Source: Rhizobium sp. CCGE531 (lineage in GTDB: Bacteria > Pseudomonadota > Alphaproteobacteria > Rhizobiales > Rhizobiaceae). From it: a stretch of DNA of 64,000 nucleotides. The DNA lies in assembly GCF_003627795.1 (NCBI RefSeq), contig NZ_CP032686.1, forward strand, positions 248,001 through 312,000. The letters run 5' to 3'. The notes beneath the pieces were generated by a model. That model was not told the DNA's origin. It saw only the letters and a list, made by a program, of their open reading frames with translations, and ran no database searches. Every line of letters begins with the position of its first letter. The first letter of the stretch is position 1. Below, piece by piece: positions 1-64,000 of this stretch. The translations under genes were made by a program, and so were the position numbers.

Positions 1-259
1 TGCCTCTGAGACCGTCAGCATCACGATCTTCTGGTCGGGTATCCGGTCGAGTATCAGGGGACAGCCTCCAGCCCTCCTCCGGCATCGAGATGTCGAGCAG
101 CAAGATGTCCGGCCGGCATTCCGCTGCGATCCGCAGTGCGTCCTCCCCTGCTGCTCTTCGCCGACGACGCTAATCCGTCCATTTCGGTCAGACTTCGATG
201 ACGCCTTCCCTGAAAAGCGGTGATCGTCGATGACTGCCAAGCTGTATTGCAGCTGTCAT
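1..259 (-). pseudogene. Remnant of a NarL/FixJ-type response regulator, several frameshifts
   Basis: No single frame codes for this stretch, but the three minus-strand frames together give one receiver domain. The pieces in order are AVIDDH (acidic pair), PLFREGVI, RSLTEMDG, CRPDILLLDIS (phospho-acceptor Asp), LEAVP and LILDRIPDQKIVMLTVSEA. At least five single-base shifts are needed to join them. The gene lies directly behind a sensor kinase, the normal place for its partner. The effector domain would lie beyond the left edge. Real decay is the plain reading; sequencing error in one small patch cannot be excluded, since nearly every other gene in the window is clean. Confidence 0.75.
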
Positions 260-1694
260 CCTGTTCCTTTCCTCGATGTTCAAAGACATTCGAACGGTGG
301 TTCCCCGGTTCGATGATAACGCTGAAACGGCCGCCAAGGCGTTCGACTCGATCCCTGAGACCGGCGAGGCCCAGTTTTTGCGGCCCGACGTCGTTCGGGT
401 CGAATCCCGGCCCCTCATCGGCGACCTCGATCACGACCTGGCCATCTTCCAAGGATTGCACGACCTTTTGCCCGATCCCGCCGGCATGACGATAGCCGTT
501 GTTCAAGGCTTCCTGGACGAAGCGATAGAGGCAGATCTTTGCGGAGGTGGAAAGATCAGCCGGTATCGCGCCCACGAAGAGCGCGACGGTGACGCCGGTG
601 CGCCGCTCATGCGCGCGGATCGCGCGCCTCAGGAGATCGGTCAGGTTGTCCGTCTCGATGTGGGGCAGCATCAACCCGCTGCAGATGCCTCTGATTTCCG
701 TCATCGCGTCGTCGAGGCTGGCTTTGATGGTGCGCAGCGATGCCTCGCGGTCGTCCGGCGCGGTAGCTGCACTTGTCAGGGTCTGGCTGTCCAGGCGCAA
801 AGAGGCGTAAGCGACCAATTGCGCGGGACCATCATGCAGGTCGGCGCCGATTCGGCGCAAATAGCTCTCGTTGAGCGCAGCTGAACGCTGCGTCGCGCGT
901 TGAACGCGCGCGCGCAGCGCCTCATTCTGCAGAAGAAGCGTCGACAACTCCCCAATGCGGCCGTTGAGCGCCTTGCGCTGATTGTCGATGGTGCGGCTGC
1001 CGCGCAGGACGATGATCGACAGAAGCGCGAAGAATGTCAGCGTAAACAGGGCAACCACAAGCCAGCTCAACAGCCGGGCCTGCGTCAGGCTGCCTTCGAA
1101 GTCGTTGGCCACCTCGTAAAACTCGGAAACGGCGACGACCTTGCCCGACCAGGGCTGCAGCACCGGATTGTAGATCTCCAGCAGCGGCTTGCCGCTATTA
1201 CGCTCGGCAACGCTTTCCACATCATCGATCCGATTGAATTTGGCGACCATTCGACCGGAAAACGCGGTTCTGAGACTGTCCGAGAGTGGAAACTGCTTGC
1301 CGGAAAGATCCTTGTTGTTGGAGTAGAGGATCGTCCCGTCGTTGCGCCACAGCCGGAATGAAAACAGCCGCGTCCCAAGCGCGCCCTGGCCGAGTGTCTC
1401 GTCAAGGGCCCGTGTCACCGTGTCATCGAGGGCCCGGTTGGTTTGCATATCGGGTAGAAGCGGGGCGATGACGCTGTCGACGTAAAGGGCCGTCGTCGCC
1501 GCGGAATTGCGCGTTACCGCGTTTTCGATCAGGCTGGCAACGAAGTAGCCGACAACGAGCATCGCACAAATCGCGACGAAGCCGCCGGCGAGCAGAAACT
1601 GTCTGGCCAAGGATTGAGAGTTCCAGCGTTCGATCAGACCTGCCAGAGATAGTTTGTGTTTACGATTTTCTCGCGGAACCGGCATGGTCAGCAC
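54..1694 (-). CDS. NarL-type sensor histidine kinase, frameshifted near its 3' end
   Basis: The protein has membrane segments at about residues 29-51 and 208-231 enclosing a roughly 155-residue periplasmic sensor region. A coiled linker, a HisKA_3 domain (phospho-acceptor His in RIGADLHDGPAQ) and an HATPase domain follow, with N box EALNNGYRHA, G1 VADEGPGFD and G2 GLAGLRDRVE. After GGRFSV the normal ending (TTVRMSLNIEERNR) is in another frame because of a shift near position 300, so the last 85 or so codons are read-through into the decayed response regulator. The ATP-binding core is complete, so the kinase might still fold, but its partner is broken. The start is a GTG behind GGGAG; an ATG three codons later is possible. 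Confidence 0.8.
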   Translation of the reverse strand: MLTMPVPRENRKHKLSLAGLIERWNSQSLARQFLLAGGFVAICAMLVVGYFVASLIENAVTRNSAATTALYVDSVIAPLLPDMQTNRALDDTVTRALDETLGQGALGTRLFSFRLWRNDGTILYSNNKDLSGKQFPLSDSLRTAFSGRMVAKFNRIDDVESVAERNSGKPLLEIYNPVLQPWSGKVVAVSEFYEVANDFEGSLTQARLLSWLVVALFTLTFFALLSIIVLRGSRTIDNQRKALNGRIGELSTLLLQNEALRARVQRATQRSAALNESYLRRIGADLHDGPAQLVAYASLRLDSQTLTSAATAPDDREASLRTIKASLDDAMTEIRGICSGLMLPHIETDNLTDLLRRAIRAHERRTGVTVALFVGAIPADLSTSAKICLYRFVQEALNNGYRHAGGIGQKVVQSLEDGQVVIEVADEGPGFDPNDVGPQKLGLAGLRDRVERLGGRFSVIIEPGNHRSNVFEHRGKEQDDSCNTAWQSSTITAFQGRRHRSLTEMDGLASSAKSSRGGRTADRSGMPAGHLAARHLDAGGGLEAVP

Positions 1695-1969
1695 TGATCT
1701 CCCAACCCCTTATAGCTAGCCCAGCAGGATCGAGTGTCAACCATTGCCCGTCCGTATCGGTCATGTCGTTACCTGAAGACGGTATTGCTACCCGGCCGCC
1801 GCAATCTAAACGACCATCGGGCCGGATCAATCAGACAATGGTCCGAATGCCCAAGGCATAGGTCCGACCGCTGTAGAAACGTGGGATTTCGGCAATATTA
1901 TAGTGCGCAATGATTTGCCGGATACAGCCGTTGCCTCGGGCGCCCGCCGTCTTTTTGAAGGAAATACGC

Positions 1970-2641
1970 ATGAAAATCAGTTCTATCATTGGTACCGCAA
2001 GCCTCGGCCTGGTGTTGGCTGTCGCTCCCATGGGAGGAACTGCCGCCGGTTTCATACAGACGGCATTCGCAAAGGGCGGAAATGGCGGCGGCAATGGAAA
2101 TGGTGGTGGTAACGGTAATGGCGGCAGCCATGGTCAAGGAAAATCCGACCACGCAAAGTCCGGTGACGACGACGCCAGCAGCACTTCCGCGAATGCGGCC
2201 ACAGCGCCAGGCGCCTCATCGTCGTTGATGGCGCATCATTCCGAAAAGCACTCCAGGTCACACAGCGCAAGCGCGAAGTCACATGTCTCGAAGCCGGGCG
2301 AGGGCAGCCTCAATTCGCTCAGAAGAGACTACCACGCCTATTTGAACTCGAAGGATCCCAAGATGGCGGCGCTCTCAGCCTATGTGAAAGCATATGCAGA
2401 GTTCGAAATGCAATATGGAACGACGGCCGTGCCGACGGATCCCGCGCTCAGCGACAGCGCCTTGCGTTCGGCGCTGGCGCAGCTGTCGAACAAGCCAGTA
2501 ACAGACCAGAGGCTCGCTGAAGCAAAGAGCATTCTCGGAGCCGGAACGAATAAGGGAAAAATCGCCGAGGTTCGTGATGCATTGGAAAAGCAGTCCACAA
2601 CATCGGCCCCGGCTCAAAGCGATACGGTGACGGACGATTGA
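1970..2641 (+). CDS. Secreted Gly/Asn/Ser-rich hypothetical protein
   Basis: The 223-residue product starts with a signal peptide (MKISSIIGTASLGLVLAVAP, cleavage probably after the AFA near residue 34). A low-complexity Gly-Asn block follows (repeats of GGNGNGG), then a His/Ser/Lys/Asp-rich stretch. The last 110 residues are more ordered and helical, around RRDYHAYLNSKDPKMAALSA. The ATG at 1970 follows GAAGGAAATACGC; an upstream in-frame start has no ribosome site. Low-complexity secreted proteins with such an ending occur in rhizobia, but I do not recognise a named family and assign no function. Confidence 0.75.
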   Translation: MKISSIIGTASLGLVLAVAPMGGTAAGFIQTAFAKGGNGGGNGNGGGNGNGGSHGQGKSDHAKSGDDDASSTSANAATAPGASSSLMAHHSEKHSRSHSASAKSHVSKPGEGSLNSLRRDYHAYLNSKDPKMAALSAYVKAYAEFEMQYGTTAVPTDPALSDSALRSALAQLSNKPVTDQRLAEAKSILGAGTNKGKIAEVRDALEKQSTTSAPAQSDTVTDD

Positions 2642-2840
2642 AGCGCCGCAACAACGGCTTTGCGAAGTGAGCATAACGACCACCGTGCGTCCGTATCGAC
2701 AAGGTCCCAGGTCAACGTTTTGAGGGGCCGCGCGGCTGACGCCATTTCATAGCCGGTCCGCCCACCGGCTCTATCGCCGGGTCGAGCTTTCCCCCCGGAC
2801 GCTGCTCGATCCGGCGATAGGCAATTTTCAGCCTGATATA

Positions 2841-2930
2841 GAGCAATTCCAGGAAAGTGCAGCGGCTTTCCTGGAGCAAACAAAGAGATGGAGCAGTTCG
2901 GAGTTTCCGTGAAAAACCGAACTGCTCCAG
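2841..2930. repeat. Rhizobial palindromic intergenic element, full-length copy
   Basis: The element is two hairpins joined by CAAAGAGA. The first has arms CCAGGAAA (2849-2856) and TTTCCTGG (2867-2874). The second has perfect 13-base arms TGGAGCAGTTCGG (2889-2901) and CCGAACTGCTCCA (2917-2929). A partial relative lies at 57574-57617. From memory, short elements starting GAGCAATTCCAGGAAA are scattered between genes in Rhizobium, Agrobacterium and Sinorhizobium. It sits between two convergent genes, where it could also serve as a bidirectional transcript end. Confidence 0.7.
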
Positions 2931-3029
2931 GCGATGATGCATAGCTGGTCGTTTCCACCAGATTGGATGCCGCAAGAGCTAAGCCTTGGGAGAGATGGAG
3001 AGCGTGTTTCCGCTCTCCATTTCGTTCGG

Positions 3030-3428
3030 TCACTCAAGAATCTGGATGACCTTGCGCGATGATGGTTCAACGATCACGCGTTCATGGTTGACCACAGCGT
3101 ATGCATATCGGTGGTTTGTCGGAACGGTTCTTACGACGACCGTAGCCGGCAACGGCCGGCCGACGACCACCTGTTCGCGGACTACCATTCCATCATCGGG
3201 CAGGGGCTGTTCGCGGACATAGGTAACCACTTTCTGCGGCGGCGGATCGATGGCGGTGCCGACGATGGCGCCGGCCACGCCGCCTATGGCAGCTCCGACG
3301 GGTCCGCCGACTACGGCTCCGGTTGCGGCGCCACCTGCCGCGCCGGTGACGGTCGACGACTGGGCGAAGGCACATCCGGCGGCCAGGCCAAGTGAGAGTG
3401 CCGCAATACTAAGTACTTTCGTTTTCAT
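3030..3428 (-). CDS. DUF1236 / glycine-zipper envelope protein
   Basis: The 132-residue product has a signal peptide (cleavage after AFA, residue 22), then a glycine-zipper segment with alternating small residues (GAAGGAATGAVVGGPVGAA and onward). It ends in a DUF1236-type domain (VVTYVREQPLP near residue 70, VVNHERVIVEPSSRKVIQIL at the end). Such proteins are abundant in Rhizobiales and are thought to sit in the periplasm or outer membrane; no function is established. The ATG follows AAGGAG with good spacing. A GGAAC-N17-TGTT match just upstream hints weakly at EcfG control. Confidence 0.85.
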   Translation of the reverse strand: MKTKVLSIAALSLGLAAGCAFAQSSTVTGAAGGAATGAVVGGPVGAAIGGVAGAIVGTAIDPPPQKVVTYVREQPLPDDGMVVREQVVVGRPLPATVVVRTVPTNHRYAYAVVNHERVIVEPSSRKVIQILE

Positions 3429-3624
3429 CAGAATCTCCTTTCACCTGCTATTCGTCCGTCATTGACGGAGCTGTTGGTAAAACAGGACCCGGCTGCAATC
3501 TGTTCCTTTCCTTGGGCTTCAGTCGATTGAATTGGGACGAGGGTCGCAAGGGTGTTCGGACCAAAGCCTCAGCAGAGCGGACTCATGCTCATTTGAAGCT
3601 CCATTGCGGTGCGATCGTTGTCTT

Positions 3625-4095
3625 TCACGGGGTCCGTTCGATCCGCAGCGGAAATTTGCCAGGAACGAGAAGAGGTTCGAAACCAGCCTCGAACCGGCCC
3701 AGCCGGATCAATCCGGCCGAATAACGATAGCTGCCGTAGAACAGCGCAAGATTGCCCCAGGGAGCGAAATAGCAGAGATCTCCAGGCCTTTCGTTGCCGA
3801 AGGGGCCACTTCCAGCCTGGGTCAGTTTTCGCGGCAAGTAAGCGATCTTTTCGTTGTTCGCATAGTTATCGATCGTCAGCTCGAGCGGCAGCAAGGATGC
3901 GAAATCCGCCGCCGATGGATTGTCATAAAGGCTCGCGACCATGATCCGATTGTTGAATGTGAAACGTACCTTCATGCCATAGGTCTCCTCACTTGCCGGA
4001 TTGCTGCCGTTCTGTCCGTTGGTATTGCCGGGGCGAATGACGGTTGCGATTGCGCCCGCGAGAACCAAACGGCGAGAGAGTGATCCAGCCTTCAT
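3625..4095 (-). CDS. Cyclophilin-like fold protein with Tat-like signal
   Basis: The 156-residue product begins with MKAGSLSRRLVLAGA, resembling a twin-arginine signal. The mature part carries a cyclophilin-like pattern seen in small bacterial hypothetical proteins: MKVRFTFNNRIMVASLYDN, then FASLLPLELTIDNYANNEKI and GDLCYFAPWGNLALFYG. The start ATG lies one base after the stop of the upstream MFS gene (TGACATG), so the two are almost certainly translated together. The substrate is unknown. A much longer in-frame extension overlaps the MFS gene and is not credible. Confidence 0.75.
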   Translation of the reverse strand: MKAGSLSRRLVLAGAIATVIRPGNTNGQNGSNPASEETYGMKVRFTFNNRIMVASLYDNPSAADFASLLPLELTIDNYANNEKIAYLPRKLTQAGSGPFGNERPGDLCYFAPWGNLALFYGSYRYSAGLIRLGRFEAGFEPLLVPGKFPLRIERTP

Positions 4096-4096
4096 G

Positions 4097-5371
4097 TCAA
4101 AGCCTGGTTGCCGAGCGCCATGCGACGATGGCAAAGAGCGACGACGCAAAGAGCAGCGTTGCGGCAAAGGCAAAAGTGATCCACCAGCCTGCGGCATCGA
4201 AGAGAGCGCCGCCAGCCGACGCGCCGATGGTGATGGCAAGCTGGATGGTCGCGACCTGCAAACCGCCTCCGGCTTCTGCGTCATCCGCCATGTATCTGCT
4301 CAGCCAGGTGCCCCATCCAACCGGGGCTGCGGTGCCGAAGAAACCCCAGCCCATCAGAAGCAATGCGGTAATGAAGGACGATGTGCCGAACAGGACGAGC
4401 CCCATTGCAACGATCGCCATGACGAAGGGGATTGCGGCAAGGACACTGAACAGCCGTATGCGCAGCAAATGGCTGACGGCGTATGTTCCCGCTACCCCCG
4501 CAAGGCCCATCAGCAGGAGAAGGAGCGACAATGTGGAGACGGAGACATCGGTGACGGTCTCCATAAACGGCCGTAGATAGGTGAATAGGGCGAACTGGCC
4601 CATGAAGAGCATCATGACCGAGGTCATGCCAAGCGCGACCTGAGGCCGGGCGAGCAGACGAAAGACGTTCGGCGCCAGCTCCCTGTCCCGCGAGGGCAGG
4701 GGCGGCAGGCTGATCCATTGCCAGACCAGAGCAAGCAACGCCAGCGGCACGACCGCGAAGAAGGTGCCGCGCCAGCCTATATAACTGCCCAGCAGGCTGC
4801 CCAGCGGAGCAGAAATCGTGGCTGCAACGGCATTTCCCGCGTTGAGCATGGCCAGGCCCTTCGGCACCGATTCCTCGGGCATGAGGCGCATGACGATGGC
4901 TGTCGACATCGACCAGAAGCCCCCGATCGCCACCCCAAGCAGGGCGCGTCCCATCATGAGGACGGCATAATTAGGCGCCAGCGTTACGATGATACCCGAC
5001 AGGATGAGGACGGCGGAGAAGCATATGACCACGAGCCGGCGGTCCATGCCTCGCGTGATATTTGAAATGAAGAGGCTCGTCAGCACCGCGAAGACGCCCG
5101 AGATCGATATGGCCTGTCCCGTCCGGCCCTCCGTCACGCCGAGATCGCCGGCGATCGGCGAAAGCAGGCTGACAGGCAGGAATTCGGAAGCGATGAGGAC
5201 GGCGACGCAAAGAGCCATCGACAGCACGGCACCCCATGCGGCGGGACGCTTTTCCGGGGTTGCCGTCGGTACGGATCGGGAGCTGTCATGCGGGTCGGCG
5301 GTGTCGCCGTCCAATGGTCGTGCGAGTGATTGCTGTGTCATGACCGTAAGATAGACGTTGCTCATTCCCAT
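4097..5371 (-). CDS. MFS efflux transporter (AraJ/NepI-like, DHA1)
   Basis: About 420 residues with twelve predicted membrane helices after a 40-residue polar N-terminus. It has the usual MFS loop after helix 2 (ISNITRGMDRR), helix 4 with RALLGVAIGGFWSM, and helix 5 with GNAVAAT followed by GSLLGSYIGWRGTFF, typical of the AraJ/YdhP/NepI drug or sugar efflux branch. It is divergent from a LysR gene and coupled to the cyclophilin-like gene. The start is uncertain: TTG 5386, ATG 5371, ATG 5365 and ATG 5341 are in frame and none has a clear ribosome site. Confidence 0.85.
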   Translation of the reverse strand: MGMSNVYLTVMTQQSLARPLDGDTADPHDSSRSVPTATPEKRPAAWGAVLSMALCVAVLIASEFLPVSLLSPIAGDLGVTEGRTGQAISISGVFAVLTSLFISNITRGMDRRLVVICFSAVLILSGIIVTLAPNYAVLMMGRALLGVAIGGFWSMSTAIVMRLMPEESVPKGLAMLNAGNAVAATISAPLGSLLGSYIGWRGTFFAVVPLALLALVWQWISLPPLPSRDRELAPNVFRLLARPQVALGMTSVMMLFMGQFALFTYLRPFMETVTDVSVSTLSLLLLLMGLAGVAGTYAVSHLLRIRLFSVLAAIPFVMAIVAMGLVLFGTSSFITALLLMGWGFFGTAAPVGWGTWLSRYMADDAEAGGGLQVATIQLAITIGASAGGALFDAAGWWITFAFAATLLFASSLFAIVAWRSATRL

Positions 5372-5399
5372 GATTAGCCATTGCAATTCGCTTGGACTT

Positions 5400-5422
5400 A
5401 TCGATCTTTGACATCAATCGAT
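5400..5422. promoter_or_regulatory. Probable LysR box between MFS pump and LysR gene
   Basis: ATCGAT-N11-ATCGAT fits the T-N11-A rule of LysR-type regulators exactly. It lies 21 bases before the lysR start and some 30 bases before the divergent pump gene, where the regulator would control both directions. The match is visual only. Confidence 0.5.
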
Positions 5423-5442
5423 TGTCGAGTCGGAGATCAGCG

Positions 5443-6330
5443 ATGAAGCGTGAAGACCTGAATGAGATGCTGTGGTTTCTCGCGGTCGCGGAGGAACGGA
5501 GCTTTACGAAGGCTGCGGCGAAACTCGGTACGTCCCAGTCCTCGATCAGCCACGCGGTCAAGCGCCTGGAGGCTCGCATGGGACTTCGCCTTTTGACGCG
5601 CACAACCCGCAGCGTCGTGCCGACGGACGTGGGAGAGCGGCTTATCCGGTCGCTTGCACCACGACTTGCGGAGATCGAGACCGAAATAGACGAACTCATG
5701 GTGTTTCGGGATAAGCCTTCCGGCTCCGTGCGCATGACGCTCTCGGACCACGCTCTCAACAGCGTCGTCTGGCCGAAGCTGCGCCCCGTCTTGAAGGAAT
5801 ACCCGGACGTAAAGCTGGAGCTGAACATCGATAACGGCTTTCGCAACATCGTGGAGGAAAGGTTCGATGCCGGCGTCCGGCTTGGCGAAAGCCTGGACAA
5901 GGACATGATCGCCGTCAGGATCGGTCCCGATTGGCGTCTCGTTGCCGTGGCATCACCGGAATACTTTTCCGTGCATGGGGTTCCGGACCATCCGGAGGAG
6001 CTTGTCGTCCACATCTGCATCAATCACCGGCAGGCACGATCGGGTGGCCTCTATGCATGGGAGTTCGAGAAAGAAGGCAGGGAATTGCGCGTGCGCGTCA
6101 ATGGGCAGCTGACCTTCAACACCTCTTACGCGATGATCGACGCAGCCTTGAGCGGATACGGTATCGCCTACCTGCCGGAAGATCTGGTTCAAGCGTCTAT
6201 CGCGTCGGGACGTTTGGTTCAGGTTCTGGACGATTGGTCGCCGGTCTTCCCCGGCTATTATCTCTGCTACCCGAGCCGGCGGCAGAATTCGCCCGCATTC
6301 AGGATCATGATCGATGCCCTCCGACAGTGA
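5443..6330 (+). CDS. LysR-family transcriptional regulator
   Basis: The 295-residue product has an N-terminal winged HTH (residues 1-60, FLAVAEERSFTKAAAKLGTS and RTTRSVVPTDVGERL) and a substrate-binding domain from about 90. SGSVRMTLSDHA, ERFDAGVRLGESLDKDMIAV and SGYGIAYLPEDL place it in the CrgA/DmlR-like branch. It is divergent from the MFS pump with a T-N11-A box between, so it probably controls that pump. The ATG at 5443 is preceded by GGAGATCAGCG; an upstream in-frame ATG would put codons across the operator. Confidence 0.9.
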   Translation: MKREDLNEMLWFLAVAEERSFTKAAAKLGTSQSSISHAVKRLEARMGLRLLTRTTRSVVPTDVGERLIRSLAPRLAEIETEIDELMVFRDKPSGSVRMTLSDHALNSVVWPKLRPVLKEYPDVKLELNIDNGFRNIVEERFDAGVRLGESLDKDMIAVRIGPDWRLVAVASPEYFSVHGVPDHPEELVVHICINHRQARSGGLYAWEFEKEGRELRVRVNGQLTFNTSYAMIDAALSGYGIAYLPEDLVQASIASGRLVQVLDDWSPVFPGYYLCYPSRRQNSPAFRIMIDALRQ

Positions 6331-6596
6331 GGGTGGCGACCCATGGGTGCCGTCGCGGGCGAACAAAGATCTCGGCTGCGTGGTTCCTTAAATCGGCATC
6401 GACATGGGAAAAATTATGAAGTATTTCAATATGTTATGGCGTCATCGGGGTGTCTTGAAGCACACCTGTTGCAGACAATCGTTCACCGGACGAATGCCTG
6501 CCTCGTCCACGACAGGTGCGATTTGAGGTGATCTTGAGCCGAATTTTTCACAATACCGGGGGCGGGACATTAGATTGGAGGAATGGTCGTTGCCCT

Positions 6597-7652
6597 TCAC
6601 CTCGTCCGAAACAGGGTCGGCCAATCTCCGAGTTGGCTGCCGCCGCAGGTCCCCTGATAGGAAACCTCCGCCAGTTGAAACTGCATGCCATCCCATACCC
6701 ATTCGGCAGTGAGCCCACAATCGCCGACTGCGCGCCCCCTGCCTGCCATCCGCAATGCTCCCGTATTCATATCGAAGCCCGGTTCCGTCAGTATTTTCAG
6801 TTCGGTTTCGTCGCCGCCGAAAGGAAGTTTCGGCTGAAACGGAACAGGGGCATCATTTCCATTCCGCGGCACGATGAAAGCCAGCGACGATCCTTGATAG
6901 GCGCCGATGATGCAGGGAATGAATACAAGGGCGTGATCTGCGTCGAGTGGGTAAGCTTCCTCCTTCAGATCTTCCCCTGATGTGTTGCCCTGGCATTCTT
7001 CCGCCTCAAATACGGCCTTGCCGGAATTCTTTGCTTGCAGGATAAGACGTTGTCCCTCCTCATCCGATAAAGCGATATCAATCTTTCGACGCGCGAGGAT
7101 GGGCAAGGCAGGCGCGGCCGCGACGCTCGAAGCAGGAGCGGTTCCCCTCGTGATCAGAGCGGTCACATTCCCGAGGCGGTCTTGACGGTCATCCATATGC
7201 AACAGAGCAGCGACGATGCCATCGAGCGGAATCACCGCGTTGCCGGCCCCAACCTCCAGCTGGGCGGCGTTGCGCAAATCGGAAAGCAGTTCCATCACCG
7301 CCGCAGGATTGCTGGTCGAGATCGTTGTTGCGTCTTCGTCGCGGCTGAGCTGCCAGGCCGGTCCAAGATCCAACGATATCCCATCGGCGCGAAAATCGTT
7401 CAAGCCGACTGGAAAAGGGACGCCGATCGTCACCTCGGTGACTGCATCGGGACCGGCGGCGCGGTGAACGTGCATATCGGGACTGCTTATGACACCATTC
7501 TTGAAGCCCTTGGCTTCGCAGGTCAGACCGTTGTCGCATGCAATCAGCCAAGACTTGTAGCGATCATAGGAGGGATCCGCCGCGTTTGCCGCGCCGCCCA
7601 GAGCGAGGCTCGCCAGCAGGAGTGCCATGAGGCGCTTATGGAGATGCTTCAT
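6597..7652 (-). CDS. DUF1176 family periplasmic protein
   Basis: The 351-residue product has a clear signal peptide (cleavage after ANA, near residue 24). The mature start YKSWLIACDNGLTCEAKGF is the hallmark of DUF1176, and Cys pairs in the C-terminal half (CQGN, CGLTAEWVWDG, CGGSQLGDW) fit disulphides. Family members are periplasmic proteins of unknown function in proteobacteria. It is transcribed away from an AraC gene. The GC-rich tail ends close to an empty 266-base stretch. Confidence 0.88.
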   Translation of the reverse strand: MKHLHKRLMALLLASLALGGAANAADPSYDRYKSWLIACDNGLTCEAKGFKNGVISSPDMHVHRAAGPDAVTEVTIGVPFPVGLNDFRADGISLDLGPAWQLSRDEDATTISTSNPAAVMELLSDLRNAAQLEVGAGNAVIPLDGIVAALLHMDDRQDRLGNVTALITRGTAPASSVAAAPALPILARRKIDIALSDEEGQRLILQAKNSGKAVFEAEECQGNTSGEDLKEEAYPLDADHALVFIPCIIGAYQGSSLAFIVPRNGNDAPVPFQPKLPFGGDETELKILTEPGFDMNTGALRMAGRGRAVGDCGLTAEWVWDGMQFQLAEVSYQGTCGGSQLGDWPTLFRTR

Positions 7653-7691
7653 GCAGATCTTCCTTATCGGTCGCCTTGAATGAAGTTCAGA

Positions 7692-7706
7692 TTTCTAATT
7701 TAGAAA
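7692..7706. promoter_or_regulatory. Palindrome in divergent DUF1176/AraC promoter
   Basis: TTTCTAA-T-TTAGAAA is a perfect inverted repeat with 7-base arms, 40 bases before the DUF1176 start and about 100 before the AraC gene. Its position suits an operator. The AT-rich make-up means chance is possible. Confidence 0.35.
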
Positions 7707-7809
7707 ATGCGCTCGAATAAACACTCAATACGTCCAGCCGGCCTATTGCCACAAGCTATGGTTCGCCTATGTATGCTTCGCAGGCCAAAAGAGGGCCGGG
7801 ATTGCATTC

Positions 7810-8865
7810 ATGGCGCAGATATCGTCCGATTTAATCTACAATTTTTCGACCCTCAATTTTCCCGAGAAAGATCGGTTTCATCTTTGGGTCAAGGACAATC
7901 ACTGCGACTGCAGGTTACGGGACTTTGAATCCTGCCCGTTCGACGCAGAGGCGACCGGTGCCGCGCTTGGTCCGCTCATCCTGTCCGGTCGAAGGCTTCT
8001 TCATCAGGGTCGATCTCCGGCTTATGAGGTTCTCAGATCAGACCGGCGCATCCGGACCGACGGGTATGATTTTTACCGATTTACGTCAATTCTGAGTGGT
8101 CGCTTCACCTATCGATCAACCAACCCTTCGTCGATCAAGACGGCGGGCGACTTGTTCATACTCGATGCCGCCCAGGTCAACGACTGCCTGGTCGAGGCCG
8201 ACAATGTCATTTCGGTTGCCGTTCCGAGGGATTTGTTGCCAAGTCAAACAGCGCTCCTGCATGGACATACGCTTACGACTGGCGTCGCACGTCTCCTGAC
8301 CGATCATCTCGTTTCGCTGTTGCGCAATCTCACCAGGTTGCGGCCGCAGGAAATCCCCTATGTGGTGCAATCGACACTGCAGCTCCTGACATCAGTGGTT
8401 TCGTCCGCATCGGATGCGATGCAGGAGGGAGCCGGTCCGATACGCGAGCTGTTGCTTGGTCGTATCTTGCGCTACCTCGATGCGCACTTGCTCGAATCCG
8501 ATCTGACGCCGGACCGAATTTGCCGCGATGTCGGGGTCTCGCGTGCGAAGCTTTACCATTTGCTCGAGGGCAATGGGGGCATCATGCGGCAGATACAGCG
8601 TAAGCGCTTGCGCCGGGCCTATCAGATGCTGGCGAATCCGAGCGGGCCGAGGCTCCATATAGCGGAGCTTGCGTGGAAACATGGTTTCTCGAACGAGAAG
8701 TACTTCTATCGCCTGTTCAAGGCTGAATTCGGCCATACGCCGGGCGAGACGCTGGAAATCATGTCCCGCTCGAATTTAGCGTCTGGATCGATTGCCCATG
8801 CCCACGAAAAGCCGGTGGACAGCCCCTCGGGCTGGACGTTGCCCTTTGGCGTGCCGGGCCGCTAA
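7810..8865 (+). CDS. AraC-family transcriptional regulator
   Basis: The 351-residue product has an N-terminal AraC_binding_2/cupin-like region (YRFTSILSGRFTYRS, then a segment about loss of control by VAVPRDLLPSQ). A C-terminal double HTH spans about residues 220-320: LTPDRICRDVGVSRAKLYHLLEG, then LHIAELAWKHGFSNEKYFYRLFKAEFGHTPGE. A Ser/Pro-rich tail follows. The closest style is the FeaR/NphR group that controls catabolic genes. It has no catabolic gene next to it, so its target is unknown; it may control the divergent DUF1176 gene or itself. The start is the first ATG in frame; its ribosome site is weak. Confidence 0.88.
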   Translation: MAQISSDLIYNFSTLNFPEKDRFHLWVKDNHCDCRLRDFESCPFDAEATGAALGPLILSGRRLLHQGRSPAYEVLRSDRRIRTDGYDFYRFTSILSGRFTYRSTNPSSIKTAGDLFILDAAQVNDCLVEADNVISVAVPRDLLPSQTALLHGHTLTTGVARLLTDHLVSLLRNLTRLRPQEIPYVVQSTLQLLTSVVSSASDAMQEGAGPIRELLLGRILRYLDAHLLESDLTPDRICRDVGVSRAKLYHLLEGNGGIMRQIQRKRLRRAYQMLANPSGPRLHIAELAWKHGFSNEKYFYRLFKAEFGHTPGETLEIMSRSNLASGSIAHAHEKPVDSPSGWTLPFGVPGR

Positions 8866-9004
8866 GTTCGTTTCGAGCATAAGATGTACGAATGTGCACT
8901 CGAAATGGACATGAGGAAACCGGCCGCTGACCAGGATGCCTTGAAGGATGTTTGGGTGTTGACTAGAAATCACCAAGTTTTCAACCGATCGGCACCCTCA
9001 ATCC

Positions 9005-9883
9005 ATGCTTGCCTCCAAACGTCTCTCCATTCTCCCGGCGGGCTATGGTCTGCTGATCTTCGCCGCGCTGACCTCGGCGGGTTCGGTTGCCGCTCCAGCG
9101 AGCGCGAAAGACCGGATTGCCCTGAAATCCGATGTGCCGGGTTTGAAAATTACCCGTCTTGCAAAATTGCCTGACGCACCAGACTCGGGCTCCTCCGGAG
9201 CGCCGTCATGCGGTGTATTGCCCGAGACCAAAAGCGCGGGTGGCAAGATTGCCTCTGATCTCGGATGGGGCGTGACCGGCGAGGCGAAACTTGGCCCCTA
9301 TGAGGCCGTCAGCTTCGCGGGTGAGTTCGATCAGGCGGCCGGTTCGGCCTGCGCCATAGATCAAGGCAATGTCGCGCTCTTTGACGGTTCGAACTTGCTG
9401 GCTCTGATTTATGCCGACAAGAGCAGCAAGCTGACGATCGGCAGGATCACCGCGGTCAAGGACCATCTGCGCCTCCTCGCCGGCGATCTCGTTCAGATGC
9501 CAATTGGCGAGATCTGGCTTGGCGAAGGCCGGGACGTGGACGTGAAACCACTGGCGGCCGAGGAGCAGGTTTGTGACGGCAAGACAGTGGTGCCGAACGT
9601 CCATGGCAAGCCCATCACCGAAGCCCGACAGGCGATCATTGGCAAGGGGTGGCAGCCATTTCAGAGCCCGCCGCCATCCGACCCGGATCCTTTCGGCGAT
9701 AGTATTCGCAAGATGGGGATTGTCGAGGCGACCGATTGTGCCGGCACCGGTTTGGCCTATTGCAGCTACTACTACCGCAAGGGTGACATGGAGCTGGATG
9801 TGAGCAGCTTTGGAGACGGCACACCGACGGTCTCGGATTATGATGCGGTCTGCGAGCGGTCGAAATGGCATAAGGCGCAGTAA
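9005..9883 (+). CDS. Secreted hypothetical protein with a PASTA-like segment
   Basis: The 292-residue product has a signal peptide (about residues 1-34, ending in PASAKDR). Two halves follow. Residues 50-180 have a pattern with paired Cys and a run on GEIWLGEGRD. Residues 195-225 read KTVVPNVHGKPITEARQAI, strongly like the opening strand and helix of a PASTA domain. The end has spaced Cys residues (ATDCAGTGLAYCSYYYRKGD). I know no named family for the whole protein. A single PASTA-like unit in a small Gram-negative periplasmic protein suggests binding rather than catalysis. Confidence 0.7.
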   Translation: MLASKRLSILPAGYGLLIFAALTSAGSVAAPASAKDRIALKSDVPGLKITRLAKLPDAPDSGSSGAPSCGVLPETKSAGGKIASDLGWGVTGEAKLGPYEAVSFAGEFDQAAGSACAIDQGNVALFDGSNLLALIYADKSSKLTIGRITAVKDHLRLLAGDLVQMPIGEIWLGEGRDVDVKPLAAEEQVCDGKTVVPNVHGKPITEARQAIIGKGWQPFQSPPPSDPDPFGDSIRKMGIVEATDCAGTGLAYCSYYYRKGDMELDVSSFGDGTPTVSDYDAVCERSKWHKAQ

Positions 9884-10387
9884 CGGCTGACGTCCGTCCG
9901 CGTTTTCATCCGAGTTCAAGTTCGATCAGCCTTGCTCGAGGTGACCTTGTGCCCCTCCTTGGGAGGAGAGACTGCGATAGGTCGTCTTGTCTCACTCACG
10001 CAGATTGCAAATATCCGGGTGCTGTTGGTCATATGAAATTCTCAAGGTTAGAACCTACGTGCACTTGTTATGGACGAGACTGCACAAGATGAATGAACTG
10101 CTGTCGTTGCCCGGAAGGGCTTTTCTGCTATCCTACTGAAATAGAATGGAAATTTGTCAGGAGCCGCAGTTCATTTTCAAAACCTCCGCTGAGGTCGTCT
10201 CTTATTCATCGTCGCGGCTGTTATGACGCGTTACGCTCCCTATTCCCGGCGCAAAGGGAACGAAGCTTTTCAACGCTATATGGAACCAAGTGACAGACCG
10301 GCCCGGCAGTCGCAAAGCTCGGTCGTGACCACGGCATGAGCAATCACGGAAATATGCATCAGTAGTTCGTCAACAGAGGAAATTCCC
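9884..10387. other. Intergenic stretch, no convincing gene
   Basis: About 500 bases, AT-richer in the middle. No open frame has a ribosome site and sensible composition; a 66-codon plus-strand frame at 10093 has many Cys, Arg and Ser and looks random. AGAGGAAA just before 10388 is the ribosome site of the next gene. Confidence 0.5.
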
Positions 10388-10795
10388 TTGCGTAAGATAA
10401 TTTGCGGTTTTGCATTTGCCGCCCTCTCCTTCACGCCCGCCGCCGCCAGCGTATGTTCGCAGCACTACCAAAGCAGCGGTGTTCCCCTTGTCACTGGCGT
10501 GACCTATAAAACCTGGATGGAATTCCCCTCCGTCGGCCCAGCCGCTGCCTTCGATAAGGTATCGAGGGCGGTCCTGGCCGAAGGTTTTGTGGATGTGAAT
10601 GTCGAGAAACAACTCGGTACGCTGACAGCTCAACAGGAAACGACAGGATCCGGCCGCCCGCAGACCTTGCGCGTCGTCGTCCGGAAGAGCGGCAAGGGCA
10701 GTCGTGTCGATGCCGTTTTCATGGTGCCACAGGGGCAGGTCGCTCCCAGCATGAGCGACAATCTCTGCCGCATCGTCAACGCGGTGGCTGAATAA
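10388..10795 (+). CDS. Small secreted hypothetical protein
   Basis: The 135-residue product has a signal peptide (MRKIICGFAFAALSFTPAAA, cleavage before SVCSQ). The mature part alternates strands and helices (AFDKVSRAVLAEGFVDVNVE, then TLRVVVRKSGKGSRVDAVF). It has two Cys residues far apart that could pair. The start is a TTG with AGAGGAAA upstream; no ATG or GTG in frame keeps the signal peptide. The fold pattern loosely recalls small periplasmic domains of unknown function. Function unknown. Confidence 0.7.
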   Translation: MRKIICGFAFAALSFTPAAASVCSQHYQSSGVPLVTGVTYKTWMEFPSVGPAAAFDKVSRAVLAEGFVDVNVEKQLGTLTAQQETTGSGRPQTLRVVVRKSGKGSRVDAVFMVPQGQVAPSMSDNLCRIVNAVAE

Positions 10796-10843
10796 GTATT
10801 GCGGCCATCGCCGAAAGTACTTGGCGATGGCATGCCGCACATC

Positions 10844-12073
10844 TCAAACGAAAGAGAGGCCGATGCCTCCCGCGCCCATCAGGAACACCACCACCCACGG
10901 TGGCGCGCGCCAGGCGGCGAGCAGCACGAAGCCCATCAACGCCAAGGCAAAATCATAGGGCCGTAGAACCGCGCTGGTCCAAACCGGATTATAAAGCGCC
11001 GCGCCAAGAATCCCGACGACCGCAGCACTTGCGCCGCGCAAGGCTGCCTGCGCTAGCGAATAGCGACGGAAATCGTCCCAGAACGGCAAGGTGCCGACCA
11101 ATAGCAAGAAACCGGGCAAGAAGATCCCGACAAGCGCAATCGCCGCCCCGACGACGCCGTGCGGGGGAGGGCCTGTCACCGCGCCGAGATAGGCAGCGAA
11201 GGTGAACAGCGGCCCGGGGACAGCCTGGGCTGCGCCATAGCCCGCCAGGAACGTGTCCGCATTGACCCAGCCGGTGTTGACCACCTCCGCCTTCAGGAGC
11301 GGCAGCACAACATGTCCGCCCCCGAAGACAAGCGCCCCCGAGCGATAGAATGCATCAAACAGGGATAACCCCTGGGACCCGATAATGTTGGCGGCTATCG
11401 GCAACAGGACAAGGAGACAGAAAAATATCAACAGGCACGAAACGCCAATCCAGCGGGGAACTCCGAAAGAAAAATGGTGGGAATCCGACGATATCTCGCT
11501 ACGGCAAAATAGCATTCCCATGAGCGCCCCTGCCATGATCGCCGCGACCTGACCAAACGCGCTCGAGACGAACACGACGATCAAAACCGCCGCGAGTGCA
11601 ATGCTGGCCCGCTCCTTGTCGGGCGTCAAATTGCGTGCCATGCCCCAGACGGCCTGCGCGACGACTGCGACCGCAACAATCTTGAGACCATGAAGCAGGC
11701 CGTTTCCAATCGGTCCGCTGAAGGCAGTAGCCGCCATGGCGAAAGCGACCAACAGCAGCGCGGACGGTAGCGTGAAGCCAGCCCAGGCGGCGAAAGCGCC
11801 TCGAATTCCCCCGCGCAGCAAGCCGAGGGCAAAACCGACCTGACTGGAGGCCGGACCGGGCAAAAACTGGCACAGCGTCACCAGATCGGCATAGCCCTCT
11901 TCGCTGATCCATTTTCTGCGCGTGACAAGCTCATTACGGAAATAGCCCAGGTGGGCAATAGGCCCGCCGAATGACGTCAGGCCAAGCTTCAGAAAGGTTA
12001 GGAACACCTCGCGGGGCGTTCCTTGCGGGCGGCCGGTGGCGGCGTCAGGGATTGCTGCCGTCGAGGACTTCAC
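10844..12073 (-). CDS. chrA: Chromate transporter ChrA
   Basis: The 409-residue product has the duplicated CHR layout. The N-terminal half has FLTFLKLGLTSFGGPIAHLG and YADLVTLCQFLPGPASSQVG; the C-terminal half has FYRSGALVFGGGHVVLPLL and LAGYGAAQAVPGPLFTFAAY. These are the signature motifs of long-chain CHR proteins, which expel chromate driven by the proton gradient. It overlaps the upstream PadR gene by 29 bases, so the two are translated together. The ATG at 12073 is the only start that keeps the first motif with a normal leader. Confidence 0.93.
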   Translation of the reverse strand: MKSSTAAIPDAATGRPQGTPREVFLTFLKLGLTSFGGPIAHLGYFRNELVTRRKWISEEGYADLVTLCQFLPGPASSQVGFALGLLRGGIRGAFAAWAGFTLPSALLLVAFAMAATAFSGPIGNGLLHGLKIVAVAVVAQAVWGMARNLTPDKERASIALAAVLIVVFVSSAFGQVAAIMAGALMGMLFCRSEISSDSHHFSFGVPRWIGVSCLLIFFCLLVLLPIAANIIGSQGLSLFDAFYRSGALVFGGGHVVLPLLKAEVVNTGWVNADTFLAGYGAAQAVPGPLFTFAAYLGAVTGPPPHGVVGAAIALVGIFLPGFLLLVGTLPFWDDFRRYSLAQAALRGASAAVVGILGAALYNPVWTSAVLRPYDFALALMGFVLLAAWRAPPWVVVFLMGAGGIGLSFV

Positions 12074-12356
12074 GAAATAGCTCCTTGGCCTTTTCTCGCG
12101 CTATTCCCAGAGCTTCTTTTCCGAAAGGAGTCGCATTGTAAACTCTGCGATGGGTACGCCCGACGCGCTCGGTGCGCGAGGTGAGATAGCCTTTCTTCTC
12201 CATCGAATGAAGCATCGGATAGAGTGTGCCGGCACTGACCTTGTAGCCGTGATGCGCCAGTTCCTCGATCATCCAGAGCCCATGCAGGTCGTCTTCGGCT
12301 GCGTGAAAGAGGACATGAAGCCGGATGAAGCCGGAAAGAAGATCCTGATGTTCCAT
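12045..12356 (-). CDS. PadR-family transcriptional regulator
   Basis: The 103-residue product is a short PadR-type winged helix: LHGLWMIEELAHHGYKVSAG, then TLYPMLHSMEKKGYLTSRTE and RRVYNATPFGKEAL, followed by a single dimerisation helix. This short form is often found next to chrA, where it is called ChrB-like or PadR regulator of chromate resistance. It opens a two-gene unit with chrA and probably represses it. The start ATG is supported by the fixed distance to the HTH. Confidence 0.9.
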   Translation of the reverse strand: MEHQDLLSGFIRLHVLFHAAEDDLHGLWMIEELAHHGYKVSAGTLYPMLHSMEKKGYLTSRTERVGRTHRRVYNATPFGKEALGIAREKAKELFREVLDGSNP

Positions 12357-12488
12357 TCCTCACCATAAAACAATCTCACTCTCGAATTCCGATATCGGAA
12401 ACCAAGATTAAGCACATCCCGTCAGGTAAGCAACTCAGCGACCGGCAGATTGCGCGACGGAAACTGCACGCCAACTTCGGCTAAGCCC

Positions 12489-12514
12489 GGAACCAATTTG
12501 GTTGCGGGGCAGTT
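12489..12514 (+). promoter_or_regulatory. Possible EcfG-type promoter, one mismatch
   Basis: GGAAC, 17 bases, AGTT; the consensus is GGAAC-N16/17-CGTT. It lies 45 bases before the hypothetical gene that starts at 12559. One -10 mismatch lowers the weight. Confidence 0.35.
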
Positions 12515-12558
12515 AGGATCAAACAGAAAGAAGGAGCAGGCAGAGATAGGAGAATGTC

Positions 12559-13014
12559 ATGTCGAATGTTTCGAGAACGGGAACCGACGATATCAACAAC
12601 GCAACCAGCCGTACAACGTTCGGACGATCGGTCGAGAGCAAAGCCCAGTTGCAAGATGCAGCTACCCTCTCATCAGCAGTCGATGGTGTGGAGATGCTGA
12701 ATATCTATCGCCTGGAACCCACCGCCGCTCCGGATGATCCGCGCTGGGACAATGCCCCCAATCAGGGCACGGTCATCGTCGCAGCCAGAAGTGCGGGCGA
12801 TGCGCGCATCGTGGCGGCGGGCAACGAGCTTGATTTTATGGAAGTCGATGCGGCCCCCGCCGAAGATGTAACGACCAGTAATGCAAGTGCGTTTCGAGAC
12901 GATAAGCTCTACACCGTCATCGAGATCGATCGCGGCCGAACCGACCTGAAACGAGGCTTATTGGAGGGCGAGGTCTCGGTCGATACGATCCTTCCCGTGC
13001 AAGTCGACCGCTGA
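12559..13014 (+). CDS. Hypothetical acidic protein
   Basis: The 151-residue product has no signal peptide or membrane helix. A disordered Ser/Thr/Asn-rich start (residues 1-45) is followed by a compact part: MLNIYRLEPTAAPDDPRW, then QGTVIVAARSAGDARIVAA and DDKLYTVIEIDRGRTDLKRG. The last part has a strand-helix look like a small sensing or binding domain. The ATG follows AGGAGAATGTC. I do not recognise the family. A weak EcfG-type promoter upstream suggests a stress-related role, an inference only. Confidence 0.65.
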   Translation: MSNVSRTGTDDINNATSRTTFGRSVESKAQLQDAATLSSAVDGVEMLNIYRLEPTAAPDDPRWDNAPNQGTVIVAARSAGDARIVAAGNELDFMEVDAAPAEDVTTSNASAFRDDKLYTVIEIDRGRTDLKRGLLEGEVSVDTILPVQVDR

Positions 13015-13078
13015 TCATCCAGCCTGACGGCGAGCCTTTTGGTGTCCGGAGCAGATCGGGTGGTGCAATTAAGTCGTT

Positions 13079-13103
13079 GGAACAAATCTTTCAAATCGCC
13101 GTT
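13079..13103 (+). promoter_or_regulatory. EcfG-type promoter, exact consensus
   Basis: GGAAC (13079-13083), 16 bases, CGTT (13100-13103). This is an exact match to the alphaproteobacterial general stress promoter. It points to the small gene at 13290, leaving a leader of about 180 bases. Confidence 0.6.
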
Positions 13104-13289
13104 GCGTTCACAGGAGCGCCCCCCATACCGGCGGCCAGCGCTCACGCTCCTCGAAAGACGATTCTCCGTTCAATCTGAAATCATGACGGTGGAGGAATTC
13201 CTTTCCGCCAGATGAAGGAAGCGGCCGCTTCCTTGAATTGCCGCGATGGTCCGCTACATCCGCCTCCATAAGATCGGAGGAGATCTGCC

Positions 13290-13532
13290 ATGCCCCATCG
13301 CGCTCCCACAGGAAGCGATTGCCGAATGCTCGCTGAAGCTGTGTTGCAATGGTATAGTTTCTATGAGGTGCCACCAGATGATAAGGCTTCGAGCGCCCTG
13401 GTCGGTGCGGCCATCGAATTCTTTCATGATGGTTATCACACGACTGAGGACGTCGCCGTGATGTTGATCGGAACCTATGTCGGCATCTGGCCGACGAAGA
13501 TCAATGCGCCCACTTCGGCCGCCATTCACTGA
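13290..13532 (+). CDS. Small helical hypothetical protein
   Basis: The 80-residue product is preceded by an excellent ribosome site (GGAGGAGATCTGCC). It is predicted all-helical: CRMLAEAVLQWYSFYEVPPD, then ASSALVGAAIEFFHDGYHTT and VAVMLIGTYVGIW. The pattern of an amphipathic helix, a spacer and a second helix followed by Gly and a helix resembles three other small proteins in this window (44041, 54559, 59344). An exact EcfG-type promoter lies upstream. Function unknown. Confidence 0.7.
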   Translation: MPHRAPTGSDCRMLAEAVLQWYSFYEVPPDDKASSALVGAAIEFFHDGYHTTEDVAVMLIGTYVGIWPTKINAPTSAAIH

Positions 13533-13563
13533 TGCGACCACTGGCATGGTCTTCTGAGGCGAT

Positions 13564-13941
13564 TTACGGGGTGTCCTCGATGTCGAAGCGTGCGATCTTG
13601 CCGTTCGTCATGTGAAAGATATGCGTCACCCTTTTGTCCTTCAATCCATGGGGCTGGTCCTTTAGCGGCTGGCCATCGAGATCGAATACGGACTGGATCA
13701 CCTCGACGGCGACGATACCATCATCGGTTGTCCGAATTGCAGCCGGTTCGACATGTGGACTGACGATCGCCCATTGCCGTGTCCAATAATCGCGCACGGC
13801 CCCACGCCCATGGACGTGGCCTCCCTCCATGCCGTTGGCCCAAGCAACATCGTCGGCAAGTTCGATGAGCACGCCGTCAATGTCTCTTGCGTTGAACGAG
13901 TCGTAGATGCGCTTGATAAGTTGCGTATGAGTTTCCGACAT
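13564..13941 (-). CDS. SnoaL-like / NTF2-fold protein
   Basis: The 125-residue product starts ETHTQLIKRIYDSFNARDID, the classic first helix of the SnoaL/NTF2 cone fold. GRGAVRDYWTRQWAIV and VTHIFHMTNGKIARFDIED complete it. Members are small hydrolases, isomerases or ligand carriers. It is divergent from a MarR gene with a palindromic operator-like sequence between, so its expression is probably MarR-controlled. The reaction cannot be told from sequence. Confidence 0.85.
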   Translation of the reverse strand: MSETHTQLIKRIYDSFNARDIDGVLIELADDVAWANGMEGGHVHGRGAVRDYWTRQWAIVSPHVEPAAIRTTDDGIVAVEVIQSVFDLDGQPLKDQPHGLKDKRVTHIFHMTNGKIARFDIEDTP

Positions 13942-14017
13942 ATCGTTTCCTCACGCTGGATTGAAAGCATCGCTGGGCACGACAGGGTCGAGCTTGCCAG
14001 CACGTCTGCCAATATAT

Positions 14018-14032
14018 ATATGTACATATGTA
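14018..14032. promoter_or_regulatory. Overlapping palindromes, probable MarR operator
   Basis: ATATGTACATAT (14018-14029) and TACATATGTA (14023-14032) are both perfect palindromes and overlap, in a TA-rich run between the divergent SnoaL-like and MarR genes. MarR proteins commonly bind such AT-rich inverted repeats at their own divergent promoters. Confidence 0.5.
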
Positions 14033-14066
14033 AATCACAGTCAACACGGGCAGAGGAAAAGCGGAA

Positions 14067-14540
14067 ATGCAAGACGACGTGCTTTCCACGCCGGGGCATC
14101 TCATCAGTCTCGCAGCGCGCGGGTTTGCCCGTCTAAGCGAGGCACGCCTGAAGCCTCTTGGGTTTGGCGTCGGCCAATTGCCGGTGCTGGTCGCGCTGCA
14201 GAACGGGAAGGCAAGCACGCAGCGCGATCTTGCCCGCTTCGCCAAGGTCGAGCAGCCGCCGATGGCGCAAATGCTCGCTCGCATGGAACGGGACGGTTTG
14301 ATCCGGCGAAACCCCCACCCGGAAGACGGGCGAAGCAGCCACATAATTCTCACGAAGGCCGCGAGGGACCGCATGCCTGATGCAATCGAAACCCTGTTCC
14401 AGGGAAATCGTGATGCACTTGACGGGTTTACGGAAGAGGAAGCGGTACAGTTCGTCGCCCTGCTCACGCGACTGATCGCAAATCTGGATCAAATCACCGG
14501 CGCGGAAGCTGACCGATCCAGCGACCAGGAGCAGAGGTGA
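14067..14540 (+). CDS. MarR-family transcriptional regulator
   Basis: The 157-residue product is a MarR winged helix. LSEARLKPLGFGVGQLPVLV and ASTQRDLARFAKVEQPPMAQ form the HTH, MLARMERDGLIRRNPHPEDG the wing with the Asp-x-Arg-Ser pattern (EDGRSSHIILTKAA), and long helices at both ends the dimer interface. It probably represses itself and the divergent SnoaL-like gene. The ligand is unknown. The ribosome site is GGAAA before the ATG. Confidence 0.92.
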   Translation: MQDDVLSTPGHLISLAARGFARLSEARLKPLGFGVGQLPVLVALQNGKASTQRDLARFAKVEQPPMAQMLARMERDGLIRRNPHPEDGRSSHIILTKAARDRMPDAIETLFQGNRDALDGFTEEEAVQFVALLTRLIANLDQITGAEADRSSDQEQR

Positions 14541-14573
14541 GCCGGTGTGAGGCGTCGCCGCAAGCTGACGCGC

Positions 14574-15260
14574 TCAGATGACTTTGCGAACTTCCTGCTC
14601 AAAACTGAGGACATGATGCAGGGCAATCCGTTCGGCGGTATCGGCATCTCCGCGGCAGACGGCCTCGAGCATGAGTATCTGCTCCTGCACGACCTTATCG
14701 AGTTCCGGCGAGAGCTCAGGAAATCGCCGCATCGCAACGTGAAGTATGCGCAGCGAGAGATTGTGGTAATGATCGAGCGTGTCGAAGAGATACCGGTTCT
14801 TGGCACTTCGATAGATAAAGCGGTGAATACGTCGGTCGAGCGCAAGCAGGGCGTCGAGGTCCGTCGGCAGGGAGAGCGCCTTCAGCGCTTCGACCAGCTT
14901 GCCGGCTTCCAGGCGTTCCGGCTCACGCATACGTTCGGCCGCTAATCGGGTCGCCCAGGATTCGATCCTTGCCCTGGCTTCATAGATTGCCGTGAGGTCG
15001 CTGATATCGATCCTGCTGACGAATGTGCCGCGGCGCGCGTTGACGTCCACGAAGCCATCACGCTGCAGCCGCAGGAATGCCTCGCGTACGGGCGTGCGCC
15101 CGACGTCGAGGCGGCGCATCACGTCGTTCTCACGCAGGATGGTGCCGGGCGGCAGCTGCACCGTGATGATGTCCTCGCGCAATTGCAAATAGGTGCGCTC
15201 CGCCAATGTCAGCGTCACTTCCGGATCATCGAGCATTTCTTCCGACATCCAAGTGTCCAT
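14574..15260 (-). CDS. GntR-family regulator, FCD subfamily
   Basis: The protein has an N-terminal winged HTH (YLQLREDIITVQLPPGTILR, DVGRTPVREAFLRLQRDGFV, RRGTFVSRID). An all-helical FCD effector domain follows, with the metal-ligand-like pattern Asp/His (ALDRRIHRFIYRSAKN, HHVLSFEQEV). Such regulators sense amino or organic acids. It is divergent from the amino-acid transport operon with a perfect palindrome between, so it very likely controls it. The ATG at 15260 has GGAG eight bases upstream; in-frame starts at 15275 and GTG 15311 would encode up to 17 more residues. Confidence 0.92.
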   Translation of the reverse strand: MDTWMSEEMLDDPEVTLTLAERTYLQLREDIITVQLPPGTILRENDVMRRLDVGRTPVREAFLRLQRDGFVDVNARRGTFVSRIDISDLTAIYEARARIESWATRLAAERMREPERLEAGKLVEALKALSLPTDLDALLALDRRIHRFIYRSAKNRYLFDTLDHYHNLSLRILHVAMRRFPELSPELDKVVQEQILMLEAVCRGDADTAERIALHHVLSFEQEVRKVI

Positions 15261-15338
15261 CCGTATCGTCTCCATCCTGAGAGTGATCCGGAGCGCGTCT
15301 CGCGGAATCACTTGACAATGTACTTCGATAATATACGC

Positions 15339-15352
15339 TGTAATATATTACA
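15339..15352. promoter_or_regulatory. Perfect palindrome, probable GntR operator
   Basis: TGTAATATATTACA is a perfect 14-base palindrome, 21 bases before the binding-protein start. GntR/FCD regulators often bind short T-G-T-n-A-C-A type palindromes. A TTGACA element lies at 15312-15317, so the palindrome would cover the start region of the promoter and fit repression. Confidence 0.6.
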
Positions 15353-15372
15353 AAAATATAAGGAGGGTGAAC

Positions 15373-16296
15373 ATGATTAGCAACGATATTTTCCGCTATT
15401 TCCGGTTCAAACGGGGGATGGCTGCAATCCTGAGCTTCGGGCTTGGGCTGATGGCCGCCGCAACGGTTGTGAAGGCCGAAGACCTCGAAACCTTGAAGCC
15501 GGGCCAACTGCAGGTGGCCATCGAGCCGTATATGCCTTACACGGCATTGAAGGATGAAAAGCTTGTCGGGCTCGATAGCGACATTCTCGACGCAGTCGCC
15601 AAGAAGCTTGGCCTTAAAATAGAGACCACGGTGACCGATTTCCCCGGCATGCTCGCGGCAGTACAGTCGCAGCGCGTCGATATTACGATCGGCGGCATCG
15701 CATGGTCCGATGCGCGACAGAAGGCGGGGTTGTTCACCGATCCTCCCTACTATTCGCCGCCGGCCATGGCCGTGCATGGCGAAGCCACGTATCCCGACGT
15801 ACAGAGCCTCGAAGGCAAGGCGCTTGGCACCGTAACCGGATATGTCTGGGCCAAGTCGATAGCCGAAGTCCCAAAGGCCGATGCGCGTACATACCCGACG
15901 GCCGACAGCGTCTTTGCGGATCTTTCGTCGGGAAGGCTGGATGTCGGCTTCCTCGATCCGCTGCTGATTATCTATCAGCAGCAGCAGCGGCCCGACATGA
16001 AGTTTCGGGTCGCTTATCTGAATGCCCCGACTGCGGAACAGGTTGCTGCGCATTCGGATTACAAATATTTCCAGCCCTATATGACCGGCTTTTACATTCC
16101 CAAGCAGGCTCCGAAGCTTGCCAAGGCGATCTCGGATCAGATCGACGCGATGTACAAGGACGGGACGCTTACCGCGCTCGTCACCAAATGGGGCGGCGAT
16201 CCCAAGCAGTTCCTGGTTCCGTCGCCGGATATGGCGGCGCAGCGTCGTGGCGTGGATCGGCCACAGACCTGGTCTCCACCGTCAATCGCTGACTGA
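15373..16296 (+). CDS. ABC transporter amino-acid substrate-binding protein
   Basis: The 307-residue product has a signal peptide ending VVKAED and an SBP family 3 core. Key stretches are PGQLQVAIEPYMPYTALKDE, LVGLDSDILDAVAKKLGLKI, ITIGGIAWSDARQKAGLFTD and SIAEVPKADARTY. The start is chosen at ATG 15373 because AGGAGG sits directly upstream; a GTG at 15367 overlaps that ribosome site. It is first gene of a four-gene unit with its permease, ATPase and an FAD oxidase-type dehydrogenase. The ligand is probably an amino acid or opine-like amine. Confidence 0.92.
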   Translation: MISNDIFRYFRFKRGMAAILSFGLGLMAAATVVKAEDLETLKPGQLQVAIEPYMPYTALKDEKLVGLDSDILDAVAKKLGLKIETTVTDFPGMLAAVQSQRVDITIGGIAWSDARQKAGLFTDPPYYSPPAMAVHGEATYPDVQSLEGKALGTVTGYVWAKSIAEVPKADARTYPTADSVFADLSSGRLDVGFLDPLLIIYQQQQRPDMKFRVAYLNAPTAEQVAAHSDYKYFQPYMTGFYIPKQAPKLAKAISDQIDAMYKDGTLTALVTKWGGDPKQFLVPSPDMAAQRRGVDRPQTWSPPSIAD

Positions 16297-16313
16297 CTTC
16301 CGGGAGAACGGAC

Positions 16314-17054
16314 ATGAACCTTTGGCAACCTCTGGCTCAAATGTTCCAAGTTCCCTGGAGCGAATATGCAGGCAATCTCGGCGAGGGTCTTTTACGGACC
16401 CTTGCCTACGCGCTGGCCAGTTTCATAGGGGCATCGGCTTTGGGTCTCGTGCTCGCTTTGATGCGCCTTCATCGGTTGCGCGTCGTGCGTCTGCCTGCTT
16501 CCATCTACACGGAGGTCTTCAAGAATGTTCCCCTGCTCGCCATCATCTTTGTCACCTATTTTGGCTTGCCTTCGGTCGGCATAAGATTCAGCGTTTTCGT
16601 CGCCGGCGTATTGAGCCTGGTATTGTTCTACGCAGCCTATCTGTCGGAGATCTTTCGCGCGGCGATTGCCGGCATCCATTCCGGGCAGAACGAAGCTGCC
16701 CAGGCGCTGGGGCTCAGCCGCGCGACGACCTTCGGTCATGTGGTCCTGCCCCAGGCTCTTCGTCTCGCGCTGCCGGGAACCAATACGATGTTCGTCGATC
16801 TGCTGAAGTCGACGTCGTTGCTGGTGACCATCTCGGCTGCAGAACTGATGACAAGGGCGCAATTGATCGCTTCAGAAACATTTCGCTCGCTCGAAGTCTA
16901 TCTGGTGATCGCAGCGGTCTACTTCGCCGTCTGTTACCCCATCTCACAAAGCCTGCTCTGGCTTGAGCGCACTATTCACGCAGGCGTGCCCTTGTCGCCT
17001 GGCCGCCGCCGACGGCTGCGGCTGGTAAAGGCGTTGATTCAAAATGGGGGTTAG
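16314..17054 (+). CDS. ABC transporter amino-acid permease (HisM/GlnP type)
   Basis: The 246-residue inner-membrane protein has about five helices and the conserved cytoplasmic EAA loop (GIHSGQNEAAQALGLS with FGHVVLPQALRLALPG). FKNVPLLAIIFVTYFGLPS marks the amino-acid polar family. It lies 17 bases behind the binding-protein gene and four bases before the ATPase start. A single permease gene suggests a homodimer in the membrane. Confidence 0.93.
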   Translation: MNLWQPLAQMFQVPWSEYAGNLGEGLLRTLAYALASFIGASALGLVLALMRLHRLRVVRLPASIYTEVFKNVPLLAIIFVTYFGLPSVGIRFSVFVAGVLSLVLFYAAYLSEIFRAAIAGIHSGQNEAAQALGLSRATTFGHVVLPQALRLALPGTNTMFVDLLKSTSLLVTISAAELMTRAQLIASETFRSLEVYLVIAAVYFAVCYPISQSLLWLERTIHAGVPLSPGRRRRLRLVKALIQNGG

Positions 17055-17058
17055 GCGA

Positions 17059-17859
17059 ATGGCACATCTGACAGTCGAAACGGCTGGCATCGCGACCCGT
17101 TCCGATGGCGCCGCGGCAATCAAGATCAGGGACCTTCGGAAATCTTTCGACGGAAGGCTGGTGCTTGATGGGATCGACCTTGACGTTCCACGCGGGCGCA
17201 TCGTCAGCATCATCGGCCAAAGCGGCGGCGGAAAGACGACCCTCATGCGGTGCGTCAATCTGCTCGAACAGCCCGACGGCGGCTCCATCGAAATAAATAG
17301 CGAGGCGATTTTTGTAAAAGGTATTGTCGCTTGCAAGGATCTTGCCGGGCTGCGCCAGCGCGTCGGCATGGTATTCCAGCGCTTCAATCTGTTTCCGCAT
17401 TTGACCGCCGTGGAAAACGTCATCCTGGCACAGATGCACGCCGCGGCTGTCGGGGAGCGCGAGGCGGTGGAACGGGCAGTACGATTGCTGGCCCGTGTCG
17501 GGCTTCTGCACCGGGCGACGGCCTATCCGGAACAAATGTCCGGCGGGGAACAGCAGCGTGTCGCCATCGCGAGGGCTCTTGCTCTTTCGCCGACCGTGCT
17601 CCTGTTTGACGAGCCGACATCTGCGCTCGATCCGGAGTCGACCGGCGAGGTGTTGCGCGTGATGCGCGAGCTTGCAGGCGACGGTATGACGATGATCATC
17701 GTCACGCACGAGCTGCCATTCGCCCGGGAAGTGTCGGATTGGGTCGTCTTTATCGATGGCGGCCGGATCATCGAGCAGGGTCCGGCCGCGGATGTGCTCG
17801 ACAATCCCAGGGAGTCTCGAACGGCCGCCTATGTCGCGAGATATGCAAAGCCTGCCTGA
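17059..17859 (+). CDS. ABC transporter amino-acid ATPase (GlnQ type)
   Basis: The 266-residue ATPase is complete: Walker A GQSGGGKTT, Q loop VFQRFNLFPHLTAVEN, signature MSGGEQQRVAIARAL, Walker B VLLFDEPTSALD and switch His in IIVTHE. The first 20 residues are an extra polar extension. The Walker A has Gly-Gly-Gly before Lys instead of the more usual Ser-Gly-Lys spacing but keeps the fold's requirements. ATG 17059 follows GGGGG; an in-frame ATG at 17044 would overlap the permease. Confidence 0.93.
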   Translation: MAHLTVETAGIATRSDGAAAIKIRDLRKSFDGRLVLDGIDLDVPRGRIVSIIGQSGGGKTTLMRCVNLLEQPDGGSIEINSEAIFVKGIVACKDLAGLRQRVGMVFQRFNLFPHLTAVENVILAQMHAAAVGEREAVERAVRLLARVGLLHRATAYPEQMSGGEQQRVAIARALALSPTVLLFDEPTSALDPESTGEVLRVMRELAGDGMTMIIVTHELPFAREVSDWVVFIDGGRIIEQGPAADVLDNPRESRTAAYVARYAKPA

Positions 17860-17927
17860 CCGCAAGGTCCCGCCGGCGTATCCGCTTGGATGTTGGGTAC
17901 GCCATCGATTGGGCTGTCTAAAGAATC

Positions 17928-19133
17928 ATGGATGAGATGAATAGGATTTCGACAGATATCGCTGTCGTGGGCGGCGGCGTCATCGGCTTGGCAATTGCAC
18001 TTCGACTTCGCGCCGATGGGCGTGAGGTTATGGTCATAGAACCGCGTGAGCCGGGTTCCGGCGCCTCTTACGGCAACGCCGGGACGGTCGCCGACTACGC
18101 GGTCATACCCGTTGGAACGCCGTTGGTCCTTCGAAATTTCATGTCGCTTCTTTTCGACCCGAACAGTCCTTTATCCATCAGGGCCTCGGCACTGCCAACC
18201 CTGTTTCCTTGGCTGGCGCGATTTGCCTTTGAATCCCTCCCTCACCGCTACCGGGAAAATGCCGGCCGGATTGCCGAGCTCGTTTCGGATGCCTCGTCGG
18301 CCTGGACCGAATTTGCCGCCGAAATCGATGCTTTGAATTTCCTGTCGGCAAAAGGCTGCCTCTATCTCTACCAAACGCGTGAGGCATTCCGGGCCGCGGG
18401 CGCCGACATAGATTTGCGCCGTCGCTACGGCGTTTCGCAGGAGCTCTTGTCGGCCGGCGACGTGCTTCAGCTCGAGCCACGGCTTCCGGAATTCGAAGGC
18501 GGCGGCCTCTTTTTTCCGAACGCGATCAATCTCAGCGATCCAGGCGAGGTGATGCGACTCCTCTCCTCGGCGGTGAAGCGGGCAGGTGCTGAATTCGTCC
18601 AGGCGTCCGTTACCGGTATTGCGCGCGAGCGGCACGGCGTTCGCATTGCGGCGCCGCCATATGACGTGCGCGCCCGCACCGTTGTCATCGCCGCAGGCGC
18701 CCATTCGCGCAAACTGGCCGCAGAGATTGGCGATCCCGTGCGGCTCGACACCGAGCGCGGCTACCACGTCGAATATGACATGCCGGAACTGCCGATCGAG
18801 CGGCCGGTTTGTCCGACGGAGCACGGGTTCTATTTTTGCCCGATGAGGGGCCGCCTGCGTGTCGCAGGCCTTGTGGAACTCAGTGGTCTGACGGCTCCGG
18901 AAAATGTCCGGCTCAAACAGACCCTGGCAACGCATGCGCGCAAATTCTTTCCTGAACTTGGGACGCCAAGTCGTTCCTGGTTAGGATTTCGGCCCTCAAT
19001 GCCCAATTCCGTGCCGGTCATCAGGCCATCGAAGGGAGGGCGGGACGTTATTCTTGCTTTCGGGCACGGGCACATCGGCTTGACGTTGGCTCCCCGCACC
19101 GCCCGGCTGGTCAGCGCAATGCTGGCCGATTAG
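17928..19133 (+). CDS. FAD-dependent D-amino-acid dehydrogenase (DadA-like)
   Basis: The 401-residue product opens with the FAD-binding Rossmann motif DIAVVGGGVIGLAIALRLRA and closes with a second dinucleotide-related segment (FGHGHIGLTLAPRTARLVSA). The DAO fold also shows SYGNAGTVADYAVIPVGTP and ERGYHVEYDMPE. Such enzymes strip hydride from D-amino acids or secondary amines to give keto acids, passing electrons to the membrane. It is the last gene of the uptake unit, so the imported compound is probably its substrate, after racemisation or directly. Confidence 0.9.
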   Translation: MDEMNRISTDIAVVGGGVIGLAIALRLRADGREVMVIEPREPGSGASYGNAGTVADYAVIPVGTPLVLRNFMSLLFDPNSPLSIRASALPTLFPWLARFAFESLPHRYRENAGRIAELVSDASSAWTEFAAEIDALNFLSAKGCLYLYQTREAFRAAGADIDLRRRYGVSQELLSAGDVLQLEPRLPEFEGGGLFFPNAINLSDPGEVMRLLSSAVKRAGAEFVQASVTGIARERHGVRIAAPPYDVRARTVVIAAGAHSRKLAAEIGDPVRLDTERGYHVEYDMPELPIERPVCPTEHGFYFCPMRGRLRVAGLVELSGLTAPENVRLKQTLATHARKFFPELGTPSRSWLGFRPSMPNSVPVIRPSKGGRDVILAFGHGHIGLTLAPRTARLVSAMLAD

Positions 19134-19580
19134 TTCATTCATCACGACCAGGTCCTGGCTTTTCAACTCACACTCGCAATGCGCGGTTAAAGCAGCGCCG
19201 TCTGAGTTGAGAATGCATTTGATTTGTCAACTCCTCAGCTGTGTTCGGTATGAACCAAACGAGGCTGTTTGATCCATCGACCACGCCTCGAATAGCGCGG
19301 CCCAAAGTCACGACGGCAAGGGTCCGTGGCTGGTCGAGCGGGACGGATCGGAAGCTTTGCCGCGCTTGCAGCCATGCGTCGAGCCGTCACAAAATGGCGG
19401 AGCTTTACAAAACGAACTAGTTCGTACATTATTACCATGAGGAGTGAGGGATGCTGCGTTAGCAGCACCGATGACCGTCAGGATGAACTTGAATGTCCTG
19501 CGACCGAGTCCGGCTAAAACCTGGATTCATCACGGTCGCGGCACTCTTTCGACATCGGAATGCTTCGGGGAGGAGCGACA
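19134..19580. other. Intergenic promoter region of the quinate/shikimate unit
   Basis: About 450 bases with no credible gene. The right half holds the TetR-type operator at 19412-19425 and a ribosome site (GGGGAGGAG) just before the transporter start. The left half carries no clear signal; it probably contains the end of the amino-acid operon transcript. Confidence 0.6.
19412..19425. promoter_or_regulatory. Operator copy 1 of the quinate/shikimate regulon
   Basis: ACGAACTAGTTCGT is a perfect 14-base palindrome. It sits between a -35-like TTTACA (19404-19409) and a -10-like region (CATTAT, 19427-19432), which is the position of a repressor site. Fifteen bases from 19416 (ACTAGTTCGTACATT) are repeated exactly before the shikimate dehydrogenase gene. 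Confidence 0.7.
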
Positions 19581-20921
19581 ATGACAACACAGGTTGAACA
19601 TAAGACGCCCAGGCGGGCAGCGCTTGCGAGTTGGCTCGGAAGTGCGGTCGAGTACTATGATTTCTTCGTCTACGGGACAGCGGCTGCGCTTATTTTCCCA
19701 AAAATCTTCTTTTCGGCGGAAGATCCGCAAACGGCGGCCATCGCCTCATTTGCAACCTTTGGTGTTGCCTACATCATGCGGCCTCTGGGTGCGGTCGTTC
19801 TCGGTCACGTCGGCGACAAGTTCGGCCGCAAGAAGGTGCTGACGTTCACTTTGCTCCTTATGGGCTTTTCGACCTTCATCATCGGTTGCCTGCCGACCTA
19901 CAATCAGGCTGGCATTCTGGCGCCTGTCCTTCTGGTTCTGGCGCGATTGCTGCAAGGCATTTCGGCCGCAGGCGAACAGGCCGGTGCCAGTTCCATGACG
20001 CTTGAGCACGCCCCTGAAAACCGGCGCGCCTTCTTTACCAGCTTCACATTGAGCGGAACGCAAGCCGGCCTGATCCTTGCAACATTGGTCTTCATCCCGC
20101 TTGGAAGGCTTGATGAAGCCGCATTGATGTCCTGGGGCTGGCGCGTGCCCTTCTTTCTGAGCTTCGTGGTTGTTATCGTCGGATTCTGGGTCCGCCGAAC
20201 GCTCGCTGAAACGCCTGCCTTCCTGGAGGAAACAAAGAAGGGCGACGTCGCGAAAGTACCGCTCGTCTCGCTTTTCACCAACTATTGGGCCGATGTCCTT
20301 CGCATCATCTTTGCCGCGTTGATTTCGGTCGTCAGCACCATCTTCAGCGTCTTCACGCTGTCCTATGCGGTCAATACCATGCATATCGATCGCTCGACGA
20401 TGCTGACCGTTCTGGTTCTCGCCAATATCGTGGCACTGGGCGCCATCCCGGCATGGGCCATTCTCGCAGATCGCATCGGCCGCAAGCCGGTGTTCATCTT
20501 TGGCGCCATCGGCTGCGCGGTGTTGATCTGGCCCTATATCTGGGCCATCAGCCAGAACAATCTCATGCTCGTCTTCGTTCTCGGCATTCTGCTCTCGGGC
20601 GTGGTTTACAGCGCTTCCAACGGCATCTGGCCGTCGCTCTATGCTGAAATGTTCGACACCCGCGTGCGTCTGTCCGGCATGGCGGTCGGCACCCAGATCG
20701 GCTTTGCGCTCGGCGGTTTCGCGCCGACGATCAGTGCCGCCGTGATGGGCACCGGGCCGATGGGATGGGTGCCGGTTGCCGTGTTTACCTCGATCACAGC
20801 CTTGATCGCTGCCGTCTCCGCGGCAACCGCTACGGAGACCTACCGAACGCCGATCGATCAACTTGGCAAGGACAGGCGAGGCTTTGCAGCCTCGGTTCGC
20901 CACGCCGACAGGACGGTCTAG
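19581..20921 (+). CDS. MHS-family proton symporter, probable quinate/shikimate uptake (ShiA-like)
   Basis: The 446-residue product has twelve membrane helices and the metabolite:H+ symporter signatures: ASWLGSAVEYYDFFVYGTAA at the start, GHVGDKFGRKKVL after helix 2, and the LLQGISAAGEQAG helix 4 segment. ShiA, the shikimate transporter of E. coli, belongs here. The next genes act on dehydroshikimate and shikimate, which fits uptake of quinate or shikimate. ATG 19581 follows GGGGAGGAGCGACA; a codon seven upstream is not supported by a ribosome site. Confidence 0.88.
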   Translation: MTTQVEHKTPRRAALASWLGSAVEYYDFFVYGTAAALIFPKIFFSAEDPQTAAIASFATFGVAYIMRPLGAVVLGHVGDKFGRKKVLTFTLLLMGFSTFIIGCLPTYNQAGILAPVLLVLARLLQGISAAGEQAGASSMTLEHAPENRRAFFTSFTLSGTQAGLILATLVFIPLGRLDEAALMSWGWRVPFFLSFVVVIVGFWVRRTLAETPAFLEETKKGDVAKVPLVSLFTNYWADVLRIIFAALISVVSTIFSVFTLSYAVNTMHIDRSTMLTVLVLANIVALGAIPAWAILADRIGRKPVFIFGAIGCAVLIWPYIWAISQNNLMLVFVLGILLSGVVYSASNGIWPSLYAEMFDTRVRLSGMAVGTQIGFALGGFAPTISAAVMGTGPMGWVPVAVFTSITALIAAVSAATATETYRTPIDQLGKDRRGFAASVRHADRTV

Positions 20922-21001
20922 CCGTTAGTCTCCTGACAGCGATGACATCAAGCGATCGCGGATGAATTTGTTGAAAATCGCCAAGTGAACGGGATGAAAC
21001 A

Positions 21002-22888
21002 ATGAAAACCTCGATCGCGACTGTTTCGATCAGCGGTGACCTCAAGGAAAAACTCCAGGCCATCGCCAAGGCCGGCTTCGATGGCGTCGAAATCTTCGAG
21101 AACGATTTCCTCGCTTTCGATGAATCGCCAAGTCAGGTCGGCCGAATTGTTCGGGACCATGGGCTGGAAATCACGCTCTTTCAGCCGTTCCGGGACTTCG
21201 AGGGCATGCCTGAGCCCCTGCGCAGCCGGACTTTCGATCGGGCCGAACGCAAGTTCGATCTGATGCAGGAAATGGGGACCGACCTCGTTCTTGTCTGCTC
21301 GAACGTCTCGTCCGCGGCGCTGGGCGGCATCGACCGCGCCGCGGCCGACTTCTTCGAACTCGGCGAGAGGGCGGCCAAGCGCGGCCTGCGGGTTGGGTAT
21401 GAAGCACTTGCCTGGGGACGGCATATTCACGACCATCGTGATGCCTGGGAAATCGTCCGCCGGGCCGATCATCCGAATATCGGCCTCATTCTCGACAGCT
21501 TCCATACGCTTTCGCGCAAGATCGATGTCAATTCGATCCGGTCGATCCCGAAGGAGAAGATCTTCATCATCCAGCTTGCCGATGCGCCGCTGATCGACAT
21601 GGATCTTCTCTACTGGAGCCGTCACTTCCGCAACATGCCGGGGGAGGGCGATCTTCCCGTGCTCGAATTCATGAAGGCCGTCGCCGCGACCGGTTACGAC
21701 GGCTATCTGTCGCTGGAAATCTTCAACGACCAGTTTCGCGGCGGCTCGCCGACCGCCATTGCCGTCGATGGCCGGCGGTCGCTCGTCTATCTCGGCGACC
21801 AGGTTCGCCGTGCGGAGAACAGCAGCCTCACCTTGCCGCCCATGCCGGCGCGGGCCGACGTGGACGGCATCGCCTTTATCGAATTTACCGTGGACGAAGC
21901 CGAGGCGCCCGTTCTTTCAGATCGGCTCCGGGCGCTGGGCTTCCGACATGTCGGACGCCACAAGACAAAACGCGTCGATGTCTTCCGGCAAGGCGACATC
22001 AATCTGGTCGTCAACACCGATCCGGACGGGTTTGCCGGCGCCTCCTATGCTTTGCACGGGCAGTCGGCCTATGCGATGGGATTGTGGGTGGATGACGCCC
22101 AGGCTGCGATGGCGCGGGCCGTGGCACTTGGCGCTGAACGTTTCGAGCAGCCATTGAATCCCGGCGAGATCGAAATGCCTGCTGTCAGGGGTGTTGGCGG
22201 CGGTATCCTGTATTTTCTCGACCGCAGAAGCGCTCTTGCGCGCATATGGGAGATCGAGTTCGATCCTGTCAACGACGAGACAGATCTGCGACCGGTCGGC
22301 CTGACGGGGATAGACCATGTCGCGCAGACGACGAAATACGAGGAATTGCTGACCTGGCTGCTTTTTTACACGGCGATATTGAATGCGCATAAGACGCCGA
22401 TGGTCGATATTATCGATCCTGCCGGGGTCGTTCGCAGCCAGGTCGTCGAAAACGAGCCGGGTAGCTTGCGCATCACGCTGAACGGTGCGGAAAATCGCAA
22501 CACCTTGGCCGGGCGCTTTATCGCCGAGACCTTCGGTTCGGGCATTCAGCATCTGGCGTTCGCAACAGACGATATTTTCACGGCAGCGGCTGCCTTATCG
22601 AACAACGGTTTTGCCACCCTGATGATCTCGCCCAACTATTACGACGATCTGGAGGCGAGGTTCGGTTTGGATCCGGCCTTCACCGATCGCCTGAAGGCCC
22701 ACAACATCCTTTATGATCGCGACGATCACGGCGAATATTTCCAGCTCTACAGCCCGACCTATGGCGAAGGCTTCTTCTTCGAAATTGTCCAGCGCAGCGG
22801 CTATCGCGGATATGGTGCGGCGAATGCCATCTTTCGCATCGCCGCGCTCCGGCGTCACCTGCGGCCGATTGGTCTGCCGAAACTTTAG
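21002..22888 (+). CDS. quiC: 3-dehydroshikimate dehydratase fused to an HPPD-like VOC half
   Basis: The 628-residue product has two parts. Residues 1-270 form a sugar-isomerase-like TIM barrel with metal ligands in YEALAWGRH, LILDSFHTLS and YLSLEIFND, as in 3-dehydroshikimate dehydratases, which make protocatechuate. Residues 285-615 are two VOC modules like 4-hydroxyphenylpyruvate dioxygenase (GIDHVAQTTKYEELLTWLLF, GIQHLAFATDDIFTAAAAL, YFQLYSPTYGEGFFFEIVQR). The length and layout match the two-domain enzyme QuiC of Pseudomonas. The gene is 80 bases behind the transporter. What the second half does here is not known from sequence. Confidence 0.9.
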   Translation: MKTSIATVSISGDLKEKLQAIAKAGFDGVEIFENDFLAFDESPSQVGRIVRDHGLEITLFQPFRDFEGMPEPLRSRTFDRAERKFDLMQEMGTDLVLVCSNVSSAALGGIDRAAADFFELGERAAKRGLRVGYEALAWGRHIHDHRDAWEIVRRADHPNIGLILDSFHTLSRKIDVNSIRSIPKEKIFIIQLADAPLIDMDLLYWSRHFRNMPGEGDLPVLEFMKAVAATGYDGYLSLEIFNDQFRGGSPTAIAVDGRRSLVYLGDQVRRAENSSLTLPPMPARADVDGIAFIEFTVDEAEAPVLSDRLRALGFRHVGRHKTKRVDVFRQGDINLVVNTDPDGFAGASYALHGQSAYAMGLWVDDAQAAMARAVALGAERFEQPLNPGEIEMPAVRGVGGGILYFLDRRSALARIWEIEFDPVNDETDLRPVGLTGIDHVAQTTKYEELLTWLLFYTAILNAHKTPMVDIIDPAGVVRSQVVENEPGSLRITLNGAENRNTLAGRFIAETFGSGIQHLAFATDDIFTAAAALSNNGFATLMISPNYYDDLEARFGLDPAFTDRLKAHNILYDRDDHGEYFQLYSPTYGEGFFFEIVQRSGYRGYGAANAIFRIAALRRHLRPIGLPKL

Positions 22889-22972
22889 GCTCTCCCCATT
22901 CGCGTAAAGCCTGTGTTAAAGCTTTGATCTTCAATGATGGGCAGGGGACAGACCCAGGAAGACGGGCAGGGC

Positions 22973-23653
22973 ATGACGAAAGCGCAAGCGGCCAAGATCG
23001 AGCGTCTGACGCGAAAGAACGATCCAGACGCGACCAAGGAAAATATTCTGAAGATCGCCACCGAGGAATTTGTCGCAGCCGGTTTTTCCGGTGCGCGCGT
23101 CGATGAGATCGCCGAGCGCACCAAAACGTCCAAGCGCATGATCTATTATTATTTCGGCAGCAAGGAAGGGCTCTATCTCGCCGTTCTCGAGCAAGCCTAT
23201 ACGAAGATCCGCACGCTCGAGAGCGAGCTCGATCTCGAAAACATGCCGCCCGTTCAGGCGATGGCGCAATTGATCGCAAGCACCTTCGATCATGATGATC
23301 AGAATCCGGATTTCGTGCGCCTGGTCAGCATCGAAAACATCCATCGTGCCGAGCACATGAAGCGTTCGGTCGTCCTGTCTGAGATGAATATCGCAGTCAT
23401 CGATACCATCACGGATATCCTCGAACGCGGCTATGCCGACGGTAGCTTCGTGCGTCGGGTGGATCCCGTCGATCTGCATATGATGATCAGCGCCCAGTGC
23501 TTCTTTCGCGTTTCCAATCGCCACACGTTCGGTGCGATCTTCGAGCGCGACCTGTCCTCCGAGGAGCTGAAGAAGCGGCACAAGTCATTGATCGTCGATG
23601 CTATTCTCGCTTTTCTGAAAAATCCTTCCTCCGTGCCATCATTATGTATATAA
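22973..23653 (+). CDS. TetR-family regulator of the quinate/shikimate unit
   Basis: The protein has a typical TetR N-terminal HTH (KENILKIATEEFVAAGFSGA, RVDEIAERTKTSKRMIYYYF) followed by a ligand domain of the type fused in QuiR/VanR-like aromatic regulators (FDHDDQNPDFVRLVSIENIH). It lies 84 bases behind quiC, last gene of that unit. It is the obvious reader of the paired operators at 19412 and 25160. The start is doubtful: ATG 22973 follows GACGGGCAGGGC, while ATG 22934, 13 codons earlier, has no ribosome site. Confidence 0.88.
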   Translation: MTKAQAAKIERLTRKNDPDATKENILKIATEEFVAAGFSGARVDEIAERTKTSKRMIYYYFGSKEGLYLAVLEQAYTKIRTLESELDLENMPPVQAMAQLIASTFDHDDQNPDFVRLVSIENIHRAEHMKRSVVLSEMNIAVIDTITDILERGYADGSFVRRVDPVDLHMMISAQCFFRVSNRHTFGAIFERDLSSEELKKRHKSLIVDAILAFLKNPSSVPSLCI

Positions 23654-24015
23654 AATAATGCTTTAGCAGATTGTGGGGCAAACGTGTAATCATGAAAATT
23701 GATTATCTTTCTACACGCTATGTCTCGCGAAATTCTATGACGTACCCTCGGGTCACTGAGCTTAAACCGGCTTGAGGCTAGTATCTCCCAATTTGTCGGA
23801 ACGGCTGCTCGTTTGCTTCTTCCCACGCAGGTCAATCACCTCCTAAAATATCCAGTTTTAGCGGCCAATGAATTTGGTGAGAAAAGTAAATACAATTCTT
23901 TGTCATATACTTAGGCGCTTGAAACTTTAAATTTTAGTACTGATGTAATTTTACAATATCTGCGCGCAATAAGTCGTATAAATTAACTAAAGTAACGACT
24001 AGGGGAGCGCTGAGG
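23654..24015. other. AT-rich intergenic stretch, no gene seen
   Basis: About 360 bases, visibly richer in A and T than the rest of the window, between the TetR gene and a lipoprotein gene. No open frame of sense was found. AGGGGAGCGCTGAGG before 24016 supplies the ribosome site of the next gene. The composition break suggests a foreign junction. Confidence 0.55.
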
Positions 24016-24876
24016 ATGAAAAGTAGAATTTTTATGCTTGCTGGCGTAACGTTTATATCAGGATGCACATCTGTTCCTCGTTTTGATGGAGAAGACCCCA
24101 AAACAATCTCAACACTGTCGAGTGTCATCAAGTGTGAGGTTCAGGATACATTTAGGAGATTTGGCAAAGGATCGAACATTGATCCCGAGCGTTGGCTTCT
24201 CACATATACGATAACATCCAAAGCAGAAGAAACTGCTAGTGCGAGCGCTGATCCACTTGGATGGATTATTCCCGCACATATCGACAAGCTGGTCTTTAGC
24301 GGAAGCGCGTCAGTCAAAAGGGACGCGACTAGAACCGGCACGGCGGAATACAACATGCGTCTCAACGACAAGGATCAGGCAGCATGTAAGGACGCAAGGA
24401 GTTCGCATATCACCGTAACGCCGGCGGACTTTAAACTGAGGGAGTGGGCCAAGCAATTGGAAGTATCGAGCGGGAAACCCGACGCTTTTAGCTATACCGT
24501 CGATGTGGTCATCACAACGACCGCCTCGCTCGGCAGTGATCTAGCCAATGGTCACTTCTCAGGAACGTTGGGAACAGACGGCATGCGGCAAACGACGAGA
24601 ACTGTAGAGTTCAATTTTGCCGAGCTTGTCGACAAGCGTCCAACAGAAGTATACGTCACTAACTTCCCTGCTAAATCGTTTGTCCTGCCTTCTGAAGGCG
24701 GAAAACCGTTCCACGGTGAACTTAAAGAAATCCTTCCGCAAGGATCGGTTATAGTACCCACTTCACCTTCGCGTAAGTTGCGGCCAGAGCTCGATATCGA
24801 AAAAGCGATTGAGCAAAATCGCCAGCAACGAGGTCAGAATCGTATTGATGACATCAGGAGAGGTCTGGATTTCTGA
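24016..24876 (+). CDS. Hypothetical lipoprotein
   Basis: The 286-residue product starts MKSRIFMLAGVTFISGCTS, a signal peptide with a lipobox (Cys at 17), so it is predicted to be lipid-anchored. The rest is a beta-rich domain with polar repeats (GSASVKRDATRTGTAEYNMR, VDVVITTTASLGSDLANGHF), ending in a charged helix. Codon use is more AT-biased than in its neighbours. It interrupts the quinate/shikimate region, with AT-rich flanks, and looks like a later arrival. No family recognised. Confidence 0.75.
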   Translation: MKSRIFMLAGVTFISGCTSVPRFDGEDPKTISTLSSVIKCEVQDTFRRFGKGSNIDPERWLLTYTITSKAEETASASADPLGWIIPAHIDKLVFSGSASVKRDATRTGTAEYNMRLNDKDQAACKDARSSHITVTPADFKLREWAKQLEVSSGKPDAFSYTVDVVITTTASLGSDLANGHFSGTLGTDGMRQTTRTVEFNFAELVDKRPTEVYVTNFPAKSFVLPSEGGKPFHGELKEILPQGSVIVPTSPSRKLRPELDIEKAIEQNRQQRGQNRIDDIRRGLDF

Positions 24877-24916
24877 TCATCGTTTTCTCTTTGCAACGGC
24901 TTCATAGGGTAGGTAA

Positions 24917-24948
24917 TCAGAAAGGCGCGAACTTGGTCGCCTTTCTGA
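24917..24948. terminator. Hairpin, possible transcript end after the lipoprotein gene
   Basis: TCAGAAAGGCG, a 10-base loop, CGCCTTTCTGA: a perfect 11-base stem 41 bases past the lipoprotein stop. No T-run follows on either strand, so it is not a classic intrinsic terminator; it may simply protect the 3' end of the message. Confidence 0.4.
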
Positions 24949-24975
24949 CCCCAGCTCGTTGTTGATTTCCACCTC

Positions 24976-25143
24976 TTAATCAGCCGTTCCCCCTTTGAAA
25001 TGGCGCATCGCCGTATCGAAAATGATATCCGCGATCCACATCGCGCCGACACCGAGGACAAAGGTGATGGCATTCAAAGCCGAAATGGCCTGACACACAG
25101 CCGTTTGATCTGGACCGGGGATCTTCCTGGAGCGAGAAAGCAT
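24976..25143 (-). CDS. Small one-helix membrane protein, divergent to shikimate dehydrogenase
   Basis: A 55-codon frame reading MLSRSRKIPGPDQTAVCQ, then a helix AISALNAITFVLGVGAMWIA, then DIIFDTAMRHFKGGTAD. The hydrophobic helix with a positive, helical tail is far from random, and the frame is cut by a stop just before its ATG. The ribosome site is poor (GAGG one base from the ATG), so the true start may differ. The TetR operator lies 17 bases upstream of the ATG, so it could be under the same control. It has no known counterpart that I can name. Confidence 0.45.
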   Translation of the reverse strand: MLSRSRKIPGPDQTAVCQAISALNAITFVLGVGAMWIADIIFDTAMRHFKGGTAD

Positions 25144-25159
25144 GCCTCATATTGACTTT

Positions 25160-25173
25160 ACGTACTAGTTCGT
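25160..25173. promoter_or_regulatory. Operator copy 2 of the quinate/shikimate regulon
   Basis: ACGTACTAGTTCGT: one mismatch from a perfect palindrome, same core as the site at 19412. A -35-like TTGACT (25152-25157) precedes it with the same 15-base gap to TACATT as at the first site. It controls shikimate dehydrogenase on the plus strand and possibly the small divergent gene. Confidence 0.7.
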
Positions 25174-25228
25174 ACATTTTGCAGGCAAGCCTGTGGCATG
25201 GCTTTGATTTGCCGCTCGGGAGGAAAAA

Positions 25229-26104
25229 TTGAATACTCAAGCCGCCATTATTCCGCGCCAGCTTCATGTTGGATTGATTGGTGCCGGCATCGGCCGCTCG
25301 CTGACGCCGGCCATGCACATGCGCGAGGGTGAGCATTGCGGCCTGTCCTATCGCTACGATCTCATCGACCTGGATGTTCGTGGCCTTTCCGTGTCGGACC
25401 TGCCGGCTCTCATCGATGAGGCCGAGGCGCAAGGTTTTGCCGGTCTCAACATCACCCATCCCTGCAAACAGGCGGCCGTCGCCCTGATGGACGAGCTGTC
25501 GCCCGATGCGCAGACGCTGCGATCCATCAATACGGTCGTTTTCCAAGGAAGCCGCAGGATCGGCCACAATACCGATTGGTGGGGATTTGCCGAAAGCTTC
25601 CGACGCGGGCTGGCCGGCGTTTCACTCGATCATGTCGTGCAACTGGGTGCCGGCGGCGCCGGCGTTGCCGTTGCCCATGCGGTGGCTGAGATGGGCGTGC
25701 ATTCGATCGAGATATTCGATCTGGACCCCATGCGGGCAAGGGCACTCGTGGATCAGCTCCAGCCGGCACATGCTGACTGCCGCTTCTCGGTTGGCCATAA
25801 TCTTGCCGCGGCCCTGGATGCAGCTGATGGCCTGGTTCACGCAACGCCAACCGGCATGGCCGCCTATCCGGGGCTGCCGCTCGACGCACAGCTTCTATCG
25901 GATCGCCTCTGGGTCGCCGAGATCGTCTATTTCCCGATCGAAACCGAATTGGTAACGCTCGCAAAGAAAAAGGGATGCCGCGTGCTCGATGGCGGCGGCA
26001 TGGCGGTATTCCAGGCGGTGAAGGCTTTCGAATTGTTCACGGGCATCCGTCCGACGGCCGAGCGTATGATGCAGCACTTCAATTCTCTGCGCTCCATAAT
26101 CTGA
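25229..26104 (+). CDS. Shikimate/quinate dehydrogenase (AroE/YdiB family)
   Basis: The 291-residue product has the two domains of shikimate dehydrogenases. The substrate part shows GLIGAGIGRSLTPAMH (catalytic SxT-like site), NITHPCKQAAVALMDE (catalytic Lys) and INTVVF. The NAD(P) part shows QLGAGGAGVAVAHAVAEMG and NTDWWG. It interconverts shikimate or quinate with the 3-dehydro compound, feeding quiC. This is a catabolic paralogue rather than the housekeeping AroE, as the regulon shows. The start is a TTG with GGGAGG before it; no better start is present. Confidence 0.88.
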   Translation: MNTQAAIIPRQLHVGLIGAGIGRSLTPAMHMREGEHCGLSYRYDLIDLDVRGLSVSDLPALIDEAEAQGFAGLNITHPCKQAAVALMDELSPDAQTLRSINTVVFQGSRRIGHNTDWWGFAESFRRGLAGVSLDHVVQLGAGGAGVAVAHAVAEMGVHSIEIFDLDPMRARALVDQLQPAHADCRFSVGHNLAAALDAADGLVHATPTGMAAYPGLPLDAQLLSDRLWVAEIVYFPIETELVTLAKKKGCRVLDGGGMAVFQAVKAFELFTGIRPTAERMMQHFNSLRSII

Positions 26105-26183
26105 CGACTGGATGGCCTCCCGTCCGCCGTGGGCTGAAGCATCTCCTTTGCCAAATTTTGCCATTGCAGCTATAGCGATTTGC

Positions 26184-26255
26184 ATGAGTACGATGAACAT
26201 TTCTCTGCCCGAACATCTTAAGACCTTCGTCGACGAGCAGGTGGCGGGCTGCTAA
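26184..26255 (+). pseudogene. ParD-type antitoxin stub
   Basis: A 23-residue frame reads MSTMNISLPEHLKTFVDEQV then AGC and a stop. This is the N-terminal ribbon-helix of ParD-family antitoxins, whose normal form continues for about 60 more residues. The partner ParE toxin gene is absent. It is a stub left by a deletion, next to an IS3 remnant. Confidence 0.7.
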
Positions 26256-26375
26256 CGATTTGCTCCAACGATGGACATAAAGCTCTCAGATCTGAAACTC
26301 CGGTCGACGCTCCTGATGGCGCGCTCCCGATAGACAGGTGTCAGAAGGCCGCCAACAAACCGCGCTGTCCGGAGA

Positions 26376-26654
26376 TCAGTTTCGCCCGTTCGATGTCTTT
26401 GCCAGCATCTCGCTCAGCGTTGCCGCCGAGAGCATGGCTTCGGCCAAAAGCTTCTTGAGCTTCTGGTTCTCTTCCTCCAGCGCTCTCACCCTTTTGGTGT
26501 CGAGACCTGCATTTCCAAACTGCAGGGATTGCCACCGATAGAAGGTCGGCTCACTGATGCCGTGTCTATGGCAAACATCTGCCACCTTCACTCCAGCTTG
26601 GTGCTCTTTCAGAATGCCAGTAATCTGGTCGTCGTCGAATTTTCTCTTGCCCAT
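26376..26654 (-). mobile_element. IS3-family orfA remnant
   Basis: The 92-residue frame reads MGKRKFDDDQITGILKEHQA, VADVCHRHGISEPTFYRWQS and VRALEEENQKLKKLLAEAML: HTH plus leucine-zipper of IS3/IS407-type OrfA. The end differs from full copies and no OrfB (DDE part) follows; 120 bases later the sequence is unrelated. Element ends were not found. It lies eight bases past the end of the secretion adaptor gene. Confidence 0.8.
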
Positions 26655-26661
26655 CACCGCT

Positions 26662-28107
26662 TCAGTCCTCACGAAATGCTCTGTTGAAGCTGTCAAGAAG
26701 TGGTCTGACGGCATAGAAGGCCACGCTGCTTTTGCCCGTTTCGATCAGTGCCTGTGCGGGCATGCCCGCGACCAGTTCGACATCACTCATTTTCGCCAGC
26801 CGCTCGTCCGTTACACGGATTGTCGCTGCAAAGTAGGGCTGGCCGCTCTGCGCATCGGTGAGGCGGTCCGCTGATACATACTCGACCCGGCCTTTCAGGA
26901 GTGGAACGCGCCGCTGATTGTATGGAAGGAGGTGAACCTGTGCCTCGAGCCCCGCATGGACGAGATTGATGTCTTCCGGTCTGAGGTGGGCAGACACGAT
27001 AAGACGATCGGCGCGCGGGAGAAGATCGACGAGCGGTTCGCCCGCGCCGATCACCCCACCGGCTGTATGGATGCGCAGGTTCATGATTGTTCCATCGTCG
27101 GGCGCACGGATATCGGTCCTTGAAAGTTGGTCGTCGATCGCCCGCAAGCGTTCGCGCAACTGCATGATCTGGCTTTCCGTATCGCGCATGCCTTGTGCGA
27201 CTTCGCTCAACCGGTCGCTCTCGAGCTTTGCGAGATCGGCCTGTGACTCGCTGATCACCTGGTAGGCGCGAGAGATCTGCGCCTCTACTTGACCCTGCTG
27301 GCCATCCAGGTCTGCTTTTTCCCGCTGGAGGTTGAGAAGTCTGCTCTTTCTTTCCAGTCCTTTGGCGCTGAGGAGCGTAACCTGATCCAGTTCTTCCTGC
27401 GAGATCGCGGCTCTATCGGTCAGTGCTGCCTTCTGCGCGCCAAGTCCGACGATTTCCTGCCGCACCTGCGCGATTTTTTCATTGGTGATCCCGACTTCCG
27501 CCTGCATGACCCGGCGCCGCGCTTCGAAGATTTTCTGTTGCCCGGTCAGAATCTCGCTGACCGAAGGATCTCTGTCCATTGCCGCCCTGAGGTCTTGCGG
27601 ATAGGCGACATGGTCGCCGCCTGTCTGCTCCACAAGCAGACGGGCGCGGCTTGCTTCGGCGTCCCAAAGTTGCCCTTGAATGCTGTCGCGCTCCGAACGA
27701 GACTTCGTATCGTCGAGTTTTATAATGATTTGCCCGGCCGTGACCGCATCGCCGTTTTTGACGAGTATCCGTTGCACAATTCCGCCTTCCAGATGCTGAA
27801 TGGTCTTACGGCTGGACTCCGGTTCGATAACGCCCGGTGCAATCGCAGCGCTCTTCAGCGGCGCCAGAACCGACCAGATTCCCAATCCGACTATGAAGAT
27901 GCCGATCAACAGGTTACCTGTCCAAATGACGCCTCTGAGCCTCGGCATGGGCGAAGGGGGCGCAGGTCCGCGCTGCTTCAACTCGTTTACTGGCGAATAG
28001 GCCGCCTGTCGCGCGGCTGTGGCTGCCGATTGCTGAGCGAGCCGCTGGCTCGTCCTTGACGAATTTGAAAATCCCGCCGGCATTGCGTCCAGTCGAACAA
28101 GGGTCAT
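26662..28107 (-). CDS. Type I secretion membrane fusion protein (HlyD/PrsE family)
   Basis: The 481-residue product has a cytoplasmic N-terminus, one membrane helix near residues 60-80 (WTGNLLIGIFIVGLGIWSVL), a lipoyl-like hairpin (GGIVQRILVKNGDAVTAGQI), a long coiled-coil region (about 140-330) and a beta-barrel with GMPAQALIETG. That is the adaptor bridging the inner-membrane ABC exporter to an outer-membrane channel. The start at 28107 has GGGAGGA eight bases upstream. No TolC gene is nearby, so a housekeeping channel is probably shared. It is 13 bases behind the ABC gene. Confidence 0.93.
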   Translation of the reverse strand: MTLVRLDAMPAGFSNSSRTSQRLAQQSAATAARQAAYSPVNELKQRGPAPPSPMPRLRGVIWTGNLLIGIFIVGLGIWSVLAPLKSAAIAPGVIEPESSRKTIQHLEGGIVQRILVKNGDAVTAGQIIIKLDDTKSRSERDSIQGQLWDAEASRARLLVEQTGGDHVAYPQDLRAAMDRDPSVSEILTGQQKIFEARRRVMQAEVGITNEKIAQVRQEIVGLGAQKAALTDRAAISQEELDQVTLLSAKGLERKSRLLNLQREKADLDGQQGQVEAQISRAYQVISESQADLAKLESDRLSEVAQGMRDTESQIMQLRERLRAIDDQLSRTDIRAPDDGTIMNLRIHTAGGVIGAGEPLVDLLPRADRLIVSAHLRPEDINLVHAGLEAQVHLLPYNQRRVPLLKGRVEYVSADRLTDAQSGQPYFAATIRVTDERLAKMSDVELVAGMPAQALIETGKSSVAFYAVRPLLDSFNRAFRED

Positions 28108-28120
28108 GGCAGCGTCCTCC

Positions 28121-29836
28121 CTACGTTCCCGTTCGCGATGATGGTTGAAGATAAGTTTCATAAATCTGTTCGCTATCGCCGAAGGCAGCCACCGTCCCGT
28201 TGCGCATAATGGCAATCTTGTTGGTGACGGGCAGGATTCCCATCCGGTGAGTTATGATAACGACGGTCATCCCCCTGGATTTCATGCGCTCGATCGCCTT
28301 GAACAGCATGCGTTCGCCGTCATAATCCAGGCTCGAGTTCGGATCGTCGAGAACGATAAGAGACGGATTTCCATAGGCCGCCCGTGCCAGCCCCAGCTGT
28401 TGGCGCTGAGCTCGAAGGAGCAGGTTTCCGCCTTCGCCGATATTGGTCTCGTAGCCCTGGGGCAGCCGCATGATCGCCTCGTGCAATCCAACCAGCTTCG
28501 CGGCGTCGATCGCTTTGACGGGATCTCCTCCGTCCAGCCGGCCTATCACATCCTTGATTGCTCCGCCGAAGAGTTCGATGTCCTGCGGCAGGTATCCGAC
28601 GTGGTGGGTCCCCCCGCAAAGACGCAGAGCTGAGATATCTACCCCACCAAGAAGAGCACATCCGCTCGTTGCTTGCACAACGCCGGCCATGACGCGACCC
28701 AGTGTCGATTTTCCCGACCCCGACGGGCCGATGAGCGCTACGCAATCACCCGGCGCGAGGCGCAATGTGATGCCAGTCAATATTTGCCTGTTGGCGAATG
28801 GCTGAATATAGCTGACGTTATCGAGAACGAGGCCATTGGGTTCCGGTTGCGGCACCGTTCGGGCATCGTGTTCCGATGCAACGGCGATCAGCATTCCGTT
28901 CAAGCGATTGAAGGCATTCCGCGCAAACGTAAAGGAGCGCCATGCACCTATTGCACCCTCGATTGGTGCGAGCCCGCGCCCGAGCAGCAAGCTTGCAACG
29001 AAGATGATTCCGGGACTGCTGTTGCTCGCAAGCACCAGCCATGTAGCGCATCCCATCATCAGGATTTGCGCGAGCGTGCGGATTGCTTTGGAGAAACCGA
29101 GAATGATCTCCGTTCGATGCATCGCGCTGTCCTGCGCCCTTCTTGCCATTTCCGCATCGCGATATACGACCAGCGCTGCGCCATACTGCATGCCCATGGC
29201 CCGGATCACCTCGATGTTTTTGAGGGCGCTCGCAAATCGCAGGTAGCTCCTCGAAAGGGCAAGATTGGCGCGGCCAAGCGGCTCTCGCGTCGCCAGTTCC
29301 GTCAGGAACGCAAACAGCAGAAGTGCCACTGCGCTCAGAAGACCGATGGTCCCCAGCAGCGGATGAACAAGAAAGAGCAGGAGGAGGAAGACCGGCGCCC
29401 AGGGAACGTCAAAAAAAAGGGAGCTGGCCGGTGAATCGAGGAACTGGCGTAATGCGGCCAGGTCCCTGTAGCATTCCGTGGCGGCTCCTGCTTCGGCGCG
29501 AGCGGCATATTCGAATGATGCGGTGAGCACCATCGGCCGCAGCCTGTGATCCAGCCAGCTGCCGATGCGCGAAAGAGCTGCCCTGCGCACGATATCCAGC
29601 GTGGACCCGACCAACACGGCCATGGCGATGATCATCGTCAGCATCAGAAGCGTGTCAGCGCTTCGGCTCGACAAGACCCTGTCATAGATCTGCAGGAGAT
29701 AGATGGAAGGCGCCAGAAGAAAAAGATTGTAGCCGCAGCTATAGAGGAAAACCAAACCGAATGCTCCGGCACAAGCCCGGAGCGCAGCAACGAGCTGCGT
29801 CTGTGGGCGCGATAGCTTTGCGGAAAGCGTTGCCAT
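28121..29836 (-). CDS. Type I secretion ABC exporter with altered ABC signature (PrtD/PrsD-like)
   Basis: The 571-residue product has a six-helix membrane domain (residues 20-320; YNLFLLAPSIYLLQIYDRVL is typical of the family) and an ATPase domain. Walker A GPSGSGKS, Q loop YLPQDIELFGG and switch His IITHR are intact. The signature motif, normally LSGGQ, reads LLRAQ (in GNLLLRAQRQQLGLARA), and the Walker B Glu is Asp (LIVLDDPNSSLD). The C-terminus lacks the usual long tail. It may be slow or need special handling, or be partly impaired. A stem-loop separates it from the upstream substrate gene. Confidence 0.9.
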   Translation of the reverse strand: MATLSAKLSRPQTQLVAALRACAGAFGLVFLYSCGYNLFLLAPSIYLLQIYDRVLSSRSADTLLMLTMIIAMAVLVGSTLDIVRRAALSRIGSWLDHRLRPMVLTASFEYAARAEAGAATECYRDLAALRQFLDSPASSLFFDVPWAPVFLLLLFLVHPLLGTIGLLSAVALLLFAFLTELATREPLGRANLALSRSYLRFASALKNIEVIRAMGMQYGAALVVYRDAEMARRAQDSAMHRTEIILGFSKAIRTLAQILMMGCATWLVLASNSSPGIIFVASLLLGRGLAPIEGAIGAWRSFTFARNAFNRLNGMLIAVASEHDARTVPQPEPNGLVLDNVSYIQPFANRQILTGITLRLAPGDCVALIGPSGSGKSTLGRVMAGVVQATSGCALLGGVDISALRLCGGTHHVGYLPQDIELFGGAIKDVIGRLDGGDPVKAIDAAKLVGLHEAIMRLPQGYETNIGEGGNLLLRAQRQQLGLARAAYGNPSLIVLDDPNSSLDYDGERMLFKAIERMKSRGMTVVIITHRMGILPVTNKIAIMRNGTVAAFGDSEQIYETYLQPSSRTGT

Positions 29837-29897
29837 TATCAGATCTCGCTGCATTTGATACTGACAAGAAGAGGCTACTGGCTGGTTTCTCAACCTA

Positions 29898-29929
29898 TGA
29901 GGGTCGCCGGCAGAAGCCGGCGACCCTCA
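29898..29929. promoter_or_regulatory. 14-bp stem-loop between substrate and exporter genes
   Basis: TGAGGGTCGCCGGC, loop AGAA, GCCGGCGACCCTCA: a perfect 14-base stem with a tetraloop. It lies 11 bases after the end of the Gly-rich gene and before the ABC exporter on the minus strand. No T-run follows. In secretion operons such a hairpin often lets the substrate be made in larger amounts than the exporter, by stabilising the first part of the message or stopping part of the polymerases. Confidence 0.65.
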
Positions 29930-29939
29930 GGATCTGAGT

Positions 29940-30515
29940 TCATGAGCCAAGATGGCTGAGATCGATATGACCGAAGTCGTTTGCGAAATGATCGAGAGCG
30001 TTGTTCACCGTCGTCGTTTCCGGATCCGTGTGAACCAATGCTGACGAGATATCGCCGCCCCGAGCCATGTTCCCGTTACCGCCGTTGCCGCCGACGCCTG
30101 CGAGGATGGTGGCATGCTGATCAGCCAGAAGCTGCGTATATTGTGTCGCGGTCGTAGCGGCACTCACCGCGGCCACGTCGCCGCCGCTCGAGTTTCCTTG
30201 ATTGCCGTCGGAGTGGGAATCTCCCCCCGCGCCGCCGGCGCCGGTGTTCGTGACCGAGGCCAGGAAACCGTTCTGGGCCTGAGCAAAGCCACCAGTTCCG
30301 CCAGTGCCGGCGCCCCAATCTGCTGTCTGCCAAACATGATCGCCGTTGTGCAGATCGGTGGATGCTCCTTCGACCGTTTGCACATTGGCGACATGCGCGA
30401 CCGGGTTGTAGTCAATATTCCCATAGTTGTAGCCACCACCACCGTTGCCGGCATTCGCGTCGCCAGCATCCGGGTTATTGAGTTGAATCGTGTCAGACAT
30501 TAGTGGAATAGGCAT
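29940..30515 (-). CDS. Gly/Asn-rich protein, probable type I secretion substrate
   Basis: The 191-residue product has no signal peptide. It is Gly, Asn, Asp and Ala rich (GGTGGFAQAQNGFLASVTNT, GGAGGDSHSDGNQGNSSGGD). Near residues 135-160 it has DQHATILAGVGGNGGNGN, which is the same module ending found four times in the protein at 31120. The C-terminus NALDHFANDFGHIDLSHLGS has the acidic-hydrophobic look of a type I export signal. It is the first gene of the exporter operon, with AAGGAGGGA before its ATG. No RTX nonapeptide is present. Function unknown. Confidence 0.7.
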   Translation of the reverse strand: MPIPLMSDTIQLNNPDAGDANAGNGGGGYNYGNIDYNPVAHVANVQTVEGASTDLHNGDHVWQTADWGAGTGGTGGFAQAQNGFLASVTNTGAGGAGGDSHSDGNQGNSSGGDVAAVSAATTATQYTQLLADQHATILAGVGGNGGNGNMARGGDISSALVHTDPETTTVNNALDHFANDFGHIDLSHLGS

Positions 30516-31119
30516 TGATGTCCCTCCTTCTACTTCGTTTCGTCCGGGTTTCTTCTACGGCGTGGGTATCCAGCATCTCATCGCCAGCCAATACAACCAC
30601 AGGTAAATACTACCCGCAATTTGAATTGCGAGCTATCTAGCTATTCGGCGATGTTCCTTCGGGCGTATGGTTGGAGGCGACGGAGCGTTATTCTGACTTA
30701 GCAGTTGGTGATTTGGCGCGGGATCGCGTGATCATCATCATGTCTGCGACCCGGTCGAAGCGACGCCGTTTTTCGAAGCAAGGGCCGCCCAAGCGAACCG
30801 GCTGAATTCCGGGATTCTGATCGGGCTGCGCTTGGCGGAGGAGATCCTGTTCGGGACCGAAAAAACTAGTGTGTTCCGGCGCGAAAATGGGGTGCACGAT
30901 GTCGAACCTGTAATCCAAAATTGGACTTAGTGGCCTCAAACGCGCACAGCGGGGCGCTGAATCCATGACAGCCAAATGGCTACAGAGCTAGCCAATCGGA
31001 TGTAGACGAATTGCAGGCTCTGTTTTTCTCACCTTCAGATGCACAATGCCCTGAACAATTCGGGCGGCATATGCTGCCCGCTTGGTGGACCTGCGGTTGA
31101 TCGTGGAATGGAGACGGTA
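30516..31119. other. Divergent promoter region of the two Gly-rich genes
   Basis: About 600 bases with no credible gene. A 95-codon minus-strand frame at 30688 does not have a natural composition. An inverted repeat CGCAATT-TG-AATTGCG lies at 30615-30630 and may be an operator. Both neighbouring genes point outward from here, so their promoters should be in this stretch. Confidence 0.5.
30615..30630. promoter_or_regulatory. Inverted repeat before the Gly-rich/exporter operon
   Basis: Arms CGCAATT and AATTGCG are separated by two bases. It sits 100 bases upstream of the minus-strand substrate gene. The arms pair perfectly; no consensus is known to me. Confidence 0.3.
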
Positions 31120-32205
31120 ATGACGGAAATTCGTCCCTTATCGGAAGACTTGCCCAAAACAGGCACCGATCAAAACCTCGCCTCCAATTCGGCTGCGGGG
31201 CATCTGGCGCTGGTGCCGACCTGGCTTCCATTGGATGTCGCTTCTGGCCCGATCTACAATTCAGCCGGCAGCGGCGGTGACGGGATAAGCGTAGGCGTGA
31301 TCGACAGCAACGCATTGGCCGTCTTCATGCCCTCCAATGCCGCTATTGCGGGACCTCATTCGAGTGCCGACGCCTTCCAAGGCAATGATGCGCTCATCAA
31401 TCAGCATCCCACCGAAATGGCTGGGATCGGCGGGAATGGCGGAAGCGGCAATGCTGCCATCGGCGGCGGCGACGCCAATCATGCCGGCACCGGGGGCAAT
31501 GGTGTCTTTTACGGTGGTCTCGTAAGCACCGAAGTCGCGCTGTTTGCCCCCGTGAACACCGCGGTGGCGGCGGGCCCCGGCGCAGTGGCCCACTCTGACC
31601 AATCGAACAACGCACTGTTCTTGCAGGGCGCAACCCAGATGGGCGGCATTGGTGGCTCGGGCGGAGACCATAACGTCGCGGGCCATGATGCATCGATGAG
31701 CCCGGGAACTGCACTTACATTTACCGGCGACAATTATGCGGGCCACGGCGGCGGTGGATTTTTCGTCGGCAGCATGGTCGACGTGAGTGTGGCCATCTTC
31801 TCACCGATCAATATCGCCGTGGGCGCCGCGGGCGGATCGGCGGAGGCCCATCAGACAAACAATGCAATTTTTGATCAGGGCACCATGCAGATTGCCGGCA
31901 TGGGCGGCGACGGCGGCGGCTTCAACATGTCGTCGGGGACGATCTTTACCGGCAGTCATGAGGGTGGCGGTGGCGGGATCGGATCGGCAACCGGCAGCAT
32001 GGTAGACGTCAATCTCGCCTATTTCCACCCCATCAACATTGCCGTTCCCGCGGGTGGGACGGCGGACGCCCAACAGATCGATCATGTCCTCTATGATCAG
32101 CATGCGCTTCAGCTGGCCGGCATCGGCGGCCATGGCGGAGGCGGCAACCTCACGGATGCCCATTCGGCTCTCGTGGACGACATTCTGAGCTTCATGCATA
32201 CCTAG
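31120..32205 (+). CDS. Repeat protein, probable type I secretion substrate
   Basis: The 361-residue product has no signal peptide and no Cys. After a 50-residue leader come four imperfect modules at about residues 57-111, 132-185, 214-269 and 290-343. Each reads: hydrophobic strand (VSTEVALFAPVNTAVAAGP, VDVSVAIFSPINIAVGAAG), then A-x-Q-x-N-x-A, then Q-x-x-x-MAGIGGNGGSGN. Gly-rich spacers separate them. The tail ALVDDILSFMHT may be the export signal. It shares the module end with the small protein at 29940 but is on the other strand. ATG 31120 follows GGAGACGGTA. I know no described family for this unit. Confidence 0.75.
   Translation: MTEIRPLSEDLPKTGTDQNLASNSAAGHLALVPTWLPLDVASGPIYNSAGSGGDGISVGVIDSNALAVFMPSNAAIAGPHSSADAFQGNDALINQHPTEMAGIGGNGGSGNAAIGGGDANHAGTGGNGVFYGGLVSTEVALFAPVNTAVAAGPGAVAHSDQSNNALFLQGATQMGGIGGSGGDHNVAGHDASMSPGTALTFTGDNYAGHGGGGFFVGSMVDVSVAIFSPINIAVGAAGGSAEAHQTNNAIFDQGTMQIAGMGGDGGGFNMSSGTIFTGSHEGGGGGIGSATGSMVDVNLAYFHPINIAVPAGGTADAQQIDHVLYDQHALQLAGIGGHGGGGNLTDAHSALVDDILSFMHT
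31288..32148 (+). repeat. Four tandem imperfect ~55-residue coding modules
   Basis: The four modules of the protein at 31120 start at 31288, 31513, 31759 and 31987 (by residue numbers). Conserved positions are the F-x-P-x-N-x-A strand, the Q-x-N-x-A middle and the M/L-x-G-I/M-GG-x-GG-x-x-N end. The DNA identity is low, so they are old duplications held by selection. Confidence 0.65.
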
Positions 32206-32740
32206 CGGATAGCCTCCCCACTTGCATTTCGGAGGCTCAATTGCGCGAAACCATTCTTCCTGCCATTTTTCAAGCCATATGCTGGATCAGTTCCTCTGCT
32301 CGGGCTTTCGCCTCTTGAGCCGATATGGCGAGGAACGCGCTTCATTGATATACCCAACATTCGACCATGACCTTATCGGCATTGTGCTCGATTTCCGCTG
32401 CTTTGAGTTGAGATATGGAATCAAACCCAGGTTGATGGGCAGCTTGTCACATCCAACGACCCTTTCTGTATGGGTTGTAGCAGATCGATTGTCTTTTCAG
32501 TGTGTTTGAAAGCTTTGTTGACTCGCTTGCTGCATGTGAATTCGGCAAGCATTGTAAGATGTACAACGACAAGTCGATTCTAGTATGTTCTCATAGATAG
32601 GTATTTCAACACGTTATACATGCCTTGGTTGTCTATCGCTGAGGTCTCGTAGACTATGAGAATTATCGTGAGAGATAAGACTATTGATATCGAGAATACC
32701 TCTTTTTTCTGTCATGACATGAAGAAAGAGCAGGAATAAT
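32206..32740. other. AT-rich intergenic stretch upstream of LuxR-type regulator
   Basis: About 535 bases, low GC. A 95-codon plus-strand frame begins at 32222 but has random composition and no ribosome site. GAGCAGGAATAAT before 32741 gives the ribosome site of the next gene. Nothing else is clear. Confidence 0.5.
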
Positions 32741-33520
32741 ATGTGTCGCTGTTGGTCTGCAAATTTTCCGGGGAGCACGCAGGTGTCCAACAGTGCTAAA
32801 ACCAAGCGCCCGATGCGGCGCAATGTACCGACTATTGTCGTTATTCAGCATTCTACACTGGCGCGGACGACTGTGGTGAAGCTTCTTGAGCATGAACTCG
32901 CCGGGTGGAATTTTATCGATATGATCTCGACCGAGAGTCTTGATAGAGCTCTTGGAGCTGAGGTGCGTTTGATTGCACTAGATCTGGCCGGCAGAGGTGT
33001 TGAGAGCACAAGCCTGCGTGATGATCTCGCGGCAATTGCTGTACGTTTTCCTGAGGCGCCTATCACATTGCTCTTAGGAACGGATGACGTCAACATAGTC
33101 CGTCAGGCGCTCGAGATGGGCATCCGCGGCTTTTTCTCGACTTCACTTCCCATTGACATTGCCCTTGCCGGTCTCCGCCTCGTTCTGGCAGGAGGAACAT
33201 TCTGCCCGCAGCTATTGGGAGCTGTTGCAAACGGCTCAAACGAGCATACTCCGGCCAGAAATGAGGCCGAAAAAAGCTTGGATGACAGGACGCAGTATTT
33301 GGCGATTGCCGATTTCACTCCCCGCGAGGCGGATGTCCTCGCGGAGTTGCAATGCGGCTGCTCGAATAAGGTAATTGCAGGAAAACTCAATTTGTCGGGG
33401 CATACGGTGAAGATGCATTTGCAACACATAATGCGTAAGTTGCAGGCGCAGAACCGCACTGAGGTGGTTGCCCGCTTGATTCAAAGAGCCACCGGCGGGC
33501 CTGATGCCTCGCCAAGTTAG
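32741..33520 (+). CDS. LuxR-family regulator with degenerate receiver domain
   Basis: The 259-residue product has an N-terminal receiver-like domain (residues 30-150) without the acidic pair and without the conserved Lys, though an Asp is kept at LIALDLAGRG. The C-terminal HTH is intact: LAIADFTPREADVLAELQCG, CSNKVIAGKLNLSGHTVKMH and IMRKLQAQNRTEVVARL. It therefore cannot work as a normal phosphorylated response regulator and may respond to a ligand or to protein level. No kinase lies nearby. It follows the Gly-rich repeat gene and is the natural candidate to control that system. The first ATG is used; a start at MRRNVPT (32816) is possible. Confidence 0.85.
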   Translation: MCRCWSANFPGSTQVSNSAKTKRPMRRNVPTIVVIQHSTLARTTVVKLLEHELAGWNFIDMISTESLDRALGAEVRLIALDLAGRGVESTSLRDDLAAIAVRFPEAPITLLLGTDDVNIVRQALEMGIRGFFSTSLPIDIALAGLRLVLAGGTFCPQLLGAVANGSNEHTPARNEAEKSLDDRTQYLAIADFTPREADVLAELQCGCSNKVIAGKLNLSGHTVKMHLQHIMRKLQAQNRTEVVARLIQRATGGPDASPS

Positions 33521-33735
33521 GCGATGTCGCCCGTTCGGGGGAACCGTCGCAATGTTTTGGTTGGGTTTCGGAGCACGGTTTGACCCCACATAGACGCCGA
33601 GGATTGCTCCCTGACTCGCAACCTTGCCACAAACTTCGCCGGGTCTTCCCGTGGGATGCGGGGCGCCTCCTTAAGAGGTGCCCTGCTTGGGTTCTGGCGC
33701 GAGATGAGCCTGGCCGCGGTGCGGTTGATCGTGCA

Positions 33736-34605
33736 TCAGGAGTTGGAGGCGGCCTCGATCGCGAAGTCGCGATATGAGTGCAGCTTACGGCCCAGAAGTT
33801 TGGTCAGCCGTTCGACATCGCCAGCCTCCGGGATCATGCCATCGCTGACATAACGCTCGGCCATCAGCCGCATCTCATAAGCGGTCCACCTGGGCATGAA
33901 GGTTGCGAGGTTCTGCTCGAAGCCACTGGGGTCATCGCCGCCATAGGCAATCGGACGCCCCAGAACATCCGACCAGATCGCCGCCACGTCTTTGCCGGTA
34001 AGCGTGTCGGGGCCGACCAGATTGATCGTCTCGACCGGTAGCTTGCCGGAGGCTTGGTCACGACGGACGAGCTCGATCGCAGCGATTTCGGCGATATCGC
34101 GGACGTCGACCATCGCGATCCCCTTGTCGCCGATCGGCATCGGATAGACACCGTGGTTGAAGATGACGTCCTTGATCATGAGTTCATTGTCGATGAAGTA
34201 GGACGGACGCAGGATCGTGGCGTTGAAGCCCATCTGCTCGATCATCCGCTCAGCCCCGGACTTGACGGCAAAGTGCGGTACGTTGACGAAGCGGTCGGCG
34301 TGAATGACAGACAGGTAGACGACCCGATCGACGCCAGACTCCCGGGCGATGTTCAGGGTGATGATCGCCTGGGTGAATTCGTCTCCGGTAACGGCATTGA
34401 GCAGGAACAGCGTCTTGACGCCGCTGAAGGCAGTACGCAGCGCGTCGATATCCAGCAGATCGCCTTGCGCGACCTCGACGCCGGCCGGGAAGGCGACCTT
34501 CGAAGGATCACGGGTGAGAACGCGCACGCGGGCGTCACGCTTGACGAGCTGCTCGACCACATGGCGGCCGACACGACCGGTGGCACCTGTAACGAGAATA
34601 GTCAT
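33736..34605 (-). CDS. NmrA-like NAD(P)-binding reductase
   Basis: The 289-residue product opens TILVTGATGRVGRHVVEQLV, the dinucleotide-binding start of atypical SDR proteins. ALRTAFSGVKTLFLLNAVTG and ATILRPSYFIDNELMIKDVI follow the NmrA/azoreductase/QorB pattern and there is no typical SDR Tyr-Lys pair. Such proteins reduce quinones, azo dyes or nitro groups, or sense redox state. LysR genes of the kind at 35097 are often divergent from such reductases. The ribosome site is GGAGAAA. Confidence 0.88.
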   Translation of the reverse strand: MTILVTGATGRVGRHVVEQLVKRDARVRVLTRDPSKVAFPAGVEVAQGDLLDIDALRTAFSGVKTLFLLNAVTGDEFTQAIITLNIARESGVDRVVYLSVIHADRFVNVPHFAVKSGAERMIEQMGFNATILRPSYFIDNELMIKDVIFNHGVYPMPIGDKGIAMVDVRDIAEIAAIELVRRDQASGKLPVETINLVGPDTLTGKDVAAIWSDVLGRPIAYGGDDPSGFEQNLATFMPRWTAYEMRLMAERYVSDGMIPEAGDVERLTKLLGRKLHSYRDFAIEAASNS

Positions 34606-34737
34606 GGTGTTTTCTCCGGGTTGGTTTGCTTGACACCCGGACTATGATCGGTTCACCACAGAGCCGATAGCCGCCGAATTTGGACGCACCGTCTCATAGG
34701 CGGGACGGATTGCTAAACCCGAAGAGGCCGCGACGAG

Positions 34738-35094
34738 CTAACGCGTCGCATCATAGAGCACAACACGAAGGCCGGGCTTGTCTTCCGAAACCAGAATGCT
34801 GAGGTGGCGGGTCAACCAACCCACTTGTGGATCGCGCAGCTCGATTTCCGTGTCGCCAATTCGAACGATTTCGGGATCGACCCACCAGTCGTTTATGCGC
34901 AGCATATTGGGCCGTGGCGCCCGAAAATCTTCAAACAGGAGGTAGGCGGCCTCGTTGAAGGCCAGCACGTCCCAAGACCAGGAACGGGCATGATGCCTCG
35001 CTGTGTCGGGCTGGTTGACACCGCGAATATGGATGGTCCACTGATAGTCCGATAGACCGTCAATCGGGGATGCGCTGTCTCGCAGGTGAAACAT
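34738..35094 (-). pseudogene. MmyB-like ligand-binding fragment lacking its HTH
   Basis: The 118-residue frame resembles the C-terminal half of MmyB-like regulators: SWSWDVLAFNEAAYLLFEDF (normally RxWDVLAWNxAAxxLF), then LRDPQVGWLTRHLSILVSED and GLRVVLYDA. The N-terminal XRE HTH, normally about 100 residues, is missing. The first codon lies two bases from the start of the LysR gene on the other strand, a break-point-like junction. A minor stand-alone ligand domain is possible, but a truncated relic is more likely. Confidence 0.5.
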
Positions 35095-35096
35095 AG

Positions 35097-35987
35097 ATGG
35101 ACCTTCTCGCTCTCGCCGATTTCAATCTTGTGGCCCGTTACGGCGGCTTCGGCAAAGCGGCGCGCGCCACCGGCCGGCCGAAGGCGACCCTGTCGCGGCG
35201 CGTCGCGGAGCTGGAAAGCGGTCTCGATCTGAGGCTCTTCGAGCGAGGTGCCCGTGACCTGAAGCTCACCGAAGAAGGGCGGGCGCTGTTCGAACGGACA
35301 GGCGTTCTGCTTGCCGAGCTGGAAGAGACAGCTTCGGCGATTGCGTCCGGCGGCCACAAGCCGAAGGGGCGACTGCGGATCAGCGCGCCTCTCTTGTTCT
35401 CGCAGACTGCGATGGGAAAGATCGCAGCCGGCTTTGCCCTCGAATATCCTGAGGTGAGGCTGGAGGTGACCACCGAGGACCGGGCGGTCGACATGATCGA
35501 GGAGGGCTATGATCTGGTCATCCGGGTCAATCCGGATCCAGATGAGACCTTGGTCGGGCGAGCGTTCCTGCGCGATCGGCTGGTTGTCGTGGCTAATCCC
35601 AATCTTCTCCGGCCGATTGGCGATCTTCCCGTGCCGGGCGTCGTGCGGGGATCGAGCGACCGGCAGACATGGGAGGTCAGGACCGCCGCCGGCCGGTCGA
35701 CAATCATGATCGAACCCGTCCTCGCATTGTCGTCACTTGTCATGGTTCGGGATGCAGTCAGGGCAGGCGTTGGTGCGGCACGTCTTCCTGTTTCGCTGAT
35801 AAGTCACGACCTTGCCGATGGGGCGCTCGTCGAATGGGGCGAGATCGACGCACCTGAGATTACCTTGTGGGCGCTTTATCCATCGCGACGGTTGCTTAGT
35901 GCACGCGTCTCGGCATTTCTCGATTTTCTGAAACGAGCCTTCCCCCATGGAACACCTGATGAGCTTGCTGCCTATGTCGGCAAATGA
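35097..35987 (+). CDS. LysR-family transcriptional regulator
   Basis: The 296-residue product has the LysR HTH (FNLVARYGGFGKAARATGRP, KATLSRRVAELESGLDLRLF) and a CrgA-like effector domain (LRISAPLLFSQTAMGKIAAG, DRAVDMIEEGYDLVIRVNPD). A weak ribosome site supports the first ATG and there is no space upstream. The nearest divergent target is the NmrA-like reductase beyond the MmyB-like fragment, which is the common layout for this pair. It may also act on itself. Confidence 0.9.
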   Translation: MDLLALADFNLVARYGGFGKAARATGRPKATLSRRVAELESGLDLRLFERGARDLKLTEEGRALFERTGVLLAELEETASAIASGGHKPKGRLRISAPLLFSQTAMGKIAAGFALEYPEVRLEVTTEDRAVDMIEEGYDLVIRVNPDPDETLVGRAFLRDRLVVVANPNLLRPIGDLPVPGVVRGSSDRQTWEVRTAAGRSTIMIEPVLALSSLVMVRDAVRAGVGAARLPVSLISHDLADGALVEWGEIDAPEITLWALYPSRRLLSARVSAFLDFLKRAFPHGTPDELAAYVGK

Positions 35988-36115
35988 CAGTAGACTCAGC
36001 ACCGAAGCCGTGATTTGGCACAAGATGCGCCAGAATTTTCGTGAGCGCCGTGGTATCGCGCACGGCACGACTTCCCGCGAAAGCTCCTCAAGCCCTTCCA
36101 AAAACCTGACCAGGC

Positions 36116-38116
36116 TCAATTCTTGCGCCGCGGTGCTTTGCCCTGGGGCATGCTGCGTTTCGGTAGGGAACGCCGATCTTTCAGGAGGTGCAAAAACAGA
36201 TTCCGTTTTCTCCCGTGCTGGACAAGATCAATGTCACTGACAAGTTTTGCACCACCCGCGCGTCGCTCCAGGGTGATCTTGCGACTATGGAAGGCTTCCA
36301 GCTCAGCTCGATGCGCGACGCTTACGATGGTAACTTTCGGCAATTCGTGGATCACCATCTCCATCATCTTGTCTTGGCTCTTCTCATCGAGTGCAGACGT
36401 TGCCTCATCGAGCACGATGATATCGGGATCATGTAGCAGAAGGCGTGCAAATGCGAGCCTCTGCTTTTCGCCACCCGACAATGTCTGGTCCCATGGGGCA
36501 TCTTCCTCGATCTTGTCGTTCAGATAATCGAGTGCCACTTTGTCAAGGGCCGTCTTGATCTCATCCAGCGTCCAGCTATCGGCGGCGGCGGGATAGGCGA
36601 CTGCGCGGCGAAGTGTCCCGGAAGGGATATAAGGCCGTTGCGGCAACATGAACAGCCGTCTGTCGACGTGGAAATTGACGCTGCCGTCACCCCACGGCCA
36701 AAGACCCGCGATGGCTCGCACCAGCGTGCTCTTGCCTGTACCGGATTCTCCGGCTACGAGCACCCGCTCGCCTCGTTCGATCACGACCTGGGTTTCCTTG
36801 ACCACGGCGGTGCCGTCGTCCAACGACACGGAGAGATCGTTTAGGCTGAGCATCGCATCACCTTCAGTTTCACCGCGCTTGATGCGTCCCAAGGCGTCGC
36901 TCTGTTCCGCCCGCTCGAGCCCGTCAAGCGACATCATCAGCGAAGCAATGCGCCGTGCACAGGCGTTCCAATCGGCGAGACGGGGGTAGTTGTCGACCAG
37001 CCATCCGAACGCGCTCTGAACGATGGCGAAGGCAGAGGCAGCCTGCATGACCTGTCCAAGGGTCATGCTGCCTTCGAGAAATTTGGGCGCGCAAAGCAAA
37101 ATCGGCACGACCGGCGCAAACAGGCTCGACCCCTGCGACACAAGCGTCGTGCGCATGTGCTGGCCTGCAAGGAAGGCCCATTGCCTGAGCACGTTGGCAA
37201 ATGTCTTGTCGAGGTCGTTACGCTCCTCCTCTTCGCCGCCGAGCAATGCGATGCTCTCGCCGTTTTCCCGCACATGCGTCAGCGTATAGCGAAATTCGGC
37301 TTCCGCCTGATTTTTGACCTCGGAAACATGGACGAAATGGCGACCGATGACCGCCATCGAGCTGGAGGTGATTGCGGCGTAGAGGACCGCAGTGATGACG
37401 AGGAAGCCTGGAATAGTGACGGTCGAACCTCCGATTGTCAGGGTCAGGGCGCCACCAATCGTCCAGAGCACCACGATGAAGGTCGAAGCCGACAGGAATG
37501 CGGAAATGACACCAGCGATGAAATCGACAGGCGATTCGGTGGCGATCCGCAAATCCTCCGAGATGCGCGCTTCTGGGTTCTTGTGGTCGCCGCCGATGAG
37601 GTTCAACTGATAATAGCGGCCGTTTGCGAGCCAACGCGCGATGACTGAGTTCGTGAGCCAGGAACGCCAGCGACGCTGAATCGCCATACGAAGGAAGACT
37701 TGTGTAACGACAAGGGCTACACTTCCGAGCGCGAGTGGCAGGAAGACGGCGCTTAGAAAATATACGACGTGAGCATTGCGCTGCTCTATCGCGTCAAAAA
37801 TTGCGCGATTCCAGATATTGATCCCATACTGGAAGCCGACATTGGTGCCAATCAAGGTCAATAGGCCGATTGAGCACGGCCAAGCGAGCCCATCGCCGCC
37901 GCTGCCCCAATAACCGCGCGCGCTAATCCAGAAGCGCGTCAGCAAATACCTTTTTCGCGCCTGCTCGGCCTCGTCAGGCGTCAATGCTGGATCGGGTTCA
38001 ATGGCATCTGGCGGCTGCTCGACCTCGACAGTCGATGCCTTCTTTTGGCGCGACCTCTTGGCACCACGGAGCTTGATGCCGTCGACCGATTTCGGTTTGG
38101 ATTTAGCGTCGGTCAT
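36116..38116 (-). CDS. SbmA/BacA-like ABC transporter, fused membrane and ATPase domains
   Basis: The 666-residue product has a charged N-terminal extension (residues 1-55), a six-helix membrane domain of the ABC_membrane_2 type (about 60-380; RRWRSWLTNSVIARWLANGR, NPEARISEDLRIATESPVDF) and an ATPase: Walker A GESGTGKST, signature TLSGGEKQR, Walker B IIVLDEATSALD. All motifs are intact, unlike the exporter at 28121. Close relatives include YddA and the BclA/BacA peptide uptake group of rhizobia. Start ATG 38116; a GTG two codons earlier is possible. It may move peptides, perhaps related to the YcaO-TfuA locus. Confidence 0.88.
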   Translation of the reverse strand: MTDAKSKPKSVDGIKLRGAKRSRQKKASTVEVEQPPDAIEPDPALTPDEAEQARKRYLLTRFWISARGYWGSGGDGLAWPCSIGLLTLIGTNVGFQYGINIWNRAIFDAIEQRNAHVVYFLSAVFLPLALGSVALVVTQVFLRMAIQRRWRSWLTNSVIARWLANGRYYQLNLIGGDHKNPEARISEDLRIATESPVDFIAGVISAFLSASTFIVVLWTIGGALTLTIGGSTVTIPGFLVITAVLYAAITSSSMAVIGRHFVHVSEVKNQAEAEFRYTLTHVRENGESIALLGGEEEERNDLDKTFANVLRQWAFLAGQHMRTTLVSQGSSLFAPVVPILLCAPKFLEGSMTLGQVMQAASAFAIVQSAFGWLVDNYPRLADWNACARRIASLMMSLDGLERAEQSDALGRIKRGETEGDAMLSLNDLSVSLDDGTAVVKETQVVIERGERVLVAGESGTGKSTLVRAIAGLWPWGDGSVNFHVDRRLFMLPQRPYIPSGTLRRAVAYPAAADSWTLDEIKTALDKVALDYLNDKIEEDAPWDQTLSGGEKQRLAFARLLLHDPDIIVLDEATSALDEKSQDKMMEMVIHELPKVTIVSVAHRAELEAFHSRKITLERRAGGAKLVSDIDLVQHGRKRNLFLHLLKDRRSLPKRSMPQGKAPRRKN

Positions 38117-38236
38117 AGGCACGACAACGGCTTAAAAATCAAAAAGTTTCATGAATGCCAGTGTTGAACATGGCATCGGAGGGGTCGCCGGCAGTCTGTC
38201 ACGCAAAATGATGGTGTGGCTGTTCGACGGCCTTGG

Positions 38237-38261
38237 GGAACCGTCCGTCGCAAATGACGTT
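38237..38261 (+). promoter_or_regulatory. EcfG-type promoter, exact consensus
   Basis: GGAAC (38237-38241), 16 bases, CGTT (38258-38261): an exact general-stress promoter 22 bases before the start of the small gene at 38284. Confidence 0.65.
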
Positions 38262-38283
38262 TCAGTATCAGGAGGAATTCACT

Positions 38284-38544
38284 ATGTGCCCGCAAAAGCC
38301 AATAACTGCACCGGTCTGCGCGCCCGGATTTGGATTGCCGAACCCCATACAACATTACCCCCAGCAATTGCCCCCTCTTGCCGCTTCAGAGAGCGAGAAA
38401 GAGGCGTATGAAGAGGGAATCAAAGCTGGAAAGCGTGAGGCGGAAGACAAAAAGAATCCCTATCCCGCCAGCAGCGAACAGGCCAAAGCTTATGAGCATG
38501 GCTACCTCGATGGTCAGAAAATCCGATTTGAAGATTTATTTTAG
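38284..38544 (+). CDS. Small Pro/Glu/Lys-rich stress protein
   Basis: The 86-residue product has an excellent ribosome site (CAGGAGGAATTCACT). A Pro-rich start (PITAPVCAPGFGLPNPIQHY) is followed by a charged helical part with two similar segments: EKEAYEEGIKAGKREAEDKK and QAKAYEHGYLDGQKI. The Y-x-x-G-x-x-x-G pattern is known in small ribosome-modulation-factor-like or DUF-type stress proteins. Its promoter is an exact EcfG match, so it is made in stationary phase or under stress. Function unknown. Confidence 0.7.
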   Translation: MCPQKPITAPVCAPGFGLPNPIQHYPQQLPPLAASESEKEAYEEGIKAGKREAEDKKNPYPASSEQAKAYEHGYLDGQKIRFEDLF

Positions 38545-38948
38545 CGATGGACGATTTCGGCGCGCTGCGCGGAAGATGAGCATGCAACAGGCACGGCACA
38601 TCTCAGCGACATTGCCGGCCGTTCGACGCTTGGTCGGCGCTGCGCTACGCTACCGCAGCACCAACCACCTCTACCGTGTTCCCCGTTGCCGAATTAGGTT
38701 CCAGCCCTCCAAAGTAGTGCTGGGGCATGACAGATACGCTTTGTGACTTTAAAGCTGCTTTTATCGATACCTGACGCGTGTTACCGTGCTATCAATCATC
38801 GTAATGAGGGATTTTACTAGCTTTTCAAAACAGCAATCGGAACTCTTTTAACATAGTGCATAGCTGACTTTGAGTACTTTACTGGAACGTTGTGAATTCG
38901 CGGGAGACCTGCGAACATAAAGGCGGTTTCTCTTCTGGCGATTTCCTC
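38545..38948. other. Intergenic stretch before the YcaO-TfuA unit
   Basis: About 400 bases, getting AT-rich toward the right. A long plus-strand frame here is only a shadow of the preceding gene. No gene seen. The promoter of the XRE-BTAD-YcaO-TfuA unit should be in this stretch, but no clear -35/-10 pair was found. Confidence 0.5.
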
Positions 38949-39332
38949 ATGGACAAAAAATTCGATGCGATCGATGTTGAAGTTGGATCACGCATCCGAC
39001 TGCGCCGGGAGGAATTGTCAATTGCGCAGGATATATTAGCCGAGAAGCTTTGCATAAGCCCTCAACAGCTCGACAGATGTGAATGCGGCATCGAAAAACT
39101 CGGTGCCAGTCGCCTTCTCCGCATTTCTGAAATCCTCGGTGTCCCGGTCATGTTTTTCTTCAGAAGCGTATCGGACGACGCCCTTCCTTCTATGGAGGCG
39201 ATAGCTGATTTTCGACTTGCCAAGCATCATAAGGCCGTTCTGCACACAGCCTTATCGGGGATTGAAGACAAGCGGTTGCGGGCAAAGATCCTCGCTTTTG
39301 TGCAATCAAGCAAACCTGACAACGAGCGCTGA
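38949..39332 (+). CDS. XRE-family HTH regulator
   Basis: The 127-residue product carries a HTH_XRE domain (residues 10-70): DVEVGSRIRLRREELSIAQD, LAEKLCISPQQLDRCECGIE and RLLRISEILGVPVMFFFRSV. A helical tail follows. Rhizobial XRE proteins of this form often act as stand-alone repressors. It starts a tightly packed unit, nine bases before the BTAD gene. The ATG at 38949 gives the usual N-terminus; a GTG at 38892 would add 19 residues. It may sense or limit expression of the peptide-modifying genes. Confidence 0.85.
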   Translation: MDKKFDAIDVEVGSRIRLRREELSIAQDILAEKLCISPQQLDRCECGIEKLGASRLLRISEILGVPVMFFFRSVSDDALPSMEAIADFRLAKHHKAVLHTALSGIEDKRLRAKILAFVQSSKPDNER

Positions 39333-39341
39333 CCTAGCAAG

Positions 39342-41150
39342 ATGACATTTCATTTAACGACACTCGGCAGTTGCGCCCTTTATGATGAGAAGGGTGATCG
39401 CATGAACGTGCCAAAACAGGCGCTGCTCATGCTTGCCTATCTCTATGATTGTCGACGATCGATGCCACGGAAGGATCTGGCGGCTTTTCTCTGGCCCGGC
39501 AATCTTCAGGCCGCCGGCGCCAATCTGAGGTCGACCCTCCTGCGTTTGACGACCGCGACGTCCAAATCCTCCAGGCAGCTGATCAGCGATGTTGCGGCGA
39601 ACCTCACATTGAACTTCGACGCATTGCGGTGCGACCTGGATACTATCGAAAATACGTCCGGCGTTGCCAGGCTTAGTGCGCTCGCCGATGCCGTCGCCAA
39701 GAATTTTCTGCCCACTTACGGCAGCGGCTCCGGAGCCGTGGCTGTCTGGGTGCGCGACGTTCGGGCACGGCTGGCAGGGGAGCTGCGAGCGGAATTCTTC
39801 AAGACAATGGGCCAACCCTCCTGGTCCCAAAATCGCAGCGAATTGAAGCGTGCAGCCATGCTTCTGCTGGATTGGGACCAGACCGATGATGAGGTCAGGG
39901 CGGCGCTTGGCGAGAAAATCACGTCTTACAGTCAGTTGATTGGCGGAACGAAAGATCCGAATTCAAGCCATTCGGCTCAAGATATGCTTCCGGTTGCCGC
40001 CGACAACCTAGTGCCGCGTATCGCCCTGCTTCCGCCTGAGACGCTGGAGGAGTCAGAGCGAGCCGGATCGGTCGCAAATGCTGTTATCGAAGACCTGACG
40101 ATCAGTCTTTGCGTCGACCGAAGCGTATCCGTAGTCGCTCCCTACACCGCCGAGCAGATCCGCTCCTCAAACGACAAGGCTGGGCTTCTCAAGCAACATA
40201 ACGTGGTCTATGCGCTCGATACGAAGAGGACGGGCGACAGCCTTTTCGCACAGCTGATTTTCATGCCGCGGGATGAAATTGTCTGGGCAACGCGCGTCCA
40301 GCTGAATAGCGCGGCCATAACGGAGCATCGCAACGCGATCGCCACTGCCATCCAGAACTCCATTATCGAGCGTGTTGGCGCCTTCCACCACATAGTTTCC
40401 GATTTTGGTTGCAAGCCTGAGGCCTATTTTGCCTATCTCGAGGGCGTGCAATGCCTGTCCCGCCTAGGTCTTCAGAATGTCCGTCGCGCGCGCAAGCATT
40501 TCAAGCAGGCTCTCGAGCATGAGCGGGGTTTTGCGGCGGCACTTGCGGGCATCGCTAGAACGTTGACGATGGAATGGGTTCTGACGGCCCGCGGCGATGG
40601 CGATCTGTTGCATCAAGCGGAAAAAATGGCGGCGGATGCAATCCGCGATGACAGCCAGTTCGCCGGAGGCTTCAAGGAAATCGGCGTAGCCCGGCTCTAC
40701 CGCGGAAATATCGACGGCAGCCTCGAGGCCTTGTCGAATGCCGAGGACCTTAGCCCGCACTATGCTGATGTGATTTGCAGCCACGCCGACAGCCTTACCC
40801 ATGGCGCCAATCCGAAAGCGGCATTGGAGAAGGTTGCAACTGCGCTTGATCTTAATCCGCTTGCCCCGGACTATTATTATTGGACCGCGGCAGGAGCCAG
40901 CTATTTCCTTGGGGAATATACCGAAGCATTGGCTTATCTGGACAGGATGAGAGATCCAGGGCCGGCAAGCAGGCTCGCGGCCGCAAGTTGGGCAATGCAA
41001 GGGGATCTTGCCAAGGCTAAGACATATCGACTGCGCGCCCTGCGCGATAATCCGAATTTCGATCTTGAGGCATGGTTGTCCATGATTCCAAACAAGGAAA
41101 AGTGGCAAACAGAGCATTACAGGGAGGGCCTATTGAAGGCCGGCTTTTAA
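39342..41150 (+). CDS. BTAD/TPR-type transcriptional activator, SARP-like
   Basis: The 602-residue product has a winged-helix and BTAD N-terminal part (about 1-200): TFHLTTLGSCALYDEKGDRM, PRKDLAAFLWPGNLQAAGAN, LRSTLLRLTTATSKSSRQLI. A TolB-like middle (RIALLPPETLEESERAGSVA, VYALDTKRTGDSLFAQLIFM) and a TPR run from about 380 to 580 follow (RKHFKQALEHERGFAAALAG, GNIDGSLEALSNAEDLSPHY, GEYTEALAYLDRM). Such activators are found in front of secondary-metabolite genes in actinomycetes and often in rhizobia. Position in the unit points to control of the YcaO and TfuA genes. Confidence 0.8.
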   Translation: MTFHLTTLGSCALYDEKGDRMNVPKQALLMLAYLYDCRRSMPRKDLAAFLWPGNLQAAGANLRSTLLRLTTATSKSSRQLISDVAANLTLNFDALRCDLDTIENTSGVARLSALADAVAKNFLPTYGSGSGAVAVWVRDVRARLAGELRAEFFKTMGQPSWSQNRSELKRAAMLLLDWDQTDDEVRAALGEKITSYSQLIGGTKDPNSSHSAQDMLPVAADNLVPRIALLPPETLEESERAGSVANAVIEDLTISLCVDRSVSVVAPYTAEQIRSSNDKAGLLKQHNVVYALDTKRTGDSLFAQLIFMPRDEIVWATRVQLNSAAITEHRNAIATAIQNSIIERVGAFHHIVSDFGCKPEAYFAYLEGVQCLSRLGLQNVRRARKHFKQALEHERGFAAALAGIARTLTMEWVLTARGDGDLLHQAEKMAADAIRDDSQFAGGFKEIGVARLYRGNIDGSLEALSNAEDLSPHYADVICSHADSLTHGANPKAALEKVATALDLNPLAPDYYYWTAAGASYFLGEYTEALAYLDRMRDPGPASRLAAASWAMQGDLAKAKTYRLRALRDNPNFDLEAWLSMIPNKEKWQTEHYREGLLKAGF

Positions 41151-41162
41151 AAGGAAGAAATT

Positions 41163-41381
41163 ATGGCAGGTGCAGTTCTGATTGGGATTAAAGGCGAAAA
41201 AGGGCTCTGGCTGGTTGACCTCGAAAAGGGGACTGTCGTGCGATATACGCACAGGCTGTCGGGTGATCTGGCGAAGGCTGAATCCTGGCGGGCGAAAGGG
41301 GTCAGAGTGGAGAAAGATGTCGATTTCGCCGTGGCGTTAAAGTCGGCAAGCTCCGCGGCCTCAGGCCTTTATGAGGGTTAG
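41163..41381 (+). CDS. 72-residue protein, possible substrate or partner of YcaO-TfuA
   Basis: The 72-residue product follows AGGAAGAAATT, 12 bases behind the BTAD gene, and precedes YcaO by 14 bases. It starts MAGAVLIGIKGEKGLWLVDL with a strand-rich Gly/Leu/Val pattern, a charged middle (EKGTVVRYTHRLSGDLAKAE) and a Ser/Ala-rich tail (LKSASSAASGLYEG). It has no Cys. The position between regulator and modifying enzyme is where a ribosomally made precursor usually lies; a structural partner is equally possible. No family recognised. Confidence 0.7.
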   Translation: MAGAVLIGIKGEKGLWLVDLEKGTVVRYTHRLSGDLAKAESWRAKGVRVEKDVDFAVALKSASSAASGLYEG

Positions 41382-41395
41382 GCGCTCGTTGATCG

Positions 41396-42568
41396 GTGTC
41401 AAACGACTTTAGAGCCTGCTCTCCCGGCGAAACCTTGTCGAGGGTTTGGCCCTATCTGGGTCGGCTTGGCATAACCCGTGTCGGCCGCCAGACCGAGCTC
41501 GATCGAATAGGCATTCCCGTTTGGTGCGCCTACGCCCCGAACTCCAAGGCGATCGTCGTCGCCCAGGGCAAAGGTCTGGACGACGTTTCCGCGAAAACAT
41601 CCGCGGTGATGGAAGCGATCGAGCGATCGGTCGCGACCCAACCCTACTGTTCAGCGTTGATGGCAAGTCAAGATGATCTTGCCTCCGGCGACTATCCGAT
41701 GGATTGCCTGGACGATCTGCTGGCGATTGGCGCGCAGCCGGTAGAAACCACTGAACAGATCAGATGGTCTCAAGCCCGCGATCTGGCGAAGAACGCCTCG
41801 ATATTCGTCCCTTTCGAGGCCATTCATCTTGACCGAACGCATGTCAGCCCACGCTTTTGGGTGTCATCGGACGGATTGGCGTCCGGGAACACTTGGCACG
41901 AGGCAGTCCTGCATGGGTTGCTGGAGCGGATAGAGCGGGATGCTTGTGCCCTCTGGAATGTTGGCGAGCCGGAGTGTCGGTACGCACGCCGGATAGATCC
42001 GCATAGCATCGAAGATGAGGATATTCGCGAGATGCTGGAGAGGATTTTCTCGGCGGACTTCGATCTCGCCCTTTTCGATGTGACGAGCGATCTAGCCGTT
42101 GCCTCCATCGTCGCGTTGCTGCGGCCGAAAGGGGATGACGGCGCGCTCAGATATGCCGACTTGACCATGGGGGCAGGCGCATCCTTATCCCCCAAGGTGG
42201 CCGCAGCCCGGGCAATTTCCGAGGCCGTGCAATCTCGAATGACGTTCATCGCCGGCGCTAGAGATGATCTTGTGCCTGAGCTGTTCTCACGCCGTGCCGA
42301 TCCCGCCCATCTGCAATCGTTCCGGGTTCGATACACGACGAACCTCAACGAATTGCCGACGATGCCCGCCGAGTCTGCGCGAGATGCACTCGACCACCTT
42401 GTCGAGACTCTGTTGGGATGCGGTATTGACCAGCTTTATGCAATCGAGCTGGCACCCGAATGGTTGCCGGCATCGGTCGCAAAGGTTTTCGCGCCGCAAC
42501 TCGAACATCCGGACGGGGATCGCCGAATTCGTTTCGGCAGCCGCGCGCTGTCAAAGGGTTTCCTATGA
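41396..42568 (+). CDS. YcaO-domain protein, TfuA-associated
   Basis: The 390-residue product has the YcaO fold with ATP/Mg motifs: SAVMEAIER (residues 69-77), WHEAVLHGLLERIERDACAL, and SEAVQSRMTFIAGARDD. RLGITRVGRQTELDRIGIPV is the typical N-terminal start of TfuA-type YcaO proteins. The Pro-rich end of heterocyclising YcaOs is missing, as expected in the TfuA branch, which is linked to thioamide formation on peptides and proteins. The GTG start at 41396 is the best fit; the ribosome site is poor. The TfuA ATG overlaps its stop. Confidence 0.93.
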   Translation: MSNDFRACSPGETLSRVWPYLGRLGITRVGRQTELDRIGIPVWCAYAPNSKAIVVAQGKGLDDVSAKTSAVMEAIERSVATQPYCSALMASQDDLASGDYPMDCLDDLLAIGAQPVETTEQIRWSQARDLAKNASIFVPFEAIHLDRTHVSPRFWVSSDGLASGNTWHEAVLHGLLERIERDACALWNVGEPECRYARRIDPHSIEDEDIREMLERIFSADFDLALFDVTSDLAVASIVALLRPKGDDGALRYADLTMGAGASLSPKVAAARAISEAVQSRMTFIAGARDDLVPELFSRRADPAHLQSFRVRYTTNLNELPTMPAESARDALDHLVETLLGCGIDQLYAIELAPEWLPASVAKVFAPQLEHPDGDRRIRFGSRALSKGFL

Positions 42569-43269
42569 AAATGATCTTCGTAGGTCCAAGCCTGCCCGAT
42601 GCCATATCGTTTGCCGACAGCACGATGGTCATACGACCGCCGGCGTGCCAAGGCGACGTCGTTAGAGCTCTTGAGGATGGCGCGGCTGGCATCGGCCTTA
42701 TCGACGGTCAGTTCGAGTTCGTCGCGCCGGTCTGGCACAAGGAGTTACTCTTTGCCCTATCCCGAGGTATCCCGGTATTTGGGGCAGCCAGCATGGGGGC
42801 GCTCCGCGCGGTGGAATGCCAGGCTTACGGCATGGTCGGCGTTGGTCGGATTTTCGATGATTATGCTTCCGGGCGCCGGGAGGAGGATGCCGACGTCGCG
42901 CTCCTTCATGGCCCGGCGGAATTGGGCTATCCAACTTTGTCGGTACCACTGGTCAATATCGATGCGACACTCGAGGCTGCGATTGGCCAAGATATTATCG
43001 GTAGGCAAGAGGCTTTACAGCTCTCCCAGGCAGCCCGGCGTGTATTTTTCAAAGATCGGACCTGGAAGCGTGTTGCCGAAGCCGCCGATATGGACACGGA
43101 GCAGGTGAGGGCGCTGGTTGCAAAAGCCTGGACCGACCAGAAGCGTCTGGACGCCATCGAGCTCATGCGCGCAATTGCCAAAGCGCCGTTGCAAGGGCGT
43201 ACGGTAGACTGGTCTTTCAATGCGACACCGCTGTGGCGCAAACTCTTTCCACAACTTATTCGGACGTAA
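42565..43269 (+). CDS. TfuA-like protein
   Basis: The 234-residue product has the TfuA core: MKMIFVGPSLPDAISFADST, VIRPPACQGDVVRALEDGAA, and the hallmark FGAASMGALRAVECQAYGMV. TfuA proteins are thought to supply sulphur for YcaO-catalysed thioamidation. It overlaps YcaO by four bases (ATGA), which signals coupled translation. The founding gene is linked with trifolitoxin production in Rhizobium. It ends the unit; the next small gene lies 107 bases away. Confidence 0.92.
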   Translation: MKMIFVGPSLPDAISFADSTMVIRPPACQGDVVRALEDGAAGIGLIDGQFEFVAPVWHKELLFALSRGIPVFGAASMGALRAVECQAYGMVGVGRIFDDYASGRREEDADVALLHGPAELGYPTLSVPLVNIDATLEAAIGQDIIGRQEALQLSQAARRVFFKDRTWKRVAEAADMDTEQVRALVAKAWTDQKRLDAIELMRAIAKAPLQGRTVDWSFNATPLWRKLFPQLIRT

Positions 43270-43376
43270 TTTACCGATAAATACAACTAATGCATGCGCA
43301 ACGTTTTTGCAACGCACACCATCAATCGAAATATGGCAGTCTCCCCCTATCAAATCATTTGTTGAGGCTTGTAAGC

Positions 43377-43598
43377 GTGAGCGATTTTGAAGCACAGGAA
43401 CGTCAGGGCGAGATCTTGGCTCTTATAAGAATGATGCGGTATGCCGGCCAAACCGCCAGTGGACTCGATGTACCGCAGGCGACGTCTCTTATCGAGGCGG
43501 CACAAGCTGCTCTTCTTTTGGTTTTAGGGATCGAGTTCCCGATGCTGTCAGCTGCGCATTTGAACGCGCTTGTCAGTGACACGTATGGTCACTGCTAG
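43377..43598 (+). CDS. Small helical hypothetical protein downstream of TfuA
   Basis: The 73-residue product starts at GTG 43377 with GAGG nine bases upstream. Helices RQGEILALIRMMRYAGQT and TSLIEAAQAALLLVLGI are followed by a tail ending DTYGHC. It is in the same orientation as the YcaO-TfuA unit and could belong to it, but 107 bases separate them. The terminal Cys and short Gly/His tail are worth noting for a peptide-modifying locus, though no leader or core motif is obvious. Confidence 0.5.
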   Translation: MSDFEAQERQGEILALIRMMRYAGQTASGLDVPQATSLIEAAQAALLLVLGIEFPMLSAAHLNALVSDTYGHC

Positions 43599-44040
43599 CA
43601 AAACATTGGCGACTTAAACATCGACTTGATACCGAGCTGGCAAAGAGAAACTTCAAGAGATCCAGCTTGTTGAGAAGGGCGTTAATCAAGGTGGGCTTGC
43701 CCGTGAGAAAAATAGGTTCCACCGATACAGTGGGCATCGTCGCAGACTTCAAAGAACCTCGAGGAAACAAGAGGATCCTGCCCGTGGCGTTTGCAGCATT
43801 TATTGTCGCGTGGCTTGCTCTCGTCTGGGATATCTGCCGTTCGCTGAACTGGCTTTGATCTCCGACTTTGAAAAGGCATGTTGAAATGAGCCCGATCCGG
43901 CCTGCCAGGACATCATTTGTCGTGCCTGTAGGCGTGGTCAACGGCCGAAAAAAACCTAAGAGAACTCAGCCGGCATAGGGCAGTCGCTGCCGATGCCAAG
44001 CTCACATGGAGTTGCCGGCGGTCTCGCGGTGGAGACGATC
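43599..44040. other. Intergenic stretch with one weak small-gene candidate
   Basis: About 440 bases. The only candidate is the short membrane-helix frame at 43701, listed apart. The antisense frame of 122 codons has random composition. No promoter recognised. Confidence 0.45.
43701..43858 (+). CDS. Possible small one-helix membrane protein
   Basis: A 52-codon frame from GTG 43701: a polar start, then FKEPRGNKRILPVAFAAFIV and AWLALVWDICRSLNWL. The helix preceded by a positive stretch looks natural. The ribosome site is poor and no relative comes to mind, so the confidence is low. Confidence 0.3.
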
Positions 44041-44343
44041 ATGGAAGGGTTGAAACGTTTTACAAAAGGCGATTTGTCGCAAAGCGAACTCGAAGTCATA
44101 AAGCAAGTGTTTGACTTAGTTACGAGGCAGAGCTGGTTCGACGATACTCAATACAGCCGGGAGGGTTTTGCCGCCGCGCTGGTCAGCTTGTTTCGATGCG
44201 GAATGATTAATCCGACGCAGCTGGAAAGGATCGCGATGTTTTGGGCATTGAGCGACTTTTCCCAGAGCATGTCGAGTGCCCAACGGACTAAACTGAAATC
44301 ACTCTACAGTCGAGGCGAGGTAGAGCGGCAAGTTTGCTATTGA
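44041..44343 (+). CDS. Small helical hypothetical protein, paralogue of the gene at 59344
   Basis: The 100-residue product follows GGAGACGATC. All-helical: LSQSELEVIKQVFDLVTRQS, then WFDDTQYSREGFAAALVSLF and TQLERIAMFWALSDFSQSMS. The segments WFDD, a following Leu-rich helix and MFWALSDF match WFDK and VSWAVNDF at the same spacing in the protein at 59344. These small proteins look like a rhizobial paralogue family. Function unknown. Confidence 0.7.
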   Translation: MEGLKRFTKGDLSQSELEVIKQVFDLVTRQSWFDDTQYSREGFAAALVSLFRCGMINPTQLERIAMFWALSDFSQSMSSAQRTKLKSLYSRGEVERQVCY

Positions 44344-44513
44344 AAGGAGTCGAGCCTTCGATCGGGCTGATTTCGACTTGCCTACGGCCATGGAAATCAA
44401 ACAGATAGAAAGTGTTTGAGGCGCATGCGATTGCAGGACCATGGCGGTGACAATTGCGCTTTTTCCCGCGGTCTCAAGCCAACCGTCTCCTCGGCCGCAC
44501 CGCTCACTCTCGT

Positions 44514-45443
44514 TCAGTTCAATACTTTCAGGACGACTTTGCCTCGAATGTGCTCGTCCTGGAGCGCCTTTTGTGCCGCCGCCGCCTGACGAAGTTCGAA
44601 GGTGCGGTCGACGCGGACCTTTACCTTGCCGCTGTCGACGAGGCTGGCGATCTTCTGGAGCTGGGCGCCATTCGGCTGCGCGGTATAACGGCCGGTCCTG
44701 ATGCCTTGGGCCTCGGCGCGCTGTCTGTTGGGCTCCGCCAGGGTAGAAATCAGCGCACCGCCGCTTTTGATGACCGAAAAGCTCCGTTCCTGTGTCTCGC
44801 CGCTCACGAGATCGAAGACGAGATCGACCGGTTCGACGATAGTCTCGAAGCGTTCGGACTTGTAGTCGATGATCTGGTCGGCGCCCAAGTCACTCAGGAA
44901 GTCCCGGTCAACCGCTGAAGCCGTGGTCGCTACCCAGGCACCCCTGGCTTTCGCGAATTGAATTGCGAGGTGGCCGACGCCGCCGGCGCCGCCATGGATG
45001 AGAACGCGCTGGCCGGCTTGCAGCTTGCCGTGGTCGAAGAGACCTTGCCATGCGGTGATACCCGCAAGTGGCACCGCCGCGGCTTTGACGTGGTCCAGAG
45101 TTTCAGGTTTCCTGGCGATTTCGTCCGATTTTGCGATCACGAACTCTTCGTAGCCGCCGTGATCCGGTGCCAGAAAGGCGAAAACGTCGTCACCCCTCAG
45201 AAAACTTGAAACCGACTCACCTGCATCAGCGATTTCACCGCTTACGTCGCGACCGAGCACATAAGGGAAATCTTTTTCAGTGACGACAGGATACTTGCCC
45301 TCGCGCATCTTCGCATCGACCGGATTGACGCTCGCGGCAAAGACTTTGATGACGACTTCGTCGGTCGCTGGTATCGGCTGCTCGATTTGGTCGAGCTGCA
45401 TGACCTCCGGTCCACCAAAACGATGAATTCGTACGGCTTGCAT
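44514..45443 (-). CDS. NADP-dependent quinone oxidoreductase-like protein (MDR superfamily)
   Basis: The 309-residue product has the MDR layout without zinc ligands: MQAVRIHRFGGPEVMQLDQI, then ASVNPVDAKMREGKYPVV and LGRDVSGEIADAG, and the NADP-binding GQRVLIHGGAGGVGHLAIQF. ADQIIDYKSERFETIVEPVD is typical of zeta-crystallin-like quinone reductases. Cytosolic, probably reducing quinones or enals. It stands alone; the start ATG has a weak AGGAG upstream. Confidence 0.92.
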   Translation of the reverse strand: MQAVRIHRFGGPEVMQLDQIEQPIPATDEVVIKVFAASVNPVDAKMREGKYPVVTEKDFPYVLGRDVSGEIADAGESVSSFLRGDDVFAFLAPDHGGYEEFVIAKSDEIARKPETLDHVKAAAVPLAGITAWQGLFDHGKLQAGQRVLIHGGAGGVGHLAIQFAKARGAWVATTASAVDRDFLSDLGADQIIDYKSERFETIVEPVDLVFDLVSGETQERSFSVIKSGGALISTLAEPNRQRAEAQGIRTGRYTAQPNGAQLQKIASLVDSGKVKVRVDRTFELRQAAAAQKALQDEHIRGKVVLKVLN

Positions 45444-45529
45444 CGTTGAATCTCCTTGCTGATTAAATCTCCGAACCGCAATCGGCCGATGTGATACCGG
45501 CGCATGCTCGTGTCATCCAGGCGATACAA

Positions 45530-45688
45530 TCACAGCCCGTCGCGGCGCTTCGCAGGCCCCTTGAGAAGTGAGAGTTCTCTTCTCCTCTCAAGCAGATAAT
45601 CGACATAGCCGATGCAGGCGCAGACAAGCAGGCTACCGCTTACAGCAAAAATCATCAGCAATCCGGTCACGATCAGTATCGTCATCAT
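45530..45688 (-). CDS. Small one-helix membrane protein
   Basis: The frame gives MMTILIVTGLLMIFAVSGSL then LVCACIGYVDYLLERRRELS, a single membrane helix with a positive cytoplasmic tail. AGGTG stands three bases before the ATG. Upstream in-frame codons add 14 residues with an odd composition. It lies between the quinone reductase and an efflux pump, both minus strand. No function can be given. Confidence 0.45.
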   Translation of the reverse strand: MMTILIVTGLLMIFAVSGSLLVCACIGYVDYLLERRRELSLLKGPAKRRDGL

Positions 45689-45788
45689 TGGCACCTGATT
45701 GAACCGCGGCACCTGACCGCAACCGAACAAGCCACTTTGTCGGAAGTTCCCAAAATGTGAGATACGAAGAACGAGTGAACGAGAGCGC

Positions 45789-47159
45789 TTATGCCCGCTT
45801 CAAATATCGCCATGCCGCTATGCTGCCGAGAAGTTGAGCGCTGCCACCACAAAGCATGGCCGTGATGAAGCCGAGCGGCGGTTCATGGAAAAATGCAAAG
45901 ACCGATCCGAGTGCTGCCACGCCGATGGTTGCGCCGACCATGCGAGCGACGTTGATGAGTGCGCTTGCGGTTCCGGCGCGTTCGCTGCCGACACTTGACA
46001 CCGCGACCGCCGTAAGCGGCCCAGTTGCCAAGCCCATGCCGATACCGGTCAACAGCAGACCGAATTCCTCGGCGATCAACAGGTTTTCGACGAAAGCAAT
46101 ACCGAGCAGCAGGTTTCCCAGACCCATTGCCGCCAGCCCCAGCGTAATCATTCGCTGCTTGCCAAGATGTTCTGAAAGCGAGCCGGAGAAAGGCGATATC
46201 GCCACAAAGCTCAGTGCCATGGGCAGGAGCGCCAGGCCGACTTCGGTCGGACTCAATCTGTCGAGGCTGAGCGAGGTGAGCGGAAACAGAAAGAGCGTGC
46301 CATACATGCCGAAAGTCATTGCGGCCGTTCCCGCCATAGCGCCGCTGAATTGCCCGCTGGAAAACATCGGGATCGGCACGAGGGCGCGCTGATCCAGGCG
46401 CCGTTCCACCACGATGAAAAGCGAGAGCAGAACGAAGCCGAAAAACGCCAGCAGAACCGTCCAGAGCACGGGAAGATGCGAGGATTCAATGGCTGCAAGG
46501 GTAATGGCGCCCAGCGATACTATGCCCAGCATCTGACCGAGCGCGTCGAACGATCTTCCCTTCCGGTCCGCGCTCTCCGAGACCCAAAGCAATGCCCCGA
46601 TGGCAGCGACCACACCGATGGGAACGACGACCAAAAAGACTGCCCGCCAACCGAAGCCGTGGATCAGATATCCGCCGAGGCTCGGCCCGATGGCAAGCGA
46701 CACACCGTTGCATCCCGCCCAGATGCCGAGCGCCTGGCTACGAACCTTCTCGTCCGGATAGATCACCCGAATGAGCGAGAGAGAGGCCGGGATCAGAAGC
46801 GCCGATCCAAAGCCGGTTACCGCGCGGGCGGCGATCAGGATCGCGATCGTCGGAGCCAGGGCACATCCAAGGCTTGCGATTGTGAAGATGATGCAGCCGA
46901 TGATGAAAATCAGGCGCCGCCCGTAAAGATCAGCCAGCAGGCCGCCGCTGATAAGAAGGGCGGCGTAGACGAGATTGTAGGCATCGACGACCCACTGCAA
47001 TTGGGTCACCGAAGCCGCGAGGCTCTTGCCGATCGGTTGAACAGCGAGATTGACAACCGAGGTGTCAACTTGCGCGACGATCACGCCCAGGCAAAGAATG
47101 ACGAGCGAGGCGGGATGCAGTTTCGAAAGTGATTTCTCGCGTTGCGCGATCGAATGCAT
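45789..47159 (-). CDS. DHA2-family (EmrB/QacA-type) multidrug efflux MFS transporter
   Basis: The 456-residue product has about fourteen helices. Hallmarks are VAQVDTSVVNLAVQPIGKSL in helix 1, GGLLADLYGRRLIFIIG after helix 2, and the motif C region of helix 5 (AIGPSLGGYLIHGFGWRAVF). It expels drugs or toxic compounds at the cost of protons. The ATG at 47159 follows AAGGAACCATC; longer frames upstream are random. No regulator sits next to it. The tail is short. Confidence 0.92.
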   Translation of the reverse strand: MHSIAQREKSLSKLHPASLVILCLGVIVAQVDTSVVNLAVQPIGKSLAASVTQLQWVVDAYNLVYAALLISGGLLADLYGRRLIFIIGCIIFTIASLGCALAPTIAILIAARAVTGFGSALLIPASLSLIRVIYPDEKVRSQALGIWAGCNGVSLAIGPSLGGYLIHGFGWRAVFLVVVPIGVVAAIGALLWVSESADRKGRSFDALGQMLGIVSLGAITLAAIESSHLPVLWTVLLAFFGFVLLSLFIVVERRLDQRALVPIPMFSSGQFSGAMAGTAAMTFGMYGTLFLFPLTSLSLDRLSPTEVGLALLPMALSFVAISPFSGSLSEHLGKQRMITLGLAAMGLGNLLLGIAFVENLLIAEEFGLLLTGIGMGLATGPLTAVAVSSVGSERAGTASALINVARMVGATIGVAALGSVFAFFHEPPLGFITAMLCGGSAQLLGSIAAWRYLKRA

Positions 47160-47737
47160 GATGGTTCCTTTCGGAAACAAACGTAGCGCAATTAAATTGG
47201 TTTCACTTCGAGCGCGATCGAAGTGTTGTGGCAGACCCATTGTAAAATCGGCGCCGGGAATGGTCGTTCGGCTGCCGCTGCCTTCAGAGCGTCGCAGGGC
47301 CTCGCCCGTCGCATCCGCAAGCCTTGGCTTAGGAAGACTTCGTTCGACGGGTGACAATTTCATCCTTGCGCGATGACCTCGGCGCTACGCTCGTGCATTT
47401 AGCCACCTGATCCAGGGTTAATTTCGCATTTCCTATTGCGCGCCGCCTGATGCGGCGAGGAACAAATGTCCGGGGTCGTCGTTCAATCGAGAAGATGCGG
47501 AAAGCGAGGAAATGCGGAGCGTTCGGTCGACTGCACGAACGCTCGCGACAGCCGTTCCGGGCGCGGAGTTGACGGTGGACCACAAATCCAAGGGAGAGCA
47601 AGATATCCGCACGACGCCGGCGGCCTATTTAACCTGAGAGCCGATTGCACCGAATAGGGCGATCCGCAAATCTGGTCGGGTCCGAAGCCGGTATTTTCGA
47701 AGGCCTCGAGCCGTGGATAAAAGGCGACGAGCGCAGT
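47160..47737. other. Intergenic stretch, no gene seen
   Basis: About 580 bases between the efflux pump and a small gene on the same strand. Frames in both directions are short and random. It contains the pump's ribosome site at its left edge; a promoter is expected but none was recognised. Confidence 0.5.
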
Positions 47738-48037
47738 TCAACAAAGTGCCTGGTGCTGAATGTCGACCACCTGTGTCAAGATCGACATCTCTGTTTCCGA
47801 ATGCCGCACCATAACCGGGTGGATCTCATCCAATACGTGCCGATGCAGGAGGGCAAACAATGCGTCGTTCATGTTTGCACCATCGAAGATTTCGGGATCA
47901 TCACAGGCAACATTGATGGTCCGTTCCACCACGCGGTTTACAGCCGCTTCGCTGACGAGAAACCTGCGCGCCCTATTTATCAGCATGGCGCGGAGTGTCG
48001 GATCTTTTGGGAGTTTTGGCGGTTCCAGAGGGGTCAT
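47738..48037 (-). CDS. Hypothetical helical protein
   Basis: The 99-residue product starts MTPLEPPKLPKDPTLRAMLI with GGAAAG upstream. LINRARRFLVSEAAVNRVVE, DDPEIFDGANMNDALFALLH and RHVLDEIHPVMVRHSETEMS form a helical core that loosely recalls region 2 of extracytoplasmic sigma factors, but region 4 is absent. It may be an unrelated small helical protein. The first ATG of the frame would add 13 residues. Confidence 0.6.
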   Translation of the reverse strand: MTPLEPPKLPKDPTLRAMLINRARRFLVSEAAVNRVVERTINVACDDPEIFDGANMNDALFALLHRHVLDEIHPVMVRHSETEMSILTQVVDIQHQALC

Positions 48038-48272
48038 TATGCTTTCCACGTCCTTGCAGGCGGGAGCGCATATCAACCCTCAGTCGTCACTGCCTACGAG
48101 ATCGGTTGGCGACGATGTTTCGATAGTACTCCTTCGCGGATAGGAGTCCATGTCGAATGCGGTGGCAAGGCAATGATGACGACCGGGATGTTCAAATGGT
48201 AGCCGTCATAGCCTCAAAAGCCGACAATGCTGCAGCTAAGCGGCTTTGCTGATGCCGTCATCGCAAGCAAAG

Positions 48273-49709
48273 CTATCGCCAGAACCGCTTGGCGTCGAGG
48301 ACGTCGTCGAGGGCCGCCTGCGCGGCAGCGATCAATGATCCCTTGTCGGCGTGCAAGATGACCGATGCGGCCTCGGCATGGTCTCGCAGGCCGTGCTTGT
48401 CCAGCACGCTGGGGCCGGTTGCCAGGTCGTTCAGCGCTCCAAGCCGATCCTGCAATTCTCCCATGGTCTTTATGAAACGCTTGTGGCGACGGGCTTTCTT
48501 GTGGCCGGCAAACAATGATTTGAAGAATTCCGCGGCGTAGCGCAGCTTCTTGGCGTCCTTCCTTGCCTCGTGCCGCCGCTCGTCGTCGACACGTGCGAGA
48601 TCGCGGCCGTGCTTCTTCAGCTTTTTCCGCATCTTGTCGAGGGCCTCGACCGCCTGTTCGGCGATCGTCTTGTCTTTCGCCGGCCCATCCAAATAGGTGC
48701 CCGTGTGCAGCCATTCATGAAAATCCAACAAGAGCGCTCTGGCGCGGGGCGATCCCAGCGCTTTCTCGGCCTCGTCATAGGCCGCCTCGCGGGCTTCCTG
48801 CAGCCTGTCCGCCAAACTCCCGTCTTTCGCCTTCGGCAGAAGCACGTCGATGTTGCGGGCTTCGCCAAGCACGCCAGCCAGCCAGCGGAACTCGTCGGAT
48901 AGTCGACCAGCTTCATCGTCCAGGAGCGGCTTGAAGAGCGAAATGGCGGATCGCAACCGCCGCATCGCGACGCGTGCCTGGTGAAGCGCTTCGGCGCTTC
49001 TCCGGTGCAGCAGCACGGTCTCGTTCAATCGAAATTGGCGGAAACAGGCTTGTGCTATGGTTTGAAACCCTTCCATGGCGCTCGATCGCCACTCCAGGTC
49101 GATTTCCTCTGATTTATATACGTGCGGCATTGCGTCGAGCAGCCGGTAGCCGCGCTCGGCCTTGGAGTGGACGCTGAACCTGAATGGAACGATCGCCTCG
49201 ATCTTGCGCGCGAGAGCAAACAGGTCCTTCGGGTCGCCGTCCTTCAATTCCAGCTCTATCTCGCAGATGGGCGTCTGCCGTTCAGCCTCCGCGGCGGCGC
49301 CCCGATCGACAGCGAGTTCGATCTTGGAGCCGTTCTCGATCAGGCTCCAGATCCTGCGGTCGATGGAAACCTCGAACTGGGGAAAGAGATCTCCCCGGAT
49401 GTCACCGAACTGATTGAGAAGAGGGCTCGTATGGTCGAGGACGGGGACGTCCGTCTCGACGGCGGTCTCCCATTCCGACCGGGCGAACAACGACGCGCCG
49501 GGACCGGTGGCCTTCACCGTCTGTGTCATCGCAGCACCGGAACGGCGAATCCGGAGTGTGAATCCTGCGTCGAAGAGCCTGCGGTCGTCCGTGTCGAAAT
49601 AAACCGAATGCTGCTCGACCGTCTCGGCGGGTTCGCCAAGAAGGTCCGAAGAGACGAGGCTATCCATCTCCAAACGTGACAGGTCAAGCTTCAGTTCGAT
49701 TTCAGCCAC
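48273..49709 (-). CDS. CYTH-CHAD domain protein (inorganic triphosphatase/polyphosphate-related)
   Basis: The 478-residue product starts with a CYTH domain (residues 1-200): VAEIELKLDLS has the ExExK signature, then FDTDDRRLFDAGFTLRIRRS and CEIELELKDG. The C-terminal CHAD helical domain runs from about 220 to 478, with LHQARVAMRRLRSAISLFKP, RHEARKDAKKLRYAAEFFKS and a polybasic surface. CHAD domains bind polyphosphate; CYTH partners hydrolyse triphosphate. Start GTG 49709 has GGAG eight bases away; the longer frame is poor. Confidence 0.92.
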   Translation of the reverse strand: MAEIELKLDLSRLEMDSLVSSDLLGEPAETVEQHSVYFDTDDRRLFDAGFTLRIRRSGAAMTQTVKATGPGASLFARSEWETAVETDVPVLDHTSPLLNQFGDIRGDLFPQFEVSIDRRIWSLIENGSKIELAVDRGAAAEAERQTPICEIELELKDGDPKDLFALARKIEAIVPFRFSVHSKAERGYRLLDAMPHVYKSEEIDLEWRSSAMEGFQTIAQACFRQFRLNETVLLHRRSAEALHQARVAMRRLRSAISLFKPLLDDEAGRLSDEFRWLAGVLGEARNIDVLLPKAKDGSLADRLQEAREAAYDEAEKALGSPRARALLLDFHEWLHTGTYLDGPAKDKTIAEQAVEALDKMRKKLKKHGRDLARVDDERRHEARKDAKKLRYAAEFFKSLFAGHKKARRHKRFIKTMGELQDRLGALNDLATGPSVLDKHGLRDHAEAASVILHADKGSLIAAAQAALDDVLDAKRFWR

Positions 49710-49741
49710 CTTGATACTCCCCGTGCCCCTGTGATCCGTGG

Positions 49742-49767
49742 AACGTTTTCGCAGTAGGGATAGTTCA
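49742..49767 (-). promoter_or_regulatory. EcfG-like promoter before the CYTH-CHAD gene, one mismatch
   Basis: On the minus strand TGAAC, 17 bases, CGTT: one base off at the -35. It lies 33 bases before the GTG start. The stress theme of neighbouring genes supports it. Confidence 0.4.
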
Positions 49768-49961
49768 ATCGTCTCACATCCAGATGAAAGCACGCTTTCT
49801 CCGCAAGATCACCGTCTGACGTGATGAAATCGACCAAAAGCAAGGGTGGGACCACGGTAAAATCGGAGAAACGGCCAAAGGCCTGCCCTCGATTATCGCG
49901 GGTTTTCTTCCGTTGAGCATCGCAGATGACGAGAAGGCGACGTCGTTTCGCTGGCGGCCGG

Positions 49962-50117
49962 CTAATGGTGCTTGAAATATTGCACCTCGCGCTCGTGCTT
50001 CTCTGCCGCCTCGCGGGTTTTGAAGGTGCCGAGATTCCTGCGCTTGTTTGTTTTCGGATCGACCTTGCGCGAGTAAAGCCGGTATTCGCCGGATTTCAGT
50101 TTGCGGATCATGGCCAT
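49962..50117 (-). CDS. Small basic protein (51 residues)
   Basis: The frame MAMIRKLKSGEYRLYSRKVD, PKTNKRRNLGTFKTREAAEK, HEREVQYFKHH has a strong ribosome site (CGGAGAAC). The YRLYSRKVDPKTNKRRNLGT core resembles the N-terminal arm of tyrosine recombinases, seen alone here; small free copies of this form are common in rhizobia. Perhaps a nucleic-acid binding protein. The longer upstream frame is not credible. Confidence 0.75.
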   Translation of the reverse strand: MAMIRKLKSGEYRLYSRKVDPKTNKRRNLGTFKTREAAEKHEREVQYFKHH

Positions 50118-50158
50118 GTTCTCCGTTGAAAAGGATTTAATCCTCACAGGCCTGTTCT

Positions 50159-50173
50159 GGTTCCAATGGAACC
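50159..50173. promoter_or_regulatory. Inverted repeat GGTTCC-AAT-GGAACC
   Basis: A perfect 6-base inverted repeat 42 bases upstream of the small basic gene. It contains a GGAAC but no -10 CGTT at the right distance. It may be an operator. Confidence 0.3.
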
Positions 50174-50249
50174 GATTGGCGCAATGCGGTCGCGCCCCCG
50201 GCCACATCGTGAAAGCCGGAATGATCGCAGGTGCTGCCCTCACCTAGAT

Positions 50250-50275
50250 CACGTCCGGTTTAATCAGGGTCATAT
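50250..50275. repeat. Direct repeat, copy left of methyltransferase
   Basis: CACGTCCGGTTTAATCAGGG then TCATAT. Nearly the same bases recur at 51245-51273, just before the IS5 element, with a few inserted T. The two copies flank the methyltransferase at a distance of about one kilobase. Confidence 0.6.
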
Positions 50276-50399
50276 TCGCTATGCGTCCGGCAGGCGTCTC
50301 ATGGCGATAACGGATTAGTTGCCATCAGATATCGCGTCTGCTTACCTCAACCAGCTATCGAGGTCCGATATTATCGGCGATTCGCGGAGGGAAATATCA

Positions 50400-51242
50400 G
50401 TGCCAGCAAAAAATGCAACATCGACCGGCCATGAAGCGAGTGATGCAAGCTGGCTCGATCTTCATTTTGAGTCATCACGGCCGGAATACGAAGACGCACT
50501 TACCCAGGTTGGAATGCAACAGGGCTGGAGCGTACTCGACGCGGGATGTGGGGGCGGAAGCTTCCTCCCGCTCATCTGCGAGCTGACTGGTTCCAACGGG
50601 ACGGTGGCAGCTCTTGATCTTGCGCCTGAGAACATTCAACGCGCCGAGAGCTTGATTAAGGAGGTCCCGGATCGGCCGAAGGTGGTCACCCGCGTCGGCA
50701 GCATTCTGTCACTCCCCTTCAATCATGCTTCCTTCGATTGCGTGTGGTCCGCCAATGTTATGCAATATCTCACGCCAGCGGAATTTCAGCAGGCGACGGA
50801 TGAGGCGAAACGCGTATTGAAGCCCGGCGGCATCCTCGCCGTGAAGGATTTCGATTCAACGCTTCTGCAGATATTGCCTATGGATCGCGGCGTATTTACC
50901 CGCTTCATGACGGCGCGATTGCAGACGTTCCGCGACAAGGGTGTGCTTGGCACCGATTGTGGCTCTTCGCTTCCCACACGTTTGCGTGACGCAGGGATGG
51001 AGATCGTATGGCGCAAAGGCTGGCTCGTTGAACGGTGGGCCCCGACTGGCGAGCACACGCGCAATTATGTACGCGACTTAATCTCCTATTTCACGACTGT
51101 AGCGCCGGATTACGACCTTCCTGAAAGCGATCAGTATTATTGGAAGGAACTGGCAGCAAATCCAGAGAGCCTGCTTGATCAGCCTGATTTCTGCTACCGC
51201 GAATTCTTCGTTCTAACGGTTTGCAGGAACGCGGCAATCTAA
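50400..51242 (+). CDS. Class I SAM-dependent methyltransferase
   Basis: The 280-residue product has the SAM motif VLDAGCGGGSFLPLICE, then GTVAALDLAPENIQRAESLI, FDCVWSANVMQYLTPAEFQQ and LKPGGILAVKDFDSTLLQIL. It is of the UbiE/small-molecule type. GTG 50400 is preferred because GGAGG lies nine bases before it; TTG 50319 gives 27 extra residues of low quality. It stands alone, between near-identical short direct repeats and next to an IS5-family element, so it may be a mobile cargo gene. Confidence 0.88.
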   Translation: MPAKNATSTGHEASDASWLDLHFESSRPEYEDALTQVGMQQGWSVLDAGCGGGSFLPLICELTGSNGTVAALDLAPENIQRAESLIKEVPDRPKVVTRVGSILSLPFNHASFDCVWSANVMQYLTPAEFQQATDEAKRVLKPGGILAVKDFDSTLLQILPMDRGVFTRFMTARLQTFRDKGVLGTDCGSSLPTRLRDAGMEIVWRKGWLVERWAPTGEHTRNYVRDLISYFTTVAPDYDLPESDQYYWKELAANPESLLDQPDFCYREFFVLTVCRNAAI

Positions 51243-51244
51243 GA

Positions 51245-51273
51245 GCACGTCCGTTTTTTAATCAGGGTCATAT
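51245..51273. repeat. Direct repeat, copy right of methyltransferase
   Basis: GCACGTCCGTTTTTTAATCA then GGGTCATAT: the partner of the copy at 50250-50275. The IS5-family element lies 42 bases further on. Confidence 0.6.
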
Positions 51274-51311
51274 CCTGCAGCCGCGAAGTAGTTGGCGCAT
51301 TCGTAGGGCCT

Positions 51312-52081
51312 CTAGGTCACCGACTCATAAGATCGTAGCCAGATACGAATTGAGGCGAGCTGGATAGATGCGAGGAAGTTGTCGTCGCGTTTGTCATATC
51401 GTGTTGCGATGGCCCGGAAGTGTTTGAGTTTGTTGAAGAACCGCTCGACAGCGTTGCGTTGTTTGTAGAGCCGTGAGCTGAAGGCAGGAATATTGACCCT
51501 GTTTGGCATGGGACGGATACAGCCCCATGCTCCACGTGCTTTGAGGTCTTGTCGCAGCCTGTCGCTATCATAAGCGCGATCAGCCAGAAGTATTTGACCA
51601 GGCCCGATGGTCGCAAACATATCGGTCGCCGAGCGTCCGTCATGGGCCTGTCCGGCTGTCAGCTTTAAGCGGATCGGTCGGCCATCGGCATCGACAAGAG
51701 CATGGATTTTGGTTGTCAGCCCGCCGCGCGAGCGACCCATGCAACCGGATCGCTCGTCTTTTTTTGACCGTTGGCAGCATGTTGGTGAACGCGGATCGAC
51801 GAGCTGTCGATCATCTGGATGTCGCCATCGTAAGCTTCTGATATTGCATCGAGAATACGTGCCCAATGCCCCGCATGACGCCATCGGTTAAAGCGGTTGA
51901 CACAGGTCGTATAAGGGCCATAGCGCGCGGGAATATCCGCCCACGGCGCACCAGTTCTCAGCCGCCAGAAGATCCCATTCAATACGCGTCGGTCATCAAC
52001 GCGGGCCTTACCACGAACCTTTGTCGGCAGAAGGGGTTCGATCACCGACCATTCGAAATCCGTCAAATCAAAGCGCGCCAT
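51312..52081 (-). CDS. IS5-family transposase made by -1 programmed frameshift
   Basis: The first frame (start MARFDLTDFEWSVIEPLLPT, Asp in YDGDIQMIDSSSIRVHQ) ends with RVHQHAANGQKKTSDPV; the second gives DERSGCMGRSRGGLTTKIHA, LLADRAYDSDRLRQDLK and the Glu-bearing LYKQRNAVERFFNKLKHFRA. Together they hold the DDE triad. The slip site is the run of seven A (51759-51765 on the minus strand, A-AAA-AAG). The stop of the second frame uses the first base pair outside the element. A single product of about 255 residues results. Confidence 0.9.
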
Positions 52082-52154
52082 CTCTGCCTCCAAGCCTGAC
52101 AGACAGAGAATCACAAATCATTCAAATCCAAAACTATTTTATGGGTATGTGACC
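51315..52154 (-). mobile_element. IS5-family element (IS427-like group), intact
   Basis: An 840-base element. The ends are imperfect inverted repeats: GGTCACCGACTCATAAGATC on the left and, inverted, GGTCACATACCCATAAAATA on the right. A TA is duplicated on both sides (51313-51314, 52155-52156). Inside is one transposase in two overlapping frames joined by a -1 frameshift. Nothing indicates damage, so it is probably recent and active. It lies between a methyltransferase and small stress genes. Confidence 0.88.
51758..51765 (-). promoter_or_regulatory. Slippery heptamer A AAA AAG for -1 frameshift
   Basis: On the minus strand AAAAAAAG lets the ribosome slip from CAA-AAA-AAG to read K-K-D, joining the two transposase frames. 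The heptamer is typical of IS5/IS427 elements. Confidence 0.75.
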
Positions 52155-52377
52155 TAGATCGGCGGCATGCGGAATCTTCCGGGAACAATTGGCCATTCGT
52201 CTGGTTGTCGCTTAGGCGGCAACGAGAAGCTTAGAGATGACCGCGCTCGCTATGTGCTCCGGCTGCCAGGCAAGGGCGCGGGGCTTTCGCGGAGCGGATG
52301 TCAGCCGGGAAACGCGTCGGCAGGACGTGATTGCCCGATATGGGCTCGCCCGAGGCCATTTTTCTGGCCGTTTATGC

Positions 52378-52539
52378 CTAGCGCCTCATTACATTCATGA
52401 CCAGGGAGACAACGAAGAATATCAGGAAGATGAAGAAGAGCACTTGTGCAATTGACGCCGAGGCACCGGCAATGCCGCCAAATCCTAGGGCGCCCGCGAT
52501 CAGGGCTACGACCAGAAATACCAACGCATAGTAAAGCAT
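52378..52539 (-). CDS. DUF1328 small membrane protein
   Basis: A 53-residue frame, too short for most gene lists: [53 protein letters not shown]. The GLFGFGGIAG-like loop between two membrane helices is the DUF1328 (YtjA) signature. GGAGAG stands before the ATG. An exact EcfG promoter lies upstream. Members are stress- or stationary-phase membrane proteins of unknown function. Confidence 0.85.
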
Positions 52540-52568
52540 CTTACTCTCCATTTGTTGTTGAAATGGAG

Positions 52569-52593
52569 AACGGAGCAGCTATCAGTTTGTTCC
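52569..52593 (-). promoter_or_regulatory. EcfG-type promoter, exact consensus, before DUF1328
   Basis: On the minus strand GGAAC (52589-52593), 16 bases, CGTT (52569-52572). It lies 30 bases before the DUF1328 start. Confidence 0.75.
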
Positions 52594-52610
52594 ATAGTCA
52601 ATAATAAGGT

Positions 52611-53138
52611 TTAAGCGGCAAACATCGCTTCTCGCGAGTAAGCCTTGCGGCCATCGTCAGCCGGCGGCGGCGGCTCGGCGGCTTCCAGATACATTCCCGC
52701 CGGCACAATGAGCGCGAACCAAAGACTGGCGCCAAGCAGAAACAAGGCTGTCGCCCCGTCGTCGACATGAACACAGAAGGGAAAGACGATAGAGGTGAAC
52801 AGCACCGTCAGGCGAACGGCCCATTCGCTTTCGCGCTTGCGAATTGCAACGGCAGCCAGTGCACGATAGGCGCGCACATCATAGGTCCCCGTGGTCCGAC
52901 CGAACGCCAGCATCCGGATCGATGGAATGGAGAGCATCAACAGCGCGGCAAAGGTCAGCCTGTAGACAGTGCCTGCCAGAAAGAAGCCGCTCGCGGACAG
53001 AAGCAACAAAATGACCAGGAGATTCCAGAAAGGAGCAAGTGTCCGCGGCGATTGACGTGTGTGCTCGTGCCACATCCGCAGCGCCATCGCTCCACCATCA
53101 AGCAATGGTCGATCAACATAACGATTGATGAATTCCAT
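52611..53138 (-). CDS. Hypothetical membrane protein
   Basis: The 175-residue product starts MEFINRYVDRPLLDGGAMAL with GGAAGG upstream. Membrane segments are FWNLLVILLLLSASGFFLAG, YRLTFAALLMLSIPSIRMLA and later LFTSIVFPFCV with ALFLLGASLWFALIVPAGMY. A polar Pro-rich tail ends it. It is convergent with nothing and divergent from the HD gene. Not recognised; the longer frame adds 17 residues without a ribosome site. Confidence 0.65.
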   Translation of the reverse strand: MEFINRYVDRPLLDGGAMALRMWHEHTRQSPRTLAPFWNLLVILLLLSASGFFLAGTVYRLTFAALLMLSIPSIRMLAFGRTTGTYDVRAYRALAAVAIRKRESEWAVRLTVLFTSIVFPFCVHVDDGATALFLLGASLWFALIVPAGMYLEAAEPPPPADDGRKAYSREAMFAA

Positions 53139-53254
53139 TCCGCGCCCTTCCAAAGCCGTGGGGAAGCCAAAACCAGAAAAATTCGGCATCAGCGTGGCAA
53201 GCGACGATTATGATGAAAATAGACGCTGATCCCAGTGCCGTGCGGCGGCGAGAG

Positions 53255-53279
53255 GGAACAATCCGTTTTGAGCTTGGTT
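53255..53279 (+). promoter_or_regulatory. EcfG-like promoter before the HD gene, one mismatch
   Basis: GGAAC (53255-53259), 16 bases, GGTT (53276-53279). It lies about 69 bases before the HD-domain start. One -10 mismatch. Confidence 0.4.
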
Positions 53280-53347
53280 CATTGGCTGATCTTGCGGATT
53301 CGCGCCCGTTCGGCGGGCATCCGAGATGCCTGGAGGCCCTGAATGTC

Positions 53348-53767
53348 ATGAAGCACCTTGACCAAGCCATACAGATCGCGCTCGAAGCGCATGAGGGGCA
53401 GACCGATAAGACGGGGCGCCCCTTCTTCGAACACTGCCAGCGGATCGCGCTTCTCGTTTCCGGCGAGGAGGCCCGCACGGTCGCCTATCTTCACGATGTC
53501 GCCGAGAAGGGAAGGGGGTGGACGCTCGATCGATTGAGAGAAGAGGGGTTTCCTCCAAGGATCGTCTCCGCCGTCGACGCGCTGACGCGGCGATCGGACG
53601 AGCCGGACGACGAATTCGTCTTGCGGGCGGCGTCGAATGCACTGGCGCTGCCGGTGAAGAAGGCCGATCTGGAGGATAATCTGTGGCAAAGCGAGCAAAT
53701 CGGCAAAAGCGGCGAGAAATATCAGCGTGGTTTGCAGATCTTGCTGATGATTGCTGGGAAAATCTAA
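53348..53767 (+). CDS. Small HD-domain phosphohydrolase
   Basis: The 139-residue product: MKHLDQAIQIALEAHEGQTD, KTGRPFFEHCQRIALLVSGE, TVAYLHDVAEKGRGWTLDRL. The His-Asp pair (LHDVAE) and the later Lys/Asp (VKKADLEDNL) follow the SpoT/HD pattern of small alarmone hydrolases (Mesh1-like). It probably acts on (p)ppGpp or another nucleotide. ATG 53348 has GGAGG 11 bases upstream. A longer frame starts 46 codons earlier but is random in composition. Confidence 0.85.
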   Translation: MKHLDQAIQIALEAHEGQTDKTGRPFFEHCQRIALLVSGEEARTVAYLHDVAEKGRGWTLDRLREEGFPPRIVSAVDALTRRSDEPDDEFVLRAASNALALPVKKADLEDNLWQSEQIGKSGEKYQRGLQILLMIAGKI

Positions 53768-54179
53768 CGCTGCGGTCCGCCGCCGATCCTCATTTCAGCT
53801 GTTTAATTCAGGCGATCACAGATGAAATCCGTGTCTTCCGGCAAGGAGGGATGATGCCTTGCGACGGTGGCTTTGCTCGGCAGACTGCTTGAGGGAATCG
53901 GCGATCTTCTTGGCGCTTCGCTGTTTGAAGACGTCTTTGCCGAGATCGCTTGCGTGACGGGTGCCGTTCTGCGGCATTCGCATAGCAATCGGCGTCCGTG
54001 ATCCTTAGCGGCCTCATTGAATCCGCTGAAGTAACAGCCGCTGCCAAAAAATTGATGGCTATCCGGAACATCCGCGCGGTGTCGCGGTTCGGCATATCTG
54101 GATGGGCAAGCCAAAGGTATTCGGCTCGTGGTGAGCGGAGGTGGGCTGTGCCGATATACGATTTGAAGGATTGCGATCG
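53768..54179. other. Intergenic stretch with one weak small-gene candidate
   Basis: About 410 bases. A plus-strand frame from GTG 53867 to 54001 encodes VALLGRLLEGIGDLLGASLF then EDVFAEIACVTGAVLRHS: amphipathic, and it might be a small membrane protein. GGAGGG lies 16 bases upstream, too far for certainty. Nothing else was seen. Confidence 0.35.
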
Positions 54180-54404
54180 ATGAACCAGTCTTTACAAGAA
54201 GAAGCCGTGCGCTTGCGCGCCTATCAAATATGGCAGGACGAAGGGCAACCGGAGGGTCAGGAACTTATCCATTGGCGCCGGGCAACCCAAGAGATCCTTG
54301 CCGAAGACGGGCGACAGCCAATGGAGATGGATGAGACGGAGGCCGTGACGCAGGCGCCGCCGCCGCCGCAAGCACCGCCGGTTCTTTCGTCCGAGCAGAA
54401 GTAG
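54180..54404 (+). CDS. DUF2934 protein
   Basis: The 74-residue product has the DUF2934 pattern: VRLRAYQIWQDEGQPEGQEL and IHWRRATQEILAEDG. A Pro/Gln/Ala-rich disordered tail follows. The family is widespread in rhizobia, often near stress genes; no function known. The ribosome site is AAGGATTGCGATCG. It could be under weak EcfG control. Confidence 0.85.
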   Translation: MNQSLQEEAVRLRAYQIWQDEGQPEGQELIHWRRATQEILAEDGRQPMEMDETEAVTQAPPPPQAPPVLSSEQK

Positions 54405-54558
54405 CGCCGGCGCCCTCAGACGTCCCCACGGGCATCGGTGTCTTGTCCCTCCGAGAGTGGGCAAAAGACGGCAGACCTAATGTCGAGTATAACCGACCTC
54501 AACGCCGGCGGCCCCCCGCCGCTTTCCATGGCTGTTGATTAAGAAAAGGGAGAGTACA

Positions 54559-54780
54559 ATGATCCGGAAATCTCTACGAAATCAGACCTATCCGTTGACT
54601 CCGACCGAACTCAAGCTTTGCCAGCGCGCCTTCGACGCCTTCCTTGTCGAGCGGAGTGCTGCGCGGGACAGCGAAGAAGCAGAAGTAGCGGCAGCGCTGA
54701 TCATCGAGCTATATCAAAAGGGCATCCGGGATGAGAAGCAGCTCTTGCTTCTGGCGAAGGCCGCTGACGGACGAGCCTGA
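54559..54780 (+). CDS. Small helical hypothetical protein
   Basis: The 73-residue product has GGGAGAGTACA before its ATG. LTPTELKLCQRAFDAFLVER, SEEAEVAAALIIELYQKGIR and DEKQLLLLAKAADG show the helix-spacer-helix pattern shared with the proteins at 44041 and 59344. Function unknown. Confidence 0.7.
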   Translation: MIRKSLRNQTYPLTPTELKLCQRAFDAFLVERSAARDSEEAEVAAALIIELYQKGIRDEKQLLLLAKAADGRA

Positions 54781-54806
54781 TTTTCCGCTCGCATCATGAC
54801 TTGGCC

Positions 54807-55412
54807 TCATACGCGTGGCGGTGGAGCATAGTGTATGGGATCACGGTCCGGCGGATCGTAAAGGCCGCGCTTCTCGTCAAATTGCTCCCAGCCGCTTTGA
54901 GCGTAGAATGCCCGGCGCGCCGCAATATTGATCCGCGGCACGCGATCCAGAATTTCATTTGCAAGCGGAACTTGCGCCTGTCCGATGCGGCCGATGACCA
55001 GCGTACCGCCTCGGCGTACGCTTTCGGCATAAACATTGGCATCGTCGTCCGAGATGCCCGAGCCGGTCAATGTTCCCATGACACCTCCCGTCGCGCCGCC
55101 GAGGACGGCGCCACCCGCCGTGCCTACCAGCATTGCGACAAGCCAGCCTGCGGCGACAACGGGACCTACACCGGGAACCGCGACGATGCCCAGGCCAGCC
55201 AGAAGGCCGCCCGCCGCGCCCGCTACGGCTCCGATGCCGGTGCCCATGGTCGCATCCGTTACCGTTTGGGTTTGCCCTTCGTCGATCCTGCGACCATCAA
55301 GCGTGCGAGAGATGATGGAAATGTCCTTGGACGCAATTCCGGCATCTTCCAGCAGCTCGACGGCAAGCTTTGCCTCGCAATATTCATCGAAAAGTCCGGC
55401 GATCATCGGCAT
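54807..55412 (-). CDS. Glycine-zipper general stress protein (GSP-17M-like)
   Basis: The 201-residue product begins MPMIAGLFDEYCEAKLAVEL, EDAGIASKDISIISRTLDGR: the start of the 17M-like stress domain (DUF1269-like). Then a glycine-zipper membrane segment spans residues 60-120 (GTGIGAVAGAAGGLLAGLGI, VLGGATGGVMGTLTGSGISD). A C-terminal part (GGTLVIGRIGQAQVPLANEI) repeats the domain's strand pattern. ATG 55412 follows AAGGAGCC. The frame is open further upstream but without a start. It probably sits in the membrane under stress. Confidence 0.85.
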   Translation of the reverse strand: MPMIAGLFDEYCEAKLAVELLEDAGIASKDISIISRTLDGRRIDEGQTQTVTDATMGTGIGAVAGAAGGLLAGLGIVAVPGVGPVVAAGWLVAMLVGTAGGAVLGGATGGVMGTLTGSGISDDDANVYAESVRRGGTLVIGRIGQAQVPLANEILDRVPRINIAARRAFYAQSGWEQFDEKRGLYDPPDRDPIHYAPPPRV

Positions 55413-55454
55413 GAACGGCTCCTTTCGTTGGCTGAAGCGATCGTCTGCAAATTT

Positions 55455-55479
55455 AACTATTTGAAAGACCACATGTTCC
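55455..55479 (-). promoter_or_regulatory. EcfG-like promoter before the glycine-zipper gene, one mismatch
   Basis: On the minus strand GGAAC (55475-55479), 16 bases, AGTT (55455-55458): one mismatch from consensus, 43 bases before the start. Confidence 0.45.
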
Positions 55480-55569
55480 GCACTCACGCCTACTATTGAA
55501 GGCTCATCGAGTTCCCGAAGGTCATCCTTCCCATCTGACGAGGCCTGTCGGAATCCGCGAGGCGGCCGC

Positions 55570-56712
55570 TCAATTTGCTTCCAGCCAGCGCAGCACCGCC
55601 AGTTCGTCCTCTTCCATCCATTTGAGGATGGCAGCTCTTCTTCGCACGCGCATCTTGACGATCTCGCCGAGGCGGCCGTTCTCGAAATCCTCGAATACGC
55701 GGGGATGGATATAGGATCCGCGACAGACGGCGCGCGTGTTGACCAATTTCGCCGCGACGCCGTCGATGACATTATTGATCTGTCTTGCTCTTCCTCTTGC
55801 GGTGTCCGCCGGCTCGAGCGCTGAAAGCGCCGTTGCCGCCATGCGCGTGGCGCCCCATATGCGAAATTGACGCGAGCTGAAATCGCAGCTCATTGCTTCG
55901 CGAATATAGGCATTGACGTCCTGCGAGCGGATCGGATGGATCAGCCCGTTTTCGTCCGCATATTGAAACAAGTGCTGGCCGGGCAGCTCCTGAAGCATGC
56001 GAATGGCGCGGATGATCCGCCTGTCCGTGACGTTGAGGCGCCATTCCTTGCCGGACTTACCCTTGAAGCGGAACCGCAGGCGTGATCCGATCGCTTTTAC
56101 ATGGCGACCGCGCAGTGTTGTCAGGCCATAGGAGCCATTTTCAAGAGCATAAGCCTCGTTGCCGATACGAATAAAGAGATTGTCCATCAGCGAGACCACG
56201 GTTGCGAGCCCCTTCGCCAGACCGGGTTTGCGTCGCCGGAGATCGGCATCGACGCGCTTGCGAATGGCAGGCAACGCTCGTCCAAACTCGGCCAGTTGCG
56301 CAAATTTCTCGCTCTCGCGCATGGCGATCCAGCGGGGATGGTAACGGTATTGCTTGCGCCCCCTTGCATCGCGGCCGACCGCCTGCAGATGGCTGTTCGG
56401 ATCCGGCGATATGATCACATCCGTATAGGCGGGGGGAATTGCCAGGGCAGATAGCCGATCGAGCTCTCTCGCGTCGGTTATTCTTTGTCCATGTCGATCA
56501 TAGTAGGTAAAGCCTGCGCCGCTTCTTTTGCGGGTTATGCCTGTCTCAAGGCCTGCCAGATAGACGATCTCTTCGTTTGCCGAGGCGGACCGATTGTCGA
56601 TCTGCCTGCCCGATGGCCTGGCTCGCGCACGATCGACTGAATCTTCTGCGAGACTACCCTCCGCCGTCGATGCATCGCCGTTCTCATCGGGTATGATGGC
56701 CTCTGTTTTCAC
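55570..56712 (-). CDS. DNA topoisomerase IB (poxvirus type)
   Basis: The 380-residue product has an N-terminal part of about 60 residues, then the topoisomerase IB core. RRKPGLAKGLATVVSLMDNL, RIGNEAYALENGSYGLTTLR and RLRFRFKGKSGKEWRLNVTD are the catalytic Arg/Lys segments; AVCRGSYIHPRVFEDF carries the active-site Tyr. It relaxes supercoils by cutting one strand. In rhizobia these genes are often near DNA-repair or stress genes. It shares a strand with the small disordered gene upstream, 13 bases away. Confidence 0.93.
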   Translation of the reverse strand: MKTEAIIPDENGDASTAEGSLAEDSVDRARARPSGRQIDNRSASANEEIVYLAGLETGITRKRSGAGFTYYDRHGQRITDARELDRLSALAIPPAYTDVIISPDPNSHLQAVGRDARGRKQYRYHPRWIAMRESEKFAQLAEFGRALPAIRKRVDADLRRRKPGLAKGLATVVSLMDNLFIRIGNEAYALENGSYGLTTLRGRHVKAIGSRLRFRFKGKSGKEWRLNVTDRRIIRAIRMLQELPGQHLFQYADENGLIHPIRSQDVNAYIREAMSCDFSSRQFRIWGATRMAATALSALEPADTARGRARQINNVIDGVAAKLVNTRAVCRGSYIHPRVFEDFENGRLGEIVKMRVRRRAAILKWMEEDELAVLRWLEAN

Positions 56713-56725
56713 CCACGCACCGCCG

Positions 56726-56986
56726 TCAATCGTCGCCCTTCTGTTTCAGGGCATCGGAGACCCGGCGCTTGCGCGGGTGATCGATATTCTCGCCGCCATC
56801 CTGGGCTGGACGATATCCGGCCGGCTTTGACCCGGCCGGCCCTTCCCATCGCGGTGATTGCTCCGCGGTCCCGGGTGCGCTGTCGCGTGGCTGTTGATGT
56901 TTCACTGCGCTCTCCCTTTGAACGTTCGATATGTCAGATCGTCGTGACGTCTCGTTTTCGCCAGTGAAACCGTTGGCACGCTGCAT
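56726..56986 (-). CDS. Small disordered hypothetical protein
   Basis: An 86-residue frame with AAGGAAC before the ATG: MQRANGFTGENETSRRSDIS, VQRESAVKHQQPRDSAPGTA, EQSPRWEGPAGSKPAGYRPA. It is all charged and polar, predicted unstructured. It stands 13 bases ahead of the topoisomerase gene on the same strand. The composition is unusual but not random for a rhizobial stress protein. It could be a spurious frame. Confidence 0.45.
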   Translation of the reverse strand: MQRANGFTGENETSRRSDISNVQRESAVKHQQPRDSAPGTAEQSPRWEGPAGSKPAGYRPAQDGGENIDHPRKRRVSDALKQKGDD

Positions 56987-57056
56987 TGTTCCTTGCGGCC
57001 CGGCCAAGGGCCAGGGCTGTTGGGTGATCTCACCAGGGAGCGTTCTGGCGAGGGGT

Positions 57057-57081
57057 GGAACTTTCAATCCCAGTTTTCGTT
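57057..57081 (+). promoter_or_regulatory. EcfG-type promoter, exact consensus
   Basis: GGAAC (57057-57061), 16 bases, CGTT (57078-57081). It lies about 90 bases before the two small genes at 57171 and 57363. Confidence 0.75.
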
Positions 57082-57170
57082 TGTCCTTATTGTGCTTCAG
57101 ACCGCTTTGCGCTTTCCGGCGCGGCGTGTGCTGCTGCAGGTTTTGGCAAGAACAACGATAGGAGGACGCT

Positions 57171-57353
57171 ATGAGTAGCAGACCACCACCGGTTCCCGAA
57201 GAAAACCGAAGCCATAAGGGCGTTGGCGATCACGCCAGACCGTCCGTATCCGACCGTCGCAAGCCTGATATGTCGGTCGATCCCGACAAGAAGGGCGAGC
57301 AGGGAAACAGCAGGATCAACACCAGCCACCAAGGTCATCAACAGGATCGATAG
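57171..57353 (+). CDS. Small disordered stress protein
   Basis: The 60-residue product has AGGAGGACGCT before the ATG. MSSRPPPVPEENRSHKGVGD, HARPSVSDRRKPDMSVDPDK, GEQGNSRINTSHQGHQQDR: the PPPVP start, the D-PDKKG middle and the NTSHQGHQQDR end are those of a small disordered protein common in rhizobia. It has an exact EcfG promoter upstream. Function unknown. Confidence 0.75.
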   Translation: MSSRPPPVPEENRSHKGVGDHARPSVSDRRKPDMSVDPDKKGEQGNSRINTSHQGHQQDR

Positions 57354-57362
57354 GAGGTGCCA

Positions 57363-57560
57363 ATGTCCACCTCGACCAAGACGCCGGCCAGCATCCGCCA
57401 GGGCGGTCCCGGCGCATCGCATAAAAATGCCAAGGCGCCGCTGAATACTCCGAAGCCGCCCGCAGAGCCAGACCGGCGCGACCGCAGCAAGGTTTCCGGC
57501 GGCGGCGGAGAACGTGATCGTCATCACGGCCACGATCCGACGCGGAAAGGCGGCAAGTAG
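57363..57560 (+). CDS. Small disordered stress protein
   Basis: The 65-residue product has AGGAGGTGCCA before its ATG. It is rich in Lys, Pro, Gly and Ser (KTPASIRQGGPGASHKNAKA, GGGGERDRHHGHDPTRKGGK). It lies nine bases behind the gene at 57171 and shares its EcfG promoter. Predicted unfolded in solution. Function unknown. Confidence 0.7.
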   Translation: MSTSTKTPASIRQGGPGASHKNAKAPLNTPKPPAEPDRRDRSKVSGGGGERDRHHGHDPTRKGGK

Positions 57561-57573
57561 GACAGGCGTTCAA

Positions 57574-57617
57574 GCAATTCCAGGAAAAGTGCACAGCAGT
57601 TTTCCATCGGGAATTGC
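57574..57617. repeat. Rhizobial palindromic element, partial copy
   Basis: GCAATTCC (57574-57581) pairs with GGAATTGC (57610-57617) around an inner arm GGAAAA/TTTTCC. It matches the first half of the element at 2841-2930 and lies between two convergent genes. Confidence 0.7.
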
Positions 57618-57729
57618 AGGCTCGTCTTTCCGGATGGCGGCTTGCAATTTCAGCAATCATCGATCCTCCGGCTCTCTATCGGAGACGGACGATCGATAGG
57701 GTCAAGAAGCACCAGCTTGTCCGCTTCTG

Positions 57730-58167
57730 CTAGACGCCGGTTTGCGAGTGTCTGCCGCCTGGCCTGGAAATGTTTGAAAGCGCTGATCCGGCCGCTCCGC
57801 CGCTGGCCTTCACAGCAATGTCCGCCAAAGACAGAATGCCGACCAGGCGTTTGTCACGGCTGACCACGGGAAGGCGGCGAAGTTGCTGGTCGCCGAGATT
57901 TTGCATGACGTGATCAATCTCTTCGTCCTCGAAGCAGTATTTGATATCAGAGCTCATCACATCGGCAATCTTCGCGTCCGGTCCCTTGCCTCGGGCAATG
58001 GCGCGGATGGCGATATCTCGATCCGTAATGACGCCGACAAGGCGGTCATTATCGCCGATCGGGACCACGCCGGCGTCGATATCCGCCATGATCAAGGCGG
58101 CATCCCGGATCGATTGGTCGGGACGGGCAATGCGCACGTCGCGTGTCATAGCTTCACTGACTTGCAT
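57730..58167 (-). CDS. CBS-domain pair protein
   Basis: The 145-residue product has two CBS motifs. The first is MQVSEAMTRDVRIARPDQSI to GVVPIGDNDRLVGVITDRDI; the second is KIADVMSSDIKYCFEDEEID to RRLPVVSRDKRLVGILSLAD. They bind adenine nucleotides and sense energy state. A tail of Gly/Ala and Ser follows. GGAGG stands before ATG 58167. A GGAAC-N16-TGTT match lies upstream, in keeping with the stress genes around it. Confidence 0.92.
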   Translation of the reverse strand: MQVSEAMTRDVRIARPDQSIRDAALIMADIDAGVVPIGDNDRLVGVITDRDIAIRAIARGKGPDAKIADVMSSDIKYCFEDEEIDHVMQNLGDQQLRRLPVVSRDKRLVGILSLADIAVKASGGAAGSALSNISRPGGRHSQTGV

Positions 58168-58207
58168 GATGGACCTCCATTTGGCACTTGCTCCCACGTG
58201 CACGCCG

Positions 58208-58232
58208 AACAAGCGCGGGATGTAAATGTTCC
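58208..58232 (-). promoter_or_regulatory. EcfG-like promoter before the CBS gene, one mismatch
   Basis: On the minus strand GGAAC (58228-58232), 16 bases, TGTT (58208-58211). It lies 41 bases before the CBS gene start. Confidence 0.45.
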
Positions 58233-58388
58233 CGGCCTGATCGGATGCACGGAAAATTTGAGCGACCCTAACGCGAGAGACCTCGAATAGCCCTCTGCTT
58301 CCCCGTTTGGAGCGGACGACGCAGCCGCTACTTGTCTTTGCCAGCCAAGCTCTTAAGTGAATCCATAGCGTATCCAATGGAGGTTCCG

Positions 58389-58763
58389 GTGTTCAAACAT
58401 CTGGTTTTGCTTACCCTTGCGCTCATCCCGACAGCGGCATTCGCGCAATCGACCGATCTCGAGGCAACCTGCAAAACGGTGGCCAAGAATTTTTTCCTGT
58501 CCGATGGGCTCTCGATCGGCGCGATCCAATCCTTTCCCGAACTGAAGCCGCCCGGTGTGCGCATGGCTTATTCCACCCGGCAGGGAACGGCGCCCTCGGA
58601 GATGAGCGACACGTTCGAATGCGAGTTCGACAGGGCGGACAAGCCTCATAACCTTGCCAAGTTCTGCGTATCGACCACCTGTTACGCGGCTAATGACCAG
58701 GATGCCGACCGGAAACGACGGTTCGAGGAAATGCGCATTCTTTTGCAGAGAGCCGAAAAGTAA
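58389..58763 (+). CDS. Small secreted hypothetical protein
   Basis: The 124-residue product begins with a signal peptide (FKHLVLLTLALIPTAAFAQ, cleavage after AFA). The start is GTG 58389, chosen because GGAGG lies five bases before it; ATG 58377 would overlap that site. Mature part: TDLEATCKTVAKNFFLSDGL, GVRMAYSTRQGTAPSEMSDT, then Cys-bearing FECEFDRADKPHNLAKFCVS. Three or more Cys may form disulphides in the periplasm. Not recognised. Confidence 0.7.
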   Translation: MFKHLVLLTLALIPTAAFAQSTDLEATCKTVAKNFFLSDGLSIGAIQSFPELKPPGVRMAYSTRQGTAPSEMSDTFECEFDRADKPHNLAKFCVSTTCYAANDQDADRKRRFEEMRILLQRAEK

Positions 58764-59343
58764 GCGGCATCTTGCAGCGCCCGGTTCACGTCGCGATCGC
58801 TGTCGAGCCATACCGTCCATTCGCCCTGACCCGGCGCAAACGCGGCTTAAAGCCTGCCCTCGCAAAACTGTGGGCGGTTCTGCGATAAAGAGCGGGTAGG
58901 TTGCAGGCGAGTGCGGCAACCCATTCGGGTAGGTACGTCTAACTTACGCTTGATGCTAATATTCTAAATGTCGGCCCGGACGCCACCCGCGAGCCGAAAA
59001 GTGCAGCGTCCGGCGGCAATCAATATGCCCCATTCATTGTCGTCGGACGCACACCAGCTTGAAAGAGCGGCTCGCTCAATAAGGCCCCGGGAGGCGCCGA
59101 AATACCCATGCTGAATGCTTGCTGTATCAGTTGTTCGTCAAAAATGGACGTAGGAGCCGGATAGGGATCTGCCTAATGTCCCAGGCCATGAAGGCAGAGT
59201 GATCGCGATGTGACAGTGAACCGTCGGCGAGCGTCGATTGGAGGAAGGCGGCCTCATGGCCCCTGTGCTGATAGGGCAAATTCACCTTCAACGATGCAAC
59301 CGTTCGCGAAACTATACGAGCGATAGTGTTTGGAGAAAGCACA
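58764..59343. other. Intergenic stretch, no gene seen
   Basis: About 580 bases. A minus-strand frame of 71 codons at 59127 has no ribosome site and overlaps the upstream region of the next gene. GGAGAAAGCACA before 59344 is the ribosome site of that gene. Nothing else is clear. Confidence 0.5.
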
Positions 59344-59655
59344 ATGGAGCGTTTTCGCAGTGTAACGAGTGGCTGTCTGTCGCCGGAGCAGACCGATACA
59401 CTTCATAAAGTGCTGGCTAGCATCACCAATCAACCATGGTTCGACAAGAGTGAACGCTCTTGCGAAATCTTAGCCGAGCGGCTGACGATTTTGATCAAGA
59501 TGGGAATAGAAAACGCTGCTCACCTTCAAACTATCGGCGTTTCCTGGGCGGTGAACGACTTTATTCGCAACGGCGCAAAAACGGATCGGGCGAATCCGAG
59601 GAATAATGCGCTCGGGATCGAGCGGCTTTCGATTCCAGCGCCGCGCGTCTTTTAG
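59344..59655 (+). CDS. Small helical hypothetical protein, paralogue of the gene at 44041
   Basis: The 103-residue product follows GGAGAAAGCACA. LSPEQTDTLHKVLASITNQP, then WFDKSERSCEILAERLTILI and HLQTIGVSWAVNDFIRNGAK align with LSQSELEVIKQVFDLVTRQS, WFDDTQYSREGFAAALVSLF and QLERIAMFWALSDFSQ of the protein at 44041. A Pro/Arg tail is extra. A shared ancestor is clear; function unknown. Confidence 0.7.
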   Translation: MERFRSVTSGCLSPEQTDTLHKVLASITNQPWFDKSERSCEILAERLTILIKMGIENAAHLQTIGVSWAVNDFIRNGAKTDRANPRNNALGIERLSIPAPRVF

Positions 59656-59786
59656 GACGCGTCAAGGACGCTGTAACGCTTTGAAATGCTGCAGAAGCCT
59701 CCGCCGGTGGCGGAAGCTTCAAGGTGCTCGGAAAGACGGGCGCTGTTCGAAACGTCCTGATCGCGGCTCACTTTCGCACGACTTGC

Positions 59787-61424
59787 CTAGTGCTGGCCGA
59801 TGAGATTCCTGCATGCGCGGATCGTCAAAGCCATGACGGTGAGGGTCGTACCGGCGATACCGCTGCCGGGGAATGCGCTGGCGTCCGTGACGATGACGTT
59901 GGATACGTCCCAAAGCTGGTTATAGGGGTTGAGCACGGAATTACTGGGGTCATCTCCCATCCGCGCGCCGCCCGTCTCGTGAATTGCCGCGCCCATGCAC
60001 ATGGTCTTGCGGAACCATTTGCGGAACATGAAGCGGCTGAAGGGATCGGCGTCGGGGAAGGCGCCCCGTCCCATTTCCCTGAGGCCGGTGGGGGAGCCGA
60101 TGAACTCCAGATCTCCGCCGACGCCACGCACCATGTCGATCAGTACCTCTTCCTGCTGACGGAGAAGCGCCTGTTCCTCTTCGCCCATGACGCAGCGGAT
60201 GTGGGGAACGGGAATCCCCCAGGCATCCTTTCGCCGTGCGTTGAGGCTTATGCGATTATCCGCATAGGGCAGCATGCGGCCGAAGCCGAAGAATGCCAGC
60301 CGTGCCGGCTCGTCATCGGGCGTGGGTGCCCGGCCGATGCTCCCCTGGTAGTCGAAATCGCCTCGCTCTGCGTCGCCGGTTCCGAAACGCGGCACGAAGA
60401 TGCCGCCCGAGGGGTTATAGAACGCATCGACAGGCGCGGAATCGTCCAGCGACCATCCCTTCGCCTTGGCGAAGGAGCCGAAGGCAAGGCAGGGCAGCTG
60501 ATCCATGAAATAGCGCCCGAGCGCACCCGAGCTGTTGCCAAGGCCTTCGGGATGGCGCGGGGATGCCGAGTTCAGAAGCAGCCGCACGCTTTCGATCGGC
60601 GATGCCGAGAGCACGACGAGGGCGGCGCGTGCGGTCTCGACCTTGCCAGTGACACGATCGATGAACTCGGCACCCGTTGCACGGACGCCTTGATCATCGG
60701 TCACGATGCGGCGGACGATGGCATCGTGGCGGATGGTCAGCCGGCCGGTCGCAAGCGCCTCCCTCAAGGGCTTCGGCGTACGGTCGGCATCGGGTGCGAT
60801 ATAGCGCCAGGACACGACATGCCGTTGCGGCCAGAGACCCTCAACCTCGTTCTTGAAGACCTCTTCGGCCGGCGTCAGTTTCGCCGGACGAGCGTAGATG
60901 CCGTCCGGCAGCGTTTCCACCCCGTCGGGATTGCCGTAGAGCCCGAGAGAGGTTTCGACCTCGTCGTAGTAAGGCACGAGATCGTCGTAGCCGACCGGCC
61001 AATCCACGCCCTTGCCGGTGCGAGACCGGATCTTGAAGTCGTCGTCGGTCCAGCGCAGCAGCACGCGGCCGAAGCTGTGCAGGCGGCCGCCGCCCTGCCG
61101 GCCGCGAATCCAGAGGAAAGGCGCGTCCTTAGGGGTCGTGTAGGGATTTTTCCGGTCGTTGACGAAGAAATGGCTGAAGCGTTCGGTAAAGAAGGCAGCG
61201 CGCGCCTGTATCGGCTGCCCCTTTATGGTAGCGCGTGCGCGCTCCCAGATGTTGATGCTGCTGGCCGGCAGCTTCTTGCGCGACGGATCGAAATCCCCCT
61301 GGCTTACCGCCGGACCAGCTTCGAGCAAAAGCACGGAAAGCCCTTGAGCGGTCAATTCCCTGGCGGCAAAGGAGCCGGCGGCGCCGGAGCCAATGACCAG
61401 CGCGTCATAAACAGTCTGAGACAT
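59787..61424 (-). CDS. GMC-family oxidoreductase (gluconate/glucoside dehydrogenase-like)
   Basis: The 545-residue product opens with the FAD-binding YDALVIGSGAAGSFAARELT. The C-terminal GMC block shows AAIHETGGARMGDDPSNSVL, NQLWDVSNVIVTDASAFPGS and TVMALTIRAC. The mid part RGRQGGGRLHSFGRVLLRWT is as in membrane-linked sugar or sugar-acid dehydrogenases, which pass electrons onward. It is last in the sugar ABC operon, 18 bases behind the ATPase gene, so it probably oxidises the imported sugar. The catalytic His is in VHETGG-like position. Confidence 0.9.
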   Translation of the reverse strand: MSQTVYDALVIGSGAAGSFAARELTAQGLSVLLLEAGPAVSQGDFDPSRKKLPASSINIWERARATIKGQPIQARAAFFTERFSHFFVNDRKNPYTTPKDAPFLWIRGRQGGGRLHSFGRVLLRWTDDDFKIRSRTGKGVDWPVGYDDLVPYYDEVETSLGLYGNPDGVETLPDGIYARPAKLTPAEEVFKNEVEGLWPQRHVVSWRYIAPDADRTPKPLREALATGRLTIRHDAIVRRIVTDDQGVRATGAEFIDRVTGKVETARAALVVLSASPIESVRLLLNSASPRHPEGLGNSSGALGRYFMDQLPCLAFGSFAKAKGWSLDDSAPVDAFYNPSGGIFVPRFGTGDAERGDFDYQGSIGRAPTPDDEPARLAFFGFGRMLPYADNRISLNARRKDAWGIPVPHIRCVMGEEEQALLRQQEEVLIDMVRGVGGDLEFIGSPTGLREMGRGAFPDADPFSRFMFRKWFRKTMCMGAAIHETGGARMGDDPSNSVLNPYNQLWDVSNVIVTDASAFPGSGIAGTTLTVMALTIRACRNLIGQH

Positions 61425-61442
61425 AGATATATTCCGTATATT

Positions 61443-62525
61443 TCAGAGACGGACGCCGTCGGCGTCAAAGAGGGAGGCCTTGGCGATATCGATGCCGGGC
61501 GAGATTGCTGCGCCGGGCTGAAGCACCGCGTCGCCCATGATGCGATAGGAGAGGCTTTGCCCGGCCCAATCGAACCAGACAACGGTGTCGGCGCCCATCG
61601 GCTCGACCACGGAGACGATGCCGGCGATGGTCGGCAGGGCTCCCGCTCCTCCGTCCGGAGCAATATGTTCCGGACGGATACCGAGTGTCACGGGACCCGC
61701 CTTGACGGACGCCAGAAATGGATAATTGGTGAGATCGATGGTCAAGCTGCCGCTCTCGAAGACCAGGGCAGCAGCGTTGATCGCGATCTCACCCTTGATG
61801 AAGTTCATCGCCGGTGCGCCGATGAAGCCCGCAACGAAGAGATTGGCGGGGCGGTGATAGATCTCAGAAGGGCTCCCAAGCTGCTGGATCACGCCGTCCC
61901 TCATGATGGCGATGCGGTCCGCAAGGGTCAGCGCCTCGATCTGGTCGTGCGTCACATAGATCATCGTATTGCCGAGGCTCTGGTGCAGCTTCTTGATCTC
62001 GACGCGCAGTTCGTTGCGAAGCTTGGCGTCGAGATTGGAGAGCGGCTCGTCGAACAGGAAGACATCCACCTCGCGGACCAGCGCCCGGCCGATCGCAACG
62101 CGCTGGCGCTGGCCGCCAGAGAGTTCCGAGGGGCGGCGATCGAGCAGATTTTCCAGATGCAGCAGAGATGCGGTGCGGGCGATGCGCGCCTCGATCTCCG
62201 GCTTGGGCAGGCCGGCGACGCGCAGGCCGAAGGAGAGGTTCCTGCGCACCGTCATACGAGGGTAAAGCGCATAGGACTGGAAAACCATGCCGATCCCGCG
62301 GTCCTTCGGTTCCTCCCAGGTCACGTTCTTGTCCGATATCCAGATCTCGCCATCGCGAATGTCCTGCAATCCGGCGATCGCGTTCAGGAGCGTCGATTTC
62401 CCACAGCCGGATGGGCCGAGAAGCACCAGAAATTCGCGCGGAGCGATGTCGATGGAGAGCTTCTCGATGACGCTGTGGTCACCATAGGCGATCTTGAGGT
62501 CTTTGACCGATACGGCAGGCTGCAT
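61443..62525 (-). CDS. Sugar ABC transporter ATPase (UgpC/MalK type)
   Basis: The 360-residue product has Walker A GPSGCGKST, Q loop VFQSYALYPRMTVRRNLSFG, signature LSGGQRQRVAIGRAL, Walker B VFLFDEPLSNLD and switch His in IYVTHDQ. A C-terminal OB-fold regulatory part (about 240-360) has LGIRPEHI, typical of the sugar branch. ATG 62525 follows AAGGG. It belongs to the operon with two permeases, four bases upstream, and the GMC gene downstream. Confidence 0.94.
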   Translation of the reverse strand: MQPAVSVKDLKIAYGDHSVIEKLSIDIAPREFLVLLGPSGCGKSTLLNAIAGLQDIRDGEIWISDKNVTWEEPKDRGIGMVFQSYALYPRMTVRRNLSFGLRVAGLPKPEIEARIARTASLLHLENLLDRRPSELSGGQRQRVAIGRALVREVDVFLFDEPLSNLDAKLRNELRVEIKKLHQSLGNTMIYVTHDQIEALTLADRIAIMRDGVIQQLGSPSEIYHRPANLFVAGFIGAPAMNFIKGEIAINAAALVFESGSLTIDLTNYPFLASVKAGPVTLGIRPEHIAPDGGAGALPTIAGIVSVVEPMGADTVVWFDWAGQSLSYRIMGDAVLQPGAAISPGIDIAKASLFDADGVRL

Positions 62526-62529
62526 GGCA

Positions 62530-63417
62530 TTACCCTTTGACGGCGCCGGCTGCAACACCGCGCAGGAACCAGCGGCCGGAGAAGAAATAGATGGCGAGCG
62601 GAACGACGGCGGTCAGGATGGTGGCGGCCATGTTCACATTGTAGGCGCGTTCGCCCATGGTGGTGTTGACGATGTTGTTGAGCTGGACAGTCATCGGCAG
62701 GTTGTCGCGCCCGGCAAAGACGAGGCCGATCAGGAAGTCGTTCCAGATTCCGGTGAACTGGAAGATGGAGGCGACGACCACCATCGGCACCGACATCGGC
62801 AACATGATCTCGAGAAAAATGCACCAGAAGCCGGCGCCGTCGACGCGGGCAGCCTTGCAGAGCTCTTCGGGGATGGCGACGAAATAGTTGCGGAACAGCA
62901 GCGTGACCAGCGGCAGGCCGAAGATGACGTGCACGAGGACGACGCCGGCCACCGAATTATAAAGGCTTAGATTGGCGAGCAGCCGCACCAGGGGGTAGAG
63001 GAAGATCTGATAGGGGATCAGGCCGCCGGCCATCAACAGCCCGAACAGGAGGTTCGAGCCCTTCGGCCGCCAGAGCGATAGTGCGTAACCGTTGATCGCC
63101 CCGATGAAGACGGAAATGACGACGGCGGGCACGGTGATCTTGACCGAATTCCAGAAGCCGACCCGCACGCCGAGGCACTGCGTGCCCATGCAGGCTCCCG
63201 ACCAGGCGGTCTTCCACGCATCGAAATCGATGGTGGCGGGCAGGGCGAAGATATGGCCCTGGCGGATTTCCTCCATAGACTTCAGCGAGGTCACGAGCAT
63301 GGTGTAGAGAGGCAGCAGGAAGAACAGCGCCGACAGGATCAGGAAGGCGTAGAGCCCGATCTGGCCGCCACTGAGCCTGGACGGCTTGGGACCACGAGGA
63401 TGGGGGTGGGTTGTCAT
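62530..63417 (-). CDS. Sugar ABC transporter permease 2 (MalG type)
   Basis: The 295-residue inner-membrane protein has about six helices after a charged leader (MTTHPHPRGPKPSRL). The EAA loop reads EELCKAARVDGAGFWCIFLE-like with the following IMLPMS. The gene starts by overlapping the stop of permease 1 (TGATG), indicating coupled translation. The upstream part of this frame, inside permease 1, is a shadow. Confidence 0.93.
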   Translation of the reverse strand: MTTHPHPRGPKPSRLSGGQIGLYAFLILSALFFLLPLYTMLVTSLKSMEEIRQGHIFALPATIDFDAWKTAWSGACMGTQCLGVRVGFWNSVKITVPAVVISVFIGAINGYALSLWRPKGSNLLFGLLMAGGLIPYQIFLYPLVRLLANLSLYNSVAGVVLVHVIFGLPLVTLLFRNYFVAIPEELCKAARVDGAGFWCIFLEIMLPMSVPMVVVASIFQFTGIWNDFLIGLVFAGRDNLPMTVQLNNIVNTTMGERAYNVNMAATILTAVVPLAIYFFSGRWFLRGVAAGAVKG

Positions 63418-64000
63418 CAATGCGCTCCCCTCCTTCTGGCGCGTATGGCCAGCGCATAGCGGAACGGGGCGACGGCCATGACGACGGAGAGCACCAGCAC
63501 GGTTGCACCGGCGCTGGCGAGCCCGAGGTTCTGGCGTTCGAATAGATTGTCCATGATGAATTTCGCAGGCACTTCGGTCGAGTAGCCGGGGCCGCCGCCG
63601 GTCTGCGCCACGATCAGATCGTAGGTCTTGATCACGCCCATGGAGAGCAGCATGCCCGAAGCGGCAAGCGCCGGCCCGAGTTGCGGCAGGATGATTGAAA
63701 GATAGATGCGCCAGACCGGTATGCCGTCGATCTGGGCGGCTTTCCATTGCTCCTCGCCGATGCCGCGCATGCCTGACAGTGCGATGACCATGACGAGACC
63801 GGCGCCTTGCCAGACGCCGGCGAAGACCACCGTATAGATCGCCATGTCGCGATTGACGATCCAATCGAAGACGAAGCCCTGCCAGCCGAGCGCCCGCACG
63901 GTTGCCTGGATGCCGAGGGTCGGGTTCAGCATCCATTGCCAGATGAGCCCCGTGACCACGAAGGACATGGCATAGGGATAGAGGAATATCGTGCGGAACG
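63417..64000 (-). CDS. Sugar ABC transporter permease 1 (MalF type), 5' end beyond the window
   Basis: About 194 residues of the C-terminal part are visible. It runs from FLYPYAMSFVVTGLIWQWML through WQGAGLVMVIALSGMRGIGE, the EAA loop (EEQWKAAQIDGIPVWRIYLS with IILPQLGPALAASG) to the C-terminus. The start and the binding-protein gene are expected to the right of the window. Nothing is out of order in the part seen. Confidence 0.9.
   Translation of the reverse strand, partial: FRTIFLYPYAMSFVVTGLIWQWMLNPTLGIQATVRALGWQGFVFDWIVNRDMAIYTVVFAGVWQGAGLVMVIALSGMRGIGEEQWKAAQIDGIPVWRIYLSIILPQLGPALAASGMLLSMGVIKTYDLIVAQTGGGPGYSTEVPAKFIMDNLFERQNLGLASAGATVLVLSVVMAVAPFRYALAIRARRRGAH

Follow-up and report, generated by a model that had tools for sequence, protein, structure and literature searches.

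What does a YcaO-TfuA enzyme pair modify when it is encoded in a compact operon behind two regulators, with a 72-residue protein between the second regulator and the enzymes, and what would tie such a pair to a regulator of its own? We approached this question in a window of 64,000 nucleotides from Rhizobium sp. CCGE531, the whole stretch analysed here, which sits on a contig of 756,635 bases (C3) within a 7.14 Mb genome. Our reading, to which we assign a probability of roughly 0.6 and which is built from comparisons among genomes, is that YcaO and TfuA install a thioamide in a very small peptide and that the operon's TPR regulator senses it, making this peptide a candidate signal with strain-specific types.

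Gene order and the enzyme pair

The earlier note on this DNA described five genes, for an XRE protein, a BTAD/TPR protein, a 72-residue protein, YcaO and TfuA, as lying head to tail with gaps of 9, 12 and 14 bases and then a 4-base overlap of YcaO and TfuA. All five frames are open on the plus strand at exactly this spacing; the inventory of five genes stands, but it overlooked a sixth small gene downstream. The features of the locus are as follows.

38949..39332, plus strand: XRE-type helix-turn-helix regulator, 127 aa (PF01381, 25.5 bits against a cut-off of 23, for the frame scanned from 38892)
39342..41150, plus strand: BTAD/TPR regulator, 602 aa (weak BTAD, TPR and wHTH profile signals)
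40422..41147, plus strand: TPR part of the regulator, residues 361-602 (its divergence tracks the peptide core)
41163..41381, plus strand: candidate RiPP precursor, 72 aa (34-row alignment, YcaO linkage)
41163..41342, plus strand: leader of the precursor, residues 1-60 (putative boundary)
41367..41375, plus strand: L69-Y70-E71, the predicted core tripeptide that follows G68 (the equivalent positions of repeated precursors are homogeneous within arrays)
41396..42568, plus strand: YcaO, 390 aa, GTG start (PF02624, 6.8e-63)
42565..43269, plus strand: TfuA, 234 aa (PF07812, 1.3e-41)
43377..43598, plus strand: sixth gene, small protein of 73 aa (DS75; relatives in other loci, annotated in pRCCGE532c)

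Plasmid pRCCGE532c of Rhizobium sp. CCGE532 (NZ_CP032691) carries identical gene calls except for a later start of the regulator, encodes a YcaO 99.7% identical to that of the window, and also annotates the sixth gene in a form matching 43377-43598. Because the gene order recurs in relatives with YcaO identities of about 42-90%, and because purifying selection acts on the 72-residue gene (median dN/dS 0.19 for 28 pairs among 8 close sequences), the arrangement is not due to chance; the set of five genes, the conservation of which had previously been left to be checked, is kept together in the loci of relatives. Promoter and terminator scans returned nothing beyond shuffled controls, and PADLOC gave no match for the four proteins submitted.

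YcaO scores 213.4 bits against PF02624 (cut-off 25.7), which spans residues 57-370 of its 390, with no other domain detected, and TfuA scores 141.5 bits against PF07812 (cut-off 30). The best match of YcaO among solved structures is MJ1094 (6pe3, 7.2e-32), and TfuA has a solved relative in 6xp8 (3.1e-26). Residues E73, E76, E177, E180, R181, D182, E276, Q279 and R281 of YcaO, which we take to be its ATP/Mg sites, are invariant in 49 aligned rows, so that the motif residues are intact and the prospect of a dead YcaO, raised in the earlier note, falls away. No further PF02624 match occurs in the whole genome. Of 52 sampled precursor loci, 48 contain YcaO and 44 have TfuA on the same strand; TfuA was found in all 16 genomes checked, including those with TfuA-less loci. 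TfuA hydrolyses ThiS-COSH and passes the sulphide to YcaO, according to the available part of PMC13185837. An intact YcaO, an adjacent TfuA and a linked candidate precursor thus agree with the proposal that this is a thioamidation-type locus of YcaO and TfuA under regulators of its own, the thioamidation itself being predicted from family membership of the two enzymes.

A candidate precursor with a variable core

The substrate, which the earlier note had left open, probably is not, because the 72-residue protein has a conserved leader and, in relatives, a repeated core. It looks like the RiPP precursor of the locus. Leader columns M1, G8, G11, L15, D19 and T24 are invariant in the 34-row alignment, and the putative core is short, C-terminal and mostly of the form X-Phi-[D/E]. 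In the window it reads LYE and is present once only, in the tail ...A-S-G-L-Y-E-G, while 42 of 163 distinct precursor tails contain 2-9 copies of their core tripeptide, RMD in P0082 and KAD in P0110 being examples; 16 of the 223 unique sequences were unparsable and are not among these tails. When 44 such arrays were aligned by anchors set on D/E, and thus blind to X and Phi, the within-array excess identity was 0.71 for X, 0.70 for Phi and 0.74 for the D/E anchor, and 0-0.29 for the eight remaining array positions. Among precursors, X and Phi vary (between-array identity 0.21). Such homogeneity within arrays is the pattern of what appears to be a functional core within a variable frame. By the pattern used, x-Phi-[D/E] is absent from 11 of the 163 tails (for example GHVVG, GQFVG, and GRLS/GRLN at L192). 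G68, invariant in the 34-row alignment, was considered as the thioamide site; this candidate is weakened by repeats that have T, I, N, S or A instead and keep X-Phi-D.

A profile built from 34 relatives of the precursor matched 54 places in 49 of 297 Rhizobiaceae genomes, and 50 of these 54 are followed within 3 kb by a YcaO gene in the same orientation. A YcaO match exists in all 49 precursor-bearing genomes, compared with 98 of the 297 overall. A database search in which 7989 candidates were scored yielded at least 117 relatives; the names shown were mostly rhizobial and "hypothetical protein", many were unnamed, and one read "thiazole synthase ThiGH ThiG subunit". Against solved structures the precursor profile gave no convincing match (best E 0.22), and neither the precursor nor the sixth gene matched anything in PHROGs. 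Across the order, a precursor-like match was found in 20 of 297 genomes, 15 of them outside Rhizobiaceae, of which five are weak (E above 1e-7). The five loci read outside the family (L189-L193) all repeat the order BTAD-precursor-YcaO, with cores such as GGFFE, present four times, and GGLFE. Plasmid records contained a YcaO relative in 315 cases and a BTAD relative in 89, at the limits used. One locus (L138:6001-6500) has a single BTAD gene followed by two differing precursors in tandem.

The candidate precursor and its regulator as a cassette

In all 52 sampled precursor loci, the gene immediately upstream of the precursor encodes the BTAD/TPR protein. Among the 51 named loci that were located by their YcaO, 40 contain a precursor, invariably accompanied by BTAD, and 11 lack both the precursor and an intact BTAD gene. 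Each of the 11 genomes in which the YcaO locus is without the pair has a precursor elsewhere, beside a BTAD gene of its own, and in five of them TfuA is placed divergently next to the relocated pair. A BTAD/TPR regulator is thus present, as the earlier note had proposed, and it is more than an activator in front of the enzyme pair: it is tied to the precursor and not to the enzymes.

Apart from the missing pair, the enzyme loci of these genomes look normal. Five loci of the R. leguminosarum group share with L067 94-95% identity in XRE, 80-83% in YcaO and 84-87% in TfuA, much as the intact control L071 does (95, 82 and 83%); their BTAD and precursor are only 37-39% and 52-54% identical to those of L067, as against 91 and 90% in the control. 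In a second group (L048, L049, L055, L057 and L059, compared with L053), XRE is 92-94% and YcaO 64-68% identical (control 90 and 71%), and BTAD 38-39% (control 79%); the precursors of L049, L055, L057 and L059 are 49-51% identical to those of L053 and L051 (control 86%), and that of L048 gave no alignment. Here TfuA next to the relocated pair has diverged as well, with 43-45% identity (control 61%), so that not all of the enzymes appear to have stayed native in this group. Finally, L042 and L040, a comparison without a control pair, share 74% in XRE, 85% in YcaO, 90% in TfuA, 36% in BTAD and 46% in the precursor. Relocated pairs, together with divergent BTAD and precursor genes beside native-like enzymes, argue that peptide and regulator were replaced jointly, as a cassette, next to native XRE and YcaO genes. 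A quick BTAD tree, which carried long-branch warnings, places the stand-alone pairs in two clades, one with 13 rows from 12 genomes and the other with 2 rows.

An operator common to enzyme loci and relocated cassettes was considered and rejected, as no DNA motif shared by their upstream regions rose above shuffled controls. Remnants were also seen: in L003 and L042, a truncated BTAD gene runs in frame into what is left of a precursor, a deletion having taken most of both, and L178:5669-5770 (minus strand) holds what remains of a second precursor, matching the profile at positions 1-34 alone, close to a BTAD-precursor pair that stands by itself.

Divergence of the core and of the TPR part

The regulator can be divided approximately into a wHTH-like part (residues ~1-95), a BTAD-like part (~96-200), a middle domain (225-360) and a TPR part (361-602). 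In Pfam, the regulator of the window has sub-threshold TPR matches only; among 38 relatives, TPR_2 is matched in 34 and the BTAD family PF03704 in 4, and the regulator profile finds TPR proteins among solved structures. At the other end, Trans_reg_C is matched weakly by 7 of 26 N-terminal parts, the profile of which has AfsR as its best structural match (E 0.09); these signals point weakly to the wHTH/BTAD assignment.

If the regulator senses the peptide, its specificity-determining part should change in step with the core. Cores were parsed in 55 of the 58 loci tried, and in these the X-Phi distance correlated with that of the TPR part (r 0.65; partial 0.41 given YcaO), with values of 0.02 for the wHTH part, -0.03 for the middle part and 0.10 for the leader. 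Six divergent loci (L153, L155 and L161-L164) had cores that were doubtful; with these removed, the correlation of core and TPR part across the remaining 49, which represent fifteen X-Phi dipeptide classes, was 0.71 (partial 0.53 given YcaO; permutation p 0.0005), although distance-matrix tests of this kind leave part of the phylogenetic signal in. In a joint regression on the same 49 loci the TPR coefficient was 0.89 and none of the others exceeded 0.17 in size. Along the regulator, 60-residue windows gave values near 0 before residue 330 and of 0.40-0.47 from residue 421 onward. Of the leader dipeptides, 49 were variable enough to pass a filter, and none of these rose above 0.30. When each YcaO cluster was represented by a single locus (31 or 24 in all), the partial correlation was 0.50-0.52, and rate-matched columns from YcaO or from other BTAD parts do not account for the signal.

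Several observations temper this picture. The correlation of leader and TPR part is 0.17 given YcaO, yet 0.51 given the core, and at similar YcaO distance the leader distance is 0.38 in same-core pairs and 0.47 in different-core pairs. Association of single columns is spread across the regulator with only a mild enrichment in the TPR part, and linkage adds to the covariation because the precursor and the TPR-coding DNA adjoin. With these cautions on leader, linkage and single columns, the covariation of a receptor's specificity part with its ligand, as looked for in peptide signalling, is found here: core divergence appears to follow the TPR part; its link with the leader is only weak, and it follows neither YcaO nor the DNA-binding part. 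Such a matched change of regulator and core suggests a bacterium that monitors the peptide it makes itself.

A model for the locus and its alternatives

In the model that we propose, the 72-residue protein would serve as a precursor, into whose C-terminal core (...A-S-G-L-Y-E-G) YcaO, with ATP, and TfuA, by delivering sulphur, would insert a thioamide. House peptidases would then free a short product built on X-Phi-[D/E], and the TPR domain of the BTAD/TPR protein would bind the core or the mature peptide, whereupon transcription would be adjusted; export or uptake of the product, DNA binding by the regulator and transcriptional feedback are all presumed in this scheme. Binding of the peptide by the TPR part is inferred from the pairing, the cassette replacement and the covariation. 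Peptide and receptor would be inherited and swapped as a matched cassette, in effect a peptide type, the enzymes being general, and XRE and the 73-residue protein would form a second regulatory pair flanking the operon. Somewhat more tentatively, at a little under even odds, the locus may represent a new kind of rhizobial cell-cell signalling, in which thioamidated X-Phi-[D/E] pheromones and their partner SARP-like BTAD/TPR receptors are exchanged between species as cassettes, with the enzymes mostly left in place.

Matched, cassette-swapping pairs would also arise if the product were a thioamidated, narrow-spectrum antibacterial RiPP and the BTAD/TPR protein the matched immunity or control factor of its producer, the cassettes being swapped like toxin-immunity pairs. 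An ABC-transporter family does occur in the flanks of 11 of the 52 sampled loci, in varied places, at varied distances and on both strands. We nevertheless regard this explanation as unlikely: the cores are just a few residues long, no exporter or immunity-like gene has a fixed place in the order, and the partner is a wHTH/BTAD/TPR-like protein.

A distinctly unlikely alternative holds that the pairing reflects enzymology and not sensing, in that the TPR part would act as a substrate adaptor, presenting the still unmodified precursor to YcaO by its core. YcaO shows PF02624 only, with no leader-binding domain of its own seen; the TPR part is the most conserved part of the regulator (majority fraction 0.64, versus 0.48 in the wHTH part); the covariation is with the core; and the pair stays together where the enzymes are elsewhere, all of which an adaptor would accommodate. 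It would leave the regulator-like N-terminal part unexplained, however, and varA, varY and varT alone suffice for thiovarsolin B, an N-acetylated thioamidated APR tripeptide from a repeated core (PMC6511847, in the part available).

The 72-residue protein could instead escape modification and be a partner or ligand of the TPR protein, with YcaO and TfuA modifying another protein, as they do McrA in archaea. The NCBIfam models nearest to the pair are indeed the equivalogs for thioamidation of McrA glycine, although both scores fall below the curated cut-offs (YcaO 207.7 of 365 bits for TIGR03266, TfuA 170.4 of 235.2 for NF033432), and precursor and BTAD can stand away from the enzymes. Against this very unlikely explanation, the precursor adjoins 47 of the 48 best YcaO matches in the 297 genomes (the exception, G017, has one elsewhere), the 11 genomes with split loci all hold a precursor as well, and repeated C-terminal cores are a mark of precursors. 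Least credible is a metal-binding thioamide small molecule with a regulator that answers to the metal complex: thioamides bind soft metals, most cores are acidic at their last residue and H or M is found in many of them, but it is not evident why a metal ligand should require an X-Phi that varies and fits the TPR part, and there is no metal transporter among the seven recurrent flank families scanned.

Relation to known systems

The preferred reading, a modified peptide sensed by the TPR regulator encoded next to it, has a parallel in the RRNPP/Rgg-SHP systems of Firmicutes, where a small peptide acts on a DNA-binding TPR regulator from the neighbouring gene. In those receptors an XRE-type HTH is fused to the TPR part; here the XRE protein is separate, the TPR protein has weak Trans_reg_C/BTAD signals that suggest a wHTH-BTAD-TPR-like regulator, and the peptide is predicted to be thioamidated.

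With regard to biosynthesis, the layout appears closer to that of thiovarsolin (varA/varY/varT) from Streptomyces varsoviensis than to trifolitoxin. In the available text of PMC6511847, thiovarsolin shares with our locus a minimal set of precursor, YcaO and TfuA, a tripeptide product from a repeat (here predicted), and a cluster without a specific protease; its precursors range from non-repeating to several repeats. Here 42 of 163 tails repeat and the window has a single copy. It differs in being actinobacterial, in having no tightly paired TPR regulator described in that text, and in its APR/GPR core, neither form of which occurs in any of the 163 distinct tails.

Loci of the same kind have been counted in Rhizobium: surveys, as far as their available text goes, list more than 500 unique thioamide-type clusters (PMC8120280) and several thioamitide-type clans on plasmids (PMC8120280, PMC10434180), whose biological role PMC10434180 describes as unknown. 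Rhizobium YcaO-TfuA clusters are therefore known; the precursor family, its X-Phi-[D/E] core and the pairing with a BTAD receptor candidate are apparently undescribed, as we found no description of them in the accessible portions of the open-licence literature, and supplements of the surveys may list such precursors. A precursor family with a core and a matched receptor candidate makes the role of these clusters directly testable in laboratory symbionts, of which Rhizobium tropici CIAT 899 (H5, H43) is one that has the locus. If the receptor reading is true, Gram-negative plant symbionts would use thioamidated RiPPs for peptide signalling, with an X-Phi code legible from genomes.

The XRE gene, the sixth gene and the flanks

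The XRE gene lies on the same strand in 42 of the 52 sampled loci, and a relative of the sixth gene, for which no convincing Pfam family was found, in 93 of 103 loci examined. Elsewhere in the same genome (L194:4160-5210; C1 near 3762105), a paralogue of the sixth gene lies downstream of a second XRE gene, with no YcaO present. Because the two also pair in this way, we read XRE and the 73-residue protein as a putative second regulatory layer around the operon, the sixth gene perhaps being the partner of XRE. Its C-terminal H or C had made it a candidate second precursor, which was set aside on account of this YcaO-independent pairing and of its occurrence in G004, a genome without any YcaO match.

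The conserved order contains no exporter or peptidase gene in the sampled loci. A fused SbmA/BacA-like ABC transporter at 36116-38122 (minus strand) was considered as exporter and dropped, since it lies nearby at high identity in only 2 of the 51 named loci; these relatives, at 91% identity, are confined to two R. tropici loci. Next to it, 38233-38544 (plus strand) encodes a short protein with a sub-threshold match to ribosome modulation factor (19 of 27.9 bits). On the near-identical plasmid (L197:2343-2699, about 34738-35094 of the window), PLSDB predicts an OXA beta-lactamase on a hypothetical protein of 118 residues, which by its size looks like an annotation artefact.
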